Part shown: positions 1 through 64,000 of the stretch, one piece after another
How the letters are laid out: the number at the start of each line of letters is the position of its first letter
How positions within the stretch are numbered: position 1 is the stretch's first letter
Made by a program: the position numbers and the translations under genes
The notes under the pieces: generated by a model
Database searches by the model: none
The model's input: the letters and a program-made list of their open reading frames with translations, nothing else
Told to the model about the DNA's origin: nothing
Assembly: GCA_946409515.1 (NCBI GenBank)
Contig: CAMJWS010000001.1
Span: forward strand, 65,557-129,556
Reading direction: 5' to 3'
Length of the DNA stretch: 64,000 nt
Source of the DNA: an uncultured Caryophanales bacterium
Lineage (GTDB): Bacteria; Bacillota_I; Bacilli_A; RFN20; CAG-826

Positions 1-532
1 AACCAACAGCGTGGAAGAAATGTTTAGCTCTTAACTTAGCGATTGATAAATAGATAATCCAGACTAAGTAAATGAATGCGGTAACATGAGAAGAATATCT
101 AAGTGGACCACCTAAAAAATTGAGGTGTGTTGAATCTTCACTATAAACTAAGCGATATACATAGGTTTTAATGCCTGGAATAAAAGCACCAGACAAAATG
201 ATTAAATTGATTACTAATGGTATAGCAGTTAACAAAGTTTGTTTCTTGGTGAGTTTTGTGCCACACAAAATGATAAATAAGAACACTAATGTTGGACGAA
301 TAGTATAGCCAATCCAAGAAGTAATGGTTGCTAAAACTGGTAAGCAATTATCTTTACTAAAGTCTTCAATAATGTTCGCTACTGAAAGAAACAATGTCGC
401 GGAAACAATGAGAATCATACAGATACTCATTTTCTTGTTCGTTTTAAAACGTTGTATGGAAATGACATAGATGACACTTGCCGCACATAGTAGGATGAAA
501 TATCTAACGATGTAATCAAATACGTAGCTCAT
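1..532 (-). CDS. Multi-spanning membrane protein, N-terminal part (cut by window edge)
   Basis: The frame is open from an ATG at 532 to base 1 and gives 177 residues with no stop. The protein is strongly hydrophobic, with about five membrane segments separated by short loops (FKTNKK, CGTKLTKK, then a longer loop before LGGPLRYSSH). The layout resembles the 7TM N-terminal regions of Gram-positive sensor histidine kinases or GGDEF proteins, but the output domain would lie left of the window, so function is open. A hairpin terminator for the next gene separates it from the hydrolase upstream. Confidence 0.6.
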   Translation of the reverse strand, partial: MSYVFDYIVRYFILLCAASVIYVISIQRFKTNKKMSICMILIVSATLFLSVANIIEDFSKDNCLPVLATITSWIGYTIRPTLVFLFIILCGTKLTKKQTLLTAIPLVINLIILSGAFIPGIKTYVYRLVYSEDSTHLNFLGGPLRYSSHVTAFIYLVWIIYLSIAKLRAKHFFHAVG

Positions 533-603
533 GTATATATGTGTATAATTTTATGCGTTGAGCGAGTGTGCGCAAGTTAAAATTTCGAAAATGTGGGCAA
601 ATA

Positions 604-633
604 ACAAAAAAATTGAGCGTTTTTCACTCAATT
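604..633 (-). terminator. Rho-independent terminator of the hydrolase gene
   Basis: The 7-bp stem AATTGAG/CTCAATT at 611-633 is followed on the minus strand by a run of seven T. It lies 54 bases past the stop of the gene ending at 687. Confidence 0.7.
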
Positions 634-686
634 ATCTCTTTTTTTAAAAAGAAATGTTACAGATTTGCAAATCTGAAAACAATTAA

Positions 687-1616
687 TTATTTCTCGATGA
701 AATCCACTATTTCGTCAAATAATTGCTCGTCTTGTTCCACTAATTTTGCTAATGAAACATCCTTAAAATAGGCAATTCTATCTTCATCAGTTTGAATCTT
801 TTTCTCGTTTAGTAAAGCATAGTATTTGCCAAAGACACTATCCATATAACTAATAGCGGCATCAGTGTAGTTTGGATTATGCTTTCTACCTTCATATCTC
901 TTGGTTTTGATATGTGGGTTTTTGATACCCTCTATGACCTTTAAAGACATACCATATGGCACCATTTGGTCATCAACGGACTGAATGACAAAAACATCAT
1001 CAGTGGTATTTTCTAAGTATTTTGGGATATTAATATCAAAGATTTCCCTATCAACTTTTCGTTCATAACGAAGTAAGTGTTTGGTGATAAATTTTGATTT
1101 AGTATTGAGCTGTAACAATGGTTCTATTTGTATGATTGGTGAGATAGCCACTACTTTGGTAATATCTTTTCTCAAACACAAAGTGTTTAAAGCGGTATAG
1201 CCACCCATTGAATGACCCATTAAAATGATTTGCTCTTTGAGGTTTAAATGATTCAATAAATCAATCACATCTCTAGTGGGTTTATTTAATGAACCAAGAT
1301 ATTTACCACCTGATTCACCACATCCCGCAAAGTCTAAAGTTAAGACTTTATAGCCACGTCTTGCTAAGGCTTCTATTTCCGCCATATAAGCGGTATGACC
1401 GGGACCCATGCCATGACAGAATAAAATGATTTTATCCTTCTTAAAGTTAGCGTAATAATAGAAGAAATATCTAATATTAATTCCGTAGGAATTAGTAAAA
1501 CAGTAGTCCTCACACTTAAAGTCCTTAAAATCCGTGTACGAATAATAAGGAATTCCGACTTCTTTATCGTAGCGATGTACGAAGTATTTAATGTAATGAT
1601 TAACAATAAATCCCAT
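687..1616 (-). CDS. Alpha/beta hydrolase, serine hydrolase family
   Basis: 309 residues with a complete alpha/beta-hydrolase core. HGMG at 68-71 is the likely oxyanion loop, DFAGCGESGG follows at 95-104, and the nucleophile elbow GHSMGG at 134-139 gives Ser136. Asp215 or Asp216 (SVDD) and His246 (GRKHNP) complete a plausible triad. There is no signal peptide, so it should be cytosolic; the first 50 residues are aromatic-rich. Substrate cannot be told; esterase, acylglycerol lipase or peptidase are all possible. The start ATG has no Shine-Dalgarno, and a TATACT -10 box at 1624-1629 leaves only 7 bases before it, suggesting a leaderless mRNA. Confidence 0.85.
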   Translation of the reverse strand: MGFIVNHYIKYFVHRYDKEVGIPYYSYTDFKDFKCEDYCFTNSYGINIRYFFYYYANFKKDKIILFCHGMGPGHTAYMAEIEALARRGYKVLTLDFAGCGESGGKYLGSLNKPTRDVIDLLNHLNLKEQIILMGHSMGGYTALNTLCLRKDITKVVAISPIIQIEPLLQLNTKSKFITKHLLRYERKVDREIFDINIPKYLENTTDDVFVIQSVDDQMVPYGMSLKVIEGIKNPHIKTKRYEGRKHNPNYTDAAISYMDSVFGKYYALLNEKKIQTDEDRIAYFKDVSLAKLVEQDEQLFDEIVDFIEK

Positions 1617-1666
1617 GGACTATAGTATAGCAAGTGTGCTTAGTATTTTCACTTCTTCTATTTTGT

Positions 1667-1701
1667 TTGTTTTACTTAATTATTTGTTAGATAATTGAGT
1701 C
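1667..1701 (+). promoter_or_regulatory. Leaderless-type promoter of the acetyltransferase gene
   Basis: TTGTTT at 1667-1672, a 17-bp spacer and GATAAT at 1690-1695, followed by 6 bases and the ATG at 1702. No Shine-Dalgarno sequence is present. Confidence 0.6.
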
Positions 1702-2319
1702 ATGAGCGAAAAAGAAAAAATGTTACAAGGGAAAATCTATGATTCCCTTGAAAAACAATTATATGACCGTCGTGTCTTAATGAGCGATGTCTGTATCAAA
1801 TATAACAACTTGCCAGAAGCCCATCCTGAAAGAGCTAAACTCTTAAAAGAGATTTTCCCACATAGTGATGAATCTTTATTTGTGAGAGGTCCAGTCTTCG
1901 TAGACTATGGTGAAAATACTTATTTTGGTAAGACTGTTTATTTTAACTTTAACTTAGTTATATTAGATGTCTGTCCAGTCCATATCGGTAATAACTGCTT
2001 CTTTGGACCAAATATCTCAATATTAACCGCGCTTCATTCCTTAGTGGCTTCCGAAAGAGAATTATACTTTGATGAAGAAAAGGGCTATGTCACTGATAGA
2101 GAATACGGTGCCCCTATCACTATTGGTAATGATTGCTGGTTTGGAGGCAATGTCACTATCTTACCAGGCGTCACAATTCACGATAACGTGGTTGTAGGTG
2201 CTGGATCGGTCGTTACCCATGACTTAGAAAGTGGCTGGGTCTACGCTGGTAATCCAGCAAAGAAGATTAAAGAAATTAAAAAAGAAGACTCCATTTTTCT
2301 TAAGAAAGAACTATGGTAA
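1702..2319 (+). CDS. Sugar O-acetyltransferase, maltose/galactoside acetyltransferase family
   Basis: 205 residues. An N-terminal helical region with the family-type YNNLPEAHPERAKLL segment is followed by a left-handed beta-helix of hexapeptide repeats (IGNNCFFGPN, IGNDCWFGGN, VVVGAGSVV). His112 in TALHSL fits the catalytic His of LacA/Maa enzymes. Enzymes of this family transfer acetyl from acetyl-CoA to the 6-hydroxyl of sugars in the cytosol. The gene stands alone and faces the convergent XRE gene. Its own 3' end forms one arm of the terminator. Exact sugar unknown. Confidence 0.88.
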   Translation: MSEKEKMLQGKIYDSLEKQLYDRRVLMSDVCIKYNNLPEAHPERAKLLKEIFPHSDESLFVRGPVFVDYGENTYFGKTVYFNFNLVILDVCPVHIGNNCFFGPNISILTALHSLVASERELYFDEEKGYVTDREYGAPITIGNDCWFGGNVTILPGVTIHDNVVVGAGSVVTHDLESGWVYAGNPAKKIKEIKKEDSIFLKKELW

Positions 2320-2337
2320 AGTCTTCTTTTCTTTTTT
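2281..2337 (+). terminator. Terminator overlapping the acetyltransferase stop codon
   Basis: Stem AAAGAAGACT (2281-2290) with AGTCTTCTTT (2320-2329), an inner CCAT/ATGG pairing and a palindromic TTTCTTAAGAAA core, then a T-rich tract. The stop codon TAA lies inside the hairpin. Confidence 0.7.
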
Positions 2338-2402
2338 ATTAAATACTCTTTTCACTACTAGTCTCTTGAACTAGAAATGGCATATATATCATAACAAAAA
2401 AT

Positions 2403-2501
2403 AAAAGGACTGACACATTGTATCAATCCTATTTAGCTAAGTTGGCAAGGATTTCCAATAATGATACAAACCGAACACTTTGAAGCATTTGTCGAGCACT
2501 A
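2403..2501 (-). repeat. 3'-UTR/terminator module, copy 1 (behind XRE gene)
   Basis: A 33-bp core at 2403-2435 is identical to those at 3061-3093 and 4498-4530 and forms a hairpin (AGGAYTGA/TCAGTCCT then T-run on minus) able to terminate the XRE transcript. Exactly 63 bases separate the core from the stop codon TAG (2499-2501), as in copy 2. An ungapped alignment of those 63 bases matches copy 2 at about 35 positions, with blocks CTAA, TGGCA and ATACAAAC. Confidence 0.8.
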
Positions 2502-2945
2502 TTGTTTTTCTTTCCAATATTTGAGATTTGGAAGCATTCCTCTCATATAAGTTCTGGCTTGGTCTTCAGGAAAACCCTGAGCGACCATATGAGGAATGCA
2601 TGTGTTGATTAAATCGTCCATATTGTCGTAAGTGAATTTCTCGTCGTGATAGCACCACTGACAATAGTCTTCATTGAATGAACCATCTTTTTCTTTACTC
2701 ATTAATGAATCTTGTAAAGGCATGCCACAACATTGGCACACTAATTGTCTCGGTGATCCTAAAAGAGTGTTAATTGACACATCAAATAGTTTAGATAGTA
2801 GTTTTAATGTTTCAGTATTTGGTGTGGTTTCACCGGTTTCCCATCTTGAAACAGCTTGTCTAGTAACCATTACTTTTTCCGCGAGTTCTTCTTGGGATAA
2901 ATTATTCTTTGTTCTTAATTCTAATAATATGTCTTTAGTTTCCAT
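2499..2945 (-). CDS. XRE-type HTH regulator with C-terminal zinc ribbon
   Basis: 148 residues. Residues 5-60 are a Cro/CI-type helix-turn-helix (LSQEELAEKVMVTRQAVSRWE). The C-terminal half carries CQCCGMPL at 70-77 and DYCQWCYHDEKF at 93-104, matching the putative zinc-ribbon family often joined to HTH domains; Cys70/72/73/95/98 are candidate ligands. Such proteins are probably DNA-binding regulators sensing metal or redox state, but the ligand is unknown. A GAGGT ribosome site precedes the ATG. Three dyads lie upstream (2991-3050), consistent with autoregulation, and the gene ends exactly at a repeated 3'-UTR module. Confidence 0.85.
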   Translation of the reverse strand: METKDILLELRTKNNLSQEELAEKVMVTRQAVSRWETGETTPNTETLKLLSKLFDVSINTLLGSPRQLVCQCCGMPLQDSLMSKEKDGSFNEDYCQWCYHDEKFTYDNMDDLINTCIPHMVAQGFPEDQARTYMRGMLPNLKYWKEKQ

Positions 2946-2964
2946 CTTGCTTACCTCTACCTAT

Positions 2965-2992
2965 ATTTTAGTATTAAAAAATTCCCTATCAA
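2965..2992 (-). promoter_or_regulatory. Promoter of the XRE/zinc-ribbon gene
   Basis: On the minus strand TTGATA (2987-2992), a 16-bp spacer and TAAAAT (2965-2970), about 20 bases before the start codon, with a GAGGT ribosome site between. Confidence 0.65.
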
Positions 2993-3050
2993 GCAACCCG
3001 CTGTTGCTTTTTAAACAACTGGCAGTTGTCCACAAATTGTAGACATCTGC
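2991..3050. promoter_or_regulatory. Cluster of three dyad symmetries upstream of the XRE promoter
   Basis: AAGCAAC-5-GTTGCTT (2991-3009), the 15-bp palindrome ACAACTG-G-CAGTTGT (3016-3030), and a 29-bp dyad (3022-3050) with arms GCAGTTGTCCACAA and GCAGATGTCTACAA, matching at 12 of 14 positions around a single central base. They lie directly upstream of the -35 box and are good operator candidates. A GCAGTTGTCTACAA half-site recurs at 39760-39773. Confidence 0.55.
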
Positions 3051-3060
3051 ATCAAAAATA

Positions 3061-3159
3061 AAAAGGACTGACACATTGTATCAATCCTATTTAACTAAAA
3101 TGGCAGTGTTTCAGTGTTTTAATACAAACAGAACATCCACAATCACAGACCGAACGCTA
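3061..3159 (-). repeat. 3'-UTR/terminator module, copy 2 (behind Vat-like gene)
   Basis: Identical 33-bp terminator core at 3061-3093, then 63 bases to the stop codon TAG at 3157-3159, the same spacing as copy 1. It terminates the minus-strand transcript of the acetyltransferase gene. Confidence 0.8.
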
Positions 3160-3801
3160 TTTCTTTAATAGCTTTTTAAGCTCTTTTTTGCTTTGCTCTA
3201 AATCCCCAGTAAGCAATGGGATTAGTTTTTTGATTTCTTCAATATCTTTGTCCCACCACTTGAATTCCAAAAGAAGATCAATTGTTTCTTTATCAAATCT
3301 ATATTTTTTAATAACTGCGGGATTACCTGCGACAACCGCATATGGAGGAACGTCTTTCGCTACTACTGCATTAGCGCCTATAATCGCGCCATCACCAATA
3401 TGGACTCCTGGTAGAATTGTGGCGTTTTGACCAATCCATACATCATTACCTACGACTGTATCTCCACGGTTTCCTCTATCTCCGAATGGCCTAGATAGAC
3501 CTTTGAATTCATCAATGATTTCAAAAGGATAAGTTGTTAAACAATCTAACATGTGATTAGCACCATTCATGATAAATTCCACGCCTCTTGCTATAGCAAC
3601 AAACTTGCCTATGATAAGTTTGTCGCCCATAAAATCGTAATGATGAGTGACGTGTTTTTCAAACGATTCTGGTCCTTCATCCATATCATCATAATATGAA
3701 TAATCACCCACAATAATGTTTGGTCTAGTGATTACACTTTTGATATAACAAAAAGATTTAAATTGTGCATTTGGGTAAATTGGTTTCATTTCTTTTTCCA
3801 T
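3157..3801 (-). CDS. Xenobiotic-type acetyltransferase (Vat/CatB hexapeptide family)
   Basis: 214 residues with the full plan of type B chloramphenicol/streptogramin acetyltransferases: GDYSYYDD near residue 32, a hexapeptide beta-helix with His83 in NGANHML as the likely catalytic base, the [17 protein letters not shown] coil, then the [11 protein letters not shown] turn and a charged C-terminal helix. Family members acetylate streptogramin A, chloramphenicol or native substrates with acetyl-CoA, so resistance cannot be claimed from sequence. A TATCAT box 6 bases before the ATG and no Shine-Dalgarno suggest a leaderless message. It follows the CmpB-like gene by 29 bases. Confidence 0.87.
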
Positions 3802-3830
3802 AACAATATGATAACAAAAAAATAATCATT

Positions 3831-4457
3831 TTATTTTTCTTTGTTTTGATGAAGTTGCTTAATTCTATTCTTTAATTCTTTCTTAAAGTCTTCAAATCTT
3901 AAATTAGCGATTTCTTTATACTCTTTAAGTTTTGTGGCTAGGTGAATTGAATAGGCGAAATCAACCGCCATTGCGCCCATCATCATCCCCACAAAATATG
4001 TGTAAATTAGGTTTTCGCTAATCCAAGAAATACCTTCCACTAAGAATGGATTTAAAAGGAAATAATATAATGAACCAACGACTAACCATATTAAAGAGAA
4101 TGAAGGACAAATAATGCCCATGATGTTTCCTTTACGGTCACTATAATCCCATAGTTTAACTTTAAGTCCTTTGATAAATATCAAACCAGCGATGAATTCC
4201 ACGACTGTCATACCAACACCGATGATAAGAATGCGAACAATGGTGTCTGCTATTTGATTAGTTATTCCCAGAGGAATATTGCTAACAGCGTATAAGACTA
4301 GAACACCAAAACCATAAATTGGTAAATATGGTCCTGTTAAGAATCCTGGGTTCATCCATTTCTTTTGAGAAACAAATCTTCTAAAAAATAATTCAATTAT
4401 CCACCCTAGTAATGAACCGATGACAAATAATGTTGAAATAATAACTAGATACTTCAT
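3831..4457 (-). CDS. CmpB-type multi-spanning membrane protein
   Basis: 208 residues with about five hydrophobic segments. It opens with GSLLGWIIELFFRR and then NPGFLTGPYLPIYGFG, the hallmark of the family labelled putative ABC-transporter permease CmpB in Firmicutes. The C-terminus is a basic coiled region in the cytosol. Despite the label, no ATPase or binding protein is adjacent and the role is not established. Same strand as the Vat-like gene, 29 bases away. Confidence 0.75.
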   Translation of the reverse strand: MKYLVIISTLFVIGSLLGWIIELFFRRFVSQKKWMNPGFLTGPYLPIYGFGVLVLYAVSNIPLGITNQIADTIVRILIIGVGMTVVEFIAGLIFIKGLKVKLWDYSDRKGNIMGIICPSFSLIWLVVGSLYYFLLNPFLVEGISWISENLIYTYFVGMMMGAMAVDFAYSIHLATKLKEYKEIANLRFEDFKKELKNRIKQLHQNKEK

Positions 4458-4497
4458 ATTGACTGACTTCTATTTCTATTCTAGCACCAATAAAATA

Positions 4498-4530
4498 AAA
4501 AGGACTGACACATTGTATCAATCCTATTTA
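4498..4530 (-). terminator. Terminator of the tRNA-Asn/tRNA-Glu transcript (third copy of the 33-bp core)
   Basis: Identical to the cores at 2403-2435 and 3061-3093; on minus AGGATTGA...TCAGTCCT followed by T5. It lies 7 bases past the tRNA-Glu CCA end. Confidence 0.85.
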
Positions 4531-4537
4531 ATCAAGT

Positions 4538-4614
4538 TGGTGACGAATACGGGATTCGAACCCGTGAATGCATGCGTGAAAGGCATGTGAGTTAAGCCGC
4601 TTCTCCAATTCGCC
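4538..4614 (-). tRNA. tRNA-Glu (anticodon TTC)
   Basis: 77 bases with CCA encoded. Acceptor GGCGAAT/ATTCGTC, anticodon loop CTTTCAC in a CATGC/GCATG stem, T-loop TTCGAAT. Three bases separate it from tRNA-Asn. Confidence 0.95.
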
Positions 4615-4617
4615 AAG

Positions 4618-4693
4618 TGGCGCCTACCGAGGGACTCGAACCCACGACCGATCGGTTAACAGCCGATAGCTCTACCGACTGAGCTAGGTAGGC
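4618..4693 (-). tRNA. tRNA-Asn (anticodon GTT)
   Basis: 76 bases, acceptor GCCTACC/GGTAGGC, anticodon loop CTGTTAA in an ATCGG/CCGAT stem, encoded CCA. First gene of a two-tRNA transcript with tRNA-Glu(TTC). Confidence 0.95.
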
Positions 4694-4761
4694 AACTTGC
4701 AACTACGCTTTTATAAGCGCGTTTAAAATATTAACATGTGAATATTGCAATGACAAGAAAA

Positions 4762-4986
4762 TTATATTTTTTTTGATTCAATTAAATTAACGACGTCGCG
4801 AATTGTCTTTAATTCAACAATTTCATCAGTGGCAAATTCAACATTTAAAGCTTCTTCAATCTTTAACATTGTTTCCACTAAATCCAAAGAATCTAAACCT
4901 AATTCGTCTAGTTTGTCATCATAATTGATTGAGCCAATATTAATGCGATCTTTAATTGCTTCTTTTACGATTTCTAATGCTTCCAT
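4762..4986 (-). CDS. acpP: Acyl carrier protein
   Basis: 74 residues, the usual length and acidity. The LGLDSLDLVE motif places the phosphopantetheine-bearing Ser at residue 33. ACP carries acyl chains in fatty-acid and phospholipid synthesis. It stands alone, away from fab genes. Promoter TTGAAA-17-TAAAAT leaves only about 9 bases between the -10 box and the ATG, with no Shine-Dalgarno. Bacilli often have more than one ACP, so this may be a secondary one. Confidence 0.9.
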   Translation of the reverse strand: MEALEIVKEAIKDRINIGSINYDDKLDELGLDSLDLVETMLKIEEALNVEFATDEIVELKTIRDVVNLIESKKI

Positions 4987-5033
4987 ATCAAAACTATTTT
5001 ACAAGTGTAACTACTTATTTTCAATATCAAAAA

Positions 5034-5054
5034 AACGGCCTTATCCAAGCCGTT
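5034..5054 (-). terminator. Terminator of the Tad-like operon
   Basis: Stem AACGGC/GCCGTT followed on the minus strand by T7; it starts 6 bases past the stop of the small pilin gene. Confidence 0.85.
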
Positions 5055-5059
5055 ATTTT

Positions 5060-5221
5060 TTAGAAAGTTAGCATTGCTGGTCTTGAGGTAATTGCCTTAG
5101 CCATTTCCGCAGAAACCGAATCGGTCATGTTCGAGAAAACACCGGCCAAAGCGCCCGCAATAGCACCAAAGACAATAATAACTAAGATGATGCCAAGTAA
5201 TTGTCCTTTAATCTCTGACAT
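5060..5221 (-). CDS. Flp-like small pilin subunit
   Basis: 53 residues. A short polar start (MSEIKGQ) is followed by a roughly 22-residue hydrophobic helix (LLGIILVIIVFGAIAGALAG) and a polar tail ending RPAMLTF. Size, hydrophobic helix and place as last gene of a CpaF-TadB-TadC operon fit the major Flp-type pilin. The typical Flp cleavage site with Glu five residues after the scissile Gly is not seen, so processing is uncertain. AAAGGAG lies 9 bases upstream; 14 bases follow the previous stop, and the operon terminator comes next. Confidence 0.7.
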   Translation of the reverse strand: MSEIKGQLLGIILVIIVFGAIAGALAGVFSNMTDSVSAEMAKAITSRPAMLTF

Positions 5222-5235
5222 AAATACACTCCTTT

Positions 5236-5577
5236 CTAGCCATAGAATCCCACGACTGTCATACGTGAAATCACAATGGTCATTTCTTGCTTGTCAATAA
5301 TCATTGGATGATACTTCGTGGATATCGAATAAGTGATTTCTTCCCCAAATGTTGGTGTCAAATTAATCGGGCAATCAAAATCTACATAATAGGATGATTC
5401 GACGTAGTTAATAAATTCCTCATCGATGACACCTGAACGTGATATTAAATATGAAATATTGTTAGCCTTTGAATCTAATGAACTATAGACACTTTGGATA
5501 GAAATAAGATCCGCTCCAAAGAGAAAGAATATCGCAACAAAAACCATGGATAAAATAAGACCGATTTTATATGACAT
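5236..5577 (-). CDS. TadE-like minor pilin / pseudopilin
   Basis: 113 residues: an N-terminal membrane segment (residues 5-27) and a small extracytoplasmic domain with mixed charge and no cysteine pair in the usual place. One membrane helix plus an outward domain is typical of TadE/F-type minor pilins, but sequence identity to a named family is not evident by eye. It overlaps the end of tadC by 11 bases, has a GGGGGAT ribosome site, and precedes the Flp-like gene. Confidence 0.6.
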   Translation of the reverse strand: MSYKIGLILSMVFVAIFFLFGADLISIQSVYSSLDSKANNISYLISRSGVIDEEFINYVESSYYVDFDCPINLTPTFGEEITYSISTKYHPMIIDKQEMTIVISRMTVVGFYG

Positions 5578-6241
5578 TCATTAAATCCCCCAATACGGAA
5601 ATAATAGATATGGTGAGTGTCACTGTTATCGCGCCTGCGCCTATTAAAGGAAAAGTAGACATATTGCCTAACGACTTCTCTTTTTGTTCCTTCATTTCTT
5701 TTTGTCTATTTCTCGCTATTTCATCAAAGATGACATCAAACTGGGCCAATTGTTCATTGCTTTCTCCTTGATCCACCATTTGATAAATGGAAAGTAATAA
5801 ACTATGGCTTGATAGTTGTTCAAAGTTATTAGCGAAGTTCACAAATGGTTGAACAGATTTATCGTTATCTATTTCTTTTAATAAGGTTTCAATCTTGTCT
5901 TTCATCCAAGAAGAACAATAAGGAATTAATAGATTAAACGATTGATAAACGTTGTTTTTGTTTCTGATATAAACCTCAAAATAAGTGATGAGGGTAATTA
6001 GCTCATTTTCACGTGCTTTAATAAGCATCTTTTTCTTATCGTTATAACGGGTTAATAGCATATAATCCGCGACCAATAAGGCGATAAGAATCATGATGGT
6101 ATACATGATGTTTTTAAGGAAATAAAAAATTAAAGCCGCTCCTAGAAGTAAAGCAAGGGTGATTAGGACTATTTTTAGTATCTCTTTTCTATATGAGAGG
6201 CCGACAAATTCAATTGTGTCTTTTAGTTTATTTTTCATCAT
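5567..6241 (-). CDS. tadC: TadC-like pilus assembly platform protein
   Basis: 224 residues. Two close membrane helices near residues 22-65 are followed by a soluble helical domain (ELITLITYFEVYIRNKNNVYQSF) and a C-terminal membrane segment, the arrangement of type II secretion F-domain proteins. TadB and TadC form the inner-membrane platform turned by the CpaF ATPase. It overlaps tadB by 14 bases and has a GGAGGG site. Shorter than typical TadC (about 290-320), so it may be a reduced form. Confidence 0.75.
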   Translation of the reverse strand: MMKNKLKDTIEFVGLSYRKEILKIVLITLALLLGAALIFYFLKNIMYTIMILIALLVADYMLLTRYNDKKKMLIKARENELITLITYFEVYIRNKNNVYQSFNLLIPYCSSWMKDKIETLLKEIDNDKSVQPFVNFANNFEQLSSHSLLLSIYQMVDQGESNEQLAQFDVIFDEIARNRQKEMKEQKEKSLGNMSTFPLIGAGAITVTLTISIISVLGDLMNVI

Positions 6242-6935
6242 CTTTATAGCCCTCCAATGAAACGTTGGTGATACGAGTAACCATGATATAAAAAGAGAGA
6301 AGTACGAATATGAAAAGAACCACTACTGCGACCTGGAAAAATAAAGCGTGAATAATGCGGGCATAAAACTGTGATAAAGCAAATCTTAAGGAAGTAAGAA
6401 TTGTTAGTGTAATACCCCAAAGAGTAAAGAACTCAATGAGCTTTGAACGATGTACTGATTCACAGTGAAGTAAGTATTCTTCTTTTAGCCTTACTTGGTT
6501 AATAAGATATTGGCTCATTATGAGAATATCTCCACCCTGCTCTCTCCAGACTTTGATGGTATCGAGAAATAGATGGTATAAATCAAATTTAAAGTATTTA
6601 CACAAGTAAGAGAGCTTTTCTTCCTCGTCCAAATCTTTAATAGAGTCCATCACTTCTTTCACTTCTTTATCAGCGGTTCCATAGCTACTTTCTCTTGCGG
6701 CGCTTAACGAACCTTTGATGCTCAAAGAAATTAGATAAGAATTAATGAACTGATAGCACTGATGGTAACGACGAGCTTTCTTTTGGTACTTGTCTAGTAG
6801 CCTTTTAATAAGGAAAACAAGAAATATAAATGTAATCAGGAATATTGATATTGCTGAGAAGATGTTTTCGCTTGTTATAAATATCAAACCGGCGAAGGCT
6901 AATGAAACAAGAACACCAATCAATAAAAAGTTCAT
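6228..6935 (-). CDS. tadB: TadB-like pilus assembly platform protein
   Basis: 235 residues. Two N-terminal membrane helices (about 4-45), a cytosolic helical F-domain with the conserved-type REQGGDILIMSQYLINQVRLKEE stretch near 130-155, and two C-terminal helices. This is the partner of the following TadC-like protein. The ATG overlaps the cpaF stop (ATGA) and follows an AGGAGG site, so translation is coupled. Confidence 0.78.
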   Translation of the reverse strand: MNFLLIGVLVSLAFAGLIFITSENIFSAISIFLITFIFLVFLIKRLLDKYQKKARRYHQCYQFINSYLISLSIKGSLSAARESSYGTADKEVKEVMDSIKDLDEEEKLSYLCKYFKFDLYHLFLDTIKVWREQGGDILIMSQYLINQVRLKEEYLLHCESVHRSKLIEFFTLWGITLTILTSLRFALSQFYARIIHALFFQVAVVVLFIFVLLSFYIMVTRITNVSLEGYKDDEK

Positions 6936-7990
6936 TTATTTCCTCCTATAAAAGTTCTTTTGAATAGATCACTACCGATAGATATGTTGAGTAAATTTAA
7001 GGCGGGTTTTGATAATGGTCTATACTTTTTATTCTTCCCGTCGTTACCATATATTTCTTCCATCTCTTTACCATTAAGGTAAGCAATGGATGAAATGTAT
7101 CTTAAAGGTTCACCGTTATGGTTGTATCTCCTTTCTAAATAAATGTAAAAACGCATATGATAGGCGATGTCTTGATAAACATCATCAAAGTCCATTTTTT
7201 GTTCGTTCATCATCACCATTCTCACCATACGATATGGCATGCTAGTAATGTCGAAAGCGTGGCAGGTGGTGATAATTGGATGGCCTGTTAGGGATGAATT
7301 TAGAACGTCTAGCATTTCTTTACCGCGAGATTCTGCGACGATAAGCCAATCAGGATTACTTCTAAGTGCAGTTTTTACTAGACTTTGGATGGATGCATTT
7401 TGTCTGTTATCATCCACCTGCCAGATATTGAGGTCGAGGTTCTTTTCGATTTCAAGTTGATCTAATTCCAGGATGTTGTCTATGACAATAGCCCTGGTGT
7501 TATCTTTCATACGACTGATGAGATATTTTTGAAGTTCGGTTTTACCGCTTCCTGTTAAACCTCCGATGACAATTGAAACGTTAGAATCTATTAAAACATC
7601 TAATAAGTCACATATTTCCTTAGGAAAATATTGTTCATTTTCTTTAATTCTGAGCTTTTTTGAAGCGATACGAAGAGAGAAGCAAATACATTCGTTATTC
7701 TTCTTACGGCACACTGTTTGATGAAGAGCGGTTAAACGGTATCTGCCAAAAGAAACATCTAGCTCTGGCTCTTGATAGGAGAACTGCTTTTCTGAAAGAT
7801 TAGAAATTTGTCTAATGAAATCTTTCACTAATTGTGGCTCAACGACTATATCTCTTTTTTGCCTTCCTAGATTATTATCTAGATAGTAAACGCTTTCTCC
7901 GTTATAAGAGATATCAGTGACGCTGTCTTTTTCTAATAAATCAGAGAGAAAAGAACTTTCGATAAACGTAGTTAGCTTATTAACATCCAT
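6932..7990 (-). CDS. cpaF: CpaF/TadA-type secretion ATPase
   Basis: 352 residues of the VirB11/CpaF family. Walker A GGLTGSGKT at 143-151, Walker-B-like WLIVAESRG at 215-223 with Glu220, and the His box GHPIITTCHA at 236-245. It powers assembly of the Tad pilus at the inner face of the membrane. The N-terminal part (FGRYRLTALH near 81-90) matches the substrate-binding region of the family, but the long N-terminal extension of proteobacterial CpaF is missing. AGGAG precedes the ATG, which directly follows the previous stop. Confidence 0.92.
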   Translation of the reverse strand: MDVNKLTTFIESSFLSDLLEKDSVTDISYNGESVYYLDNNLGRQKRDIVVEPQLVKDFIRQISNLSEKQFSYQEPELDVSFGRYRLTALHQTVCRKKNNECICFSLRIASKKLRIKENEQYFPKEICDLLDVLIDSNVSIVIGGLTGSGKTELQKYLISRMKDNTRAIVIDNILELDQLEIEKNLDLNIWQVDDNRQNASIQSLVKTALRSNPDWLIVAESRGKEMLDVLNSSLTGHPIITTCHAFDITSMPYRMVRMVMMNEQKMDFDDVYQDIAYHMRFYIYLERRYNHNGEPLRYISSIAYLNGKEMEEIYGNDGKNKKYRPLSKPALNLLNISIGSDLFKRTFIGGNK

Positions 7991-8377
7991 TTAATTACTC
8001 CTGATTTCATAAAACATTGTCTTTTGGTATTGATAAGCAAAGATAAATGAAGCGGAAACAGAGACTTCCACCGCTTTAGCGTTCTCATCAATGCAAACTG
8101 AATGATCAACAGGGTTGTAATAATAAAAGCCAACTTCATAATCTTCCGTATAATGTGGCAAGGAAAAATCAAAATAAGAGGTTAAGTTTCTTTCTAAAAT
8201 TTCCTTATTAAATATTGGACCGCTTTCCTCATTAATATCCATCAGTTCAATGGCGGTTTCAAATAAGGAAATAGGTGCGTTCATCACTAAGCGATTAAGG
8301 CCGTTAACTTGATAAGACATCATGAAGAAATTGAAAGAAAGAACGACCACCATAAAAGAGATAATCATATTAATCAT
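7991..8377 (-). CDS. Pilin-like single-span protein of the Tad operon
   Basis: 128 residues starting MINMIISFM. An N-terminal hydrophobic segment (1-22) precedes an acidic extracytoplasmic domain. The ATG at 8377 has GGAGG 8 bases upstream and overlaps the preceding stop (ATGATTAA); a longer frame would need a GTG at 8392 that lies within the ribosome site. Likely a minor pilin or pilus tip/anchor component by topology and place; no named family recognised. Confidence 0.65.
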   Translation of the reverse strand: MINMIISFMVVVLSFNFFMMSYQVNGLNRLVMNAPISLFETAIELMDINEESGPIFNKEILERNLTSYFDFSLPHYTEDYEVGFYYYNPVDHSVCIDENAKAVEVSVSASFIFAYQYQKTMFYEIRSN

Positions 8378-9479
8378 TTGCGATACCTCCACTGACGTAA
8401 TACTCTCCTTCTGGAGCGGTGCCTACTATCGCTTTTCCTGAAATATATCTAAGCGGATATGACATCGTGATTTTGCTTTTAGAAAACTCCACGAAATCTA
8501 AATATAGGATTTTGTTATCAAAGTGTTCTTTGCCGTTTATTGGAAGATAAAAGTCAGGCGAAAAAACGAAACCATTATGGTAAACGTCCCCTGTTTCCAA
8601 TGTTCTTTTATTTATATAAAAATTGTGTTTATATCTTAAAGTTAGCCTGTTTCTATTATTTAAGATATCTAAAGGGATAATGACATTGCCATTTATGTCA
8701 TGTGTGTAATATGGAAAGAGGTTTTCGTGATCTTCGAATCTAAGATTTAAGCTCTTATAAGTTAAAGGGAATTCTGATTCATAATTAAAGCCTTTATCTT
8801 TAACATCTAAACGATAGTAATAATCGCTTTCAAGATAGTCCCCTAAGTTAGAAAAACTAATCGTTTCTTTAATGGCTTTCATGCTTTGCCCATCACCATA
8901 AAAGCCAATCGGTAAAGACTGGTAAACATTGTTTCTATAATATTGATAAGTATTGTTAGGAGTAGAAGCTGGATATATTGTTGCACTGTAGGTCTTCAAA
9001 ATAGTGCGATTGCTCTTTGCAAGTATTTCAAATTTGAGGGTAATTCCTTTAGCGGATAAGCAGTTTCTAATAGGAACTAGAAAAGTCACTTTTTCTAAGG
9101 CATTATTTTCATATGTTTTAGTGGTTTTAGTTTGCGCATTTAATAGCTCGCCATCAGCGGTAAATATTCTTAGTCTTTCTAATATTTGCTGGTCGTCGAT
9201 TTTAGCGCGATATGTAAAAGTCGCATTAAAGTCAGGATCGCCAACCTGAAAAGGACCATAAATCGGACTAACAAAATAATCTTTAGCGGTTTTCTCAACA
9301 TATTCGGTTCCAGGAAAAGACTTTTCTTCGCTTAAATTAAAAGATAGCGCTAAAGAAGGTATTCCGGTGCTTATTTCAGCTGGCCCAGAAATAACTGGAT
9401 GGTCAATTCCTTCTTTAGGGGTAAAGCCCGTTATTCCAGAAAGGAAAAGTGAACTGACTAATAAAATCCTTTTATACAT
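8370..9479 (-). CDS. Secreted protein of the Tad operon, unknown fold
   Basis: 369 residues starting MYKRILLVSSLFLSG, a clear signal peptide with no lipobox Cys. The mature part is rich in aromatic residues and beta-prone segments (TFTYRAKI, KVTFLVPI, LTLRYKHNFYINKR), suggesting beta-sandwich modules, and has few cysteines. The start is set at 9479 because it overlaps the upstream stop by 8 bases; a longer frame would run through the previous gene. Its place between the sigma-like gene and pilin genes suggests an exported pilus component or adhesin. Not recognised. Confidence 0.65.
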   Translation of the reverse strand: MYKRILLVSSLFLSGITGFTPKEGIDHPVISGPAEISTGIPSLALSFNLSEEKSFPGTEYVEKTAKDYFVSPIYGPFQVGDPDFNATFTYRAKIDDQQILERLRIFTADGELLNAQTKTTKTYENNALEKVTFLVPIRNCLSAKGITLKFEILAKSNRTILKTYSATIYPASTPNNTYQYYRNNVYQSLPIGFYGDGQSMKAIKETISFSNLGDYLESDYYYRLDVKDKGFNYESEFPLTYKSLNLRFEDHENLFPYYTHDINGNVIIPLDILNNRNRLTLRYKHNFYINKRTLETGDVYHNGFVFSPDFYLPINGKEHFDNKILYLDFVEFSKSKITMSYPLRYISGKAIVGTAPEGEYYVSGGIAND

Positions 9480-9795
9480 GGTAAAAAGCCTCCAAGAAAC
9501 GGAGCATTGCTTTTTTCTTAAAACGATAAAAACTTGCCTTTGAATAAATACCAATCCACCAGTTTTGATAGTTTTGAAAGAAAAATTCATTATTGATGAG
9601 ATTTCTTTCTCTTTCATCTAGTGAACGATAAGCTTTTTCAACGCGTAACAAATAAACTTGATAAGGGGGATTATCTTCTGCTAAGACTTCACCTCTTTGT
9701 TTCATGATGATTAGCCTTTTTGCAACGAAAAATCGATAAGCCACTTCTTCAATCATTTTGTTTAATTGTTTGAAGCTTTTTTCGTACAGACTCAT
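9472..9795 (-). CDS. Small sigma-like/HTH protein heading the Tad operon
   Basis: 107 residues, basic and helical. The C-terminal half (YRSLDERERNLINNEFF, then YSKASFYRFKKKAMLRF) looks like sigma-70 region 4 or the ArpU/MG284-type small regulators: an acidic helix, a D/E-R-E-R-x-L-I segment and a recognition-like helix. It may control the operon it leads. The AGGAGG ribosome site sits in the 3' arm of a hairpin (9802-9825). Regulatory role is inferred. Confidence 0.6.
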   Translation of the reverse strand: MSLYEKSFKQLNKMIEEVAYRFFVAKRLIIMKQRGEVLAEDNPPYQVYLLRVEKAYRSLDERERNLINNEFFFQNYQNWWIGIYSKASFYRFKKKAMLRFLEAFYHV

Positions 9796-9801
9796 AACAA
9801 A

Positions 9802-9825
9802 GCCTCCTATAGATGAAATAGGGGC
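9802..9825. promoter_or_regulatory. Hairpin holding the ribosome site of the Tad operon
   Basis: On minus, GCCCCTAT pairs with ATAGGAGGC (one bulge), placing AGGAGG in the stem just before the ATG at 9795. On plus the same hairpin is followed by GTTTTTTC and has terminator form, though no plus-strand gene precedes it. Confidence 0.5.
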
Positions 9826-9948
9826 GTTTTTTCAATTTTGTCCAAAAAAGTTGAATATTTTTTTCTAAGTTTTTTCTTTAATTCTTTGAATTAACTTTTT
9901 TTAAAAAAATTGCAATAAAAAAAGAAATGCGCTTTTTTTCAAAAGTGA

Positions 9949-9967
9949 TATAGTATTAGTAATTATT
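9949..9967 (+). promoter_or_regulatory. -10 box and very short leader of the guanylate kinase-like gene
   Basis: TATAGT at 9949-9954 puts the start point near 9961, about 7 bases before the ATG at 9968. No ribosome site is visible; the -35 region is a T-run. Confidence 0.45.
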
Positions 9968-10504
9968 ATGATAGTTCTAAGCGGCGCAAGTGCATCAGGA
10001 AAAACAGAAGCGGCAAAAATGCTGATGGCCAAGTATGGCATTCAGAAGGCTATTACCACTACCACTCGTCCAATGCGTGTTCATGAAGTCGACGGTAGGG
10101 ACTATTTTTTCGTTTCCAAAGAAAAATTTGATCAATTAATTAAAGAAGATAAATTCGTTGAATATACCCATTATAACGGTAACTATTATGGTTCCACTAA
10201 AGACCAAATTGCTAATGACCGTGTCGTGGTTATTGATTTAGAAGGATTGAAGTCATATTCGCGTCTTAATGACAAAAGAATTGTGACTTTTTATTTATCA
10301 ACATGTGAAGAGATTCGTTATAAGAGAATGTTAGAACGTGGCGATAAAGAAGAAGACGCTAAAAGACGTATTGAAAATGACCGTAAAGTCTTTGATCACA
10401 ATCAAATCCCAAATGTTGACTATAAGATTGATTCAGAAAATAGATCAATCGAAGAAGTCGCTGATCTAGTTTATCAACTATATACAAAACACTTAGGACT
10501 TTAA
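9968..10504 (+). CDS. Guanylate kinase-like nucleotide kinase
   Basis: 178 residues of the guanylate kinase fold: P-loop GASASGKT at residues 5-12, the TTTTRPMRVHEVDGRDYFFV GMP-binding segment, YTHYNGNYYGS and the lid ERGDKEEDAKRRIENDR. Gmk phosphorylates GMP to GDP with ATP. It is slightly short, and the usual VSATTR is TTTTR. Since Gmk normally sits near rpoZ/priA, this may be a second, divergent kinase. It overlaps hflX tail to tail by 4 bases. Confidence 0.82.
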   Translation: MIVLSGASASGKTEAAKMLMAKYGIQKAITTTTRPMRVHEVDGRDYFFVSKEKFDQLIKEDKFVEYTHYNGNYYGSTKDQIANDRVVVIDLEGLKSYSRLNDKRIVTFYLSTCEEIRYKRMLERGDKEEDAKRRIENDRKVFDHNQIPNVDYKIDSENRSIEEVADLVYQLYTKHLGL

Positions 10505-11757
10505 TTCTTAAGATATTTATAAGCGTAAGCAGGATTTAAGAGGACGTCGCATAAATAGCCGTCTTCTTTTTCTTTGTGGCTTAGAACATAGTTCTCTTTG
10601 CTAAATGTGGCAAAATCAACGTTATAAGGCACTAAGAGTTCTCTTCTTAACCAATTCTTTGCGGCGTTGCTAACAATGAACTTTAAAGCGTCTAAAACAT
10701 CATTTTCATCTAATAGAGACACTAAAAGTTCATCTTCTTTAGGAATGAAGTTAGCAAATCCCCCTAATAAATCATATTTGTTATAGATATTAATCATTGG
10801 GATGTTATCCGCTTCTAAGGATTTAATGATACCTTTAGTGGTTTCGATTTCTTCTTCTTTAAATGGATCAGAAAGGTCGATGACCTGGACTAATAAATCT
10901 GCCTCTTTGATTTCTTCTAACGTGGAACGGAAAGCATCCACGAGATAGATTGGTAAATGAGAAATAAAACCAACTGTATCCGTTAAGAAGAATGTTGGAT
11001 AGCCAAAGATAGAAATGTTTCTTGTGGAAGTTTCTAAAGTCGCAAACAAGGCATTCTTTTCTAAGACTGTTTTATCTTCTTTAGAGAGCTTGACTAAACG
11101 ATTCATCAAGGTGGATTTACCAGCGTTTGTATAACCCACAATACAAATCTTTGGTGAAGGATTATTAATCCTCTTATTACGCATGTTTCTTCTAGAGAGT
11201 TTAATCGCCTCTAATTCTTTCTTCTTTTGTAAAACAGCTTTAGAAATTTGTCTTTTTGATAATTCAATCTGCTTTTCACCTTTGCCTTTATTATGGCCAC
11301 TTCCTGATGTGACTTGAGAGTAAGATGCTTTTTCATCAACAAGGTGATTCTTTAAATATTCTAAACGTGCGATTTCAACTTGGAGTTTTGCTTCTTTTGT
11401 TTTCGCGTTCTTTTCAAAAATATTGAGGATAACAAATGTCCTGTCAATTATTTCCGCTTTGGTGATGGCTTCAATAGCTTTCTTTTGTAAACCAGTTAAT
11501 TCAAAATTAAAGGCAATGATATCAATTGGTTCTTCAGGATTCTCTTCATTATATTGATGATAATAAGAAGCGATTTCCGCAATCTTACCAGAACCTAAAT
11601 ATGTATTCTTATCAATGTTTTCAATGTCTTGAGAAAAATAGGAAATAACGGAATAGCCGATTTCCTTTAATAACAAGGCAAATTCACTTTGATCGTGGTT
11701 TAATTCAAGAGAATTTGTCTTACCTCTTGAGATAACTAGGGCTTTCTTTTCTTCCAT
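10501..11757 (-). CDS. hflX: GTPase HflX
   Basis: 418 residues. The N-terminal HflX domain (about 1-190, with YLGSGKIAEIA at 53-63 and the glycine-rich SGSGHNKGKGEKQIEL) precedes a TRAFAC GTPase domain with G1 GYTNAGKS at 208-215, DTVGF and NKYD. HflX splits and rescues stalled or hibernating ribosomes, notably in heat stress. It is 11 bases downstream of a CNNM/CorC gene, likely the same transcript. The usual C-terminal extension is present. Confidence 0.95.
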   Translation of the reverse strand: MEEKKALVISRGKTNSLELNHDQSEFALLLKEIGYSVISYFSQDIENIDKNTYLGSGKIAEIASYYHQYNEENPEEPIDIIAFNFELTGLQKKAIEAITKAEIIDRTFVILNIFEKNAKTKEAKLQVEIARLEYLKNHLVDEKASYSQVTSGSGHNKGKGEKQIELSKRQISKAVLQKKKELEAIKLSRRNMRNKRINNPSPKICIVGYTNAGKSTLMNRLVKLSKEDKTVLEKNALFATLETSTRNISIFGYPTFFLTDTVGFISHLPIYLVDAFRSTLEEIKEADLLVQVIDLSDPFKEEEIETTKGIIKSLEADNIPMINIYNKYDLLGGFANFIPKEDELLVSLLDENDVLDALKFIVSNAAKNWLRRELLVPYNVDFATFSKENYVLSHKEKEDGYLCDVLLNPAYAYKYLKN

Positions 11758-11768
11758 GTTTACTTACC

Positions 11769-13037
11769 CTACTCTTCTTTTTCAAATTCAGTATCAATAA
11801 CCTTGAGTTTTTCGACTGTAAATTCATCCGCTTCAAGGACGATAAAGTGGTAATGCGCAAAGTCAAATTCATCGCCTTTTTTAGCGAATCTATCTAAGAT
11901 GTCTTGGCAGAAGCCACCAACTGTTGTGTAGTCAGTTTCCACTTCTTCTTCATAACCGATTAATTCAAAGAAGTCATCGATGTTCATTGTGCCATCAACG
12001 ATATAGGTGCCATTACCTTTATCAACGTATTCTTCTTCGATTTCATCAAATTCATCAAAGATATCACCAACAATTTCTTCTAGGATATCTTCCATAGTAA
12101 TAATACCTTCGGTACCACCATATTCATCGATGACAACGGCGACGTGGACTTTCTTTTCTTTAAACTCTTTTAAAACATCAAGGATTTGATGGTTTCTAGG
12201 AACAATTAAAGGCTTATAGCAAAGCGATAAGATATCGATATCTTTAGCACCCGCTAAAATCTTTTTAGCTAACGCTTTAATTGGGAGGATACCAATAATG
12301 TTATCAATTGTTTCGTCATAGACTGGGACACGAGAGTGTTTGAAGAATTCCTTATCTTTGATAAGTTCATCGATATCTTCATCTTTATCAATCGCGAAAA
12401 CATCGACTCTTGGAGTCATGATTTCGAAAGCTTCGATATCATTTAAATCAATCGCGCTTCTTAATAATTCCGCTTCGTTTTCTTCTAAGATGCCTTCTTC
12501 TTCTAAAGAGTCTGCCATTTCAGTTAAAACATCTTCATCGATTTGATCTTCTTCTTTACTCTTTTTAGCGAAGAGTTTACCAAATAGCTTAAAGAGTTTA
12601 GCGATTGGCCAAACAATAATAAAGAAGAGATATTTAAACAATGTTACTGGATAAGCAAACGCTAAGGCTAAAGAGTAATTAAATCTCTTAGCAAAAGCCT
12701 TAGGAATGAATTCACAGAAGATAATAATGAATATTGTTAAGACAATTGTACCAATTGTTTCTGCGAGTTCTTGATTTTGTGGGGCTAAAGCAATAGCGAT
12801 AATAGTCACAATAGAAGCGGCAGCAACATTAACAATGTTGTTACCTAGTAATATAGCGGAAATAGATAATTCATAGTCATCCGCAATCTTAATGGCTAAT
12901 TTAGCACGTTTTTCTCTCTTACCTTTTTCTCTATTTAAGCGGTCCTTATCCACCATTCCATAAACCATATCAGCAGCGGAAAAGAACATTGAGAACAATG
13001 CACAGATAGCAACGATTAACCAATAATACCAGGCCAT
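11769..13037 (-). CDS. CNNM/CBS/CorC-domain membrane protein (hemolysin-like), paralogue 1
   Basis: 422 residues: a DUF21/CNNM membrane domain (about 1-150; FSAADMVYGMV, AILLGNNIVNVAAA, IFCEFIPKAFAKR), two CBS motifs (about 205-325) and a CorC_HlyC C-terminal domain (about 335-415). Family members are linked to Mg2+ or other divalent cation efflux and resistance; hemolysin is only a legacy name. It starts 1 base after the stop of a paralogue and is followed by hflX, so the three are probably co-transcribed. Confidence 0.92.
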   Translation of the reverse strand: MAWYYWLIVAICALFSMFFSAADMVYGMVDKDRLNREKGKREKRAKLAIKIADDYELSISAILLGNNIVNVAAASIVTIIAIALAPQNQELAETIGTIVLTIFIIIFCEFIPKAFAKRFNYSLALAFAYPVTLFKYLFFIIVWPIAKLFKLFGKLFAKKSKEEDQIDEDVLTEMADSLEEEGILEENEAELLRSAIDLNDIEAFEIMTPRVDVFAIDKDEDIDELIKDKEFFKHSRVPVYDETIDNIIGILPIKALAKKILAGAKDIDILSLCYKPLIVPRNHQILDVLKEFKEKKVHVAVVIDEYGGTEGIITMEDILEEIVGDIFDEFDEIEEEYVDKGNGTYIVDGTMNIDDFFELIGYEEEVETDYTTVGGFCQDILDRFAKKGDEFDFAHYHFIVLEADEFTVEKLKVIDTEFEKEE

Positions 13038-13038
13038 A

Positions 13039-14049
13039 CTATCTATTTCCTTTCATACTGTTTGGTTCAGAGATATCACTGACAAGTTCTTCTAAGACAT
13101 CGTCCATAGTGACCATGCCTATGACTTTCTTGTTTTTATCTCTAACGATAGCGATATGTGTATGATGCTTTTTGAAGCCATTAAATAAATCATCAATCAT
13201 GATGTTTGATGAAACGAAATATGGCTTTTGAAGCTTTCTTTTAATAGAAACATTTGGGTTTCTTAAGTAAGCGCTCAAATATGTCTTAATATGAAGAACA
13301 CCAATGATGTTATCAAAATTCCCATCGTAGATAGGAATTCTTGAGTAATTGGTGTTGATAATAATCTTATGTAATTTTTCTTTATCTAATTCTCTAATAT
13401 TTAAAGCAAAGATTTTGTTTCTTGGTGTTAAAACTTCTTTAACATTAGTGTCCGCGAACTCTAAAGCGGATTGAATGATATCGCTTTGTTCTTCTTCTAA
13501 GACACCTTCATCAGAAACCTTTTCCACGACATTTTCAAAGTCATTTTCATCAAAGTCGACTTCTTCTTTGACTTTGAAAGCTTTTTCGATACCCTTAGTC
13601 ATTAATTCAAATAACAAAGTAATTGGATAAAGAATCATCATTAAACCAAATACTGGGAAAACAAAAATCTTGCTGACGGTATCCGGAATACTTCTTGCAA
13701 TAGTCTTTGGAAGAGCATCCCCAAAGATATAAATAAGTAAAGAAATAACTATTGAGGCTAATAAAGCGATTAAGTCACTTGTGTAATTACTTAATGTACG
13801 AGTAAAAAGGGCTGTACAGATAACTGAAGCAGCAATAGCCACAATATTACTTCCTATTAAAACCGTGATTAATGCTCGGTCATATTTTTCTTGAACCTTG
13901 AGCACTAATTTGGCAGATCTTTTACCTTCATCCGCTTCGACTTGCATCTTGAAGCGGTTTGCACACGCAAGTGCGGTTTCACCAGCAGAAAAGAAAAAAT
14001 GTGCTAATACACAAATACTAATGATTACCCACGACAGAGGTACATCCAT
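13039..14049 (-). CDS. CNNM/CBS/CorC-domain membrane protein, paralogue 2
   Basis: 336 residues from the ATG at 14049, chosen because AAAGGAAG lies upstream and the protein then starts with the first membrane helix; a frame from 14145 would add a hydrophilic, unlikely leader. CNNM domain (FSAGETALACANRF, LIGSNIVAIAAS, GDALPKTIARS) and two CBS motifs are present, but the CorC_HlyC C-terminal domain is absent, unlike the neighbour. Promoter TTGAAT-17-TATATT lies at 14090-14118. Confidence 0.88.
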   Translation of the reverse strand: MDVPLSWVIISICVLAHFFFSAGETALACANRFKMQVEADEGKRSAKLVLKVQEKYDRALITVLIGSNIVAIAASVICTALFTRTLSNYTSDLIALLASIVISLLIYIFGDALPKTIARSIPDTVSKIFVFPVFGLMMILYPITLLFELMTKGIEKAFKVKEEVDFDENDFENVVEKVSDEGVLEEEQSDIIQSALEFADTNVKEVLTPRNKIFALNIRELDKEKLHKIIINTNYSRIPIYDGNFDNIIGVLHIKTYLSAYLRNPNVSIKRKLQKPYFVSSNIMIDDLFNGFKKHHTHIAIVRDKNKKVIGMVTMDDVLEELVSDISEPNSMKGNR

Positions 14050-14089
14050 TAATGCGCCCACTTCCTTTCTTTGCTGGCTGCAGTATATG

Positions 14090-14118
14090 AATATATCAAT
14101 TTTTTGTCCTGCATTCAA
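14090..14118 (-). promoter_or_regulatory. Promoter of the CNNM-CNNM-hflX operon
   Basis: Minus-strand TTGAAT (14113-14118), 17-bp spacer, TATATT (14090-14095). Confidence 0.55.
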
Positions 14119-14125
14119 TTGATAA

Positions 14126-14150
14126 ATAAAAAGGTATGCAAGCATACCTT
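14126..14150 (-). terminator. Terminator behind the 506-aa membrane protein gene
   Basis: Stem AAGGTATG/CATACCTT with a 4-base loop, followed by T5 on the minus strand, 14 bases past the stop at 14164. Confidence 0.85.
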
Positions 14151-14163
14151 ATATTTATGATTT

Positions 14164-15684
14164 TTAGTCCTCTTCAGGATTTTCATCCACTGGCTGATCT
14201 TTTATTCTTTCGACCCAATCGATATCACCAATTGGTCCTTGTTCTAAGCCATCTTTTTCCATCACTGTTTGAATGAGTTCTTTGCATCTTCTCATGGATA
14301 AACCTGATTTAACTTTGAACACTAATGGGATTTCAGCATAGATGCCTTTATGACCAGCATCTTGAACTGGAATTGGTGAATCTTTATAGTCTTCTGGGTT
14401 TAAGGCGAAATATAGTTTTAAGCTTAAACCAGCGATTGTTAATTTCACATAGGTCTTTCTATGTAAACGGAAGGCATCGCCAGAATTAGACACTCTTGAG
14501 TTAACGCCATAAGAGAGAATCTCGTTTTTGAGCTCGTTATAGTTTTTCTTCATTTCTTCATCAGCGTTAATCATTCTCACTTGGAATGGAATGCGGATGA
14601 TCTTATTCTTTTCCACAGGTGCTTCTTCAGCTGGAACTTCTTCCTCTGGATTTTCTTCCGCTGGAGCTTCAACAGCTGGAGCAGGTTCAACAATAGCTTC
14701 TTCTTGAGGAACTGGTTCACTAACTGGTTCTTCAGCTGGCTCAGGTTGTGGTTCTGGTTGTGGTTCTGGTTCAGACTCTTTAACTTGTGCTGGAGCAGGT
14801 TCTTCCTTCTTCACCTCTTGAGTGACTTGTTGATTTGGTACTGTACCAAAGTATTGTACGATTAATGGACTGTTTGGATATTGATTGTTGTTGTTAGCAT
14901 TGCGGTTCATTTCATCTCTAACGATGCTTCTAATGAGTTCCGCAAGATCCTTTTTGGAAAGTGAATCTTCTTCAATTTCCTCTTCTGGTTCAGGCTCTTC
15001 TTCAAAATGATGAATCTCTTCAGGAGCTGATTTTTCTTCTACTTTTTCCACTGGCTTTTCTTCCTGTGGTTTTTCATTTTTGATGGCTTCAAACATCACA
15101 GGCTGTTCACCTTTTCTTGGAGCGTTTTTATCTTCCACTCCTGGGTTTCTGAATGCTTCAATAACACAGGCAAAATATGTGAGATAAGAGAACAACGCAA
15201 ATAAGGTTCCACCGATAATAATAATGAATGTTGGTGCCATTAATTCTTGATGAGTTTCAAAAACTTCGCGTTTATTTAAAATGGCCCAATACTTTGGGAA
15301 TCCAGCAGCGCCTAATAAGTAAACTAATAAAGTTAAAACTGATAAGACAATACCGAATACCATAATTGCTCTTTTCTTTTTAGCGGCAATACAAATGCCG
15401 ACAATTAAGAAGATAGCAACAAGGGCGACAAGACCGTATAGTAAACCACTTAATGCTACATATAAAACGTTAGAAGCTGCGTTTAAATTGAAGGTAAATA
15501 AATCTTTAAAATTGCCAAAGTGATATGAGAAAACTTTTCCAAAATCTTTTAAATCTGCATCGCCAGTTTTATTAGCATTAACACCAAACAAGATGAATCC
15601 AAGAATAAAAATAGCGAGGAAAACAAATGATATAACTAAAAGGACTTTTAGCCCTTTAGAGGTTTCTTTTTCTGTTCTGTACAT
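14164..15684 (-). CDS. Membrane protein with Pro/Glu-rich linker and conserved-looking C-terminal domain
   Basis: 506 residues. Four membrane helices (about 13-35, 70-97, 103-128, 150-175) lead to a charged cytosolic linker rich in Pro, Glu and Gln (about 195-375, with repeated PEPQ and EEP units) and a folded domain (about 375-500; IPFQVRMINADEEM, VKLTIAGLSLKLYFALNP, GLSMRRCKELI). The domain includes an all-beta-looking core of about 100 residues. I do not recognise the family. A terminator follows, and the gene is monocistronic. Confidence 0.7.
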   Translation of the reverse strand: MYRTEKETSKGLKVLLVISFVFLAIFILGFILFGVNANKTGDADLKDFGKVFSYHFGNFKDLFTFNLNAASNVLYVALSGLLYGLVALVAIFLIVGICIAAKKKRAIMVFGIVLSVLTLLVYLLGAAGFPKYWAILNKREVFETHQELMAPTFIIIIGGTLFALFSYLTYFACVIEAFRNPGVEDKNAPRKGEQPVMFEAIKNEKPQEEKPVEKVEEKSAPEEIHHFEEEPEPEEEIEEDSLSKKDLAELIRSIVRDEMNRNANNNNQYPNSPLIVQYFGTVPNQQVTQEVKKEEPAPAQVKESEPEPQPEPQPEPAEEPVSEPVPQEEAIVEPAPAVEAPAEENPEEEVPAEEAPVEKNKIIRIPFQVRMINADEEMKKNYNELKNEILSYGVNSRVSNSGDAFRLHRKTYVKLTIAGLSLKLYFALNPEDYKDSPIPVQDAGHKGIYAEIPLVFKVKSGLSMRRCKELIQTVMEKDGLEQGPIGDIDWVERIKDQPVDENPEED

Positions 15685-15757
15685 AGGCTTTCTCCTTACC
15701 TGTCAGTTCACTTTTACTATATAGCGCACACGCCACGCATAGCAACAAGAAAATACT

Positions 15758-15815
15758 AAAAAGCCTGCAAAACGGCATTTTTTTATTTGTTTTTCTTCCG
15801 AATTGCAGACTTTTT
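15758..15815 (-). terminator. Terminator of the lipase-like lipoprotein gene
   Basis: Stem AAAAGTCTGCAA/TTGCAGGCTTTT (one G-U pair) around a roughly 30-base loop, ending in T5 on minus. Confidence 0.6.
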
Positions 15816-15832
15816 GCTTTTTAACTAGTTTT

Positions 15833-17365
15833 TTAGGCTTGTGCTTTTGAATGTGCATTTTTTAAGAGCACATATGTCGTTTCTGGGTAATGCATATCGA
15901 GCAATCTTGATAAGTCGTTAGCAGGTGCGCCACCAAACGCATAAGAGAGAAGGATAGCTTGGAAAAGGTTACCAATGCCTTTAACTAAAACAGCACAGTC
16001 AGCTATTAAGCCTTCTTCAGTAAACGGGACATTATCCTTAACTAAATATGGTTTTAAGAATTCTGCCATTTTTGCACCAGTTTCATCATTGATAATAGAC
16101 AGCGCACCTAAACCAAGATCCTTTAGGTCTGCCAAAAGTTTGGAACGTGTACTGCTTGTTAAAGCAAAGATATAACCAATGCCATTGCTTAAACCTGTTT
16201 GGTAATTATTGACGTATTGCTCTCTATTGTTGGCGTATCTCTTTTCATCTTCTTCATCAGTGATTTCATGTTCGAAAACTGTTTTTAATAAGAAGTCTCG
16301 ATATTGTGCATCATTGGTGGTATTTTCATCCATTTCTTGAAATTCAGGGAAGTTCATTCCTTCATCAAATTGGTTCATTAATGTAGCAACATTTGGATCA
16401 TAGATTTGATAGTCTACACCGCATCTATAAAGTTCATATTGTTCTGGTGGAATATAGGTAATCAAATCAGCATCATTGATAACGTTATGAACGTTTGGAT
16501 AAGCGATAGCATTCGTCTCAATTAAGGAGGCAGGTGCTTCAAATGTATAGACGAATAAGTTTTCTTGAGTGATGGCTAATTCGTTATTTCTTAAGATTAA
16601 ACTGGAAAGCATATTTGATAATGCACCAGCACGAGAATAACCATTAATCCAAACCTTTAATGACTTATCTTTTGCGTAAGTATTTAAGTATGTCTTTAAG
16701 GCTTCGTAAGTTTCAGCGCCTCTCGTCGCAAAACCTTCATGGTCACCGGTTTTACCAATGGTGAAGTTATTAGCCCATTCCATACCATAGTCAAAGCCAC
16801 GGAATGAAACTGTTACTAGCTCATAATTACCAATGGTTTTATGCGCCATAAAGTAACCAATTGTGTCTTTAGTAGGGTCACTATCATAATCATGAGGAGT
16901 AATATCTTCAAATTCTGCTTCGGTGAAGAATGCAGTGCCTTTTGTCTTGTTCATTGTGGCTAAAGAAGCACCAAATGATAGCATTGATAAATCATTGTTG
17001 TATTCTTTTGGATCACCTAAGAACAATTCATCATCAAATGTGAATGATAAGTTATATGGTTCTAATGTTTGGCCTTCTTCCGCTTTCTTAATACCTGGAT
17101 CTAGCTGCACAGTAATATCTTTCATAAAATACTGTGATTCAGGTCTAGAAGATGAACTAGATGAACTGCTACTAGAAGATGGTTTAGCGCTGCTGCTACT
17201 TGAGCTTGATGGTTTTGATTCTTCTGAAGATGAACTCGATGGTTCACTAGCTGGTGGCTCTTCACTAGAAGAAATAGGCGAGGAAGATGGTTTAGAATTA
17301 CCACAACCACTTATAGTGAACGCCGAAATAATTAAAATAATTGGTAAAAATTTCTTATTTTTCAT
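15833..17365 (-). CDS. Lipoprotein with lipase-like alpha/beta-hydrolase domain
   Basis: 510 residues starting MKNKKF at 17365 with GGGAG 9 bases upstream; an upstream frame to 17434 has no ribosome site. Signal peptide with lipobox TISGC, a Ser/Pro/Glu-rich spacer (about 25-75), then a hydrolase domain with the nucleophile elbow GYSRAG near residue 242 following ETYEALKTYLNTY, typical of class-3 lipase-like folds. Anchored outside the membrane; it probably hydrolyses esters, but the substrate and the remaining catalytic residues are unproven. First gene after the terminator at 17423-17450. Confidence 0.8.
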   Translation of the reverse strand: MKNKKFLPIILIISAFTISGCGNSKPSSSPISSSEEPPASEPSSSSSEESKPSSSSSSSAKPSSSSSSSSSSSRPESQYFMKDITVQLDPGIKKAEEGQTLEPYNLSFTFDDELFLGDPKEYNNDLSMLSFGASLATMNKTKGTAFFTEAEFEDITPHDYDSDPTKDTIGYFMAHKTIGNYELVTVSFRGFDYGMEWANNFTIGKTGDHEGFATRGAETYEALKTYLNTYAKDKSLKVWINGYSRAGALSNMLSSLILRNNELAITQENLFVYTFEAPASLIETNAIAYPNVHNVINDADLITYIPPEQYELYRCGVDYQIYDPNVATLMNQFDEGMNFPEFQEMDENTTNDAQYRDFLLKTVFEHEITDEEDEKRYANNREQYVNNYQTGLSNGIGYIFALTSSTRSKLLADLKDLGLGALSIINDETGAKMAEFLKPYLVKDNVPFTEEGLIADCAVLVKGIGNLFQAILLSYAFGGAPANDLSRLLDMHYPETTYVLLKNAHSKAQA

Positions 17366-17422
17366 ATATGTCTCCCTTTCAAACATAAATGATTTGATAT
17401 TTATTATTATACACTTTTCTTT

Positions 17423-17450
17423 AAAGAAAAACACGGCTTGTTAGGCCGTG
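17423..17450 (-). terminator. Terminator behind the 42-aa peptide gene
   Basis: Stem CACGGC/GCCGTG with a 7-base loop, followed on minus by TGTTTTTCTTT. Confidence 0.85.
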
Positions 17451-17479
17451 AGTTGAATATTTCGATAAAAATCGATATT

Positions 17480-17608
17480 CTATGGTTGTTTATCGCCACC
17501 CCAGAAAGGATCTTGCAAATCACCTGATGTAGCAATGAGATCATCAGTGGCTAAGTCACCTTCAAAATAGATAATATCTAATTCTGGTTTTTCGAATTTC
17601 TTATTCAT
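17480..17608 (-). CDS. 42-residue acidic peptide linked to the surface protein
   Basis: An ATG at 17608 with AGGAG 8 bases upstream opens a frame of 42 codons: MNKKFEKPEL at the N-terminus, then a DIIYFEGD segment, DDLIATSGD in the middle and DPFWGGDKQP at the end. The (K-F/Y-x-K-P-E-L ... TSG) pattern recalls short peptides seen in many Firmicutes with no known role; it could also be a precursor peptide. It lies 11 bases behind the InlB-repeat gene and ahead of a strong terminator, so it should be co-expressed with it. Confidence 0.7.
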   Translation of the reverse strand: MNKKFEKPELDIIYFEGDLATDDLIATSGDLQDPFWGGDKQP

Positions 17609-17619
17609 AATAAGTACTC

Positions 17620-19407
17620 CTATAAATTCGCTAAATAGTTAAGTGATCCGCTTAATGATTGAGCATTATAGTTAGGGCCATCAAGTAAATCTTGTGCAAG
17701 ACTCTTAACTGATTTTCTTGTTTCTTTAAAGAACACTACACCATCATCTTGGGTAACAATGAATGCCGCTGAAGCATATTCTTCGGTATAGTTTTCTTCT
17801 AAAACGCTTCTACGGATATTCCAAACATAGTAGTCATCTGTGACACCTTGATATGCAGTATCGTTATATAAGACTGGATATGAATCTGGGTCGGATGTGA
17901 TCTCGTATGAATGGATTTCAACGTTTGGATTACTTTGAGCGGTGGCATAGTAACTCTTTAACTGTTTAGCGCCTAAATACTCACCCGTAGAATATAGTTC
18001 ACCATAACCAATAATATGTGATTCTTCGTCTAATGCATTCCATAAACCTTCGGTGATAATACCACCAAATCTGACATATAAATTGGTAAAAGTGAAGTGA
18101 CCTTCTCCATCTTTTGAATAGTGATACGCTAAAGAGGAACGGGTATCAATTGCTTTAATGGTTTCAATTACTTTTGATTCCCAAATAGCATACAAAGTAA
18201 TGTTTTCTGTTACCGTATAATTTGTGCCTGGTTGAAGGCTAATTCCGGTACCCTCTGCCTTAGTATTCCATTCTTTAAAGACATGATAGTCTTGTGGTAC
18301 AAAGCCATTACTTCTTAAGACAACCATCTGTTCTGCACTAGCAGATTGGCTATTTGTGTTACCAGATTTACCACCATTAATATCATATCTGATTGTGTAA
18401 GTATTTCTGACCCAACGTAAATAGCCTGTCTGATTATATGTTTGTTGAGCCCAAGTTAATGTGTGATGGTTACTGCCTGCTGCGGAAATAGTAATATAGT
18501 TACTAAAGTTATCTTTGTATTTCCAATGGATATTACTAAAGACATTAAGGTTATCAGGCAAAGCAACACTACTTTCATCAAAGGTAACATTTACAGGATA
18601 AACAGAAGAGTTATTTTCTGAATAACTGTAGTTACTCAAGGTGATGCCACCAATACGTTTACTATAGATGCGTGGAGTAACTCTTGCATTTGCTCCATAT
18701 AAACTTATTTGTGGTGTCGAAGATGATACCGGCTCGAGAAGAACGCCATTATTGGCGCCTTGTATTGTTCCATAATTGTAAATCACACCACCATTCGCAG
18801 TGATTGCTGGCTGGTTAGCAGTTGTAGCAATTACTGAAGCTCCATCTTGCACTGTTAAAGTGGTTCTTTCGTGAATATAGATGGTTCTACCAGAAGAAAA
18901 GTTTTTAATTTGAACGCCTGATTGAATTTTAGCTGTGCAAGTATAATTACCATTCGTTTGTGTTGGATTGATAAATAAGGCAGCATTCGTACAATAGGCA
19001 TTTATTTTGCCTCCTGCAACTGAACTTTGAATTGTTAGATCGAGATTTTCAGTAACATTACCTGCACCATAGGCAACGAACCAGTCTACTGGAGAATTTT
19101 GGCTACCAACAGTAAGTGTATGACCATTTAAATCAATTGTTACTTGAGCTGTAGTAAGCCAAGTATTACAGTCGGTTTCAGTTACATCTCGAAGAAGTTT
19201 TATACCAATATGAGGCACGACTGGTTTTTGGTTAAGAGCGTCTTTGGAAGTGGCATAATATGTATTATTTATAAACATCGCCTGCCAAGGTTCATCAGCA
19301 GCTTCCACTCTTGTTGGTCCTTTAGCTTCTTTAAAGGCTAAAGCACTACTTCCAATACAAAGCGATAAGGCCAAGGCAAATATGCCTAATCTAAAAATGT
19401 TTTTCAT
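17620..19407 (-). CDS. Secreted surface protein with beta-helix-like region and InlB-type repeat
   Basis: 595 residues. A signal peptide (about 1-24, IGSSALA) is followed by a Thr/Asn-rich, beta-helix-like region (about 60-330; LTVQDGASVIATT, NGGVIYNYGTIQGANNG) and one Listeria-Bacteroides repeat (about 335-412; TIRYDINGGKSG, FKEWNTKAEGTG, ITLYAIWE). The C-terminal 180 residues are unassigned. There is no LPXTG motif or membrane anchor at the end, so attachment is unclear. Adhesion or cell-surface structure is the likely role. A lipoprotein gene lies upstream (26-base gap) and a small peptide gene downstream. Confidence 0.8.
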   Translation of the reverse strand: MKNIFRLGIFALALSLCIGSSALAFKEAKGPTRVEAADEPWQAMFINNTYYATSKDALNQKPVVPHIGIKLLRDVTETDCNTWLTTAQVTIDLNGHTLTVGSQNSPVDWFVAYGAGNVTENLDLTIQSSVAGGKINAYCTNAALFINPTQTNGNYTCTAKIQSGVQIKNFSSGRTIYIHERTTLTVQDGASVIATTANQPAITANGGVIYNYGTIQGANNGVLLEPVSSSTPQISLYGANARVTPRIYSKRIGGITLSNYSYSENNSSVYPVNVTFDESSVALPDNLNVFSNIHWKYKDNFSNYITISAAGSNHHTLTWAQQTYNQTGYLRWVRNTYTIRYDINGGKSGNTNSQSASAEQMVVLRSNGFVPQDYHVFKEWNTKAEGTGISLQPGTNYTVTENITLYAIWESKVIETIKAIDTRSSLAYHYSKDGEGHFTFTNLYVRFGGIITEGLWNALDEESHIIGYGELYSTGEYLGAKQLKSYYATAQSNPNVEIHSYEITSDPDSYPVLYNDTAYQGVTDDYYVWNIRRSVLEENYTEEYASAAFIVTQDDGVVFFKETRKSVKSLAQDLLDGPNYNAQSLSGSLNYLANL

Positions 19408-19433
19408 ATTTATGACCTTTCGTAATTTTAGTA

Positions 19434-20156
19434 TTAAGCGACAGTAATTGCGGTCACATCATTGCCGGTTTTAAATGAAGTTGTTTCAATTTTAGCCCAA
19501 GAAGTGCCATCTTCATTTGTGGTACCAGCATATTGATAAAGGCTAATGCCTAAGTCTTTATCGACATAGTATTCGTGATCAACAGAGACGGTGGCAACTG
19601 AGCGATGATATTTATATTTCAAAACATCTCTGCCAGCGTATTTTCCTATACCATTGCTCGCAAATCCTTCATTAGCGAAGTAATTATTCGCCACATAAAG
19701 ATAATTGGTCACGCTTTCAAACATTGTAGCGTATTGTGTTTCACCTGCATTAGCGATTAATACTGACCATGTATGATTGTCATCATCATAAGTGAGCATT
19801 GAGCAGACACCATTTTCTAAACGATAACCTGTACCGCCGCCTCCTTCGTCATACTCCCACCAGACGTTGCCTTTCATACCGATGACAATTGTGCCACCAC
19901 TGCCTTCATTTTCAGAAGCTTGGGTTGTAATTTCAAAGCCAGTGTTTTTACCAAAGGCCATGAGTTTTTCAAGTGATTCTGGCTTATCAAAGATAGAATC
20001 ATCGATGCTGTTTTGGTTATTGGCATTGCCACTCGAATTGTCATTAACACTATCAGCGCTATTGTCACCACCTAATTGGTCCATTAGATTGCCAAGATTG
20101 CACGCACTTAAGGAAATCATTAAAAGTGGTAACAAAACAAAAAGTTTCTTTTTCAT
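19434..20156 (-). CDS. Lipoprotein of unknown function
   Basis: 240 residues starting MKKKLF at 20156 with AGGAG upstream; a longer frame to 20219 lacks a ribosome site. Lipobox LSAC, then a Ser/Asn/Asp-rich spacer (about 35-65) and a beta-rich domain containing GTIVIGMKGNVWWEYDEGG and AGRDVLKYKYHRS. The pattern resembles LolA/LppX-like or outer-surface beta-barrel-shell lipoproteins of Gram-positives, but no family can be named. It is followed 26 bases later by the InlB-repeat protein gene. Confidence 0.7.
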   Translation of the reverse strand: MKKKLFVLLPLLMISLSACNLGNLMDQLGGDNSADSVNDNSSGNANNQNSIDDSIFDKPESLEKLMAFGKNTGFEITTQASENEGSGGTIVIGMKGNVWWEYDEGGGGTGYRLENGVCSMLTYDDDNHTWSVLIANAGETQYATMFESVTNYLYVANNYFANEGFASNGIGKYAGRDVLKYKYHRSVATVSVDHEYYVDKDLGISLYQYAGTTNEDGTSWAKIETTSFKTGNDVTAITVA

Positions 20157-20208
20157 ATACGAACTCCTTTTCATTAAATCTGCCCAAAATATAACTAAAA
20201 AACGCATT

Positions 20209-20248
20209 AAAAAAATCAACCCATCTTAATTTTTGGGGTTGATTTTTA
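20209..20248. terminator. Bidirectional terminator built from the GGGTTGAT motif
   Basis: Stem AAAATCAACCC (20212-20222) with GGGTTGATTTT (20236-20246), A- and T-runs on both sides. It ends the LuxR-type regulator gene (stop at 20255) and carries both orientations of the box found upstream of that gene. Confidence 0.75.
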
Positions 20249-20254
20249 ATACTT

Positions 20255-22369
20255 TTATTTGATTTTATCTTTCACCAAATCAATGAACTCATTACGGCTA
20301 AAAACATTCAATTTAGTGTATATGTGATTGATATGTGTCTTAACTGTTGCCTTACTAATGTAGTTTTTGCTAGCAATTTCATCTCTAGTCTTGCCTTTTA
20401 ATATGGCAGTAGCAATGTCTTTTTCTTTGTTGGTAAGAATCTTATCATAACAGGCTAAGAATTTATTGATTTCTTCTTCTGTGAAAGTGAATGAAGGTTT
20501 GGGTTGTTTAGCATTTTTCTTCTTTTTGATGATGAGAAGAACAGTGATAACCACTCCTACGATAAGAAGAACGCTAATAATAGGTACACCAATCGCCAAG
20601 AAATAGAACAAAGGTGTATTTTCATACTTCGCGTAGATATTGATTGAAGCATTATTATCTTTTCCATCATAGATGAACTTATTGCCGAGTAATCTACCGC
20701 TTTCACCTTTATAGCCGATGAATTTTTTGAACTTCGTACTTTCTAATTCCCTTAAAAATATTTCTTCAAGGAAATGAGCAGTTCTTGATTCAATGAGATT
20801 TTTACTATTATAGACATTGAGTGTACATAATGAATGACGAGTGGAACCTAAAGAAATGCCACTCATGTATTTAGCGTTTTCACCAAATATCTCATTAAGT
20901 ATTTTTTCAGGAACTACGAAATCTTTTAAGGAAGATGAATTGAATTGATAGTTATTGTCCTTATCAAGGCTTAGTAAGCCTGTTTCAAGGGCTTTTGAAA
21001 CACTTGTTAAGCGGTTGTAGCCATTCTCAATAGAAGGTGATTCATCTCTTACAAATGTTTCTTTATAGATTTCATCTAAGACGACTGAGCCCTTGATATT
21101 GAATGATTGATAGGCTAAGACATCATCAGGTTTATCAAAATCAAATTCGAATTCTGTAGCAAGAAACGGTTTATTAGCGTATAGCGAATAGAATAACTCA
21201 ATGTTATTGACGTCATTTTCTCCATAGATGATTGGATGGGCAATGCCAGAATAGACGTTATGGGATAAGTTATTGATAATCTTGGAATTTAAAACTTTTA
21301 AGGAATGACCACTACCGGTGAAATAGATAGCACCACCTAATTCACTATTAGCCATCTTGCCATAGGAGATTTCTTCATTGCTGCTTCTTTGAGCGGTGTT
21401 GTTTTCAATTGTGGATGAAATAATACAACCGTTGGTGTTACCGAAATATAAGCCACCACCATAGGAAGCACGGTTATTAGCAATTAAGACATTATCGAAA
21501 TCAAATTCGGAATTGAATAAACAGATAGCACCACCCTGGCTACCATCTTGTGTGCTAGTGTCACCTTGATATACATAGTTAGCTAGGTTATTAGTGAATT
21601 TGGAATCAACTGCTTTTAAAGCAATGTCGGTAGCGTATATCGCTCCACCACCCCAGCCTTTTTTATCAAATGTTCCAGAGATGTTATTATCAAAGACTGT
21701 TTTGTTAATATTGATCGAGACGTTATCTTGATAGCCATCAAAGAACAATGCCCCACCAGCGTGATAAGCAGCGTTATCGACGAAAGTACAGTTATCAAGA
21801 TTGATATTAAGTTTGGCAGATGTTTGATCGCCATATAGAGTTAAGTAGTCAGGGTTTTCTTGATAATTACCATACATGCCATATAAAGCACCGCCTTCAT
21901 AATTCATGTAGCCTTTAAAAGTACATCCCTTATATGAAGCGTTTACATTACCAGAAAAGAAAGATGCGTATTGTAATTTAGCGTCATCTTTCCACTCCTC
22001 ACTAGTTAAGTTTTTATTGTTTTCATAAAGCGAGAAATTGATGTTTTCAAATCTCACGCTTAATAAATCAGCGTAAGTCTTACCACCAAAGATATCAAAA
22101 CTACCACGTTTAAAAGTGGAACCTGAATCTTTGCCCTTAATGGTAATGCTCTTTTTGATTTCGACTCTTTCATAGACGTTATATAAGCCAGTAACACCAC
22201 TGGTGAAATCGATGTCATCCACGAGAATCACATCACCATCGTTAGCGGCGCTTATCGCCACCTTAAGAGCATCTCTTGATGATATTAAAGAATTAGCTTT
22301 GTTCGTATTAGGAGGAACGTTAGCTAAACTCGGTACAACAATTAAAAGCGATAATAGTTTTAGTATCAT
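20255..22369 (-). CDS. Membrane-spanning regulator: extracellular beta-helix, one TM helix, cytosolic LuxR-type HTH
   Basis: 704 residues. A short signal peptide (about 1-17) leads to a large predicted extracellular right-handed beta-helix (about 30-400) with six GGA-[IL]-[YFC] or GGLYF turns near 159, 205, 241, 279, 305 and 345. Residues 400-585 are unassigned. A single TM helix lies at about 587-614, with a KKKK stop-transfer. The cytosolic tail ends in a LuxR/GerE HTH (about 643-704; LTNKEKDIATAILKGKTRDEIASK, then ISKATVKTHINHIYTKL). It thus looks like a one-component transmembrane regulator reading an outside signal such as a glycan or wall fragment. Five GGGGTTGATA-type boxes precede it. 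Confidence 0.85.
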   Translation of the reverse strand: MILKLLSLLIVVPSLANVPPNTNKANSLISSRDALKVAISAANDGDVILVDDIDFTSGVTGLYNVYERVEIKKSITIKGKDSGSTFKRGSFDIFGGKTYADLLSVRFENINFSLYENNKNLTSEEWKDDAKLQYASFFSGNVNASYKGCTFKGYMNYEGGALYGMYGNYQENPDYLTLYGDQTSAKLNINLDNCTFVDNAAYHAGGALFFDGYQDNVSININKTVFDNNISGTFDKKGWGGGAIYATDIALKAVDSKFTNNLANYVYQGDTSTQDGSQGGAICLFNSEFDFDNVLIANNRASYGGGLYFGNTNGCIISSTIENNTAQRSSNEEISYGKMANSELGGAIYFTGSGHSLKVLNSKIINNLSHNVYSGIAHPIIYGENDVNNIELFYSLYANKPFLATEFEFDFDKPDDVLAYQSFNIKGSVVLDEIYKETFVRDESPSIENGYNRLTSVSKALETGLLSLDKDNNYQFNSSSLKDFVVPEKILNEIFGENAKYMSGISLGSTRHSLCTLNVYNSKNLIESRTAHFLEEIFLRELESTKFKKFIGYKGESGRLLGNKFIYDGKDNNASINIYAKYENTPLFYFLAIGVPIISVLLIVGVVITVLLIIKKKKNAKQPKPSFTFTEEEINKFLACYDKILTNKEKDIATAILKGKTRDEIASKNYISKATVKTHINHIYTKLNVFSRNEFIDLVKDKIK

Positions 22370-22430
22370 AAATTTGATGTTCTTATTTTACATTATAAAT
22401 AATAAATAGCATCATCCCCCTAAAAATTTC

Positions 22431-22597
22431 AGGGTTGATATTTATTTGGGTATTTAAAAAATTTAGATAAATGACTAAAAATTCTTTGAAAAGAATAGCT
22501 TTGGGGGTTGATATCACTTAGATGGGGTTGATTATTTTTATTTCAAAAAAGCGGGAAAGTTGATTATATCAACCCCCACTTTTTTATATCAACCCCT
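22431..22597. promoter_or_regulatory. Five GGGGTTGATA boxes and promoter upstream of the LuxR-type regulator
   Basis: TTGAT cores (plus strand) start at 22435, 22508 and 22528; ATCAA cores (inverted) start at 22568 and 22588. The pairs 22508/22528 and 22568/22588 are each exactly 20 bp apart and face each other. On minus the outer inverted box gives TTGATA (22587-22592), an 18-bp spacer and TATAAT (22563-22568), a good promoter for the regulator gene with a leader of about 190 bases. The whole 22370-22671 gap holds nothing else recognisable apart from the hairpin at 22546-22587. Confidence 0.65.
22546..22587. terminator. Terminator-like hairpin within the box cluster
   Basis: AAAAAAG.GGG..GTTGAT pairs with ATCAAC.CCC.CTTTTTT around a TAT loop, with A- and T-runs on either side. 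It overlaps the proposed -10 box, so it may be operator symmetry rather than a working terminator. Confidence 0.4.
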
Positions 22598-22671
22598 ACG
22601 AACACACGCATGTATGTGTTTCCTTATTCATGATTTCTTTTAATGATATTTTTCTTTTAGTTAAAGATAAT

Positions 22672-22696
22672 AAAAAGGACTGATAGAAATCAGTCC
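22672..22696 (-). terminator. Terminator of the gltX/tRNA-Glu(CTC) unit
   Basis: Perfect 8-bp stem GGACTGAT/ATCAGTCC with AGAA loop, then T5 on minus. Confidence 0.9.
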
Positions 22697-22708
22697 AATT
22701 AATCAATT

Positions 22709-22785
22709 TGGTGATCCCAACGGGATTCGAACCCGTGAATGTCGCCTTGAGAGGGCGATGAGTTAAGCCACTTCTCCATAGGACC
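22709..22785 (-). tRNA. tRNA-Glu (anticodon CTC)
   Basis: 77 bases with encoded CCA. Anticodon loop CTCTCAA in a TCGCC/GGCGA stem; acceptor GGTCCTA/TGGGATC; D and T arms close to the TTC isoacceptor at 4538. It starts 27 bases behind the gltX stop, with no terminator between. A TATAAT within an inverted repeat (GGAGTA/TACTCC) just upstream could also give it its own promoter. Confidence 0.93.
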
Positions 22786-22812
22786 AGCAGGAGTAATTAT
22801 ACTCCCGAGTTT

Positions 22813-24483
22813 TTATTTAAGTAAAGAAATAACAGCGTCGATACGTCTATGTGTCTCTTCTAATCCTAAGAGGCACATGACAGCACATAAGTTAGGAGCG
22901 TTCTTTCTACCTGTTAAGGTGATACGAAGAATTTCTGCGAGATCACCGATGTTGCCTTTATATGCTTCTGGGTTTGCTTTGTAGTCTTTGTTATTAGCAG
23001 CGTAGTTCAAACCTGTACCAATTTCTTTTAAATCGTTGAACCAAGCTTGTTCGTCGGTATTGGTCTTTAAGTTAGCTTTAATGGCCTCTAAGGCTTCGAT
23101 TAAATCAGTCTTAGAGAACTTTTCATTGAATGGTAATGGTTCTTTTAAGACTTCGTTATATCTATCTTGATAGAAGAAGCCAATAATATCTAAGATATTG
23201 CCAAACTTTTCATAGTCTTTTCTTGGGTTAGCTTTTTCTCTATCAATGTTCATGATATTAGCGAACAGTTCTCTATCATATTCGATAGCCTTTTGAAGTT
23301 CAGGATTGTACTTCTTTGCATATTCATATGCAAGGTCAGTGAATTGGTCTTTGTTATATTTAACAAGTAATTCACGGGCGAAGAAGTTTAATTTACCCAT
23401 ATCAAATAAGGCGCCTTCTAAGGACATCTTCTTGAAGGAGAATTGGAAGTTTTCCATACCTTCAAATTTATTCGCTAAAATCCATTCTTCAAAGTTAGAG
23501 TTAGCGATGGTCATTAAATACATAATGAGAGATTGTGGCAAATAGCCATCTTCAATGAAGTATGAGCAAGCGGCTTCACGGTCTTTTCTTTTAGAAAGTT
23601 TACGTTTATTACCTGTTTCTTCATCAACTTTCATGATGACTGGTAAGTGGGCGTATTTAGGAGCTTTCCAACCTAACGCTCTAAAGAGTTGGACGTGGAT
23701 TGGTAAAGATGCCACCCATTCTTCACCACGGATAACGGTGGTTGTTCTCATGAAATGATCATCAACGGCGTGAGCGAAGTGATATGTTGGTAAACCATCA
23801 CTCTTATAGATAACGATATCTTGATCGTTTTCAGCGATTTCAAATTCACCTCTCACTAAATCGGAGACTTTAATCTTATTTTCGTGATTTCCCTCACTTC
23901 TGAAACGGATGACGAAGTGTTCACCGTTTTTAATCTTTTCATATTTTTCTTCGTTAGAGAGATTTCTGCATTTAGCGAATTCGCCATAATAGCCAGGATT
24001 TAATTTCTTGGCTTCTTGTTCTTTACGAAGTTCTTCTAAGTCTTGAGCGGTGCAGAAACATGGATAGGCTTTGCCTTCCTCTAATAAATGTTTAATAACA
24101 ATGCAATATATGCGCGCACGCTTGGATTGCACATATGGACCATAGTTACCTTCTTCATGGTCACCTAAATAGCCTTCATCAGGATCAATACCAAAGGTAT
24201 GTAATTGTTCTAAGAGTTGTTCACCACTGCCGGCGATTTCTCTTTTGGTATCTGTATCTTCTAATCTCACATAGAAGACACCTTTAGATTGGCTAGCGAC
24301 TTTACGACACACTAAAGATGTGAATAAAGAACCAGTATGTAAGAAACCTGTTGGAGATGGCGCGAATCTTGTGACTTGAGCGCCTTCTGGTAAATCTCTT
24401 ACTGGATATCTTTTTTCTAAGTCTTCAATAGTCTCAGTAATATCTGGGAAAATTAGGTCTGCTAATTGCTTGTTTGTAATCAT
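22813..24483 (-). CDS. gltX: Glutamyl-tRNA synthetase
   Basis: 556 residues, class I synthetase. The HIGH-type motif is PSPTGFLHTGS at 42-52 and the KMSKS-type motif is KLSKR at 295-299; LEDTDTKR at 74-81 and the GEEW segment are also typical. It charges tRNA-Glu with glutamate; whether it also mischarges tRNA-Gln cannot be read from sequence. It is about 70 residues longer than the usual bacterial enzyme, part of this at the N-terminus (about 35 residues before the HIGH region). AGAGG precedes the ATG, and a tRNA-Glu gene lies directly downstream. Confidence 0.96.
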   Translation of the reverse strand: MITNKQLADLIFPDITETIEDLEKRYPVRDLPEGAQVTRFAPSPTGFLHTGSLFTSLVCRKVASQSKGVFYVRLEDTDTKREIAGSGEQLLEQLHTFGIDPDEGYLGDHEEGNYGPYVQSKRARIYCIVIKHLLEEGKAYPCFCTAQDLEELRKEQEAKKLNPGYYGEFAKCRNLSNEEKYEKIKNGEHFVIRFRSEGNHENKIKVSDLVRGEFEIAENDQDIVIYKSDGLPTYHFAHAVDDHFMRTTTVIRGEEWVASLPIHVQLFRALGWKAPKYAHLPVIMKVDEETGNKRKLSKRKDREAACSYFIEDGYLPQSLIMYLMTIANSNFEEWILANKFEGMENFQFSFKKMSLEGALFDMGKLNFFARELLVKYNKDQFTDLAYEYAKKYNPELQKAIEYDRELFANIMNIDREKANPRKDYEKFGNILDIIGFFYQDRYNEVLKEPLPFNEKFSKTDLIEALEAIKANLKTNTDEQAWFNDLKEIGTGLNYAANNKDYKANPEAYKGNIGDLAEILRITLTGRKNAPNLCAVMCLLGLEETHRRIDAVISLLK

Positions 24484-24518
24484 GTTTTCTGCCTCTTTTA
24501 ATTTTTTTCTAAATGTTG

Positions 24519-24547
24519 TTGCAAGATATTTTTGTTTTACTTATAAT
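24519..24547 (+). promoter_or_regulatory. Promoter of tRNA-Gly(GCC)
   Basis: TTGCAA (24519-24524), 17-bp spacer, perfect TATAAT (24542-24547). The TTGCAA-17 form recurs before the Thr/Val/Gly tRNAs and the ArsR gene. Confidence 0.85.
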
Positions 24548-24575
24548 GATTAAGCGCGATTTGGAAATCCCAAAT

Positions 24576-24649
24576 GCAGGTGTAGTTCAGTGGTAGAACG
24601 TAACCTTGCCAAGGTTAATATGCGGGTTCGATTCCCGTCACTTGCTCCA
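24576..24649 (+). tRNA. tRNA-Gly (anticodon GCC)
   Basis: 74 bases, acceptor GCAGGTG/CACTTGC, anticodon loop TTGCCAA in a TAACC/GGTTA stem, encoded CCA. Only tRNA on the plus strand. Confidence 0.95.
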
Positions 24650-24661
24650 GACAGCTCAATA

Positions 24662-24687
24662 CCCAGATACAAAATCTGGGTTTTTTA
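24662..24687 (+). terminator. Terminator of tRNA-Gly(GCC)
   Basis: Stem CCCAGAT/ATCTGGG followed by T6, 12 bases past the tRNA. Confidence 0.9.
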
Positions 24688-25701
24688 TTTATCTCCATCC
24701 TCATCATCTTGATGATCTTGACCACGTAACGATGCTTCTAAGTTCTTCTTTTCTTCTTCACTTAGGTCAATACTATTTTGAATTCTTGTAAGGATAGTCT
24801 CGATTGCTTCTTGATTACCTTCTTTAAAATTCATTTCGTATTTCTTATATATCGTTTCCATATTGGCAAAATAGAATGGAAGATAAAACATTAATAAAGC
24901 CACACCACCGACTAGTACGAAAGTTGGTAATAAATCGATTCTCTTAATTAAGAAGAAATCAAGAGCACCAAAAGCAAGCATACCTAAGAAAGATAAAACT
25001 AACATTGGCCAGTTTAAAGAGAACCAGTCTTTGCGCATTTCAGCGCGGTGACGAGCATAAGTATTACCGACACTCATCTTTAATAACGCTGCAGCACCAA
25101 ACGCCACATTAGCGCGGTAATAAATGGATAAAGATGAGAAGGAAATATAGTAAATAAACGCAAGCATTGATAATGGAATTGCCACTGCGGAGATGTAAAC
25201 AATGAAGGTTAATAACATATTGTCATTTGCCTCTAATAAAGCGGTCATTTCTTCGTAGGTGAAATCCATGTTGTTGATATATTGGAACGCTAAGGTATTA
25301 AATGAATTTGTGAATGTTACACCATATTGCGCTTTGAAGATTAAATAGAAGATAATTCCAGCAACAAGGACTGTTGCGAAATAGAAGCCTAACGATTTCA
25401 AGAATGAAATCAAACCTCTAAAGCTTCCTCTGAACTGTGAACGGAAGAAGCCCATGAAATACCTAAAATAAGCAGATAAGGAAATCTGTTGATTTATCTG
25501 TAGATAATAGCAAGCAACGTGAGATGCAAATAAGAAAGGTAACGCTAACAGCGGCACTGCAATAATTAATAATGATGGACCGATGAAAGCTAGGACAGTT
25601 ACTAAAAGTAAAAACAAACCACACATGATTCCAACAGCAATGTAGGAAGATGGATTGGCTTTGAATTTGTTAAAAGAAATGTTTCTTAGTGAGTCTTTCA
25701 T
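24685..25701 (-). CDS. Polytopic membrane protein of unknown function
   Basis: 338 residues with about six membrane helices (about 20-55, 105-130, 160-190, 233-253, 258-285) and an acidic, helical cytosolic tail (ETILTRIQNSIDLSEEEKKNLEA, ending DHQDDEDGDK). No transporter signature is visible. Its start overlaps the stop of the NERD-like gene, and it is the last gene of the cdaA-led cluster, so a membrane role in the same regulon is possible. Confidence 0.7.
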   Translation of the reverse strand: MKDSLRNISFNKFKANPSSYIAVGIMCGLFLLLVTVLAFIGPSLLIIAVPLLALPFLFASHVACYYLQINQQISLSAYFRYFMGFFRSQFRGSFRGLISFLKSLGFYFATVLVAGIIFYLIFKAQYGVTFTNSFNTLAFQYINNMDFTYEEMTALLEANDNMLLTFIVYISAVAIPLSMLAFIYYISFSSLSIYYRANVAFGAAALLKMSVGNTYARHRAEMRKDWFSLNWPMLVLSFLGMLAFGALDFFLIKRIDLLPTFVLVGGVALLMFYLPFYFANMETIYKKYEMNFKEGNQEAIETILTRIQNSIDLSEEEKKNLEASLRGQDHQDDEDGDK

Positions 25702-26384
25702 TACTTTTTCTTCTTGTTTTCCTTCGCAATTGATTGCACCGCTTTAGCGAGCTGTGCATCATTGATGTTTTCAACTGGGCGAGATTCAATCGCTTTAATT
25801 AAAGCGGCGAATTTCTTTCTTTGAATAATATAGAACTGCTTGGAATCACTTTGGACTTCGACTTTGCAATCATCATTAATTAAAGTGATACCGATTAACA
25901 TAGATGTATCTAAACCAGTTGAGGATGATAACTTACTAGCTAAACTCTTGGTTTGAATAATTGGGTTATCGGTATAGCACTTTTTACCTTTATGAGAGAT
26001 AAAAATCAAAGATTTATCAGTGGATTTGCCCACTAAATCACCTTCGTAATATTTGGTTAAGATGACATAGATGTATTTCTCACCAAAGAGGATGTGATCC
26101 ACTTTTGCGAGTTTGTTTGAATCAACCTTGAAATAGAATTGATTGATTAAATAATAGTCGTTTTCTAAAGCCACTTTATAAACACGTTTATAAAAGATAA
26201 CTTGAAATCTCTTACGACGATAAGCTGCAGAGATTGGGAAATATAAGACAATAGCAAAGAATAAAACCACCACTATTGGGACAATAATGACGAATGCTAA
26301 TTGCAATGTTGTTAACGATGTTAAGGCTTTAAACTCGACCATATAAAATATCATAACAAAAATGACCTTATTTATTAAGGACAT
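25701..26384 (-). CDS. Membrane-anchored NERD-like protein
   Basis: 227 residues. One N-terminal membrane helix (about 25-52), a basic stretch (AAYRRKRFQ), then a soluble domain with VDHILFGEKYIYVILTKYYEGDLVG and NPIIQTKSLASKLSS, a layout like nuclease-related (NERD) domains. The usual catalytic acidic residues are not clearly complete, so nuclease activity is doubtful. The C-terminus is Lys-rich. A second Met 14 residues in (MVEF) could be the true start; neither has a clear ribosome site. Confidence 0.6.
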   Translation of the reverse strand: MSLINKVIFVMIFYMVEFKALTSLTTLQLAFVIIVPIVVVLFFAIVLYFPISAAYRRKRFQVIFYKRVYKVALENDYYLINQFYFKVDSNKLAKVDHILFGEKYIYVILTKYYEGDLVGKSTDKSLIFISHKGKKCYTDNPIIQTKSLASKLSSSTGLDTSMLIGITLINDDCKVEVQSDSKQFYIIQRKKFAALIKAIESRPVENINDAQLAKAVQSIAKENKKKK

Positions 26385-26398
26385 TTTGCATAATCTAT

Positions 26399-27007
26399 TT
26401 AGTCGAAGATGGTTTTATTCTCTTTTATCGCATTTATAATGCGGTCAATTTCTTCTCTCATTACTTTCCTAGATAATGGAGGCAGATTATCTAAATCAAA
26501 CCAGGCAACATCATCGGTTTCATATTCATGTTCATGAAGTTCACCTTTGAGTTTAGCTTCGAAAACCACAAGATATTCTGGTGTGGATACGCTTGTCTTG
26601 AAAGGCGTACGATTGAGCACACCCACGAGACGTACGAGCTCAATGTCTGCACCCGCTTCTTGGCTTGATTCATTAATCGCTGTTTGACCAGCAGAATCAT
26701 AGAAATCCGCCCAACCACCAGGGAAAGAATAAGTACCACTATTGGCCTCTCTTACCATCAATACTTTAGTGCGTTTTTCGTTCAAAATAACCGCACGAAC
26801 AGACACACTTGGTGTAGGATAAATATCTCTAGAGAAATAATTCGGTCTATGGAATTCCATTTCCATGAGCTTTTCTAACATCTCCAAGGTCAAATCATTA
26901 ATCTGTTGATAGTTAGTAATAGCGTATGGATCTTTAGAAAAAACCAATCCTATTTTAGCGATGGATTGGATTTTCAATATATAGTCGTAAAGTTCTTTAC
27001 TGTCCAT
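26399..27007 (-). CDS. NUDIX hydrolase with altered NUDIX box
   Basis: 202 residues. An N-terminal helical region (about 1-60, family NUDIX N-terminal type) precedes a NUDIX fold with FPGGWADFYDSAGQTAINES and QEAG. Compared with the consensus GX5EX7REUXEEXGU, the Glu is Asp, Arg is Asn and the first of the paired Glu is Gln, so metal binding may be weakened. Relatives with GGWAD cleave ADP-ribose or similar. Its ATG overlaps the cdaA stop by one base, so the two are coupled. Confidence 0.8.
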   Translation of the reverse strand: MDSKELYDYILKIQSIAKIGLVFSKDPYAITNYQQINDLTLEMLEKLMEMEFHRPNYFSRDIYPTPSVSVRAVILNEKRTKVLMVREANSGTYSFPGGWADFYDSAGQTAINESSQEAGADIELVRLVGVLNRTPFKTSVSTPEYLVVFEAKLKGELHEHEYETDDVAWFDLDNLPPLSRKVMREEIDRIINAIKENKTIFD

Positions 27008-27792
27008 TATTCTTCAGAGGTGGAATGATCCGCCATATAGTTTTCAAAAACGCGGAGGAAGTTTTGTTGTGTAACAGCTTCTAAGTCACCATTGACGGCG
27101 AATGAGATACGGCCTGTTTCTTCGGAAACAACAACAGTCACTGCGTCTGATACTTCAGAGATACCAATAGCCGCTCTATGTCTTGAACCATATTTACCAG
27201 CGAATGGTTTTGTAGTTGGTGTAAAGAAAACACTAGCTGCGATGATTTCATTACCATGAATGACAACCGCACCATCGTGTAAACGTGTACCTGGGTAGAA
27301 GATTGTCATGAGAATTTCTGGAGTAACTGGTGCATTAACTGGGACACCGTTCTTCATAATATCTTTCAAACTTGTATTCTTTTCGAATGTCATAATGGCA
27401 CCGATACGAGCGTTACTTAATGAAATAACTGCTGATTCGATGTTTTTATATAATTGTTGAGTATCGTAAATTCTTTCAATACCGAAGTTGACCGCTTTAG
27501 CGGTTTGTCTTGAGAATGGGTTAGCGATGAACTTTCTTAAATCACCGAGATTAGCGAAGAAGCAAGCAGCTAAACCAGCAGAAGTGACTGCCGCAACTAA
27601 AATGCACACGACAGGTAAATCGAATAAGTAGGCGAGAAGGAATAAGAATGCACATGAACCAAGGAAAAAGAAACTGGCTTTACGCTTTGCAACTTTGACA
27701 AGAACAAAGAATAAAGCAGCGAAAACTAAAACAATACAAATTAGAGTTGCAATAAAATTGCCGATATCTGGTGTATTCCAAGCAAAATGCAT
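27007..27792 (-). CDS. cdaA: Diadenylate cyclase CdaA
   Basis: 261 residues: three N-terminal membrane helices (about 10-90) and a cytosolic DAC domain with both active-site motifs, LHDGAVVI and GSRHRAAIGISE. It makes c-di-AMP from two ATP, controlling potassium and osmotic balance and cell-wall state. AAGGGGGAAAT gives a strong ribosome site. The usual partners cdaR and glmM are not adjacent; instead a NUDIX, a NERD-like and a membrane protein gene follow. Confidence 0.95.
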   Translation of the reverse strand: MHFAWNTPDIGNFIATLICIVLVFAALFFVLVKVAKRKASFFFLGSCAFLFLLAYLFDLPVVCILVAAVTSAGLAACFFANLGDLRKFIANPFSRQTAKAVNFGIERIYDTQQLYKNIESAVISLSNARIGAIMTFEKNTSLKDIMKNGVPVNAPVTPEILMTIFYPGTRLHDGAVVIHGNEIIAASVFFTPTTKPFAGKYGSRHRAAIGISEVSDAVTVVVSEETGRISFAVNGDLEAVTQQNFLRVFENYMADHSTSEE

Positions 27793-27886
27793 GATATTTC
27801 CCCCTTGAAGCGTGCAAGTTAATCATAATATATTCAGGAATATATTTTCAACAAAAGATGACAAAAATGGCTAAAAAATAGGTTAT

Positions 27887-28267
27887 TTAGTCAATTTTAA
27901 CAATTGTCGGTGTGATGTTTTTGTTTCTTCTTGCGAAGGGCTTTTTATGATTTTTTAGGAATGCTTCTGTGGCCTCAAGGCCTTTGTCGGTTAAAGAGAA
28001 ATATAGCTTTTTAGTTTGTGCATCAAAGATTCTACCAATATAGCCATAACGGTATAACATCATTGTCAAACGGCACACCTTTTTGCTGGTAAAAGATATG
28101 AGTGTACCAAAACAATCTAAATCAACAAATGGTTTTGTATCTTCATCCACGGCACCAACAAGTATCTTGTAAATACCTTCGTTTAGTGGGTAATAATGTA
28201 AGTCGTTTAGAGCTTTGATAGTGATAAGAACTTTGTAGTAAGTTTGATTGAGCTTAACTTCTTTCAT
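27887..28267 (-). CDS. Small winged-helix DNA-binding protein (RQC-minor-like)
   Basis: 126 residues, basic. The pattern (YYKVLITIKALNDLHYYPL, TSKKVCRLTMMLYRYGYI, YFSLTDKGLEATEAFL) fits a winged helix of RQC or MarR-like kind, resembling small stand-alone RQC-type proteins of Firmicutes. Likely a regulator or nucleic-acid binder. TTGACC-17-TAGAAT lies 6 bases before the ATG with no ribosome site, so the mRNA should be leaderless. It is divergent from deoD. Confidence 0.6.
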   Translation of the reverse strand: MKEVKLNQTYYKVLITIKALNDLHYYPLNEGIYKILVGAVDEDTKPFVDLDCFGTLISFTSKKVCRLTMMLYRYGYIGRIFDAQTKKLYFSLTDKGLEATEAFLKNHKKPFARRNKNITPTIVKID

Positions 28268-28273
28268 GGTGAT

Positions 28274-28302
28274 ATTCTAACGATTTATAAGTAGAAGGTC
28301 AA
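28274..28302 (-). promoter_or_regulatory. Leaderless promoter of the RQC-minor-like gene
   Basis: On minus TTGACC (28297-28302), 17-bp spacer, TAGAAT (28274-28279), then 6 bases and the ATG. Confidence 0.75.
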
Positions 28303-28316
28303 AACATTATTCTCTA

Positions 28317-28345
28317 TTGAGAAACATTGCTAAGTTTTGTAGAAT
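28317..28345 (+). promoter_or_regulatory. Promoter of deoD
   Basis: TTGAGA (28317-28322), 17-bp spacer, TAGAAT (28340-28345); GGAG ribosome site follows before the ATG at 28374. Back to back with the opposite promoter, 14 bp apart. Confidence 0.75.
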
Positions 28346-28373
28346 AGTTTTCGAGAAATGGAGAATTTATAAT

Positions 28374-29093
28374 ATGTCTACACCTCATAATAGTGCCAAT
28401 CCTGGCGATTTTGCTAACGTTGTTTTAATGCCTGGTGATCCATTAAGAGCTAAATTGATTGCCGATACATATCTACACGATGTCAAACTAGTTACTAGTG
28501 TGAGAAACATCTATGGCTATACTGGTTACACTAAAAACGGCAAAAAGATTAGCGTTATGGCTTCAGGTATGGGTATGCCATCCATTGGCATTTACTCCTA
28601 CGAATTATATTCACGTTACAACGTTGATGTGATTATCCGTGTCGGTACATGTGGTGCCTATCAAGAAAATATCAATTTATTTGATATTATTGTCGGTAGC
28701 GCTGCCAGTACAGATAGTAACTGGGCACATCAATATAACTTAAATGGTCATTACTCCGCGAGTGCGGACTTCGATGTTATGGAAGCCGCAGTTAACGCTG
28801 CAAGAAAGAAAGGTATTCCTGTTCACGTCGGTAACGTCTTATCAAGTGATGTCTTCTATAATTCTGATAAAGAAGGTTGGAAGAAATGGGCTGATATGAA
28901 CGTCTTAGCGGTTGAAATGGAAGCTTTCTCCTTATACTGCAACGCGGCAAAGTTAAAGAAAAAAGCCCTTTGTCTCTTAACTGTTAGTGACTCTTTCTTA
29001 ATCAAAGAAGAACTCACACCAGAACAAAGACAAAATGGCTTATTAAGAATGATTGAAATCGGCGTTGAAGCCGCTGAGAAATTCGCTAAATAA
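28374..29093 (+). CDS. deoD: Purine nucleoside phosphorylase, DeoD type
   Basis: 239 residues, the family length, starting STPHNSANPGDFA with the hallmark LMPGDPLRAK (17-26), VSGMGMP-like ASGMGMPS, RVGTCGAY and EMEAF. It cleaves purine (deoxy)nucleosides with phosphate in salvage; the hexameric type also accepts adenosine. The catalytic Asp lies in TVSDS; the Arg that normally follows in SDxxRT is replaced (SDSFLI). The start at 28374 matches family N-termini and has GGAG upstream. Confidence 0.95.
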   Translation: MSTPHNSANPGDFANVVLMPGDPLRAKLIADTYLHDVKLVTSVRNIYGYTGYTKNGKKISVMASGMGMPSIGIYSYELYSRYNVDVIIRVGTCGAYQENINLFDIIVGSAASTDSNWAHQYNLNGHYSASADFDVMEAAVNAARKKGIPVHVGNVLSSDVFYNSDKEGWKKWADMNVLAVEMEAFSLYCNAAKLKKKALCLLTVSDSFLIKEELTPEQRQNGLLRMIEIGVEAAEKFAK

Positions 29094-29115
29094 GTTAACA
29101 AAATTAATCTCAATG

Positions 29116-29153
29116 GTACGCATCCTTTTGCTAGAGGGGATGCGTGCTTTTTT
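29116..29153 (+). terminator. Terminator of deoD
   Basis: Stem ACGCATCC/GGATGCGT extended by G-U pairs, then T6. Confidence 0.85.
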
Positions 29154-29167
29154 ATATGACGTGTCGC

Positions 29168-31561
29168 TTATTTTCTTAATTTTCTATATAAGATTAATAA
29201 GGAATTAATGACTAATACAACGGTTAGACCAGTATCCGCAAGAACTGGAACAATCATTGGGATATAAGTGGAACCAAGTATTAATACTAAGAGGGCCACA
29301 ACAAACTTCACAAATAAGGCGAAGACGATGTTGAAGACGGCGGTATGTCTAGCAATTCTTGCAATCTTCACTGCTTCATAAACTTTAGCAGGATCATCAT
29401 TCATGATAACGACATCAGCGTTTTCAACAGCGATATCACTACCAATAGCACCCATAGCGATACCAACATCCGCTCTCATGATACTTGGAGCATCATTGAT
29501 GCCATCGCCAACAAAAGCAACTGCTCTATTAGTGGCCACCATTTCTCTTTCGAGAATTTCAGTTTTTTGATCTGGTGTTAATTCGCTGTAGACACGATCG
29601 AGGCCTAATTCATCTTTGATGTAATCAGCGTTCTCTTTCTTATCACCAGTTAAAAGGACAACACCTTTCTTTTCTTTATGTAAGAGTTTGACCATTTCAT
29701 AGGCTTCTTTTTTTACTTCATCGTATAAAACGATGTAACCTAAGTATTTATCACCCTTCTTACAGTGAACAATTGTGCCAATTGCTTCTTCCTTAAGGTG
29801 TTCTACACCATTATCTCTCATGAATTGTGCGTTACCAGCATAGATAGTTTCACCTTCATAAGTAGTCTTAACACCAAAGCCTGCGATTTCTTGATAATCA
29901 ACTTGCTTAGCCGCTAAAGATTTGACATCAACATCATGAGTAATTGCTTTAGCAATTGGGTGAGTAGATAAGCATTCAGCAGCGTATAAAGCATTTAATA
30001 ATTCTTCTTCACTAACACCATCTTCATTAGCGATTTTTGTGATGGTAAACACACCATGAGTTAAAGTACCTGTTTTGTCGGTCACAATCTTATCAACGTT
30101 ATTTAATTGATCTAAATAGTTAGTACCTTTAATGACAATGCCTCTTTTGCTAGCCAAACCAACACTAGCGAAATATGCAAGTGGGACAGAAATCACAATT
30201 GCACATGGGCAACCTGTAACGAGGATTTCTAATCCTCTAACCACAAATTCGCTCCAATCTTTGGTGATTAAACCACCGATGAGTAGCACTAAAGCGGAAA
30301 GAATAACAATAGCTGGTGTATACCATTTAGCGAACTTAGCAATAAATTCATCCGCTTTGGATTTCTTTTCACCGCTATTAGAGATTAATTCAATAATCTT
30401 AGCGACTGCACTATCTTCATATTTCTTATTTACCTTGATGGTAATAGAACCTGTTTTAACTAAGCAACCAGCAAACACTTCTTTATTATTTTCATCGGTT
30501 AATACTGGGACAAATTCACCAGTTAAAGATGATTTATCAACATAAGCAGAACCAGAAACAACTTCACCATCAACCGGAATCATTTCGCCCGCACTGATAA
30601 CAACGTTATCACCGATTTCTAATTCTTCTGGATCAACCTTTCTAATTTCACCGTCTTTTAATAAGTTAGCGTATTCCACTCTTAATTGAATAGCGTTCAT
30701 GACCGCTAGCTTACTTCTATTAGTGGCAACCTTTTCGACAACTTGACCAACTTGGAATAAACCAACAACCATCATGGCTTCCATAGCAAAGTGAACACCA
30801 TGTTCAGTTTGTCCTTCTCTTAGGAGGTGAATAATCGCTAAAGCGGTTGCGCCTAATACAGCGATAGTAATTAATAAGTTATGGTCAATGATGTTTCTAA
30901 GATTCTTAATGTGTTTAATAACACGCCAAGTAACATCGTATGTTAATAAGACTGTTGTCGCAGTATAGATAGCAAATCTAATCCAGCCACTATTATCAAA
31001 TCTTTCTAAAACAGCAAGGTTAATAATTAAGACGATAACAGCAACAAAGATTCTTGCTAATAAGAACCACATGCTTGGAGTAAATAGTCTTTCTTTATGT
31101 TCGACTTTACCTTCGATTTCGCTAATGTCTAATGGATCGCTTTCAACTTGGGCGGTAATCCTTTTGATTTGTTCAATACTGAAAGCCTTATTAGTGTATG
31201 TGATATACATCTTATTAGTGGAAAAATCAATATGCGCGTCTTCAATACCTTCTTGCTTTGCAAGATGGGCTTCTGATTTATGAGCGCAGTTAGGACAGTC
31301 AAAGCCAGAGATATGATATGTTTTCTTCACCACTTTCTTATCTAAGTCATAGATATCTAGTGGATCACTCTCTACTTGAGCGATGACTTTTTTAATTTCA
31401 TCAACTTCTAATTCTTTGTCTTTATATGTGACATACATCTTATTTGTAGAAAAATCGATATGACAGCTATCGACTTTTTCATGTTTGCCTAAATGGGCTT
31501 CACTCTTATGCGCACAGTTTGGGCAGTCAAATCCAGAAATGTGATATGTTTTCTTAATCAT
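29168..31561 (-). CDS. Heavy-metal P1B-type ATPase with two HMA domains (Zn/Cd type)
   Basis: 797 residues. Two tandem, nearly identical HMA domains carry DCPNCAHK (Cys13/16 and Cys89/92), a form typical of Zn/Cd/Pb exporters. Then come membrane helices, the CPC motif at 451-453 and the phosphorylation site DKTGT at 495-499, with GDGINDAP in the P-domain. It exports soft divalent metals. The start overlaps the ArsR gene by 8 bases, so metal-regulated co-expression is expected. The second HMA looks like a recent duplication. Confidence 0.93.
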   Translation of the reverse strand: MIKKTYHISGFDCPNCAHKSEAHLGKHEKVDSCHIDFSTNKMYVTYKDKELEVDEIKKVIAQVESDPLDIYDLDKKVVKKTYHISGFDCPNCAHKSEAHLAKQEGIEDAHIDFSTNKMYITYTNKAFSIEQIKRITAQVESDPLDISEIEGKVEHKERLFTPSMWFLLARIFVAVIVLIINLAVLERFDNSGWIRFAIYTATTVLLTYDVTWRVIKHIKNLRNIIDHNLLITIAVLGATALAIIHLLREGQTEHGVHFAMEAMMVVGLFQVGQVVEKVATNRSKLAVMNAIQLRVEYANLLKDGEIRKVDPEELEIGDNVVISAGEMIPVDGEVVSGSAYVDKSSLTGEFVPVLTDENNKEVFAGCLVKTGSITIKVNKKYEDSAVAKIIELISNSGEKKSKADEFIAKFAKWYTPAIVILSALVLLIGGLITKDWSEFVVRGLEILVTGCPCAIVISVPLAYFASVGLASKRGIVIKGTNYLDQLNNVDKIVTDKTGTLTHGVFTITKIANEDGVSEEELLNALYAAECLSTHPIAKAITHDVDVKSLAAKQVDYQEIAGFGVKTTYEGETIYAGNAQFMRDNGVEHLKEEAIGTIVHCKKGDKYLGYIVLYDEVKKEAYEMVKLLHKEKKGVVLLTGDKKENADYIKDELGLDRVYSELTPDQKTEILEREMVATNRAVAFVGDGINDAPSIMRADVGIAMGAIGSDIAVENADVVIMNDDPAKVYEAVKIARIARHTAVFNIVFALFVKFVVALLVLILGSTYIPMIVPVLADTGLTVVLVINSLLILYRKLRK

Positions 31562-31925
31562 TTTCTTCTTCCTCCTCCATTACGTGTTCATAAGCAACGC
31601 CTAAAAGTAAGCGCACATGTTTGTCAGATAGTGAGTAGTACACTTTTGTCTTTTCTTTACGAGTTCTCACTAAGTCAGCATCTTTTAAGACTCTTAATTG
31701 ATGGCTCACTAAAGATTGAGAAGCCCCTATTTCCGCTGCGATATCGTTGACACATTTTTCAATCATGCAATCCATGTTTAAACAGGTACCACAGTCGCAG
31801 TCACCTTCACAGACGCATCTATCGTCATCGAGTAACGCAAACATAATCTTTAATCTTGTTGCGTCGGAAGCTGTTTCTAACAAGCTTTCCATTTTCTTAA
31901 TTGTTGAGTTTTGAACACCTTTCAT
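31554..31925 (-). CDS. ArsR/SmtB metal sensor with Cys-rich insertion
   Basis: 123 residues with a winged helix (DIAAEIGASQSLVSHQLRVLKDADLV at 61-86) and a beta wing (RKEKTKVYYSL). The alpha-3 region, CVCD-like in CadC sensors, is expanded to seven cysteines (37, 39, 43, 45, 48, 53, 58) within 22 residues. It should repress the ATPase until soft metal binds. GGTGAT ribosome site; the promoter holds a dyad operator exactly between -35 and -10. The tail is acidic (EEEEEND). Confidence 0.93.
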   Translation of the reverse strand: MKGVQNSTIKKMESLLETASDATRLKIMFALLDDDRCVCEGDCDCGTCLNMDCMIEKCVNDIAAEIGASQSLVSHQLRVLKDADLVRTRKEKTKVYYSLSDKHVRLLLGVAYEHVMEEEEEND

Positions 31926-31942
31926 ATTTTATCACCAGGATT

Positions 31943-31996
31943 ATTATATGAATGTTCGTTCATATTTGCAATTAAAAAATGAATGACTGTTCATAT
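31943..31996 (-). promoter_or_regulatory. Metal-regulated promoter with two ArsR/SmtB-type operators
   Basis: On minus TTGCAA (31966-31971), 17-bp spacer, TATAAT (31943-31948). Operator 1 (31946-31965) has perfect arms ATATGAA/TTCATAT and fills the spacer. Operator 2 (31979-31996) has ATGAA-6-TTCAT and lies just upstream of the -35. The ATATGAA...TTCATAT form is that of CadC/SmtB-family operators. Confidence 0.85.
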
Positions 31997-32016
31997 AGTT
32001 GTCAGTTAGTCAAAGA

Positions 32017-32880
32017 CTAAAAGCCCGCTACTAAACAAGTCAAATAACCAAATATATTAGCGATAACAAAGCAAATTCCTAAAATAATAAAGGCTTTTCC
32101 AATAGTCTTTTTATCTTTTAATAAAACCATTAAACCTAAGCCAGAATTAACTAATAAACCCGCAAATAAAGCACCGAAAGATAAGTTACCAGAAACAAAT
32201 AATTCCGTAATTAAGATAGACGAAGCACAGTTAGGAATAAGACCAATAATGGAGGCAAATAAAGGCGCTAAATAGCGATTAGTCATCATGAAGTTAGAGA
32301 AGTTTTCTTCACCAGCAAAGCCAATAATGACACCCATCACTAAATTAATGACAAAGACATATGCAAAGATTTTAGCAGCGTGAATTAATGGATGCACCAA
32401 ATGTGCATGCGCAGGTGTGTTCTCGTGATGATGTGCGTGACATTCATGCTCTTCTTCAACATGGTCGACATCAATAATCTTTTGTTTTCTAATAAATAAG
32501 TCAATGAGAAGACCCACTAAGATACCACTAGCGAGTTTTAAACCTAATAATGGGAAGATCATCAAGGTCTTTTCATTCCAGGCTCCTAATAAAACAAGCA
32601 TGGCCTCATCAGAGCAACTTAAGAAAACAGCAATGACTGTACCAATAGTAATATATTTCTTGATATATAAGTCCGCGGCAATAACGGATGTGCCACATTG
32701 AGGGACTAAGCCAAATAAAGCGCCAAAGATAGGAGAAGTCTTTTTTCTTTTAATTAAAAAGTTAGAAACTGGTGTTTCAATAAATGACAAAATGACATGA
32801 AAAAGAAACACAAAAGCGAAGACAATTCCACTGTCTTTCAATGCGTCTAATAAGATGTCCAAGAATAATTCCCAAGTCAT
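32017..32880 (-). CDS. 10TM-type heavy-metal/manganese exporter-like permease with His-rich loop
   Basis: 287 residues. Two related halves each have a membrane hairpin motif (LVPQCGTSVIAADL and LIPNCASSILITEL), the signature of the ArsP_2 / putative 10TM heavy-metal exporter family. A cytosolic loop at about 138-162 is packed with His and Glu (HECHAHHHEN, HAHLVH), likely metal-binding. It lies just upstream of the ArsR operators on the same strand, so it may be part of the same metal response, though the ArsR promoter is downstream of it. Confidence 0.85.
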   Translation of the reverse strand: MTWELFLDILLDALKDSGIVFAFVFLFHVILSFIETPVSNFLIKRKKTSPIFGALFGLVPQCGTSVIAADLYIKKYITIGTVIAVFLSCSDEAMLVLLGAWNEKTLMIFPLLGLKLASGILVGLLIDLFIRKQKIIDVDHVEEEHECHAHHHENTPAHAHLVHPLIHAAKIFAYVFVINLVMGVIIGFAGEENFSNFMMTNRYLAPLFASIIGLIPNCASSILITELFVSGNLSFGALFAGLLVNSGLGLMVLLKDKKTIGKAFIILGICFVIANIFGYLTCLVAGF

Positions 32881-32916
32881 ACGGCTACATATTGTAACAC
32901 AAAATAAAATTTTGTA

Positions 32917-32951
32917 ATGACAAACGATAATAATAATGAAATAATCTTCTC
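32917..32951 (+). promoter_or_regulatory. Leaderless promoter of the HAD gene
   Basis: ATGACA (32917-32922), 17-bp spacer, AATAAT (32940-32945), 6 bases, then ATG at 32952; no ribosome site. Confidence 0.6.
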
Positions 32952-33659
32952 ATGATTAAAGCAGTTTTATTCGATTTAGACGGAACATTACTCCCCATGG
33001 ATGAGGAGTATTTTAAAAAGATTTATTTTGGTGAGGTCTATAAAAAGATCGCCTATTTAGGTTACACTCTTGATGAGCTTTTAAAGGTTATTTGGTATGG
33101 CACTAAAGCCATGATTAAAAATGATGGTAGCCAAACCAATGAAGAACTATTCTGGAAATCATTTATTGAAGTTCATCCAGATAGATTAGAAGAAAACAAA
33201 GAGAACTTTGTGGACTTCTATAGCAATATCTTCCCTACTTTAGGTCATACATGTGGCTATCAACCATTAGCGAAAGACTTTATTAAAGCTCTTAAAGATA
33301 AAGGCTATGAAGTGATTATTGCTTCTAACCCAATCTTCCCTATCGTGGCCACTAAAGCAAGAATCAAATGGGCGGGATGTAATCCAGACGATTTTAAATA
33401 TATTACCGCTTATGAAAACTCTAGATTTAGTAAACCAAATCTTAAATATTATGAAGAGATATTAGAAAAAACTGGTTACAAACCAGAAGAAGTCATTATG
33501 GTGGGTAATGATGTGAGAGAAGATATGATTGTTAATAAGTTAGGCATCGATTCTTATCTCATTACTGATTGTTTATTAAATTTAGATAATGAAGATATAA
33601 ATAAATATAAGCACGGAAACTTTAAAGAAATAATGGATCTCGTGCTTGCTAGATTATAG
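32952..33659 (+). CDS. HAD-superfamily phosphatase
   Basis: 235 residues. HAD motif I FDLDGTLLP at 7-15 with Asp8 and Asp10, motif II IIASNP, motif III Lys in FSKPN, motif IV MVGNDVREDM. The helical cap (about 18-100) is of the phosphoglycolate phosphatase type. Cytosolic phosphomonoesterase of unknown substrate. It overlaps the convergent NUDIX gene by 11 bases at the 3' ends. Confidence 0.88.
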   Translation: MIKAVLFDLDGTLLPMDEEYFKKIYFGEVYKKIAYLGYTLDELLKVIWYGTKAMIKNDGSQTNEELFWKSFIEVHPDRLEENKENFVDFYSNIFPTLGHTCGYQPLAKDFIKALKDKGYEVIIASNPIFPIVATKARIKWAGCNPDDFKYITAYENSRFSKPNLKYYEEILEKTGYKPEEVIMVGNDVREDMIVNKLGIDSYLITDCLLNLDNEDINKYKHGNFKEIMDLVLARL

Positions 33660-34062
33660 TTTTTAAGAAGTCGTTAGCCTTTTTAAGGACGTTTTTCCAG
33701 TTATCAAACTCTAAGAGATTGTATGCTTCTTGGTATGTATAGACCTTGATGTCATCAATCTCTTTTTCTTGTCTATGATAATCAAGATTATCAATTTCAC
33801 CGATGAAGAGCACTACGTCTTTGTCAACATCAATTTCTGGAATGTAGTAATTGATAACTTCTCTAAAACCTTCTTTGATATGCGCTTTTAATCCTGTTTC
33901 TTCTAAACATTCACGTAAAGCTGTTTCTTCTTCGGTTTCATTACCTTCAACGTGGCCTTTAGGGAAAGATAAAAAGCCATTAGTTTGTCTTTCTAACAAA
34001 TAATGGATTTCATTATTGATGATGATATAGGCAACAACGCCACAGGACTTTTCGTATTTCAT
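33649..34062 (-). CDS. NUDIX hydrolase, Ap4A hydrolase-like
   Basis: 137 residues from the ATG at 34062 (MKYEKSCGVVAY). An upstream GTG at 34083 would place the start inside the tRNA-Gly gene. Complete NUDIX box (GHVEGNETEEETALRECLEE then TGL) with EKSCGVVAY and FPKGH as in bis(5'-nucleosyl)-tetraphosphatases. It probably clears Ap4A or similar dinucleotides. Only 13 bases follow the tRNA-Gly CCA end, so the mRNA may arise by tRNA 3' processing or from a TATAAA right before the start. Confidence 0.9.
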   Translation of the reverse strand: MKYEKSCGVVAYIIINNEIHYLLERQTNGFLSFPKGHVEGNETEEETALRECLEETGLKAHIKEGFREVINYYIPEIDVDKDVVLFIGEIDNLDYHRQEKEIDDIKVYTYQEAYNLLEFDNWKNVLKKANDFLKTII

Positions 34063-34075
34063 ATATTTATACAAA

Positions 34076-34149
34076 TGGAGCACGCGACGGGAATCGAACC
34101 CGCACGATTAGCTTGGGAAGCTAAAGTTCTACCACTAAACTACGCGTGC
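34076..34149 (-). tRNA. tRNA-Gly (anticodon CCC)
   Basis: 74 bases, acceptor GCACGCG/CGCGTGC, anticodon loop TTCCCAA in a TTAGC/GCTAA stem, encoded CCA. Confidence 0.94.
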
Positions 34150-34154
34150 TTCTT

Positions 34155-34179
34155 GTAAAAAAGCCCTTTGCCAGGGCTT
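34155..34179 (-). terminator. Terminator between tRNA-Val and tRNA-Gly
   Basis: Stem AAGCCCT/AGGGCTT followed by T6 on minus. It would end the Thr-Val transcript before the Gly gene, so Gly may need read-through or its own start. Confidence 0.8.
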
Positions 34180-34190
34180 ATTCACTAATT

Positions 34191-34266
34191 TGGTGGGTAC
34201 TGACGGGATCGAACCGCCGACCTTCTGTACGTCAAACAGATGCTCTCCCAGCTGAGCTAAATACCC
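34191..34266 (-). tRNA. tRNA-Val (anticodon GAC)
   Basis: 76 bases, acceptor GGGTATT/AGTACCC, anticodon loop TTGACGT in a TCTGT/ACAGA stem, encoded CCA. Confidence 0.94.
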
Positions 34267-34274
34267 AATTTTGC

Positions 34275-34351
34275 TGGTGCCGACTACAGGAATTGAACCT
34301 GCAACCCACTGATTACGATTCAGTTGCGCTACCAGATTGCGCCAAGTCGGC
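34275..34351 (-). tRNA. tRNA-Thr (anticodon CGT)
   Basis: 77 bases, acceptor GCCGACT/AGTCGGC, anticodon loop ATCGTAA in an ACTGA/TCAGT stem, encoded CCA. Confidence 0.94.
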
Positions 34352-34380
34352 AGGTAGTAATTCGTTTTAGTCGCTTAAAT

Positions 34381-34409
34381 ATAATAGTAAAAATTGAAAT
34401 AAGTTGCAA
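34381..34409 (-). promoter_or_regulatory. Promoter of the tRNA-Thr/Val transcript
   Basis: On minus TTGCAA (34404-34409), 17-bp spacer, TATTAT (34381-34386). Confidence 0.8.
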
Positions 34410-34443
34410 CAATAAATTATCTTTTTAATTTATGCCTGAATAA

Positions 34444-35964
34444 TTAGGCCTTTTTCTTTTGTGGAACTGGGGAGAAAACAAAGGATAATTTTTCTTTTTT
34501 GCATATTCTTTGAATAGCAAATTTACCTTGTGTCATGGCAATTGGTAAACCACCAGGACCTTGTAACCATTGTCCAGATAAATAGAAGTTCTTTAAGCCT
34601 CTAAGAAGACCACTATGGGCGAACATCGCATCTCTTTTAGAGAATAAGAAACTCATATAGACACCATTAGAGGTATTCACATAATGGTTAAATGTGTATG
34701 GAGTGGAAACATCTAAGATTTCTAATTCACCGATATTTGGAAGTTTATCAAGAATTCTGGATTTCACATCTTCAGCGATTTCTTGTTTTATCTTTAGATA
34801 CATTTCTCTATTCTTAGATAACTTTCTCCAATATGGATAATCAACGTTACTTTGATCAACCATGACGGAAAGGACTGTCTTATCCCCTCTAGTGAATGTT
34901 TCATCATAAGCATAGCTACGAATCGTTAAGTGACTAATTGTATTACCAGCAACGCTAAATGGTTCACATTCAAAAGTATATGGGATTGGTAAGTTATTAT
35001 TCTTTTTAACAGAGAAGTGAAATAACATGCAGCTTGGAGCTTGATGTCTCACTGGATTATCAAAACGTTTTTGGAAAGCTGGGAACTTATATTGGTCTCT
35101 AAGTAATCTCTTTAAGGTGTAGTTGGTATCTAAGCAAGAAATGACATAATCACCTCTATATTCTTCACCATTAATAAGTCTAACGCCCTTAGCCATATCG
35201 TTTTCGATAATAACACTGTCAACGTTAGCGTTTAACTTTAAAGCACCACCTAAAGCGATGAACTTTTCTTTCATACGTTCCACCATTGGTTTAGATGCAC
35301 CAACAGGGATACCACCATCACCCATAACTACAGTAGCGTAGCTATAGATCATGGAGAATAAGTTACCTGTACCGATTTGGGCTTTGGTTAAAGCATATCT
35401 AATAACTGGTGATTTAAATTTAGCGGCGAATTCTTCGCATGAAACAAACATAGTCTTTAAGTAGGACGGCCACACTGATAAGACTTTTAAGCCTAGAGCC
35501 ATCTTACGATTTAATGGGATCATGCTTAAAGGTAAGTCTAATGGGAGTTCCACTTTTGTGAAGTCTCTAACCATCTTAAAGAACTTATGAATCATCTTGG
35601 AGTCAACTGGTGAGACTTCTTTCCACTCTTTTTCAGCGCGGTCTAAGTCTCTCCATAAGGTCACTGTTTGACCTTCATATTCAAAAGTACCCCAGGAAGG
35701 AAGATATAAAATATCGTCTTGACTTCTAAAGGCATCAACATTCTTCCACATTTCGTTTAAGAATGTGCCTTCTTTAGTGCCTGTTAACCAGTGGACACAA
35801 CCATCAAGATAGAATCCTTTTCTATACCAGCCTGTGCACATGCCACCAACTGATGGGTTCTTTTCTAATAAGATTGCGTGAAAGCCGTGCTGTTCTGCAT
35901 AAATACCTGCAGATAAACCAGCCACACCGGCACCGATAATAATAATGCGTTTTTCGTTTTGCAT
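34444..35964 (-). CDS. FAD-dependent oxidoreductase of the CrtI / carotenoid isomerase type
   Basis: 506 residues. N-terminal Rossmann motif IIIGAGVAGLSAGIYAEQHG, then LEKNPSVGGMCTGWYRKGFYLDGCVHWLTG, the hallmark of phytoene desaturase and retinol-saturase-like flavoproteins; a C-terminal FAD contact GGLPIAMTQGK. Substrate is unknown, since no carotenoid genes are near. The ATG at 35964 (not 35988) is preferred because a TATCAT box lies exactly 6 bases before it, with no ribosome site, as in other leaderless genes here. Confidence 0.85.
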   Translation of the reverse strand: MQNEKRIIIIGAGVAGLSAGIYAEQHGFHAILLEKNPSVGGMCTGWYRKGFYLDGCVHWLTGTKEGTFLNEMWKNVDAFRSQDDILYLPSWGTFEYEGQTVTLWRDLDRAEKEWKEVSPVDSKMIHKFFKMVRDFTKVELPLDLPLSMIPLNRKMALGLKVLSVWPSYLKTMFVSCEEFAAKFKSPVIRYALTKAQIGTGNLFSMIYSYATVVMGDGGIPVGASKPMVERMKEKFIALGGALKLNANVDSVIIENDMAKGVRLINGEEYRGDYVISCLDTNYTLKRLLRDQYKFPAFQKRFDNPVRHQAPSCMLFHFSVKKNNNLPIPYTFECEPFSVAGNTISHLTIRSYAYDETFTRGDKTVLSVMVDQSNVDYPYWRKLSKNREMYLKIKQEIAEDVKSRILDKLPNIGELEILDVSTPYTFNHYVNTSNGVYMSFLFSKRDAMFAHSGLLRGLKNFYLSGQWLQGPGGLPIAMTQGKFAIQRICKKEKLSFVFSPVPQKKKA

Positions 35965-36040
35965 GCTTAAATGATAATGATTAATCAAAAATTAAGCACA
36001 CTACTATAAAAATATCTAACTCTACTGAGAGGAGAGAGTA

Positions 36041-38785
36041 TTATCTACTGACTTTTCTCTTTATAAAGAGAACAAGGACAACAATTTCGTGGACAATCAC
36101 AGGCGCGACGCTAAGCGCGAGCACGATGCCCCAGTGCGCAATGTCTAATGGCGCGCATGAGAAGAAGGTATTTAAGCCTGGAATATTGACCACTGCGACT
36201 TGTAAACCAACGCCTAAAGCGAAGGATAACCATAATAACCAGTTCTTGCTCCAGAAGTTATGGACAAAGGACTTCTTAATGGAAGTCATACCTAACATAT
36301 GGAAGAGTTCTGATAAGGATAAGACACAGAACGCAGCAGTTTGTGATTGCATACGAATGGCTTCATTATTTGTTAACACTTCAGCGATTTGTTCTAAAGA
36401 GTTAGCGTGTCCTTCAAAGATTGGGACCATTAAGAAGGCAAAGACTGTGGTAATAGTAATTAATAAACCATAACCAAATGTCACCCAATAACCACCTCTA
36501 GAGAATAGTGATTCTTTTGGATTACGTGGCTTATCATCCATGATGCCACTTTCTTTTTCATCAGCACCGAGAGCGACCGCTGGTAAAGAGTCTGTAATTA
36601 AGTTAACCCATAAAATATGGATCGCGAGTAATGGAGTTGGTAAGTTATGTTCCACTAAGAAGAGAGACATAATAACAACTGCGAACATCGCTAAGACTTC
36701 CGCAATATTTGTGGATAATAAGAATAAGACTGTCTTCTTGATGTTGGTATAAATACCACGACCTTCTTCCACCGCTTTTTCAATGGAAGCAAAGTTATCA
36801 TCAGTTAAGACCATGTCAGCAGCACCTTTAGCAACGTCGGTACCAGTGATACCCATAGCGATACCAATGTCCGCTGCTTTTAAGCTTGGTGCGTCATTAA
36901 CGCCATCACCTGTCATCGCAGCGATATTGCCATTTGCTTTAATAGCGGTCACGATTTGGACTTTGTTTTCAGGAGAAACACGAGCAAAGACATGTACTGT
37001 CTTGACCTTTTCTTGTAATTGTTCTGGTGTTAAGGCATCGATTTCATCACCACTTAAGGCTTCACCATTTTCATCAGCAATGCCTAATTCTTTAGCAATT
37101 GCTAAAGCGGTTGTCTTATGGTCACCAGTAATCATAATGGTTGTGATGCCAGCTTTCTTAAAGATAGAAACAGCATTTTTACATTCTGGTCTTGGTGGGT
37201 CAATCATACCCACTAAACCAACGAAGACTAAGTTTTCCTCTTTTAATTCATCAGCGTATGTATAAGCAAGGCCTAAAACACGAAGGGCATCCACTGCCAT
37301 TGTGTCAGAGGCTTTCATAATGTTTTCTTTATCTTCTTTGGTAATTTTTCTTTCTTTACCATTGATTAAGATTCGATCAGCAACTTTTAAGATTGAGTCA
37401 ATCGCACCTTTGGTGAAGATAATCTTTTTGCCTTCATAAGTGTGTTGAGTGGACATCATCTTACGTACAGAATCAAATGGATATTCGTTAATACGTGGGG
37501 CGATTTTTTCTAAATCACCCTTATGTTGATTCATCTTATTCGCGTATTCCACTAAAGCGATTTCAGTTGGATCACCATAAACACCATCATCAACAGAAGC
37601 GTTAGAACAAAGGGATAAACCCATTGATAAGAATTTATAATCATCAGTGAAGATTTCATCACCACCAACAAGCTTTTCATTTAAGTAAGCACGCACTACT
37701 GTCATCTTGTTTTGTGTTAATGTACCAGTCTTATCAGAGCAGACCACACTAACAGCGCCTAATGTTTCAACAGATGGTAATTTACGCACAATGGTATTGG
37801 CTTTGACCATCTTTTGGACGCCTAAAGCTAAGACAATAGTAACAACAGCAGGTAAGCCTTCTGGAACAGCGGCAACCGCGAGCGAGATAGCAAACATGAA
37901 GTTTTCAATAATGCCATCAAGCCAGCCTTCAGTACCTAAAGGTACACGAGCGTTGGCTCTAAACAAGTCAATTAATTGAATACCAAATAAGATAACAACG
38001 ATAACGATTGTTAAGATACCTAAGAATTTAGATAACTTAGCAAGTTGCTTTTGAAGTGGAGTTGTATCGTCATCTCCTTCGGAGAGTAATTTAGCAATCT
38101 TACCGGTTTCAGTATCGATACCAGTTCTAACAACAATACCTTCACCACGACCATACACGACAGGTGTAGACATATAGACCATATTGACTCTATCACCAAC
38201 ACCAACTTCATCACTGAAGACGATATTAGCGTCTTTTTCGACTGGCAAAGATTCACCAGTTAATGATGATTCATCGGTTTTTAAGTTAATAGCCTCAGTT
38301 AAACGAAGATCCGCTGGAACGGTTCTGCCTTCTTCTAAGATGACGATATCACCAACAACGAGTTCTTCCGCTTTTAATTCAATGAGTTTACCATCACGTC
38401 TAACAACACATGTTGGAGAAGACATCTTTTTAAGAGCTTCTAATGATTTTTCCGCTTTGTTTTCTTGAACAGTGCCAATGATCGCATTTAATACGCAGAC
38501 GCCTAAGATAATGACAGGATCTGCAAAGTCGAATGATTCACCATTTTTAACGGTATTGAAAATAGAAATCGCAACACTTAGAAGTGCGGCCGCTAAAAGG
38601 ATGAAGATCATTGGGTCATTGAACTGACCTAAGAACACTAAAAAAAGCGGGGTTTTCTTTTTCTCTGGCAATTTGTTAGGCCCATATTTAATGAGTCTTT
38701 CACCAGCTTCTTGGCTAGTTAAACCTTGCTCAACATTACTATCAAGTTCTTGCAAGACTTCCTTTGCGCTTTTTGTTTCAAACAT
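36041..38785 (-). CDS. P2-type cation ATPase, probably Mn2+/Ca2+ exporter
   Basis: 914 residues from the ATG at 38785, which has GGAGGA 8 bases upstream. All P2A-type marks are present: LTGES, the PEGLP helix in VAAVPEGLPAVV, CSDKTGTLT, KGA, TGDGVNDAPSLK, and the M5/M6 region with NLITDSLPA. Such pumps move Ca2+ or Mn2+ out of the cell. Because the gene lies behind a yybP-ykoY manganese riboswitch, Mn2+ is the more likely physiological cargo, as in Lactococcus YoaB-type pumps. The N-terminal cation ATPase domain is standard. Confidence 0.92.
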   Translation of the reverse strand: MFETKSAKEVLQELDSNVEQGLTSQEAGERLIKYGPNKLPEKKKTPLFLVFLGQFNDPMIFILLAAALLSVAISIFNTVKNGESFDFADPVIILGVCVLNAIIGTVQENKAEKSLEALKKMSSPTCVVRRDGKLIELKAEELVVGDIVILEEGRTVPADLRLTEAINLKTDESSLTGESLPVEKDANIVFSDEVGVGDRVNMVYMSTPVVYGRGEGIVVRTGIDTETGKIAKLLSEGDDDTTPLQKQLAKLSKFLGILTIVIVVILFGIQLIDLFRANARVPLGTEGWLDGIIENFMFAISLAVAAVPEGLPAVVTIVLALGVQKMVKANTIVRKLPSVETLGAVSVVCSDKTGTLTQNKMTVVRAYLNEKLVGGDEIFTDDYKFLSMGLSLCSNASVDDGVYGDPTEIALVEYANKMNQHKGDLEKIAPRINEYPFDSVRKMMSTQHTYEGKKIIFTKGAIDSILKVADRILINGKERKITKEDKENIMKASDTMAVDALRVLGLAYTYADELKEENLVFVGLVGMIDPPRPECKNAVSIFKKAGITTIMITGDHKTTALAIAKELGIADENGEALSGDEIDALTPEQLQEKVKTVHVFARVSPENKVQIVTAIKANGNIAAMTGDGVNDAPSLKAADIGIAMGITGTDVAKGAADMVLTDDNFASIEKAVEEGRGIYTNIKKTVLFLLSTNIAEVLAMFAVVIMSLFLVEHNLPTPLLAIHILWVNLITDSLPAVALGADEKESGIMDDKPRNPKESLFSRGGYWVTFGYGLLITITTVFAFLMVPIFEGHANSLEQIAEVLTNNEAIRMQSQTAAFCVLSLSELFHMLGMTSIKKSFVHNFWSKNWLLWLSFALGVGLQVAVVNIPGLNTFFSCAPLDIAHWGIVLALSVAPVIVHEIVVLVLFIKRKVSR

Positions 38786-38807
38786 ATACTTGTCCTCCAA
38801 AAAGTTT

Positions 38808-38886
38808 CTAGCGTCTTGCTCATACACTGGTTAGTCCCGGGTTATTCACCGTGTTGACGAGATTCTAACTTCGCTACTCCCGCTTA
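38808..38886 (-). ncRNA. yybP-ykoY manganese riboswitch aptamer
   Basis: Read on minus: CGGGAGTAGCG (loop 1), a GTTAG/CTAAC helix around CGTCAACACGGTGAA, then GAGCAAGACGCT (loop 3), closed by AGCG/CGCT. The GGGAGUAG and GCAAGAC blocks and the inner GUCAACA match the yybP-ykoY consensus. Mn2+ docks the two loops. Only about 22 bases separate P1 from the start codon, with GGAGGA between, so control of ribosome access is more likely than a terminator. Confidence 0.88.
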
Positions 38887-38951
38887 TAATCTAATATGTT
38901 TTGTGCTATGCACATTAATAATGTTATATGAGTATTACTTAAAAGTAAACA

Positions 38952-39743
38952 CTATTCCAAATATAAGGATTTAAGCTTATCGATATCTACACCTAAAGCT
39001 TCTTTGATGTAATTAATGGTGCCGCCGTAGTGTTCTTTCATCGCATTAATTGCGGAATTCATATATTCCACACGAGTGGAAAATACATCAATTAAGCTTT
39101 GCTTATATTCTTCATTATAGAAAGGAAGATATTCCACTCTTCTAAGCATCATCTCAGCGCGCTTTTCCATGGCAATATTTGAATATAAATAATCATTCAT
39201 TGCGTCTTCTTCACTAACGCCTAAGGCTATTTCAACTAGATAGGCCGCAAAGCCTGTTCTATCTTTACCTTGTGAGCAATGGAAATATGTCACTCTATTA
39301 TCATTTAAGATAATTTCAAAGAACTTCTTATAAGCGCCGATACCATCTTGAGTGGTAATAAATTCACTATAGACTTTGACTAAATGGTTAAAGCCACTAG
39401 TGTTATCTTCTAAAAACCATAATAGGTTGCCATCAGAACTCTTCATTCTTTGTCTTGCTTCGTCATTAGTTTTCTTACTTAAAACAGGAAGGTTGTGCAT
39501 TCTTACACCATCAAGATGGAAATCAGGATAATATTCAAATTCATCAGGGCTTCTAAAATCGATAATATCAGTGATGTTTAAGCCTTTAATGATTTGTTCA
39601 TCATTTTCATCAATCTTAGTTAAAACGCTGCCTCTGATTAAACGGCCATATTTAATATGATGACCATCAATTGTGACCATACCACCGATATCACGGATAT
39701 TCTTTTGAAATGATAATTCGTAGACTTTCATAGCTGTTTTCAT
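38952..39743 (-). CDS. Tyrosine-type protein phosphatase (PTP family 3)
   Basis: 263 residues. The P-loop HCSQGKDRTG at 155-164 gives catalytic Cys156 and Arg162; the N-terminal NIRDIGG and RGSVL segments are typical of the tyrosine phosphatase family found in Firmicutes (Iph/LipA-like). It may act on phosphotyrosine proteins, phosphoinositides or other phosphoesters. There is no signal peptide. A second Met at residue 5 (39731) is an alternative start. A half-site GCAGTTGTCTACAA lies 17 bases upstream, like the XRE dyad at 3022-3050. Confidence 0.87.
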   Translation of the reverse strand: MKTAMKVYELSFQKNIRDIGGMVTIDGHHIKYGRLIRGSVLTKIDENDEQIIKGLNITDIIDFRSPDEFEYYPDFHLDGVRMHNLPVLSKKTNDEARQRMKSSDGNLLWFLEDNTSGFNHLVKVYSEFITTQDGIGAYKKFFEIILNDNRVTYFHCSQGKDRTGFAAYLVEIALGVSEEDAMNDYLYSNIAMEKRAEMMLRRVEYLPFYNEEYKQSLIDVFSTRVEYMNSAINAMKEHYGGTINYIKEALGVDIDKLKSLYLE

Positions 39744-39759
39744 ATTATTATGAATGCTT

Positions 39760-39774
39760 GCAGTTGTCTACAAA
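39760..39774. promoter_or_regulatory. Half-site matching the XRE-upstream dyad
   Basis: GCAGTTGTCTACAA, equal to the dyad arms at 3022-3050 at 13 of 14 positions each, lies just upstream of the phosphatase start. Confidence 0.35.
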
Positions 39775-39792
39775 ATGAAGGCAACTATAAAT

Positions 39793-39822
39793 AAAAAACT
39801 TTGACACACGAGGTATCAAAGT
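39793..39822 (-). terminator. Terminator of the CPBP protease gene
   Basis: Stem ACTTTGA/TCAAAGT then T6 on minus, 11 bases past the stop. Confidence 0.85.
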
Positions 39823-39832
39823 CATTTATTAG

Positions 39833-40723
39833 TTATTGTTGTTCAGCTGGAATTTGATTGGCAGCTTTCTTTTTACGGATTGCATCGATGATGAACCAAA
39901 TAAGAACAGCGGTAAATGAAACAGATTGAGCAATAGAGATACGGATAACAGTTAGATTATCTGCTTCGCCTTCTTTATTGATAACATGGAGGATGTTAAC
40001 AATTGTGTTATTCACAAAGTGATCACCCATACCCATATAAAGATTACCTGTTAATTTACCCATCATGGCAAATTTGAAACCCACTAAAGCGGATGTACCA
40101 ATAAGCATCGCGGATTCGCCAATGAAACCACCAACTGTTTTATTACCGTCAATTAAGCTTCTTAAAGGCGCCATAATGTGCCATACACCAAATAAAACGG
40201 AAGCAATGATACCAGCGATAAGGAATTTATATTTATCAGAGAGCATCTTTTGGAATAAGCCTCTAAAGACACCTTCTTCCATTAATACATTGATGATGTT
40301 ACCGATAACACAGATCACAAAGAAGATAAATTCAGTATGTTTGGCTTGTTCTCCACCATCAACTGAATAAGCGGTAACATATAGTTCAACTGCTTGTAAG
40401 TTATTAGAGGCCACTAAAATAATGATTTCAACACCGTAGGCGATAATAAAGACGATAATACCAAAGGCCAAACCTTTTAAGATATCTAAGAATGATTTAC
40501 CGGTTTTAAAACCAACATCTTCAAATCTATAACGGAAAACAAATATCGCCGCAATCATTAAGCCAATACCAATTAGTTTATGAATAAAGGCTTCACCAAA
40601 GAATGTTTGGTCAGTGCGGATGACAAAGTATTCTAAAGCGCGAAAAGCAAAGCAAATAGCATAGATAATTAGTACTGCAAGAATTGTTTTTAATTTAGTG
40701 TTTAATAATTTAGATTCGTTCAT
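39833..40723 (-). CDS. CPBP (CAAX-like) intramembrane metalloprotease
   Basis: 296 residues starting MNESKLL at 40723 (GGAG 8 bases upstream; the ATG at 40735 lies in that ribosome site). About eight membrane helices. Motif 1 EEGVFRGLFQK has the EExxxR signature, and FGVWHI supplies the His of motif 2. Family members cleave membrane-embedded peptides, and in Firmicutes often mature or give immunity to bacteriocins; no bacteriocin gene is seen nearby. Promoter TAGACA-16-TATAAT at 40745-40772; terminator right after. Confidence 0.9.
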   Translation of the reverse strand: MNESKLLNTKLKTILAVLIIYAICFAFRALEYFVIRTDQTFFGEAFIHKLIGIGLMIAAIFVFRYRFEDVGFKTGKSFLDILKGLAFGIIVFIIAYGVEIIILVASNNLQAVELYVTAYSVDGGEQAKHTEFIFFVICVIGNIINVLMEEGVFRGLFQKMLSDKYKFLIAGIIASVLFGVWHIMAPLRSLIDGNKTVGGFIGESAMLIGTSALVGFKFAMMGKLTGNLYMGMGDHFVNNTIVNILHVINKEGEADNLTVIRISIAQSVSFTAVLIWFIIDAIRKKKAANQIPAEQQ

Positions 40724-40744
40724 AACTTTCTCCATAGCGATATT

Positions 40745-40772
40745 ATTATACAGGCATTTTAATTTGTGTCTA
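40745..40772 (-). promoter_or_regulatory. Promoter of the CPBP protease gene
   Basis: On minus TAGACA (40767-40772), 16-bp spacer, TATAAT (40745-40750). Confidence 0.7.
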
Positions 40773-40791
40773 GATATTTATTAATTTATTA

Positions 40792-40822
40792 ATAAAAAAG
40801 ACTGATTGTTCACATCAGTCTT
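40792..40822 (-). terminator. Terminator of tRNA-Leu(CAA)
   Basis: Stem AAGACTGAT/ATCAGTCTT then T5 on minus; related to the GGACTGAT terminators behind other tRNAs. Confidence 0.88.
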
Positions 40823-40834
40823 TTAATAACCTAA

Positions 40835-40921
40835 TGGTGCCCGAGGCCGGAATCGAACCGGCACGGTATCGCTACCGCTGGATTTTGAGTCCAGTGCGTC
40901 TACCAGTTTCACCACTCGGGC
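40835..40921 (-). tRNA. tRNA-Leu (anticodon CAA)
   Basis: 87 bases with a long variable arm (CGGTAGCGATACCG), acceptor GCCCGAG/CTCGGGC, anticodon loop CTCAAAA in a CTGGA/TCCAG stem, encoded CCA. A TATAAT box is at 40931-40936. Confidence 0.95.
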
Positions 40922-40978
40922 AGTGAGTTAATTATATAACAGTGATGAAAAAAGTAGAAACACTAATTTTTACGTTGT

Positions 40979-41860
40979 TTAATCACGATTTTCGCCAACA
41001 TAGAAGATGGCTAATGAATCTGGACCAATGTGCGCGCCTGTAATGAGGTCATAGAAATAGATTTCAACATTACTGACACCATGGTCAGTTAGATAGTTTT
41101 TGATTGATAAAGCATCATCGTAGGCATCGCAGTGAGAAATATAAACCGTTTGTTTTTCTGGATGTCTAATCTTAGCAAGACAAGTTTCCGCAAGTCTTTT
41201 AAGCGCCATTTTACGGCCACTTACTTTACCCGCTACTTCAATCTTAGATTTATTGCTACCTTTCAAGATGAATTTAATTCTTAAGAAATTGATGAATTTC
41301 GCTAATAAAGCGGATACTCTTCCTTTCTTAATTAAGTATTTAATATCACCAACGGTGAATTCACTCCTCACCTGGAATTTGAACTTTTCACATTCATAAC
41401 AAAGATCTTTAAAAGACATGCCTTTCTTCGCTAATTCATAGGCATGAAGAGCTTGAAGACCTTCACCAAAGCCGGCGGTGGCACTATCAACGATATAGAC
41501 GACTTCTTTACCTTGCTCTCTATTGATTGTGTCTCTAGCGGTACACGCTGAGTTATATGTGCCTGAAATACCTTTAGCCATCACAAAGCAGATAATTTGA
41601 TGACCATCTTCCACATCTTTTCTAAATGCTTCTTCATATGTATAAGGAGTGACTTGAGAAGTATTAATACTACTACCTTCACGCATCTTTTGATAAAAAG
41701 AGTGAGAGAATTGGTCAACGTTAATATCATCTTCATAGCATTGATAGATTTTTTCATCGATAGTTAACGACATATTGACCACTTTGATTTCAGCGTTTCT
41801 TTTTTCGATAATGTCTTTGAATAGATTGCTACCCGCATCAGCGTAAATTTTAATTGCCAT
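40979..41860 (-). CDS. DegV family fatty-acid-binding protein
   Basis: 293 residues with the family plan: N-terminal DAGSNL, INTSQVTPYTYEEAF around residue 65, GISGTYNSA around 97, VDSATAGFGEGLQ, LKKGRVS-type YLIKKGRVSAL and a C-terminal GAHIGPDSLAIFYVG. DegV/FakB proteins bind an acyl chain and deliver it to the fatty acid kinase FakA. The first motif is DAGSN rather than DSTAD. AAGGAGG ribosome site. No fakA nearby. tRNA-Leu follows. Confidence 0.92.
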   Translation of the reverse strand: MAIKIYADAGSNLFKDIIEKRNAEIKVVNMSLTIDEKIYQCYEDDINVDQFSHSFYQKMREGSSINTSQVTPYTYEEAFRKDVEDGHQIICFVMAKGISGTYNSACTARDTINREQGKEVVYIVDSATAGFGEGLQALHAYELAKKGMSFKDLCYECEKFKFQVRSEFTVGDIKYLIKKGRVSALLAKFINFLRIKFILKGSNKSKIEVAGKVSGRKMALKRLAETCLAKIRHPEKQTVYISHCDAYDDALSIKNYLTDHGVSNVEIYFYDLITGAHIGPDSLAIFYVGENRD

Positions 41861-41925
41861 AAGCGTTCCTCCTTTTTAGCCGTCAATATAGTAAGAAAAG
41901 AAAACTCATTAATAAATCTATTAAT

Positions 41926-41955
41926 AAAAAAGATTACTCTATTAGGAATAATCTT
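41926..41955 (-). terminator. Terminator of the 5'-nucleotidase-like gene
   Basis: Stem AAGATTA/TAATCTT, then T6 on minus. Confidence 0.75.
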
Positions 41956-41999
41956 TACTCTACTAGGATAATTTGAACTGATAGATTACAAAGTAATCT

Positions 42000-43439
42000 C
42001 TACGCAAGATTGCCTGCGCTTACATAGTCACGGAGTAAATCACGTGCAAATAAGAATGGGTCGGAATGTTCTTCCACGACCGTTAACTTATTAGGGGCAT
42101 AATCAGAGCAATAATTATCACAAACGATATAGTATGTTTCGTTTAAATTAATGGTTTCTTTGTTTTCTTTACCATAATCAGTATAGCTAATGAAATAATT
42201 TTCATTTTCTGTTTCGGTGAAACGCTCTTTTAGATCACTGCCCTTTAAAGAACACAATTGAATAGTGTTATCAAACGGGAAGAGATTAAAAATATCAGCA
42301 TAGCTGACTTCACCAGCGCCTAAATGATATGGAGAACGGCAAGATAAGTATCCACCACCCAAGAAGATGTTATATTTCTCTTTCCATTCTTCTAAACCAG
42401 CATCTAGATATAATTGGCTAACTAGTTGTCTTAAATCTTCAGAATAATAGCGTTTAGTTAAGTTAGCGATTGGTTCCCTAACGTTACCAATGACACTTTC
42501 ATATTTTTTAAATAAAGCTTCTGATCTCACTTCTGGCTCAACTTTCTTTGTGTAGTCATGAGTGAAAATGCTTTCAAAATCTATGACTTTGAATGTGTCA
42601 TTTTTTGTATCAACATCAATCTTAATGTAAGAGAAGCTATTGTTATAGCCCGCTCCTTGGAGGTGATAAACACCTTTATCATCTTTTCTAATGTAGTTTT
42701 TATGAGTATGACCTTCAAAAACGATATCGACATATTCTTTACTTAATTCGATATTATAAGCACTATCATCATCGTGAACGGAATAGATAACTATATCACA
42801 GCCTTGATCTTTTAATGATTTGGCCTCATATTTCACTAAAGAATCTAATTCTGTACCAGTTTTAAAATAGACATCTTTTACTTTAGATGCGGCGATTGAG
42901 GAATAACAATCCCCTATTGCCCCAATAATACCGACTTTCACACCATTCTTTTGTACGATAACAGAAGGCTGACAGTACGGCGCTCTTTCGTTTGTGGAGT
43001 GATTATAAACATTAATGCCAAGGAATGGGAAGTTAGCAATCTCTGCGTTTTCTTTAATGCGGTCTTCTCCCCAGTCAAATTCATGGTTACCTAAGGTCAT
43101 TGAGACAAAGCCTTGTTCACTCATCCAATCAGTAACGATAAAACCTTTGGTTAAGTTGCTTTCAGCGGAACCTTGCCACATATCGCCTTGCGATAAGATG
43201 ATGGTATTTAGTTTATTATTAGTAACTTGATTAATAACGGAAGCGGTTTTAGAAATGCCTAAACCAGTTTCACTATCTAAAGTATTGCCGTGGAAATCAT
43301 TAAAACCCACGATTTGAAGCGTAACAATTCGTGGATGACCTTCATATGATTCAGAATTTGCTTGAGCGTTATTCGTGCATCCCGCTAAAGAGAATAAAAC
43401 AAATAAAGTGGTAAAGATGGTTGCTAAAGTTTTCTTCAT
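42000..43439 (-). CDS. Surface lipoprotein, 5'-nucleotidase / metallophosphatase family
   Basis: 479 residues. Lipobox SLAGC, then a two-domain UshA-like protein: metallophosphatase motifs VGFNDFHGN, SQGDMWQGS, TLGNHEFDWG, VFEGHTH, and a C-terminal nucleotide-binding domain (FLGGGYLSCRSPYHLGAGEVSYADIFNLFPFDN). It removes phosphate from external nucleotides for salvage. It has all metal ligands but is a little short. TTGTAA-16-TACAAT leaves about 10 bases to the ATG, with no ribosome site. Confidence 0.9.
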   Translation of the reverse strand: MKKTLATIFTTLFVLFSLAGCTNNAQANSESYEGHPRIVTLQIVGFNDFHGNTLDSETGLGISKTASVINQVTNNKLNTIILSQGDMWQGSAESNLTKGFIVTDWMSEQGFVSMTLGNHEFDWGEDRIKENAEIANFPFLGINVYNHSTNERAPYCQPSVIVQKNGVKVGIIGAIGDCYSSIAASKVKDVYFKTGTELDSLVKYEAKSLKDQGCDIVIYSVHDDDSAYNIELSKEYVDIVFEGHTHKNYIRKDDKGVYHLQGAGYNNSFSYIKIDVDTKNDTFKVIDFESIFTHDYTKKVEPEVRSEALFKKYESVIGNVREPIANLTKRYYSEDLRQLVSQLYLDAGLEEWKEKYNIFLGGGYLSCRSPYHLGAGEVSYADIFNLFPFDNTIQLCSLKGSDLKERFTETENENYFISYTDYGKENKETINLNETYYIVCDNYCSDYAPNKLTVVEEHSDPFLFARDLLRDYVSAGNLA

Positions 43440-43496
43440 ATATGTGGTAATTGTAATACAATTTTTATTTTTTACAAATAAATAAGAAATTTAAGC

Positions 43497-43520
43497 AAAA
43501 GAAAACGCTCGTCTGAGCGT
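43497..43520 (-). terminator. Terminator of the PadR-DUF1700-DUF4097 operon
   Basis: Stem ACGCTC/GAGCGT with GTCT loop, then TTTTCTTTT on minus. Confidence 0.85.
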
Positions 43521-43529
43521 CTTCATTTA

Positions 43530-44651
43530 TTACCAAGTGAGATCAGCATCACCGGTATCGGTTTTAATATCACAGACACCACCACTTGTTTCTTTTGGGA
43601 ATTTAGCATGTCCTGTATCAGAATCGAAATAAACGATTTTTGGTGATAAGAAGTTACCTTTAACATCGCCAGTATCTGTTTCAATTTTTAAGCTAGCGGC
43701 ATCACTATCTTTGAAGATGACATCACCTGTTGTGGTTCTGATATCCATTCTATTGTTAGCAATGACGTTTGTGAGTTTTGCTGCACCTGTGCTTGCTTTA
43801 ACTGTTAAGTCTTCACATTGCACATCTTCAAGAGTGGCACCACCCATAGAATGTTTTACTGTGAGGTTTTGGCACTTGATTGTTTTTGCGTTTGTTGAAC
43901 CTGTTGAACCTTCAATATATGCATCACCTGTGGCTTCAATATTTGTACCTCTGAAGCTACCTGTGCTTGTTTTAGCATTGAAGTTAGCGCATTTTAAGTT
44001 TTCAACGTTGACTGAGCCAGTTGAGGCTTCGACCCTAGCGTCGCCAACAACTTCAGTATCTTTAACTGTCAGACTACCAGTAGAAACTTTAACTTTTAAG
44101 TTAGCCGCAGTAGCGTTTTGAATAGCTACACTACCTGTAGAGGCTTTAGCCTCAATATCACCAGTAACTTGGTTATTAAGCTTAATACTACCTGTACTAG
44201 CAACAGCTTTAACACTAGTGAATGTAAAGTCACTAGAAATATCTAAACTACCAGTGGATGAATCATAGTTGAAAGATTCACAAGCAGTTTCTGGTAAGTA
44301 AACTGTAACTTTCATTGGTCTAAAATTAAAGTTGAAGAACCATCTTTCAAACCATCTACGATTATCAATTGTTTTGATCTTTAATAAGCCATCTTCAACA
44401 GTGACTTCGTGATAAACTTTTTCTTTTTCTTCACAAACGACTAAGCCTTTGCCATCGTTTGCTTTGACTAATTCAACGTCTGCAGTAGCGGTACGGATAT
44501 CGAAGTTCTTAACTTCTTCATTGATATCATGTCTATTGGTGACATAAGTATCACTCTTTCTACCTTTGACAACGTTATATCCCACGATTACCGCACCTGC
44601 GCCTAAGGCAATACTGCCCACGACGATTAATGCAACAAATATACCTTTCAT
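43530..44651 (-). CDS. DUF4097-type beta-repeat protein with N-terminal membrane anchor
   Basis: 373 residues. An N-terminal membrane helix (about 4-26) precedes a DUF4097 beta-solenoid in which STGS or a close variant recurs roughly every 18-20 residues (ASTGSIKL, ASTGSVAI, VSTGSLTV, ASTGSVNV, TSTGSFRG, GSTGSTNA), ending DTGDADLTW. The fold is probably displayed outside the cell; function unknown. The AGGAGATAAAGG region is the ribosome site. Always linked to DUF1700 and PadR genes in Firmicutes operons of this kind. Confidence 0.88.
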   Translation of the reverse strand: MKGIFVALIVVGSIALGAGAVIVGYNVVKGRKSDTYVTNRHDINEEVKNFDIRTATADVELVKANDGKGLVVCEEKEKVYHEVTVEDGLLKIKTIDNRRWFERWFFNFNFRPMKVTVYLPETACESFNYDSSTGSLDISSDFTFTSVKAVASTGSIKLNNQVTGDIEAKASTGSVAIQNATAANLKVKVSTGSLTVKDTEVVGDARVEASTGSVNVENLKCANFNAKTSTGSFRGTNIEATGDAYIEGSTGSTNAKTIKCQNLTVKHSMGGATLEDVQCEDLTVKASTGAAKLTNVIANNRMDIRTTTGDVIFKDSDAASLKIETDTGDVKGNFLSPKIVYFDSDTGHAKFPKETSGGVCDIKTDTGDADLTW

Positions 44652-44657
44652 AATCCT

Positions 44658-45242
44658 TTATCTCCTTTTCTTTCTGATAAAGGCACTCTTAATGCCAATT
44701 ATCATAAATCTAGTTAAACGGAACATACCTTTGGTAACTCCATAACAGGCAAATGCCATGAGGATAGTACCACCAAAGCCTAATAAAGCTCCTCCTAAGT
44801 AATATGTATCTGCTAGACCTGAGCCGATGTATCCTAATATGCCCCAAATCATAGTGGCAATCATGCTCACTTCAATCGAGTAGACGGCAATTGCACCACT
44901 CCACATCACAACGATTGCGGCAAATGTTAATGCAATAAGGGTAATCACAAGTGGAAGCCAGAATGGGAAACTTAAGATTACTAGTAATACTTCCCAACCT
45001 CTGAGTCTTCTCTTTGGTTTCATCTTGTGTTTGACTAAACTCACAAGTGGCGTATCTTTAGCGATTTCTCTCACTACTTCATCCACTGTACCGATTTCAC
45101 TAATCGCTTCTTCTTCGCTTTTACCTTCGTCGATGCGATCGTTTATCATTTCCTCATAGAAGCTTATGCGGTTTTCAATTTCCTCATCGGGAAGACCGAC
45201 TAATTTACTTCTAAGTTCATCTAAGAATTGTTTTTTGTTCAT
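44658..45242 (-). CDS. DUF1700 (HAAS-type) membrane protein
   Basis: 194 residues from the ATG at 45242, which overlaps the padR stop (ATGA) and follows GGGAGGAAAG; a longer frame to 45296 would read through padR. The N-terminus is the HAAS helical signalling domain (FLDELRSKLVGLPDEEIENRISFYEEMINDRIDEG), followed by about four membrane helices and a basic tail. It likely relays a membrane signal together with PadR and the DUF4097 protein. Confidence 0.9.
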   Translation of the reverse strand: MNKKQFLDELRSKLVGLPDEEIENRISFYEEMINDRIDEGKSEEEAISEIGTVDEVVREIAKDTPLVSLVKHKMKPKRRLRGWEVLLVILSFPFWLPLVITLIALTFAAIVVMWSGAIAVYSIEVSMIATMIWGILGYIGSGLADTYYLGGALLGFGGTILMAFACYGVTKGMFRLTRFMIIGIKSAFIRKKRR

Positions 45243-45556
45243 AAATATCTTTCCTCCCTTTCTATGAAGGCGTAAATCTCCATAATTTCTTTCCATTCGT
45301 TTTTGAAGTCTTCAATTCTTCTTAAGCCATTCGGTGTGATGTGATAATACTTACGAAGCCGGCCTTCGTATTCCGCGGAGCGCACCACTAACATGTTGGC
45401 TTCTTCCAAACGCTTCAAAATGGTATAGAGTGTGGATTCAGATAATTCAAGAATAGGTTTTAGGTCTTTAATGATCTTGTAGCCATAGGAATCTTCGTTC
45501 TTAATAGCCGCTAAGACGCAGACATCTAGTACACCTCTTTTTAATTGAGCATCCAT
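45239..45556 (-). CDS. PadR-family transcriptional regulator
   Basis: 105 residues, the short (class 2) PadR form: LDVCVLAAIKNEDSYGYKIIKDLKPILELSESTLYTILKRLEEANML is the winged helix, YEGRLRKYYHITPNGL the wing, and one C-terminal helix serves for dimerisation. It probably represses its own operon through repeats in the promoter. Confidence 0.95.
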   Translation of the reverse strand: MDAQLKRGVLDVCVLAAIKNEDSYGYKIIKDLKPILELSESTLYTILKRLEEANMLVVRSAEYEGRLRKYYHITPNGLRRIEDFKNEWKEIMEIYAFIEREERYL

Positions 45557-45569
45557 AGAATACCTCTTT

Positions 45570-45608
45570 TCACGGTATACATCATATCACGAGGTATATA
45601 GGTGTCAA
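45570..45608 (-). promoter_or_regulatory. PadR operon promoter with repeated operator
   Basis: On minus TTGACA (45603-45608), 16-bp spacer, TATGAT (45581-45586). TCACGAGGTATA (45587-45598) in the spacer and TCACGGTATA (45570-45579) past the -10 (plus-strand reading) form direct repeats, a fit for PadR autoregulation. Confidence 0.7.
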
Positions 45609-45635
45609 TACCTTTTTGAAAAAATTTTTTGTATG

Positions 45636-45667
45636 AAAAAAGCGCTACCCATAATCCTGGGAGCGCC
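45636..45667 (-). terminator. Terminator of the flavodoxin gene
   Basis: Stem GGCGCT.CCCA/TGGG.AGCGC then T6 on minus. Confidence 0.85.
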
Positions 45668-45686
45668 ATCTTCGTGTACGCGTATC

Positions 45687-46247
45687 CTATAGAATACTTT
45701 TAAGCCAATTCTTGATCACTTTTTTGACATGATCTTTATCCGCTTGTGTATCACTACCATTGATAGAAATACCTTTTAAGACTTTGTTATTTGGATACAT
45801 TTCAATTAAATGATCGTCAATTCCTTTTAGACCAGAGCCAGCGTGAGTGGCAAAAGGAATGAGAGTCTTATCAGTTAAATCGTGTTTGTCTAAGAATGTG
45901 TAGTTGATCATTGGCCAATAGAAGAACCAAGCTGGTCCGCCGATAAATATACGTTTGTATTTGGCGAAATCTGGCACATCTTCTTGATACATAGGACGAG
46001 CGTTAGTTTCGAGATCGTTTTTAGCAATCTCAAGAAGTGGGCGATAATCATCTGGATAATGTTCGTCAGTAGAAACAAGTTTGAATAAATCCGCGTGAAG
46101 TTCATCTCTAATGATTCCCGCGAGAATAGCAGTATTACCTTTAGTTAACATGCCATTAGCTTGGAACCCTTTAGCGGAGAAATAGACCACTAATGTGTCA
46201 GTGTTTTCTTTCGCGGCTTTGAAGTACTTGCTCTTTTTTGCTTTCAT
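45687..46247 (-). CDS. Flavodoxin
   Basis: 186 residues. The FMN phosphate loop is LVVYFSAKGFQANG (the usual S/T-x-T-G-x-T is replaced by SAKGFQ), IGGPAWFFYWP stands for the aromatic FMN-stacking loop, and THAGSG follows. This matches flavodoxins of the YwqN/NAD(P)H-reductase-like group in Firmicutes rather than short-chain electron carriers. The atypical phosphate loop is notable. AAAGGAGAGG ribosome site. Confidence 0.85.
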   Translation of the reverse strand: MKAKKSKYFKAAKENTDTLVVYFSAKGFQANGMLTKGNTAILAGIIRDELHADLFKLVSTDEHYPDDYRPLLEIAKNDLETNARPMYQEDVPDFAKYKRIFIGGPAWFFYWPMINYTFLDKHDLTDKTLIPFATHAGSGLKGIDDHLIEMYPNNKVLKGISINGSDTQADKDHVKKVIKNWLKSIL

Positions 46248-46388
46248 TTATCTTCCTCTCCTTTCTCTCTTTTCTTTTCGGTCCAAAAGAAAGCAATATC
46301 TTACATTATTCTTTTACTTTAGTAAAGAGGAGATTTTAGATATTTTTAACCACTTATATTTTAGTGAGAATTCATCAAAATAAATTTA

Positions 46389-46416
46389 ATAAAAAGTCCC
46401 GAAATTAATCAGGACT
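46389..46416 (-). terminator. Terminator of tRNA-Arg(CCG)
   Basis: Stem AGTCC/GGACT then T5 on minus, 14 bases past the tRNA. Confidence 0.7.
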
Positions 46417-46429
46417 ATATTTTTCTATT

Positions 46430-46507
46430 TGGTGCGCTTGACGCGATTTAAACGCGTGACCTCAACCTTCGGAGGGTTGCACTCTAATTCAACTGAGCTA
46501 CAAGCGC
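46430..46507 (-). tRNA. tRNA-Arg (anticodon CCG) with unusual D- and T-loop
   Basis: 78 bases, acceptor GCGCTTG/CAAGCGC, anticodon loop CTCCGAA in a CAACC/GGTTG stem, encoded CCA. The T-loop is TTTAAAT, so position 56 is U rather than C; the D-loop AGTTGAATTA has G18-A19 rather than G18-G19. TATAAT is at 46515-46520. Confidence 0.9.
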
Positions 46508-46551
46508 AGTAATAATTATACACAATCAAAAATTTTTAATAAAATTATAAA

Positions 46552-47637
46552 TTAGTCTAAAAGGTTATTGTCAAGAATGACGTTAGCGTAGGCCATGCCT
46601 AAACGGACACAGTCATATGTCTTGTAGTGATATTGATCCACACCACCTTCAACATCACCACGATCAGGATTGATGTTTAACTGCATCTTTTCTTGACCAT
46701 CTTCGTGCATGTATGATGTGTTAATAACATAGTTATTTTCTTTTTCTTGGGCTAATAAATCTTTTTGTTTATTAACGGTTAAGTCTGTGTTCGCACCATA
46801 TGGACTTCTTGGACCATCGTAGATGTAGCCATCAACAAAGGCGATATTTTGACCATCACCATCAACGGCATAATTGGAATATTCATTTCTGAATCTTTCC
46901 ACTAGGCTACCTAAATCATCTTTATAGGTGTTACTTCCAGAATCAGATTCACCTTGATGCCATAAGAAACCTTTGATAACTGGTATTTTGCCAAGTTCTT
47001 CTTCGATGTATTTAAGATTGTTGTTAACAAATGGCGCGAAATAAGTTTCATAAAGATTATTATCTTTATTGTAACCATTGAATGTAGAATCATGTGCCCA
47101 GTTTGGTGCACTATTTCTAAAACCAGAGCCAGAGAAAGCACATTTAATGAAATAGATCGGTTTATCTTCTGAAGCATGGGCTTTTAAAACCATAGACATA
47201 CCGATTTCAGGACCCATAAACCTTTCTTGGCTGCCCATTGCCACATTAGTTGGCATAAATTTGCCCGCTAATTTGTCTGTTGCGTTTGAGGCATGAGCGG
47301 CATTTGGTCCACTTGGTGGATAGAAACCATAGTAACTTGTTAAGACTTCTGGAATACCAGGAGCGTTTTTGGTAACGTTGCCATCTGCGTCTTCAAAAGG
47401 TGTGATGTCTAAGTCTAAGCTATAATCTTGGTTTAATTTTTCAAAGGCGTTTCTTAACCATTGATCACCTTTATCACTAACATAAGTTGTTGAGCCTTCC
47501 ATGTTGGATTGGCCAGAAAGAACAAAGACATCGACATGATTGTCTGGTTCTGGCTTTGGTCCACCATTATTACAGGCCACTAAAGAAGTCGCCACTAAGG
47601 CGCTTAAAAATAAAAGTCTCTTTTGTAATTTCATCAT
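46552..47637 (-). CDS. Lipoprotein with SASA-type SGNH esterase domain
   Basis: 361 residues. Lipobox SLVAC, short spacer, then the sialate O-acetylesterase-like domain: GQSNMEG carries the catalytic Ser, and WHQGESD supplies the conserved Gly-Glu-Ser region; the His would be in QYHYKTYD. Such enzymes deacetylate sugars on glycans. Sited outside the cell by the lipid anchor. GGAGAC ribosome site; start is one of two adjacent Met codons. Confidence 0.88.
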   Translation of the reverse strand: MMKLQKRLLFLSALVATSLVACNNGGPKPEPDNHVDVFVLSGQSNMEGSTTYVSDKGDQWLRNAFEKLNQDYSLDLDITPFEDADGNVTKNAPGIPEVLTSYYGFYPPSGPNAAHASNATDKLAGKFMPTNVAMGSQERFMGPEIGMSMVLKAHASEDKPIYFIKCAFSGSGFRNSAPNWAHDSTFNGYNKDNNLYETYFAPFVNNNLKYIEEELGKIPVIKGFLWHQGESDSGSNTYKDDLGSLVERFRNEYSNYAVDGDGQNIAFVDGYIYDGPRSPYGANTDLTVNKQKDLLAQEKENNYVINTSYMHEDGQEKMQLNINPDRGDVEGGVDQYHYKTYDCVRLGMAYANVILDNNLLD

Positions 47638-47792
47638 TACGTCTCCTCTATATTTATTTGAGCAAAAATATTATACCCCACTCTTTTATGAATAAATACA
47701 TTGATTTTTTAACAATTTTACATTTTTTATTGCTTTATTTTTATATTAAAGATATATTGTTGATAGAGAGATTATCGTTTTGAGAGTTAATC

Positions 47793-47804
47793 TATCATAG
47801 TGTT
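47793..47804 (+). promoter_or_regulatory. -10 box of a leaderless tetR gene
   Basis: TATCAT at 47793-47798 is followed by 6 bases and the ATG. GATAGA/TCTATC inverted elements around 47762-47797 may be the operator. The rest of the 47638-47804 gap holds nothing else evident. Confidence 0.5.
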
Positions 47805-48422
47805 ATGAGTTTAAAAGATGTAAAAATGAATTTTTTAGTCGACATCGCAACAGATTTATTCATCTGTCGTTCTATTCAAGATGTCACCATCAAGGATATC
47901 GCGGTGTCCGCTCAGGTGGGTGAAGCCACCATTTACCGTTATTTTGGTAAGAAGCAGGCCATCGTTGTATATGCGGCAATGAAACTGCAAAAAGAAGTCA
48001 ACACGTTGTACTTCAAACTAAGTGAAGGCAGAACAGGCTTTGAAAAACTAAAGATTTTCTACCTCAGTTACCTTCAAATCTTCATTCATCATCCAGAATT
48101 CTTCAAGTTTATTAATGAGTTTGATTCATTCATTAGTAGCGAAGAATCTGCAAATACTGATGTTATCGATCCATATGAATCGGTTGTTGGTCAGTATGAG
48201 AAAGTTTATATGAAAGCCTATGAAGAAGGTATTAAAGATGGGTCCGTTAAGGAGCAAAGAGACATATCGATGTTCTACTTTGCCACCACTCATGCCTTAC
48301 TAGAGCTTTGTAAGAAACTTTCATTCAAAGCCGCTGTTCTCAATCAAGACAAAGTCATTGAGAAACAAGCGCAAGTTGAATGTATGATCGATATCGTTCT
48401 TTCCACACTCAACAATAATTAA
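47805..48422 (+). CDS. TetR-family regulator of the alpha-galactoside operon
   Basis: 205 residues. The N-terminal HTH is VTIKDIAVSAQVGEATIYRYFGKKQAIV (about 27-54); the C-terminal ligand domain is all helical and binds an unknown effector, perhaps a galactoside. It is the first gene of a four-gene transcript with an MFS transporter, an alpha-galactosidase and a glycosyltransferase-like protein. TetR regulators usually repress adjacent transport genes. Confidence 0.9.
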   Translation: MSLKDVKMNFLVDIATDLFICRSIQDVTIKDIAVSAQVGEATIYRYFGKKQAIVVYAAMKLQKEVNTLYFKLSEGRTGFEKLKIFYLSYLQIFIHHPEFFKFINEFDSFISSEESANTDVIDPYESVVGQYEKVYMKAYEEGIKDGSVKEQRDISMFYFATTHALLELCKKLSFKAAVLNQDKVIEKQAQVECMIDIVLSTLNNN

Positions 48423-48456
48423 TCGGGGACATAATTTTAAAAAGGGAGACAAAATT

Positions 48457-49929
48457 ATGAAAAGATTATCTAAAAAGCAAATGATTATTTTTGCTATCGG
48501 CCAATTAGGTTGGTCTTTGCTTTCTGGAATCATTAGTGCTTGGTTAGTAACATTCTATTTACCAACAAAAGGTGATATTGACGCTGGTGCGACTCAATAC
48601 ATCATTCCTGGTTTAGCCATCGGTGGATTTATGACAGTCTTAGGTTTAATCACTGCGTTAAGCCGTGTTTTTGATGCTGTCACTGACCCACTTATTGCTT
48701 CTTTATCTGATAGAAGTAAGAATCCAAGAGGTAGAAGAATTCCATTTATGCAAATTGCAGCGATTCCTCTATCAATTGTTACTGTCTTATTATTCTGTGC
48801 ACCAGTGGCTCAAGAAAGCCCATGGAACATTGTCTGGATTAGTATTGCCATTGTCTTATTCTATTTGTTTATGACAATGTACTGCACACCATATAATGCA
48901 CTTATTTCAGAATTTGGTAAAACTCAAGAAGATAGAATGTTTATTTCCACTTCTATCTCATTAACATTCTTTGCCGGTACTTTACTTGCTTATACGCCAT
49001 TCGTCTTTGCAGGTTTAATTAGAGGCGCAGTTGGCTTTGCGTGGAGTTATAGAATTTGCTTCATCGTTTTAGCAGTTGTTGCCTGCGTTTGTATGATGCT
49101 ACCAACATTCTTATTAAAAGAAAAAGAATTCGTTGATACCAAACCAAGCGAAGAAAATGTTATTAGATCACTCGTATCTACATTCAAAAATAAAGATTTC
49201 AGAACATTCTCAATTTCTGACATCATGTACTGGGTTGGCTTAACCATGTTCCAAACTGGTTTACCATTCTTCGTTAAAGTCTCTTGTGGCTTTGATGAAG
49301 GTTTAGTCATGGTCGCGATGGGCGGTATGACTGTATTAAGCGCCCTCTTCTATCCATTCGTAACTAAGATGGTTAAGAAGTTCGGTAAAAAGAAACTTGT
49401 TATGGCGGGTTTCTTAGGCTTAGCAATTTGCTACGCTATTACAGCGGTTGCTTCTATTCCTGGTTTCTTACCAGAAGAAGGTCAAGCTAATGGCTTAAGC
49501 TGGTTATTCATGATTATCATCATGGTCTTATCCGCTTTGCCAATGGCCTTATTAGGCATCATTCCTCAATCTATCGTTGCCGACGTTGCGGAAGCTGAAG
49601 CTGTCACTACTGGTCAAAATAGAGAAGGTATGTTCTTCGCCGCTCGTACATTTGCGATGAAGTTCGGTCAATCCTTAGCGATGATTCTCTTCACAAGTTT
49701 AGCGATTGTCGGTGTTAAGGATATTGATACCACAAGCAACGATATCACCGCTTCTAAAGGTGGCTTACTTATCGTTGCTATTGTCGCCGCTGCCTTCTGT
49801 GTCTTAGGCGCTGTTATCTTATTCTTCTATAGAGAAAAGAAGATTATGAAGACCATTGCTAAAGAGGGCGATGAAGCTTTCTTAAAAGCAATTGAAAACG
49901 AGAAAGATGTCGGTGAAAAAGCCGAATAA
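48457..49929 (+). CDS. GPH-family sugar:cation symporter (MelB-like)
   Basis: 490 residues, 12 membrane helices. It opens with the family type AIGQLGWSLLSGIISAWLVTFYLP, and has the signature DAVTDPLIASLSDRSKNPRGRR and YCTPYNALISE of glycoside-pentoside-hexuronide symporters. It imports glycosides with Na+ or H+. Its place between TetR and a GH36 alpha-galactosidase suggests melibiose- or raffinose-like substrates. AAAGGGAGAC ribosome site. Confidence 0.93.
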   Translation: MKRLSKKQMIIFAIGQLGWSLLSGIISAWLVTFYLPTKGDIDAGATQYIIPGLAIGGFMTVLGLITALSRVFDAVTDPLIASLSDRSKNPRGRRIPFMQIAAIPLSIVTVLLFCAPVAQESPWNIVWISIAIVLFYLFMTMYCTPYNALISEFGKTQEDRMFISTSISLTFFAGTLLAYTPFVFAGLIRGAVGFAWSYRICFIVLAVVACVCMMLPTFLLKEKEFVDTKPSEENVIRSLVSTFKNKDFRTFSISDIMYWVGLTMFQTGLPFFVKVSCGFDEGLVMVAMGGMTVLSALFYPFVTKMVKKFGKKKLVMAGFLGLAICYAITAVASIPGFLPEEGQANGLSWLFMIIIMVLSALPMALLGIIPQSIVADVAEAEAVTTGQNREGMFFAARTFAMKFGQSLAMILFTSLAIVGVKDIDTTSNDITASKGGLLIVAIVAAAFCVLGAVILFFYREKKIMKTIAKEGDEAFLKAIENEKDVGEKAE

Positions 49930-49943
49930 TTATAGGTAATAAT

Positions 49944-51554
49944 ATGCGACTCATTTATTTTAAGAATGGTCAAAAACATACTATTACATCAAGTAATGAT
50001 GATGTAGCTATTAACGAAGTTAGAAACGGTAATAGAACAATTGTTAGAATTACCGCTAACGAAGAAATCATCCTCCATAAAGCGGATGCTACTTTTCCTA
50101 ACCACATCAACTTTAAAGATATGTATTTCCTCAATGGTTATCAGTCATGGACTGACACCAAGGAATATAAATTAAGAGAAAGACTCAGAAACATTAAAAA
50201 GAGTCCACACATCATCTCACATATGTTTGCGATGAATAAGTATGGTGACGCTACTTTCTACAATTATTCAATTAGAAAGAGCCATGGCTATGATGTCTTC
50301 TATAGTAAAGGTCAATATGAATCATTCATCTTCAACCTTAACTATAAGACTGCCTACTTAATTATTGAATTAATTAAAGATAGAAGTTCCATTCATCTTA
50401 TTAGTGATGTGAAAGGTCTTAAAGTAGAAAAAGGACAAAGCGTTAATATCTTTGACTACTGCTTCTACGATAACTTTGAAAAAGGTTTAATGGCCTTCTG
50501 GGATGCTTTCCCAAAAAGAAACGTTAAGAAATTGTTTGGCTATACCAGCTGGTATAACTACTATCAAAACATTAACGAAGAAATAATCTTAAGAGATTTA
50601 GAAGCACTAGACGACCGCTTCAATCTCTTCCAAATCGATGATGGCTATGAAACATTTGTCGGTGACTGGTTGGATGTTGATCCAAAGAAGTTCCCAAATG
50701 GCTTAAAGCCAATTATCGATAAGATTCACAAAAAAGGGTTCAAGGCGGGCCTATGGCTCGCTCCGTTTGCCGCGGAAACCAAATCTCGCTTATTTTCCGA
50801 ACATCCGGATTGGATAAGGAAAGATCGAAGAGGGAGACCGATCAAAGCGGGAGGAAACTGGTCAGGGTTTTATGCCCTTGACCTCGACAATCAAGAAGTC
50901 ATAGCTTATATCAAGGAATGTTTAGTACATTATATGGACCTGGGGGTAGACTTCTTTAAGCTAGACTTCTTGTATGCGGCGGCACTGCCAGAATACGAAG
51001 GTAGGACTAGATGTATGGTCCAGGATGCTTCTTATCAATTATTAAGAGATATCTTAGGCGATAGACTTATCTTAGGCTGCGGTGCAAATATTATTAACTC
51101 CTACGAGCATTTCGATTACTTACGAGTGGGTCCAGATGTCTCATTAGAATTTGATGACGTATTCTATATGCGCTTATTCCATCGCGAAAGAATATCCACG
51201 AAAGTCACAATTCAAAATACCATCTACCGTTCATTTATGAATAACCACTTATTCGGCAATGATCCAGATGTCTTCTTACTTAGAGATGAAAACATTAAGT
51301 TATCACTTCCTCAAAGAGAAGCCTTAAGCAAGATTAATGCTTTATTTGGAAGCGTACTTATGACTAGTGATGACATCGCTAATTACGATGAAAGCAAAAA
51401 GAAACTCTTACAAGAGACATTCGAAATATTCGAAAATGCGCATAACCGTCGATATATTACCAAAGGTAATCTTATCCACATCAGTTATGAATTAAAAGGT
51501 GAGCTTAAGCATCTCACCTATCACGTGAAGAAGGGAGTATTCCTCAATGATTGA
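49944..51554 (+). CDS. Alpha-galactosidase, GH36 family
   Basis: 536 residues of the GH36/GH-D type. IDDGYETFVGDW at 231-242, WLAPFAAE at 271-278, catalytic nucleophile Asp341 in FKLDFLY and acid/base Asp398 in RVGPDVS. It hydrolyses alpha-1,6-galactosides (melibiose, raffinose) inside the cell after import by the upstream transporter. It is shorter than the 720-residue GH36 group, so part of the N-terminal beta domain is reduced. Codons 265-360 have unusual usage (CCG, GGG, AGG, CTN), unlike the rest. Confidence 0.9.
   Translation: MRLIYFKNGQKHTITSSNDDVAINEVRNGNRTIVRITANEEIILHKADATFPNHINFKDMYFLNGYQSWTDTKEYKLRERLRNIKKSPHIISHMFAMNKYGDATFYNYSIRKSHGYDVFYSKGQYESFIFNLNYKTAYLIIELIKDRSSIHLISDVKGLKVEKGQSVNIFDYCFYDNFEKGLMAFWDAFPKRNVKKLFGYTSWYNYYQNINEEIILRDLEALDDRFNLFQIDDGYETFVGDWLDVDPKKFPNGLKPIIDKIHKKGFKAGLWLAPFAAETKSRLFSEHPDWIRKDRRGRPIKAGGNWSGFYALDLDNQEVIAYIKECLVHYMDLGVDFFKLDFLYAAALPEYEGRTRCMVQDASYQLLRDILGDRLILGCGANIINSYEHFDYLRVGPDVSLEFDDVFYMRLFHRERISTKVTIQNTIYRSFMNNHLFGNDPDVFLLRDENIKLSLPQREALSKINALFGSVLMTSDDIANYDESKKKLLQETFEIFENAHNRRYITKGNLIHISYELKGELKHLTYHVKKGVFLND
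50736..51024 (+). other. Segment of atypical codon use within the alpha-galactosidase
   Basis: From about codon 265 to 360 Pro is CCG three times, Gly GGG three times, Arg AGG twice and CGA once, Leu CTA/CTC/CTG and Ile ATA, while the flanks favour CCA, GGT, AGA, TTA and ATT/ATC. The frame is intact and covers the catalytic core. Confidence 0.55.
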
Positions 51555-52980
51555 TAGAACAAGTAGTATCTTTAATAACCCAATGAGTAAGAAAGTTATT
51601 AAAGGGGCTGATAAAAGCAAAGCAAAATACATCAAAAAATACGGCGATGATTCTAATGCCGACTATAAGATTTCTTTCAAAGAAATTACAACCTTAGATT
51701 TTATTAGCGCAAATAATATCGTCTTTGGTGAAAAGAACCAAAAGTTTGAAGATAACGCTTTAATCGTTGGCAATATCAGAATGGGCTTTGGCCACTACCG
51801 CATCTCCATTGCAATGGCTAGTGCGGCTAGAGCCTTAGGCTATAAACCATATTGGTTAGACTTAGCCAGTTTTGATGCGACTGGTAGCAAGATGATTAGA
51901 GAGCAAAACGATATGTACTCTTTAGCGTCTCGTATTAGCCAAAAATCCAAATTATTTAACAAGATTGTTTGGGAACCACTTAATAGTGAAGGTTTTAAAA
52001 AGATTAGCTACAACGCAAAAGATCAAAGAAACAGTGAACTATTAGTCCCTATCTTTAAAAACATTGATAAAAATATCCCATATATTGCCACTCACGTCTG
52101 GCCAAGCCAAGCGGCAGTTCACGCTGGTATGAAGCATGTTGTTAATGCTATTCCAGATAACTGGCCAATGGGCTTACATCTAAGTGAAGGCGCTATTCAT
52201 ACCGTTCAAACACCATTTGCCTATTTTGGTTATAAGACCTTAAATGGCTTTGATAAAAAACCACTCAACGGTATTCCCGAAGATCAATTAAAGATGGTTG
52301 GTTGTTTCATTGACCATGAATTATTAGTTGATTTAGAAAACGATAACAAGCGTCGTAAAGAAAGAATCGCAAGTGGTAAACCACTACGTATCTTAATGAC
52401 TGTTGGTGGCGCTGGTGCGGGTTTTGATATGTTCTTAGCGATGGTTAAACACCTTGTTCCATACGTGAAAGAAAATAAGGTTGCCTTATTTATCAACTTC
52501 GGTGACCACCTTGATGTCTATAACAAACTCATTGATAAAGTTAAAGATATCCAAACACAAAACTTCTTTAATGAATATGCAGAGCTCACCCACTTTGTAA
52601 AAGATATTAAAGAAGGCGATGCTTCAGGAATCTATGCAATTTATAACAAAGATATCTTTGAAGCAGTTTATTCCACTAATTTATTAATGCCAGTGACTGA
52701 TTTACTAGTTACTAAGCCAAGCGAGCTTGCGTATTATCCAATTCCAAAACTCTTTATGCGCCACATCGGTGGTCATGAAGTCTATGGAGCGATTAACGGC
52801 AGGGAAAATGGCGACTCTACTCCAGAATGCCCTACTGTTAAGGAAGTTAACGCCATGCTCGACCGTTTAATCAGTGATAAGGAATTGATTCCTCACATGT
52901 GTGACCAAATAGACGCACTCAAAAAAACTGGTCACTATAACGGTGCTTATGAATGTGTAAAACTCGCCACTGGCAAGTAA
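51547..52980 (+). CDS. GT-B-like glycosyltransferase-related protein, unrecognised family
   Basis: 477 residues, soluble. NIRMGFGHYRISIAMASAARALG near residue 77 resembles the Gly-His donor loop of GT28/MurG-type enzymes, and ILMTVGGAGAGFD near 282 and LLVTKPSELAYYP near 396 resemble the second Rossmann domain of GT-B folds. The start overlaps the alpha-galactosidase stop by 8 bases, so the two are coupled. It may build or remodel a galactoside-linked glycolipid, or act as a phosphorylase; reaction unknown. Confidence 0.65.
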   Translation: MIDRTSSIFNNPMSKKVIKGADKSKAKYIKKYGDDSNADYKISFKEITTLDFISANNIVFGEKNQKFEDNALIVGNIRMGFGHYRISIAMASAARALGYKPYWLDLASFDATGSKMIREQNDMYSLASRISQKSKLFNKIVWEPLNSEGFKKISYNAKDQRNSELLVPIFKNIDKNIPYIATHVWPSQAAVHAGMKHVVNAIPDNWPMGLHLSEGAIHTVQTPFAYFGYKTLNGFDKKPLNGIPEDQLKMVGCFIDHELLVDLENDNKRRKERIASGKPLRILMTVGGAGAGFDMFLAMVKHLVPYVKENKVALFINFGDHLDVYNKLIDKVKDIQTQNFFNEYAELTHFVKDIKEGDASGIYAIYNKDIFEAVYSTNLLMPVTDLLVTKPSELAYYPIPKLFMRHIGGHEVYGAINGRENGDSTPECPTVKEVNAMLDRLISDKELIPHMCDQIDALKKTGHYNGAYECVKLATGK

Positions 52981-53002
52981 TATACCACATTCCTTTCTCC
53001 TT

Positions 53003-53034
53003 GGTCACGCCGCTAGAAGCGTGGCCATTTTTTA
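53003..53034 (+). terminator. Terminator of the alpha-galactoside operon
   Basis: Stem GGTCACGC/GCGTGGCC (one G-U pair), then ATTTTTT. Confidence 0.9.
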
Positions 53035-53139
53035 TTTGGTAAAATCTTATCATTTTGCCATTTTTGTATAGTATTTTTCTAATTGCATTTATTTATTGAA
53101 AATCTTCTATTACAATATTGCCGATTTTAGGAGGTTACT

Positions 53140-53910
53140 ATGAGTGTACTTAGAATTGAACATGTCACTAAGGAATTCAAACTAACTTTACGTCAAAGAC
53201 AAAAGCAAAAAACTAATGCTAAAACATTAGTGGCCGTGGATGATTTGTCTTTTGAAGCAGTTCCTGGCGTGATATATGGTTTACTTGGCCCTAATGGCGC
53301 GGGTAAGACCACTACTTTAAGAATGATTGCATCATTAATCAAACCAAAAACTGGTGAGATTTATTTGGATAATAAAGAAATCAATGAAGATATTTATGAC
53401 TATCGTAAAAAGATTGGTTTTTTAACTAGCGAACTTAAACTTGATGGTTTCTTCACTCCTGCTGACACCATTACATATATGGGCAAGCTATATGGCATGA
53501 GTGATGAAGAAATCAATTTAAGAAAGAATATGTTATTTAGATCATTCGGTGTTGATAAATTCCAAAATACTCCAATTAAGGATTTATCCACTGGTATGAA
53601 GCAAAAGGTTTCTTTAGCGATATCTCTTTGCCATGACCCTGATGTCATCATCTTTGATGAACCAACAAATGGCTTAGATGTTATTGCAGCGAGAGATGTC
53701 GAAGAATTCCTCGTCAATTTAAAGAAAGAAAACAAGATTATTATTATCTCCACTCACATCTTCTCTTTAGTGGAAAAGCTTTGTGATCACGTTGGTATCA
53801 TTATCAGCGGTAAGCTCATTAAAGACGCTCCGCTTAAAGAGATTCAAAAAGAAGGAACTTTAGAAGAAGTCTTCTTCAAATTATATGAGGAGGCTAATGT
53901 AAATGCGTAA
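53140..53910 (+). CDS. ABC transporter ATP-binding protein, NatA-like
   Basis: 256 residues. Walker A GPNGAGKTT near 50-58, signature LSTGMKQK, Walker B VIIFDEPTNGLD and switch His in STHIF. Partner of the next ABC-2 permease. NatAB-like pairs export Na+ in Bacillus, but related pairs export peptides or lipids. The basic insertion RQRQKQKTNAK near 18 is in the usual loop. A strong AGGAGG ribosome site precedes the ATG. Confidence 0.92.
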   Translation: MSVLRIEHVTKEFKLTLRQRQKQKTNAKTLVAVDDLSFEAVPGVIYGLLGPNGAGKTTTLRMIASLIKPKTGEIYLDNKEINEDIYDYRKKIGFLTSELKLDGFFTPADTITYMGKLYGMSDEEINLRKNMLFRSFGVDKFQNTPIKDLSTGMKQKVSLAISLCHDPDVIIFDEPTNGLDVIAARDVEEFLVNLKKENKIIIISTHIFSLVEKLCDHVGIIISGKLIKDAPLKEIQKEGTLEEVFFKLYEEANVNA

Positions 53911-55093
53911 CGTGTTAACCATTTTCCTTAAAGAACTCAAAAGAGTGTTCACTGATAAGAGGATGCTTATTAGCTTATTCTTACCAGGTGTTCTTATCTA
54001 TTTTGTTTATACTGTTATGGGCACAGTGATGACTAAAGTCGTCACACAAAGCAGTACAAAAGACACTACTTTCCAAGTGGCTTACACTGATAACTTCAAT
54101 AGTTCTAAAACAGATGGTCAATTACCTAAATTAATGACTTATGTTGACGAAGCGATGAAGGCTAGTAAAAACAACAACACTGTCACCTTTAAAGAATTTA
54201 CAACTGGTGAACTTGATTCTTACAAAGAAGAATTAAGACAAGGTAAATACCACTTAGTGGTTGCTTTCACTGATGACTTTGAAAATAAACTCAGTGACAC
54301 TACTGCTAGTAACGATGTTGATCTCTTCTATAACGGTGATTCCAGTGCCTCTAGTGATTTATATAACTATGTTTCACAAATTGTCAGTGTGGCATACACT
54401 AACTACACTGTTAATAAAAACGGTGCTGTGACCGCTAATGTTGGTGAAAAAGATATGATGGCAATGAAAATTGCAGCGATGATTATTCCAATGGTCACTA
54501 TTTCTATCTTATTCTCCACCGTATTATCACTTTGTCCTGAAGCTATCGCTGGTGAAAAAGAAAGAGGTACTCTTGCCTCCTTATTACTTACACCTATTAA
54601 GCGTGGTGAATTTGTCGCAGGTAAAATCTTATCCTTATCCACGACCGCTATTGCCTCTGGTATTGTCTCATTTACTGGTTTGATATTATCAATTCCTAAA
54701 TTAATGGGTGGATTTAATATCACTATTTCTCCAGTTGATGGATTATTACTCTTCTTATTAGTGGTAACTGTCTTACTCTTATTTGTCGCGATTGGTGTAT
54801 TTATCTCCGCTTTAGCAAACACTGTCAAAGAAGCAGCGGGCTATTTATCACCAATTATGATTGTCTTTATGCTATTTGGCATGGCTCCTTCGTTATTTGG
54901 CTTTGACCAATGGTATTTATCCTTTGTGCCAATTCTTAACGTCTGCGTGTCTATTAACGCCTTACTTAATGGCGCGGAGAACCTATTATTGTTCTTTGGT
55001 CTAACAGTGGCGTCCACTGTGTTATATACAGGCTTATTAATGTTTGGGGTTACGAAGTTATTTAATAAAGAACGAGTGGTCTTAGGACAATAA
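53903..55093 (+). CDS. ABC-2 type permease, NatB-like
   Basis: 396 residues. One N-terminal helix (about 22-45), a large extracellular domain (about 46-180), then five or six helices with EAIAGEKERGTLASLLLTPIKRGEF, the coupling-helix motif of NatB-type permeases. It overlaps natA by 8 bases. Substrate is not certain; Na+ or a small toxic compound is the family guess. Confidence 0.92.
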   Translation: MRNVLTIFLKELKRVFTDKRMLISLFLPGVLIYFVYTVMGTVMTKVVTQSSTKDTTFQVAYTDNFNSSKTDGQLPKLMTYVDEAMKASKNNNTVTFKEFTTGELDSYKEELRQGKYHLVVAFTDDFENKLSDTTASNDVDLFYNGDSSASSDLYNYVSQIVSVAYTNYTVNKNGAVTANVGEKDMMAMKIAAMIIPMVTISILFSTVLSLCPEAIAGEKERGTLASLLLTPIKRGEFVAGKILSLSTTAIASGIVSFTGLILSIPKLMGGFNITISPVDGLLLFLLVVTVLLLFVAIGVFISALANTVKEAAGYLSPIMIVFMLFGMAPSLFGFDQWYLSFVPILNVCVSINALLNGAENLLLFFGLTVASTVLYTGLLMFGVTKLFNKERVVLGQ

Positions 55094-55106
55094 CTATTTG
55101 CAACAA

Positions 55107-55137
55107 AAAAGATAGTCGAGAAATTCGGCTATCTTTT
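55107..55137. terminator. Bidirectional terminator between natB-like and ydjG-like genes
   Basis: 13-bp stem AAAAGATAGTCGA/TCGGCTATCTTTT with one G-T pair, A-run and T-run on the two sides; serves both converging genes. Confidence 0.88.
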
Positions 55138-55149
55138 ATTTTTGTTTTA

Positions 55150-56442
55150 TTAATTATCTTCTCTAGAAGACGCTCTCGCGGTTTTACTAACTTGGCTATA
55201 CAAGTAAATATCTTTTCTGAAGTCGATATGGTATGAACCGTTTCTTACATAAGAAGAGGCACCATATTGGAATCTAACATTCTTATTCGTTCTAGACATA
55301 CCGAAGAGGATGATAGAAGAGAAGATTGCGCCAGCAACACCACCGATGATGAGACCGACAACGATATTTTCCACAATCGCACCAATACCAGCGCCAAAGC
55401 CAACAAAGAGTGCAAAGAAGATACTCCAGAACAGCATCACTTTAGCTTTAGAAATTGGTAAGTCACCAGCCACTTTGCCAGTTTGACCATTTACCGCAAA
55501 GCGGTAATTCTTTTCTTTCCATTTGCTATTTAAGATCCAAACTGGATACAAAGCGTATTGCGCATTGGTGTTACTTAATTGAATGGAAGAATCGGAATAA
55601 GAAACATTATCATAGCCATGGATATCGCTTCTAAAGGCTTGAATTGTGCCTTCACGGAAACGTGTGGTGGCTCTATTGAATGTTTCATCTTTACTGACAT
55701 CATATCTATCAGCAGCGTAACCCGCTAAATAGCCAGCGTTGAACTCCACTGCCTCAGAGAAATCATACGGTTCAATGGATTCCATTAATTTGTCTTCCAT
55801 CTTTTTACTGCCATCAACTGGCACATGATCGAAGGCAATGCCACCATCTCTAACGAGAGAATAGTATTTCGTTTCTTTATAGTCATAATTGGAATCAGAC
55901 CAACGACGAGTTTTTTCACCTTTGAATCTCACTCTGCCATTGACATCCGCGTCGAATAACCAGAATGGAACATATAAAGGTTTAACTTCTTGGATGACAT
56001 TTTCTTTAGAGAATGAACCTGGTAATAATGGTTTTTTCTTAAAGAACGCTTTTAAACTACTTAAAACGTTATCTTTATCATTCTTAAATGGAATAACAAG
56101 ATTTGGCTTTAAATCGCCTGAAAGTTGTTTAGAAACAAGGATATTGTTACCACAATAAGGGCAGCAAGTTGAGGAAGAAGTTTCATCGACAATGATTTCA
56201 CCACCGCAAGATTCACAAGAGTATATTTTCATACCCTTCATTTCTTTATCGGTGTAGGCTTGGACTTTCGATTCATCCCAAGCAGTATCTTCTTCTTTAT
56301 CGCTCGCTAAATTATCAGAGTAAGCTTTTAAATCGTTTATAGAAAAATGTGAGTCACAAAATGGACAGACAATATCCTGGCTGTGGCTGTCGAAGTGTAA
56401 TGTACCACCACAACAAGGGCATTCTAATTCTTTGTTTGCCAT
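55150..56442 (-). CDS. YdjG-like membrane protein with two zinc ribbons
   Basis: 430 residues. Two N-terminal zinc ribbons (CPCCGGTLHF...CPFC near 8-31, CESCGGE...CPYC near 75-97), a large soluble domain with KPLYVPFWLFDADV, then a glycine-rich pair of membrane helices (about 335-385) and a basic tail. The plan matches YdjG of Bacillus subtilis, part of the envelope stress system that recruits PspA. It follows the SPFH gene by 3 bases. No pspA is adjacent. Confidence 0.85.
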   Translation of the reverse strand: MANKELECPCCGGTLHFDSHSQDIVCPFCDSHFSINDLKAYSDNLASDKEEDTAWDESKVQAYTDKEMKGMKIYSCESCGGEIIVDETSSSTCCPYCGNNILVSKQLSGDLKPNLVIPFKNDKDNVLSSLKAFFKKKPLLPGSFSKENVIQEVKPLYVPFWLFDADVNGRVRFKGEKTRRWSDSNYDYKETKYYSLVRDGGIAFDHVPVDGSKKMEDKLMESIEPYDFSEAVEFNAGYLAGYAADRYDVSKDETFNRATTRFREGTIQAFRSDIHGYDNVSYSDSSIQLSNTNAQYALYPVWILNSKWKEKNYRFAVNGQTGKVAGDLPISKAKVMLFWSIFFALFVGFGAGIGAIVENIVVGLIIGGVAGAIFSSIILFGMSRTNKNVRFQYGASSYVRNGSYHIDFRKDIYLYSQVSKTARASSREDN

Positions 56443-56445
56443 AAA

Positions 56446-57783
56446 CTATTTGACTTCGTCTAAATCGTTAATTGGGTCACCACATTCTGGGCAGAACTTA
56501 GGTGCTTTTTCACCTGGTTTTAGTTCCCAACCACATTTATTACATTTGATTTTCTTTTCGCCTTCTGGTCTCTTTGTGCCACATTCTGGGCAGAACTTGC
56601 CTGTGGCTTTTGTGCCACATTGTGGGCAAACCCAGCCAGCATCTGCTTCAGGTTTCTTTTCACCGCATTCTGGACAGAATTTACCTGTGGCTTGTGCACC
56701 ACACTTTGGACATGTCCAAGCATTAGCTGGAGCTTGTTGTGCTTGTTGTGCTTGTTGTTGTTGCTTTTGTTGTTCACCCATTTGGTAGAAACCAGCAGCA
56801 TTCATACCACCGGCATTGGCCGCCATATTGAGGCCATAGAAGCCCATAGCAGCACCGTTAGCGTTGCTAGCAGCGTTCTTCATAGCTTCAGCTTGAGCTT
56901 CAACTAAAGTTGCACCTGCCATAGCAGCGTTTCTAGCGTAAACATTCTTTCTTTGTAATTCTTTGATGAGGTCTTCATCTTCTTTTGGAAGAGTGACAGA
57001 ACCTAAAGCAATAGAAATAACTTCAATACCACGTAAGGAAGCCCATTTTTCATCAAGAGCGGTATTCATCGCGTTTTCCAAATCAGTTAAGTGTGTCATG
57101 ATTTGGTTTGGTCTTAATTGTAATTCAGATAAACGACCAAACGCTGGTTGTAAAGCAGAAATGAATTCTGTCTTTAATTGACTATCTAATTGACTTCTTG
57201 TATAAGCTTCTGTGACATTACCACAGACGTTTTGATAGAAGAGAATTGGGTTTGTAATCTTATAAGAGAAGACACCATTACAGCGGACAGAAACGTCAAC
57301 GTCTAAACCAACGTTGTTATCAACAATTCTGAATGGAACTGGGTTTGGTGTACCAAATTTGTTGTCCACTAATTCTTTGGTGTTGAAGTAATAAACTCTT
57401 TGGTCACTACCTGTGTCACCACCAAATGTAAAACGTCTACCGATTGTTTTGAATAAACCGATAACTCTTTCACCAAAGGAACCAGCGAAAATAGATGATT
57501 CGGTTTTGGAATCAAATTTGTAAGCACCTGGTTCAGCAGCGAATTCGACGACTTTACCTTGATCAACGATAATCATACATTGACCGTCAGCGACGACTAC
57601 TATAGAACCATTAGAAATGATATTTTCACTACCTTTAGTGTTGGATGATCTTTTACCATTGACTCTCTTTTGGCCTTTTTCTACTAAGACATCAACTGGT
57701 AAGGCTTCGCAATAGAAATATTCCTTCCATTGGTCAGCAAATGTGGAGCTAACTGCTCCGGCGAAAGCTTTAATTAAGCCCAT
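56446..57783 (-). CDS. YdjI-like SPFH protein with C-terminal zinc ribbons
   Basis: 445 residues. An SPFH (band 7-like) domain occupies about 30-260, followed by a helical region rich in Ala, Asn and Gln (about 290-345), then three zinc ribbons: CPKCGAQATGKFCPECG, CPQCGTKATGKFCPECG and CNKCGW...FCPECGD (about 353-437). SPFH plus zinc ribbons is typical of YdjI proteins, which bring PspA to the membrane in Bacillus. Strong ribosome site AGGAGGC. Transcribed ahead of the YdjG-like gene, 3 bases apart. Confidence 0.92.
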   Translation of the reverse strand: MGLIKAFAGAVSSTFADQWKEYFYCEALPVDVLVEKGQKRVNGKRSSNTKGSENIISNGSIVVVADGQCMIIVDQGKVVEFAAEPGAYKFDSKTESSIFAGSFGERVIGLFKTIGRRFTFGGDTGSDQRVYYFNTKELVDNKFGTPNPVPFRIVDNNVGLDVDVSVRCNGVFSYKITNPILFYQNVCGNVTEAYTRSQLDSQLKTEFISALQPAFGRLSELQLRPNQIMTHLTDLENAMNTALDEKWASLRGIEVISIALGSVTLPKEDEDLIKELQRKNVYARNAAMAGATLVEAQAEAMKNAASNANGAAMGFYGLNMAANAGGMNAAGFYQMGEQQKQQQQAQQAQQAPANAWTCPKCGAQATGKFCPECGEKKPEADAGWVCPQCGTKATGKFCPECGTKRPEGEKKIKCNKCGWELKPGEKAPKFCPECGDPINDLDEVK

Positions 57784-57887
57784 ATTATATGCCTCCTAAA
57801 CATCTATTTTAGTGTAATACGCGTATAAATATATTTCAATCTTTTTAGATTGGGACTATTAAAATGAGACCAATTTTTGAAATAAAA

Positions 57888-57914
57888 GAAAACACAACTC
57901 TTTAGAGCTGTGTT
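57888..57914 (-). terminator. Terminator of the DUF6442-like/XRE operon
   Basis: Stem AACACAGCTC/GAGTTGTGTT (one mismatch) and TTTTCTTT on minus. Confidence 0.75.
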
Positions 57915-57924
57915 ATTTGTTAAT

Positions 57925-58131
57925 TTAGAAATAGAATAATTCTTCAAACTTTTTATCTAAGGCGACACAGAGAAGTAACGCTAATTTGGCGGTTGGTTGA
58001 TATTGTCCTGTTTCAATAGAACTAATTGTGTTTCTAGAAACACCCACCATGTTTGCGAGTTCCGCTTGTGAAATGCCTTGTTTCCTTCTTATTTCTGCGA
58101 CATTGTTACGTAATACTAATGATTCATTCAT
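57925..58131 (-). CDS. Small XRE-type HTH repressor
   Basis: 68 residues, essentially a bare Cro/CI HTH (GISQAELANMVGVSRNTISSIETGQYQPTAKLALLLCVAL, ending KKFEELFYF), the YozG-like size seen next to small membrane proteins in Firmicutes. It is translated directly after the preceding gene (1 base gap). It probably represses its own operon via the two dyads at 58472-58525. Confidence 0.93.
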   Translation of the reverse strand: MNESLVLRNNVAEIRRKQGISQAELANMVGVSRNTISSIETGQYQPTAKLALLLCVALDKKFEELFYF

Positions 58132-58132
58132 A

Positions 58133-58459
58133 TTAGATTACCTTTGTTAATCTTAAGATCCAGAATGTTAACCATCCAATAGCGATTAATGTATAACAAA
58201 TAGCCACTACTAATTCATGTCTCTTCTTTAGCATAAAGAATTTGACATAGAAGGCTGTCGCTAGCATGAGGAAGCATCCACCCATGATTTCATAATGCAT
58301 AACGTTGTTCACTATCATTTCTACGATGATGATAGCGATAAAGGCTAAGCCACCAACCATGAAGGCAATGCTAGCGCCCTTCTTTTGTGCTTCTAAATCA
58401 GCGACATCTTTACCTTTATTTTCTTGTTGAGCTTTCATTAAGATTTCATTCTTTTCCAT
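58133..58459 (-). CDS. Small three-span membrane protein (DUF6442-like) paired with XRE regulator
   Basis: 108 residues starting MEKNEILMKAQQENKGKD at 58459 with AAAGGAG 7 bases upstream. A hydrophilic helical N-terminus (1-30) is followed by three or four membrane helices (about 33-52, 58-77, 84-103). Small membrane protein plus bare-HTH XRE gene is a recurrent Firmicutes pair; function unknown. Confidence 0.78.
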   Translation of the reverse strand: MEKNEILMKAQQENKGKDVADLEAQKKGASIAFMVGGLAFIAIIIVEMIVNNVMHYEIMGGCFLMLATAFYVKFFMLKKRHELVVAICYTLIAIGWLTFWILRLTKVI

Positions 58460-58471
58460 AACTTTCTCCTT

Positions 58472-58526
58472 TGCCAAGTTGACTTGTCACAACACTATAT
58501 TAGATTATGCCAAGCGTACTTGTCAA
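58472..58526 (-). promoter_or_regulatory. Promoter with two dyad operators for the XRE operon
   Basis: On minus TTGACA (58521-58526), 18-bp spacer, TAATAT (58497-58502). Two dyads TGCCAAG-4-CTTGTCA occur at 58472-58489 and 58508-58525, 36 bp apart start to start: one covers the -35, the other lies between start point and ribosome site. Confidence 0.75.
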
Positions 58527-58562
58527 CATTATTTGTTAACTTTTTTTATTTTTATATGACTA

Positions 58563-58941
58563 AATCTTGGATTTACAACATGACACAGTGTGGTTAACAC
58601 AAAAAGAAATGTCTCTGCTATTTGATGTTAGCAGTGACAACATTGGTCTTCACATCAAAAACATCTTCAAAGATGATGAATTGGACTCTTCAACAACCGA
58701 GGAATCCTCGGTAGTTCAAAAAGAGGGCGGACGAAAGATTCAACATGTGCGGAAAGCGCACAAGTTCAACTTGAGGGCACTAGAAAAGTCACAAGAACAA
58801 CTCGCCTATATAACCTCGACATGATTATTTCTGTTGGGTACCGCGTTAGATCAAAACGTGGTATTGCTTTTAGAAGATGGGTCAACAGCGTTCTTAAAGA
58901 CTACTTCATCGTCAAACTAATCATGAACTTATTGGCGTGAT
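58563..58941 (+). pseudogene. RhuM-family protein remnant
   Basis: LQHDTVWLTQKEMSLLFDVS and IGLHIKNIFKDDELD match the N-terminal part of RhuM-type virulence-related proteins, and YNLDMIISVGYRVRSKRG, then FRRWVNSVLKDYF match the next conserved part, but in another frame after about 58805. Usual RhuM proteins are over 300 residues, so this is a frameshifted and truncated piece ending at a TGA near 58941. It is not linked to phage genes here, and lies between an operon promoter and tRNA genes. Confidence 0.8.
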
Positions 58942-58954
58942 AAAGGTAAAATTA

Positions 58955-58976
58955 AAACCCCTCATTTTGAGGGGTT
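58955..58976 (-). terminator. Terminator of the tRNA-Cys/Arg/Pro transcript
   Basis: Stem AACCCCTC/GAGGGGTT with ATTT loop and TTAATTTT on minus; 13 bases past tRNA-Pro. Confidence 0.8.
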
Positions 58977-58988
58977 ATTTCTCTTGTT

Positions 58989-59065
58989 TGGTCGGGACGA
59001 CAGGATTTGAACCTGCGGCCTTCAGTTCCCAAAACTGACGCGATACCAAGCTACGCTACGTCCCG
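58989..59065 (-). tRNA. tRNA-Pro (anticodon TGG)
   Basis: 77 bases, acceptor CGGGACG/CGTCCCG, anticodon loop TTTGGGA in a TCAGT/ACTGA stem, encoded CCA. Confidence 0.95.
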
Positions 59066-59069
59066 ATTA

Positions 59070-59146
59070 TGGCGCGCCTCACAAGAATCGAACTCGTAAC
59101 CTCCAGATTCGTAGTCTGACACTCTATCCAGTTGAGCTAGAGGCGC
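59070..59146 (-). tRNA. tRNA-Arg (anticodon ACG)
   Basis: 77 bases, acceptor GCGCCTC/GAGGCGC, anticodon loop CTACGAA in a TCAGA/TCTGG stem, encoded CCA. A34 is expected to be edited to inosine. Confidence 0.94.
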
Positions 59147-59192
59147 ATTTGATGCTGACAGTCATCTTATCCAGTATGACCTAGAAATAAGA

Positions 59193-59268
59193 TGGAGGTT
59201 CCTACCGGATTCGAACCGATGATCATTGAGTTGCAGTCAATTGCCTTACCAGACTTGGCTAAGGAACC
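59193..59268 (-). tRNA. tRNA-Cys (anticodon GCA)
   Basis: 76 bases, acceptor GGTTCCT/AGGAACC, U73, anticodon loop CTGCAAC in an ATTGA/TCAAT stem, encoded CCA. First of three tRNAs. Confidence 0.95.
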
Positions 59269-59286
59269 ATTCTTGCAGCGTTATGA

Positions 59287-59316
59287 ATTATAGCACTGCA
59301 ATTATCTTACTATCAA
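59287..59316 (-). promoter_or_regulatory. Promoter of the tRNA-Cys/Arg/Pro transcript
   Basis: On minus TTGATA (59311-59316), 18-bp spacer, TATAAT (59287-59292). Confidence 0.75.
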
Positions 59317-59325
59317 GTATAAAAA

Positions 59326-61029
59326 TTATTTTTTATTCTGTTCTTCTTTTCTCTTTTTACGGAGATTGTGTTTAACGCGGTTTCCAATGAAGAAATATCC
59401 GATTAAACAAGCGCCGCCAGCGACTTCGACAATGAAGAGAACAATCGCCCAAACTGGAAGAGTATCACTCTTAAATTTTTCCCACATCTTTAAGACAGCT
59501 TCGTTTTGTGGACCAAAGTCACGCATAACAGCGCATCTTGATAATGTATATTCATCTGGGAATTGGCAGAAGAATTCTCTACCAACAGCGCGGTTACCAC
59601 CTATAATAATGCCTTGCTCATCAGTTTCAGCATCTGGTAGATAGCAATCTGTATAGAAGACATAGGAATCAGGATCATCAATCACATTGCCTTCATCATC
59701 GGTAATAGTACCTTCAAAGAAATATGAGAGATCCACTCTTTGGAGACCTTTTTCAGCGATTTCTTCTTCGCTTGGAATAGCATCATCAAATTCTTCTGTT
59801 TCTTCGTCATAACGGTAGTCGTACCACTCACGAGCTAAATCAAGAATCTCATTACCTGCAGTGAATGGAGTATAGCCAGTATAAGACATATTTTGAGCGG
59901 TATATTCAGGAATAGACAAGAAGTCTAAGAATAACTCCGCGAGTTCTCTTTGTGCTTGACTACGTTGGTCAGATTTTGGCATACACCAGGCATCCATCCA
60001 AATGTTGCTACCAGTATTTGGAATGCTGTAATATAGCTCAAGTTCTTTTTCTTCTTCAGCTTGTTCCATAGAGTAAACAGCATCACCACTCCAAGCAAAG
60101 TTAATTCCAATTTTGCCTGTAACAATGTCTTGTTTACCACTATCGACTTCCATACCGAAGACATTGCCTTTTAATTTGGTTAATGACTTACGAACTTTGT
60201 TGAGTGTTTCATTATCGCATTTGTTAAATAAATCAGAGAACTTTTCATTATAAGTTTCGTCATCATAAGTGCCATCTTCATGCTTATTCATTAATGTTTC
60301 AAAGCCTTCAATGGTTTTACCATCTTCTTCGAAATCATCGTTTAAAGCGTGTAATAAGCCAATTGCGTATGTATCTCTAACAGAATCCTTGATGGAAGAA
60401 ATGCCTTTGTAATCTGGATTCCATAAGACAGACCAATCTTGCATATCTTCAATTGTGGTTTCAGCTTCACGACCAGCATATTCTGGATCAAAGAGAATAC
60501 CTAATGTACCCCACATATAGCCAACAGCATAATCTTTTAAGAAGCATTCTTGATTAGTCTTAGCGTTAACTGCACTAATAGCGTCCAATCTGCCTTTAAT
60601 CGCTTTAGAAGCGTTTTTAATATAGTTAGGCATATGTTCTTCATCAATATGCATTGGTTCAATCATATCGTTGACGATAAGCTTTTGAATCATATAGTCA
60701 GAAGGACAAATGAGGTCGTAACTATGTTGAGAAATGTTTAATTCGTTAAACATTGATTCTGGAGTATCGGTTGTGGCGTAGTTAACTTTAACGTCTTTAT
60801 AACCGAGATCTCTAGCATAGTCTTCAAATTGATGGACCAAATTCTTTGCCGCTCCAGCATCTTCTGGATCTTTTTCATAGATATAGTCTTCAACGTTTAA
60901 TAAACGTAATGTTTGAGAACCACTGCCGATTTCCATAGACTTGGTCTTAATTGATAAGCTAGCTTCTTTACCAGCGGAAGGAATTAATAATGAGGAAAAC
61001 AAAACTAAGGAAGTAATGAAGTTATTCAT
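59326..61029 (-). CDS. potD: Spermidine/putrescine-type substrate-binding protein with C-terminal TM anchor
   Basis: 567 residues. Signal peptide at 1-20 (SSLLIPSAG), no lipobox Cys. A PotD-like periplasmic-binding fold: LRLLNVEDYIY, YDLICPSDYMIQKLI, GYMWGTLGILFDP, INFAWSGDAVY, NIWMDAWCMPKS. It is about 200 residues longer than usual PotD, with acidic inserts and a C-terminal membrane helix (about 532-552) plus basic tail. Thus it seems anchored by its C-terminus rather than a lipid. Last gene of potABCD, 2 bases behind potC. Confidence 0.9.
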   Translation of the reverse strand: MNNFITSLVLFSSLLIPSAGKEASLSIKTKSMEIGSGSQTLRLLNVEDYIYEKDPEDAGAAKNLVHQFEDYARDLGYKDVKVNYATTDTPESMFNELNISQHSYDLICPSDYMIQKLIVNDMIEPMHIDEEHMPNYIKNASKAIKGRLDAISAVNAKTNQECFLKDYAVGYMWGTLGILFDPEYAGREAETTIEDMQDWSVLWNPDYKGISSIKDSVRDTYAIGLLHALNDDFEEDGKTIEGFETLMNKHEDGTYDDETYNEKFSDLFNKCDNETLNKVRKSLTKLKGNVFGMEVDSGKQDIVTGKIGINFAWSGDAVYSMEQAEEEKELELYYSIPNTGSNIWMDAWCMPKSDQRSQAQRELAELFLDFLSIPEYTAQNMSYTGYTPFTAGNEILDLAREWYDYRYDEETEEFDDAIPSEEEIAEKGLQRVDLSYFFEGTITDDEGNVIDDPDSYVFYTDCYLPDAETDEQGIIIGGNRAVGREFFCQFPDEYTLSRCAVMRDFGPQNEAVLKMWEKFKSDTLPVWAIVLFIVEVAGGACLIGYFFIGNRVKHNLRKKRKEEQNKK

Positions 61030-61031
61030 AA

Positions 61032-61880
61032 TTATGCTCTCCTTTCTCTCTTAGAAGTGCCTTTCTTGGCTTGATAACGGCGGTAAACACTCACGCCAAT
61101 AACGCCAAGGACAACTAATAAGAAGATGATTGTGGTTAAAGCTCTCATTTGAGGTGGAATTGGGCCTTTCTTAATCTTGTCTTGAATTAAGATAGATAAT
61201 GTAACAATCTTTGGATCGCCAGCAGAAAGTAAGCCTGGACCAGTTGTGAATTGAGAAATGACAAAGTCATCCAAAGATAATGTAATAGCTAATAAGAAGC
61301 CAGAGAAGATGCCTGGAAGGATTTCTGGTAATGTCACTTTCCATAACGCTTGATGTGGTTTTGCACCTAAATCAATCGCTGCTTCATACATGGAAGGATC
61401 CATTTGTTGTAATTTTGGTTTGACGTTAATGTAGACAAATGGCGCGCCTAAGACAACGTGGCCGATTAATAATGTCCAGTAAGAACGTAAATCAATTTTA
61501 AATAATAAGCTTGGTAAGGCTGCAAACATGATGGCTAAAGATAAAGCCATAACGATTTCAGCATTAACAACTGGAATTTGATTAACAAATTCGAATGCCT
61601 TTCTAAACTTCTTGGAAGAATAGAACACACCGATAGCGCCTAAAGTGCCAAGGATTGTGCTAACTAAGGCACTTGTAATAGCAATGATTAATGTATTGGC
61701 CAAGGCCACCATTGTTTCTTTGCTATGGAACAAGTCACCATAAAGTCCGAAAGAGAATCCTTTCCAAACACCGACGTTTACGCTTTCAGTAAATGAGAAA
61801 GCAATAAGGACAAGGATTGGAAGATACATTAATAGGAGAATAAACCAAATATATGTTTGGCCGATGATTTTCTTTACCAT
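61032..61880 (-). CDS. potC: Polyamine ABC transporter permease
   Basis: 282 residues, six membrane helices. The EAA motif region is EAAIDLGAKPHQALWKVTLPEILPGIFSG, typical of BPD permeases. It pairs with PotB to make the membrane channel. It overlaps potB by 7 bases. Confidence 0.95.
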   Translation of the reverse strand: MVKKIIGQTYIWFILLLMYLPILVLIAFSFTESVNVGVWKGFSFGLYGDLFHSKETMVALANTLIIAITSALVSTILGTLGAIGVFYSSKKFRKAFEFVNQIPVVNAEIVMALSLAIMFAALPSLLFKIDLRSYWTLLIGHVVLGAPFVYINVKPKLQQMDPSMYEAAIDLGAKPHQALWKVTLPEILPGIFSGFLLAITLSLDDFVISQFTTGPGLLSAGDPKIVTLSILIQDKIKKGPIPPQMRALTTIIFLLVVLGVIGVSVYRRYQAKKGTSKRERRA

Positions 61881-62689
61881 GCTGCTCCTCCTTCCTTTTC
61901 CTCTTTACCACTATTACGGGTGAGGATCATTGAAATACCAATAATAACTAACATAATGAGAGCCATAAATGAGCCATCATGCCATAAGTTATTAGCGAAG
62001 TCTAAATAGATATAATTACCAAATAAGGTAATCTTTCCTTCGGAAAGTGTATCACTGATAACATAACTTGACATGGTTGGCATAAATGTCATTGTGCAAG
62101 CTGAAACAATGCCAGGAACTGATTGAGGGACCACGCTCTTGAAAAATACTTGGACTGGATTAGCGCCTAAGTCAGCAGCGGCTTCAATTTGACTCTTATC
62201 GAGTTTAAGCATTGTTGTATATAAAGGAAGAATAACAAATGGTAAATAGTTTTGAACCATACCAATTAATGTCGCTAAGTATGGCATGTTACCACCATTG
62301 ATACCCATCCATGTTAATAAGTCACGAGTCGCACCTGTTCTAAGAACAAAGTTAATCCACATAGGAGCGACAAACAATGTAATTAAAACGGCATTCTTAT
62401 TGACTTTTTTATCCGCAAGGAAATATGCAAGCGGATAACCAATTAGTAAGCATAGAAGTGTTGTTTGAAGGGCAACGAACACTGATGTAATCAAAACATT
62501 AACTTTTGACCAGTTAGTGAAGAATCCCACGAAAGCACTAATACTTGGAAGACCATTATCGTCAGTGAACGCATAATAAACGATGATTAAGATTGGGACG
62601 ATAATAAAGAGTACCAAGAATACTCCGTAAGGGATGCAGAGATGCTTACGTTTGAAAAGTTGGAAACGTGTGCCTCTATTCGATTTCAT
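61874..62689 (-). CDS. potB: Polyamine ABC transporter permease
   Basis: 271 residues from the ATG at 62689 (AAAGGTGAA upstream; a GTG at 62704 is less likely). Six helices; EAAADLGANPVQVFFKSVVPQSVPGI is the EAA loop, and FVLRTGATRDLL a PotB hallmark. The start overlaps the potA stop by 14 bases. Confidence 0.94.
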   Translation of the reverse strand: MKSNRGTRFQLFKRKHLCIPYGVFLVLFIIVPILIIVYYAFTDDNGLPSISAFVGFFTNWSKVNVLITSVFVALQTTLLCLLIGYPLAYFLADKKVNKNAVLITLFVAPMWINFVLRTGATRDLLTWMGINGGNMPYLATLIGMVQNYLPFVILPLYTTMLKLDKSQIEAAADLGANPVQVFFKSVVPQSVPGIVSACTMTFMPTMSSYVISDTLSEGKITLFGNYIYLDFANNLWHDGSFMALIMLVIIGISMILTRNSGKEEKEGGAAW

Positions 62690-64000
62690 ATTTTGAAATT
62701 TCACCTTTCAAAGATAATTTAATATTTTGTGGTAAAACTTTAATAGAAACTTGGTCACCTTCATTCCAAGTATAGTCTGTAAGCGCGATGAAGTCTTCTT
62801 CATCATCGGTTCTCACCATCACTTGATAGTGATCGCCTTTATAGATAATGCTCACGATGTCACCATTAGTGTCACCGTTATCATAACCGTCAATCATTTC
62901 AACTTTATCTAAGGCGATTTCAGCAGTCACATCAGCATCGTTTAAATCGTATTTTTTGCCATCAGGACCAACTAAATAGCCATCTTCATTAACGGAAGAA
63001 CCCTTTAGAAGTTGAGTAATGTCACAAGCGAATGGATCTTCACCAATAACAACTTGGTTTTTGTTATTAATCCAGGCTTCACGGTAAACGTTGCTGGTTA
63101 ATTCTTTCTTCATGATTTGAATGTTTTCTGGATCAACTTCCACAGTCACTAAATCACCAACGTTACGGTCTTTTGTGTCTCTACATTCAACCTCGGCTTT
63201 GCCGACTTGAACTAAATATTCATAGTGAACACCTTTAAAGACTTTAGTTACAATCTTACCAGTAACTTTTTCTTTAGAAGGTTCCTTCACCACTTTTAAG
63301 ATGACGTCTTCTGGACGAACGACGACATCAACTTTTTCATTGGTTGGGAAATCATCGATACAATCAAAGACATGGTTAAGGAATCTAACTTTGAGTTTGC
63401 CCGCCATTGTGGCGTTATAAATATTAGATTCACCAATGAAGTCAGCAACGAATGCGTTAACTGGTTCATTGTATATGTCTAATGGACCACCAACTTGTTG
63501 AATTTGACCAGATTTCATAACAACGATTGTATCTGACATTGTTAAAGCTTCTTCTTGGTCATGGGTAACGTAAATAAATGTAATACCTAATTTCTTATGC
63601 ATTTCTTTTAATTCGATTTGCATATCTTTTCTCATCTTTAAGTCAAGAGCGCCTAAAGGTTCATCGAGAAGAAGAATTTCTGGTTCATTAACAATAGCAC
63701 GCGCGATAGCGACTCTTTGTTGTTGGCCACCAGATAAAGTAGAAATATCACGATCTTCAAATTCATCTAAGTCAACGATTTCAAGAGCGTGAGCAACTTT
63801 TTCGTCGATCTCTTTAGCAGTTAGATGACGATAGGCTGTAATTTTATTGCCTTTCTTGTCCTCTTTTTCATAAGGAATCTTTTTAAGCTTTAAGCCAAAA
63901 GCAACGTTATCATAAACATCTAAATGTGGAAACAATGCATAACGTTGGAAGACAGTGTTAATTGGTCTTTTGTGAGGAGGAATTTTTGTAATATCCTCAC
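62676..64000 (-). CDS. potA: Polyamine ABC transporter ATPase, C-terminal part (cut by window edge), duplicated TOBE region
   Basis: The frame stays open to base 64000, adding NTVFQRYALFPH and EDITKIPPH before residue 1 of the ATG at 63935, so the true start is outside. LSGGQQQRVAIARA is the signature, LLLDEPLGALD the Walker B, VTHDQEEA the switch region. The C-terminal region is long: one TOBE-like unit (KVTGKIVTKVFKGVHYEYLV ... PENIQIM) and about 100 residues later a second (GDIVSIIYKGDHYQVMV ... PQNIKLSLKG). Confidence 0.95.
   Translation of the reverse strand, partial: EDITKIPPHKRPINTVFQRYALFPHLDVYDNVAFGLKLKKIPYEKEDKKGNKITAYRHLTAKEIDEKVAHALEIVDLDEFEDRDISTLSGGQQQRVAIARAIVNEPEILLLDEPLGALDLKMRKDMQIELKEMHKKLGITFIYVTHDQEEALTMSDTIVVMKSGQIQQVGGPLDIYNEPVNAFVADFIGESNIYNATMAGKLKVRFLNHVFDCIDDFPTNEKVDVVVRPEDVILKVVKEPSKEKVTGKIVTKVFKGVHYEYLVQVGKAEVECRDTKDRNVGDLVTVEVDPENIQIMKKELTSNVYREAWINNKNQVVIGEDPFACDITQLLKGSSVNEDGYLVGPDGKKYDLNDADVTAEIALDKVEMIDGYDNGDTNGDIVSIIYKGDHYQVMVRTDDEEDFIALTDYTWNEGDQVSIKVLPQNIKLSLKGEISKYEIE

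Follow-up and report, generated by a model that had tools for sequence, protein, structure and literature searches.

Single-pass regulators of the ToxR/CadC type act from the membrane on nearby genes, with an N-terminal winged helix inside the cell and a C-terminal sensor outside it. Transmembrane transcription regulators (TTRs) as a group were surveyed by Demey et al. (2023; PMC10269533), and according to the abstract and results of that survey they are common, the single-pass form being the commonest. Membrane-bound LuxR-type proteins have been described in Eggerthella lenta, where DadR, HcdR and CadR carry 10–12 N-terminal transmembrane (TM) helices and activate neighbouring genes; genetic tests showed that the TM part and the helix-turn-helix (HTH) are both needed (Dong et al., 2022; PMC9734109). 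One E. lenta strain has 83 transmembrane LuxRs, 74 of them with 10–12 helices (PMC9734109), so other membrane forms of LuxR exist. For the open question of how a regulator tied to the membrane reaches its promoters and works on them, the locus described here offers a compact case, with one protein, one unique type of candidate 29-bp operator, two predicted promoters and one surface operon.

The window, by which we mean the whole 64,000-nucleotide stretch of DNA that was analysed, carries on its minus strand an ORF for a 704-residue protein (20255–22369), whose parts, all on that strand, were delimited from Pfam matches, hydropathy and comparison with relatives. Exactly two stretches are hydrophobic: an N-terminal signal peptide region (residues 1–26, 22292–22369), where hydropathy peaks at residue 1, and a single TM helix (residues 587–614, 20528–20611), whose best 19-residue window is 596–614 and which AlphaFold models as a helix over 595–616. 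The TM helix is directly followed by KKKK, so the C-terminus is predicted to lie inside the cell. Residues 644–698 (20276–20440) form a LuxR/GerE HTH, matching the Pfam family GerE (PF00196) with an E-value of 1.8e-13 and 50.3 bits against a cut-off of 23.5, and matching solved LuxR/NarL HTH chains. Between the two hydrophobic stretches lie a predicted extracellular beta-helix of about residues 27–420 (21110–22291) and a juxtamembrane region, also predicted to be extracellular (residues 421–586, 20612–21109), which was defined by alignment and is shorter in a subfamily of 601-residue relatives. Searches with Pfam and NCBIfam gave no match to a kinase, receiver or PAS domain. The earlier note had proposed a signal peptide, one TM helix near residues 587–614 and, at the C-terminus, an HTH of the LuxR/GerE type, and had seen neither a receiver nor a kinase or PAS domain. 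Profile searches and hydropathy confirm each of these points, including the HTH, for which a profile search had been suggested as a check, and support the one-component, single-pass architecture. By its architecture, which unites DNA binding and membrane passage in one protein and has neither kinase nor receiver, the regulator also belongs with the TTRs.

The assignment of the ectodomain draws on both repeats and models. Chlam_PMP repeats (PF02415) were found by Pfam with an E-value of 1.7e-9 and 37.3 bits (cut-off 20.6), and the NCBIfam model POMP_repeat (TIGR01376) scored 17.8 against a cut-off of 15; there is in addition a weak Pfam match to Pectate_lyase_5 at the N-terminus. GGA[IL]/GGGL turns are seen at six places, near residues 158, 204, 240, 278, 304 and 345, in line with the six or more beta-helix turns that had been read from the sequence. 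For residues 26–416, AlphaFold run on a two-sequence alignment returned an all-beta model with a pTM of 0.65 and a mean pLDDT of only 51. The top PDB matches of this model in Foldseek are nearly all right-handed parallel beta-helices (GH110, P22 tailspike, PL6, RbmB and PfbA), the best with an E-value of 6.7e-3 and none passing 0.001, and a profile search of the ectodomain alignment against the PDB gave no match up to E 1. The full-length model, built from three sequences, is poor (pLDDT 44) outside the HTH and a portion of the N-terminal beta domain; it shows the TM segment and HTH as helices. The structure prediction proposed as a check in the earlier note thus came out on the side of a beta-helix at low confidence: an all-beta model that matches beta-helices makes such a fold likely, short of proof. 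Taken with the sequence repeats, a PMP-type beta-helix ectodomain is likely.

Full-length copies of the regulator were found in G010, of the same genus (89% identity), and in G105, of the same family (56%). A second genome of the genus, G014, has a copy 88% identical that is ended by a contig edge, and within the family G181 holds a partial copy and G189 a relative with 35% identity. A diverged 601-codon subfamily is represented in G181 and G089 and by a partial copy in G130. A shorter relative in G096 (461 aa) had no PMP repeat scored, and G411, from another family of the class, encodes a 607-aa relative in which, by eye, the parts stand in the same order. All complete relatives examined have a hydrophobic N-terminus, an ectodomain, one TM helix and GerE, and a lipobox-like Cys occurs at the N-terminus of some relatives. 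Independent assemblies contain complete homologues of equal or similar length, which excludes a fusion artefact, a frameshift or an in-frame joining of two genes, the last of which the earlier note had named as counting against the architecture; homologues lacking the TM segment, which it had also named, were not met with among these complete relatives. The suggested search for beta-helices joined to a C-terminal LuxR domain found diverged relatives with their parts in this order in other genera and in one other family.

The beta-helix, TM and LuxR architecture is rare. An ectodomain profile search of 395 genomes across the class, a sample that contains few of the family members listed here, matched only the window's own genome and G411, and a scan of genome contigs yielded just two close relatives, one in MAG RUG10878 (uncultured Erysipelotrichaceae) and one in a further MAG. 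Plasmid matches involved the HTH end only, and in viral contigs no match was confirmed. The window's assembly contained no other GerE protein at E 1e-5. Other long GerE ORFs of the order, in G094, G179, G188, G189:C158, G187 and G258 were set aside as TPR/ATPase-like or cytoplasmic by eye, and those in G243 and G260 were rejected as polytopic membrane proteins.

The regulator is followed on the minus strand by a block of surface genes. The probable first target is a lipoprotein gene of about 240 codons (19434–20156), from a family conserved beside the regulator; 26 nt after it comes the gene for a 595-aa surface protein with InlB repeats (List_Bact_rpt in Pfam; 17620–19407), and then a 42-aa peptide gene, KFEKPELDIIYFEGDLATDDLIATSGDLQDPFWGGDKQP (17480–17608), conserved in the same position, after the InlB-repeat gene, in G010 and G014. 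In G014 the protein with InlB repeats (L015:2035–4494) has 819 residues against 595 in the window, and differs from it in the N-terminal half while the C-terminal part is alike, as if a surface domain had been exchanged. After the operon comes a lipoprotein (15833–17434, minus strand) that resembles class 3 lipases and has a long linker rich in Ser and Pro; G010 and G014 have it too. G010 carries, between gltX and the regulator, a gene for a 380-aa membrane protein (L014:7670–8812), in place of which the window has tRNA-Glu. Elsewhere in the window, a metal P-type ATPase gene with two N-terminal HMA-like repeats (29168–31925, minus strand) adjoins an ArsR-type repressor.

The lipoprotein family adjoins the regulator in the window's own genome (G000) and in G010, G014, G105, G181 and G189, and of the 16 genomes of the genus, the 3 that have the regulator are also the 3 with a strong match to the lipoprotein. 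Some members of the family have no LuxR neighbour, and others have one of a different kind. Relatives in G086, G161 and G181 come straight after a NarL-type response regulator that is accompanied by kinase genes. In G243 (L123:4148–5590 and 3364–4116, minus strand) a polytopic, Eggerthella-like membrane LuxR gene stands directly before a lipoprotein gene of the same family. These arrangements suggest that different LuxR-type sensors have been placed before one lipoprotein output.

A 29-bp inverted repeat, ATCAACCC-N13-GGGWTGAT, is present upstream of the regulator and upstream of the lipoprotein/InlB-repeat operon, and sequence comparison makes the two copies candidate operators: operator 1, ATCAACCCTGAAATTTTTAGGGGGATGAT (22411–22439, minus), upstream of the regulator, and operator 2, ATCAACCCCAAAAATTAAGATGGGTTGAT (20215–20243, minus), between the regulator and the lipoprotein gene. 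The repeated box ATCAACCC(C) is visible in both flanks of the regulator. Pattern matching and comparison place further, distal half-sites at 22505–22512 and, 20 bp from this partner, at 22525–22532 on the minus strand, and in the opposite orientation, on the plus strand, at 22568–22575 and 22588–22595, again 20 bp apart. The upper end given for the regulator in the earlier note, 22597, takes in this upstream intergenic region, which is home to most of the operator-like boxes. In pattern searches, ATCAACCCC occurs five times in the window against 0.18 expected by shuffling, always in one of the two intergenic regions on either side of the regulator; five of the six copies in the 1.32-Mb assembly, and all five in G010, are at the regulator locus. 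Exact matches to the 29-bp repeat number two in G000, namely operators 1 and 2, and two in G010, in the same places. Because the repeat was defined from these very sites, the genome-wide count tests its exclusivity and not its discovery. A search for further regulon members in G000 found no other match with fewer than two mismatches, the next best site having two.

Comparing the window with G010, the upstream boxes (at -226, -206/-205, -163/-162, -143/-142 and -70) keep their order and orientation, with spacing constant to within 1 nt, and identical bases in the regulator promoters amount to 48/48 in the boxes versus 168/207 outside them. The repeat is kept at both sites in G105 with three mismatches, and on the lipoprotein side in G181 with two; across the seven candidate operators, which come from three genera, the half-site ATCAACCC does not vary, and in G105 and G181 the right half is degenerate. 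G105 lacks the distal boxes, and the relatives in G189, G096 and G411 had no recognisable box. The recognition helix of the HTH is nearly unchanged in G105, where the box is kept. From these comparisons, the 29-bp repeat is a candidate docking site of the regulator's LuxR HTH. The idea, put forward in the earlier note, that the neighbouring surface genes are natural targets is supported by this conserved, locus-specific repeat before both the regulator and the lipoprotein–InlB operon, and also by the way regulator and lipoprotein turn up together in genomes of the genus.

Inspection points to a putative proximal -10 box of the regulator, TATAAT, at 22392–22397 (minus). There is no -35 consensus for this promoter; GGGGGA stands in that place, which is covered by operator 1. 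The operator centres fall at about -40 (regulator) and about -48 (lipoprotein) from predicted starts that themselves rest on guessed -10 boxes, and the spacing from operator to guessed -10 is not constant. Further upstream, the promoter-like sequence TTGATA-18-TATAAT with an extended -10 (22563–22592, minus), a consensus match only, agrees at 11 of 12 consensus positions and overlaps two of the distal half-sites. It is built from the boxes themselves (GGGGTTGATA ... GGGGTTGATATAAT), and its 18-nt spacer is one base longer in G010. Half-sites lying over such a strong-looking distal promoter make several promoters possible, and suggest autoregulation in this genus with both feedback signs possible.

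We favour, with a probability of about 0.72, a single-pass, one-component regulator that, bound to the 29-bp repeat, governs the expression of its own gene and of the surface operon. The secreted PMP-type beta-helix would stand outside the cell, one TM helix would pass through the membrane, and the LuxR/NarL-type HTH would lie inside, some 30 residues from the membrane. Because the repeat is a palindrome, the regulator is expected to bind as a dimer, both before its own gene and before the operon for the lipoprotein, the InlB-repeat protein and the 42-aa peptide. An event outside the cell, a ligand or surface contact acting on the beta-helix, would then alter the dimer and hence DNA binding, linking an adhesin-type ectodomain to direct gene control. 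The glycan-binding-like character that the earlier note gave to the beta-helix gained no support. The protein is probably a direct outside-to-gene switch. As to its sign, activation is most likely, given operators at about -40 to -48 from the predicted starts and a proximal promoter that lacks a -35.

The same layout might instead belong to a repressor or autorepressor, which would block RNA polymerase when bound to the boxes until an outside signal relieved it. The overlap of two distal half-sites with the promoter-like sequence and the position of operator 1 over the -35 place would both suit such a protein. However, the proximal promoter without a -35 resembles activator-dependent promoters, the LuxR-type membrane relatives that have been tested are activators (PMC9734109), and G105, having no distal boxes, would need another layout for repression, and we regard this reading as doubtful. 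The DNA side is indifferent to a further possibility, regulated proteolysis, in which a signal would lead to cleavage of a beta-helix surface protein or sensor at its TM helix, releasing the LuxR HTH to act as a soluble factor: the operators would look identical. Membrane-held regulators that are activated by proteolysis are known, and the short linker after the TM helix and the separate juxtamembrane region could accommodate it. No specific protease gene is linked to the regulator in the neighbourhoods read, however, and DadR without its TM domain is inactive (PMC9734109), though that is another, 12-TM protein; on balance this route seems unlikely.

Two other explanations would remove the regulator from the boxes altogether. 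In the window, operator 2 can form a hairpin like that of a terminator (-16.4 kcal/mol, z -4.7), with a U run after it, and the G010 sequence folds at -12.9 kcal/mol; in this genus the hairpin may also end the regulator transcript. It is nevertheless most improbable that the repeats serve as RNA structures (terminators or leaders) instead of operators and that the regulator acts elsewhere. At the corresponding position in G105 and G181 the fold is weak (-3.9 and -4.6 kcal/mol, z about -1) while ATCAACCC persists, and on this ground RNA elements were rejected as the main reading; the same palindrome before the regulator is no terminator, and the motif is unique to the locus. A hairpin lost with its half-site kept, together with the absence of a terminator at operator 1, makes a role at the DNA level the better reading. 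It is harder still to credit that the protein is a surface adhesin with a vestigial HTH that does not bind DNA. Adhesive repeats of PMP-like and Pectate_lyase_5-like kinds would be in keeping with this, but in all relatives GerE clears the Pfam cut-off by a wide margin, and the HTH is the most constrained part of a protein that is under purifying selection: between the window and G010, dN/dS is 0.072 overall and 0.047 in the HTH part, where 66 of 70 residues are kept.

A regulator that binds its own box on both flanks, as we favour, also has a parallel in the 601-aa subfamily. The recognition helix of the G181 (contig 13) and G089 proteins differs from that of the window, and before the regulator genes some 75 bp of promoter sequence is conserved and holds a different palindrome, TACCCAWATGGGTA. 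The gap from the regulator to the next gene contains CCAAATGGGTA, half of that palindrome, also in G130. In pattern counts this second box is less exclusive than the first. The following gene encodes a protein of 1000–1300 residues with List_Bact_rpt (InlB-type) repeats, which are likewise found in the second gene of the window's operon. Each subfamily thus has a box of its own on both sides of the regulator and an InlB-repeat neighbour, so that layout and type of likely target are common to the two, and the second provides a comparison case with a different candidate operator. More broadly, and tentatively, since we hold it at somewhat less than even odds, small-genome gut Bacilli may use adhesin-like beta-helix receptors that relay an external contact or ligand cue across a single TM helix directly to a LuxR HTH, with an operator particular to each subfamily controlling the receptor gene and the lipoprotein/InlB operon, and with the LuxR-type sensors of the lipoprotein as if exchanged. 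The locus supplies a testable candidate operator for a regulator known solely from uncultured gut bacteria.

Set against described systems, each part of the regulator has a counterpart. The GGAI and FxxN beta-helix repeats score above curated cut-offs for those of the Chlamydia Pmp/POMP adhesins; the Pmp proteins are autotransporters with a C-terminal beta-barrel, whereas the regulator has a TM helix and HTH and no Pfam match to a beta-barrel. The NarL-type response regulators of G086, G161 and G181:C16 resemble it in that a LuxR-type HTH gene lies directly before a lipoprotein gene of the same family, but they have a receiver and separate 7TM/HisKA_3 kinase genes where the regulator has a fused ectodomain and TM helix. 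Compared with the ToxR/CadC type, in which Trans_reg_C is N-terminal, the order is reversed and the HTH is a C-terminal GerE. DadR-like LuxRs share an N-terminal membrane or sensing part, a C-terminal LuxR HTH (PF00196), control of neighbouring genes and hints of autoregulation; they differ in having 10–12 TM helices and catechol substrates, against one TM helix, a large secreted beta-helix and surface-protein targets, as predicted here. Like the TTRs, the regulator joins a DNA-binding domain and at least one TM helix in one polypeptide and needs no kinase; the abstract and results of the TTR survey contain no beta-helix ectodomain like this one, and its main text makes no mention of LuxR, GerE or beta-helix (PMC10269533). 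Our full-text literature search, whose scope was papers outside subscription, found no description of the beta-helix, TM and LuxR combination. The statement in the earlier note that no named system has this architecture was too strong, as both TTRs (PMC10269533) and LuxRs with an N-terminal membrane part (PMC9734109) have been described. The class is already known, from TTRs and 12-TM LuxRs.
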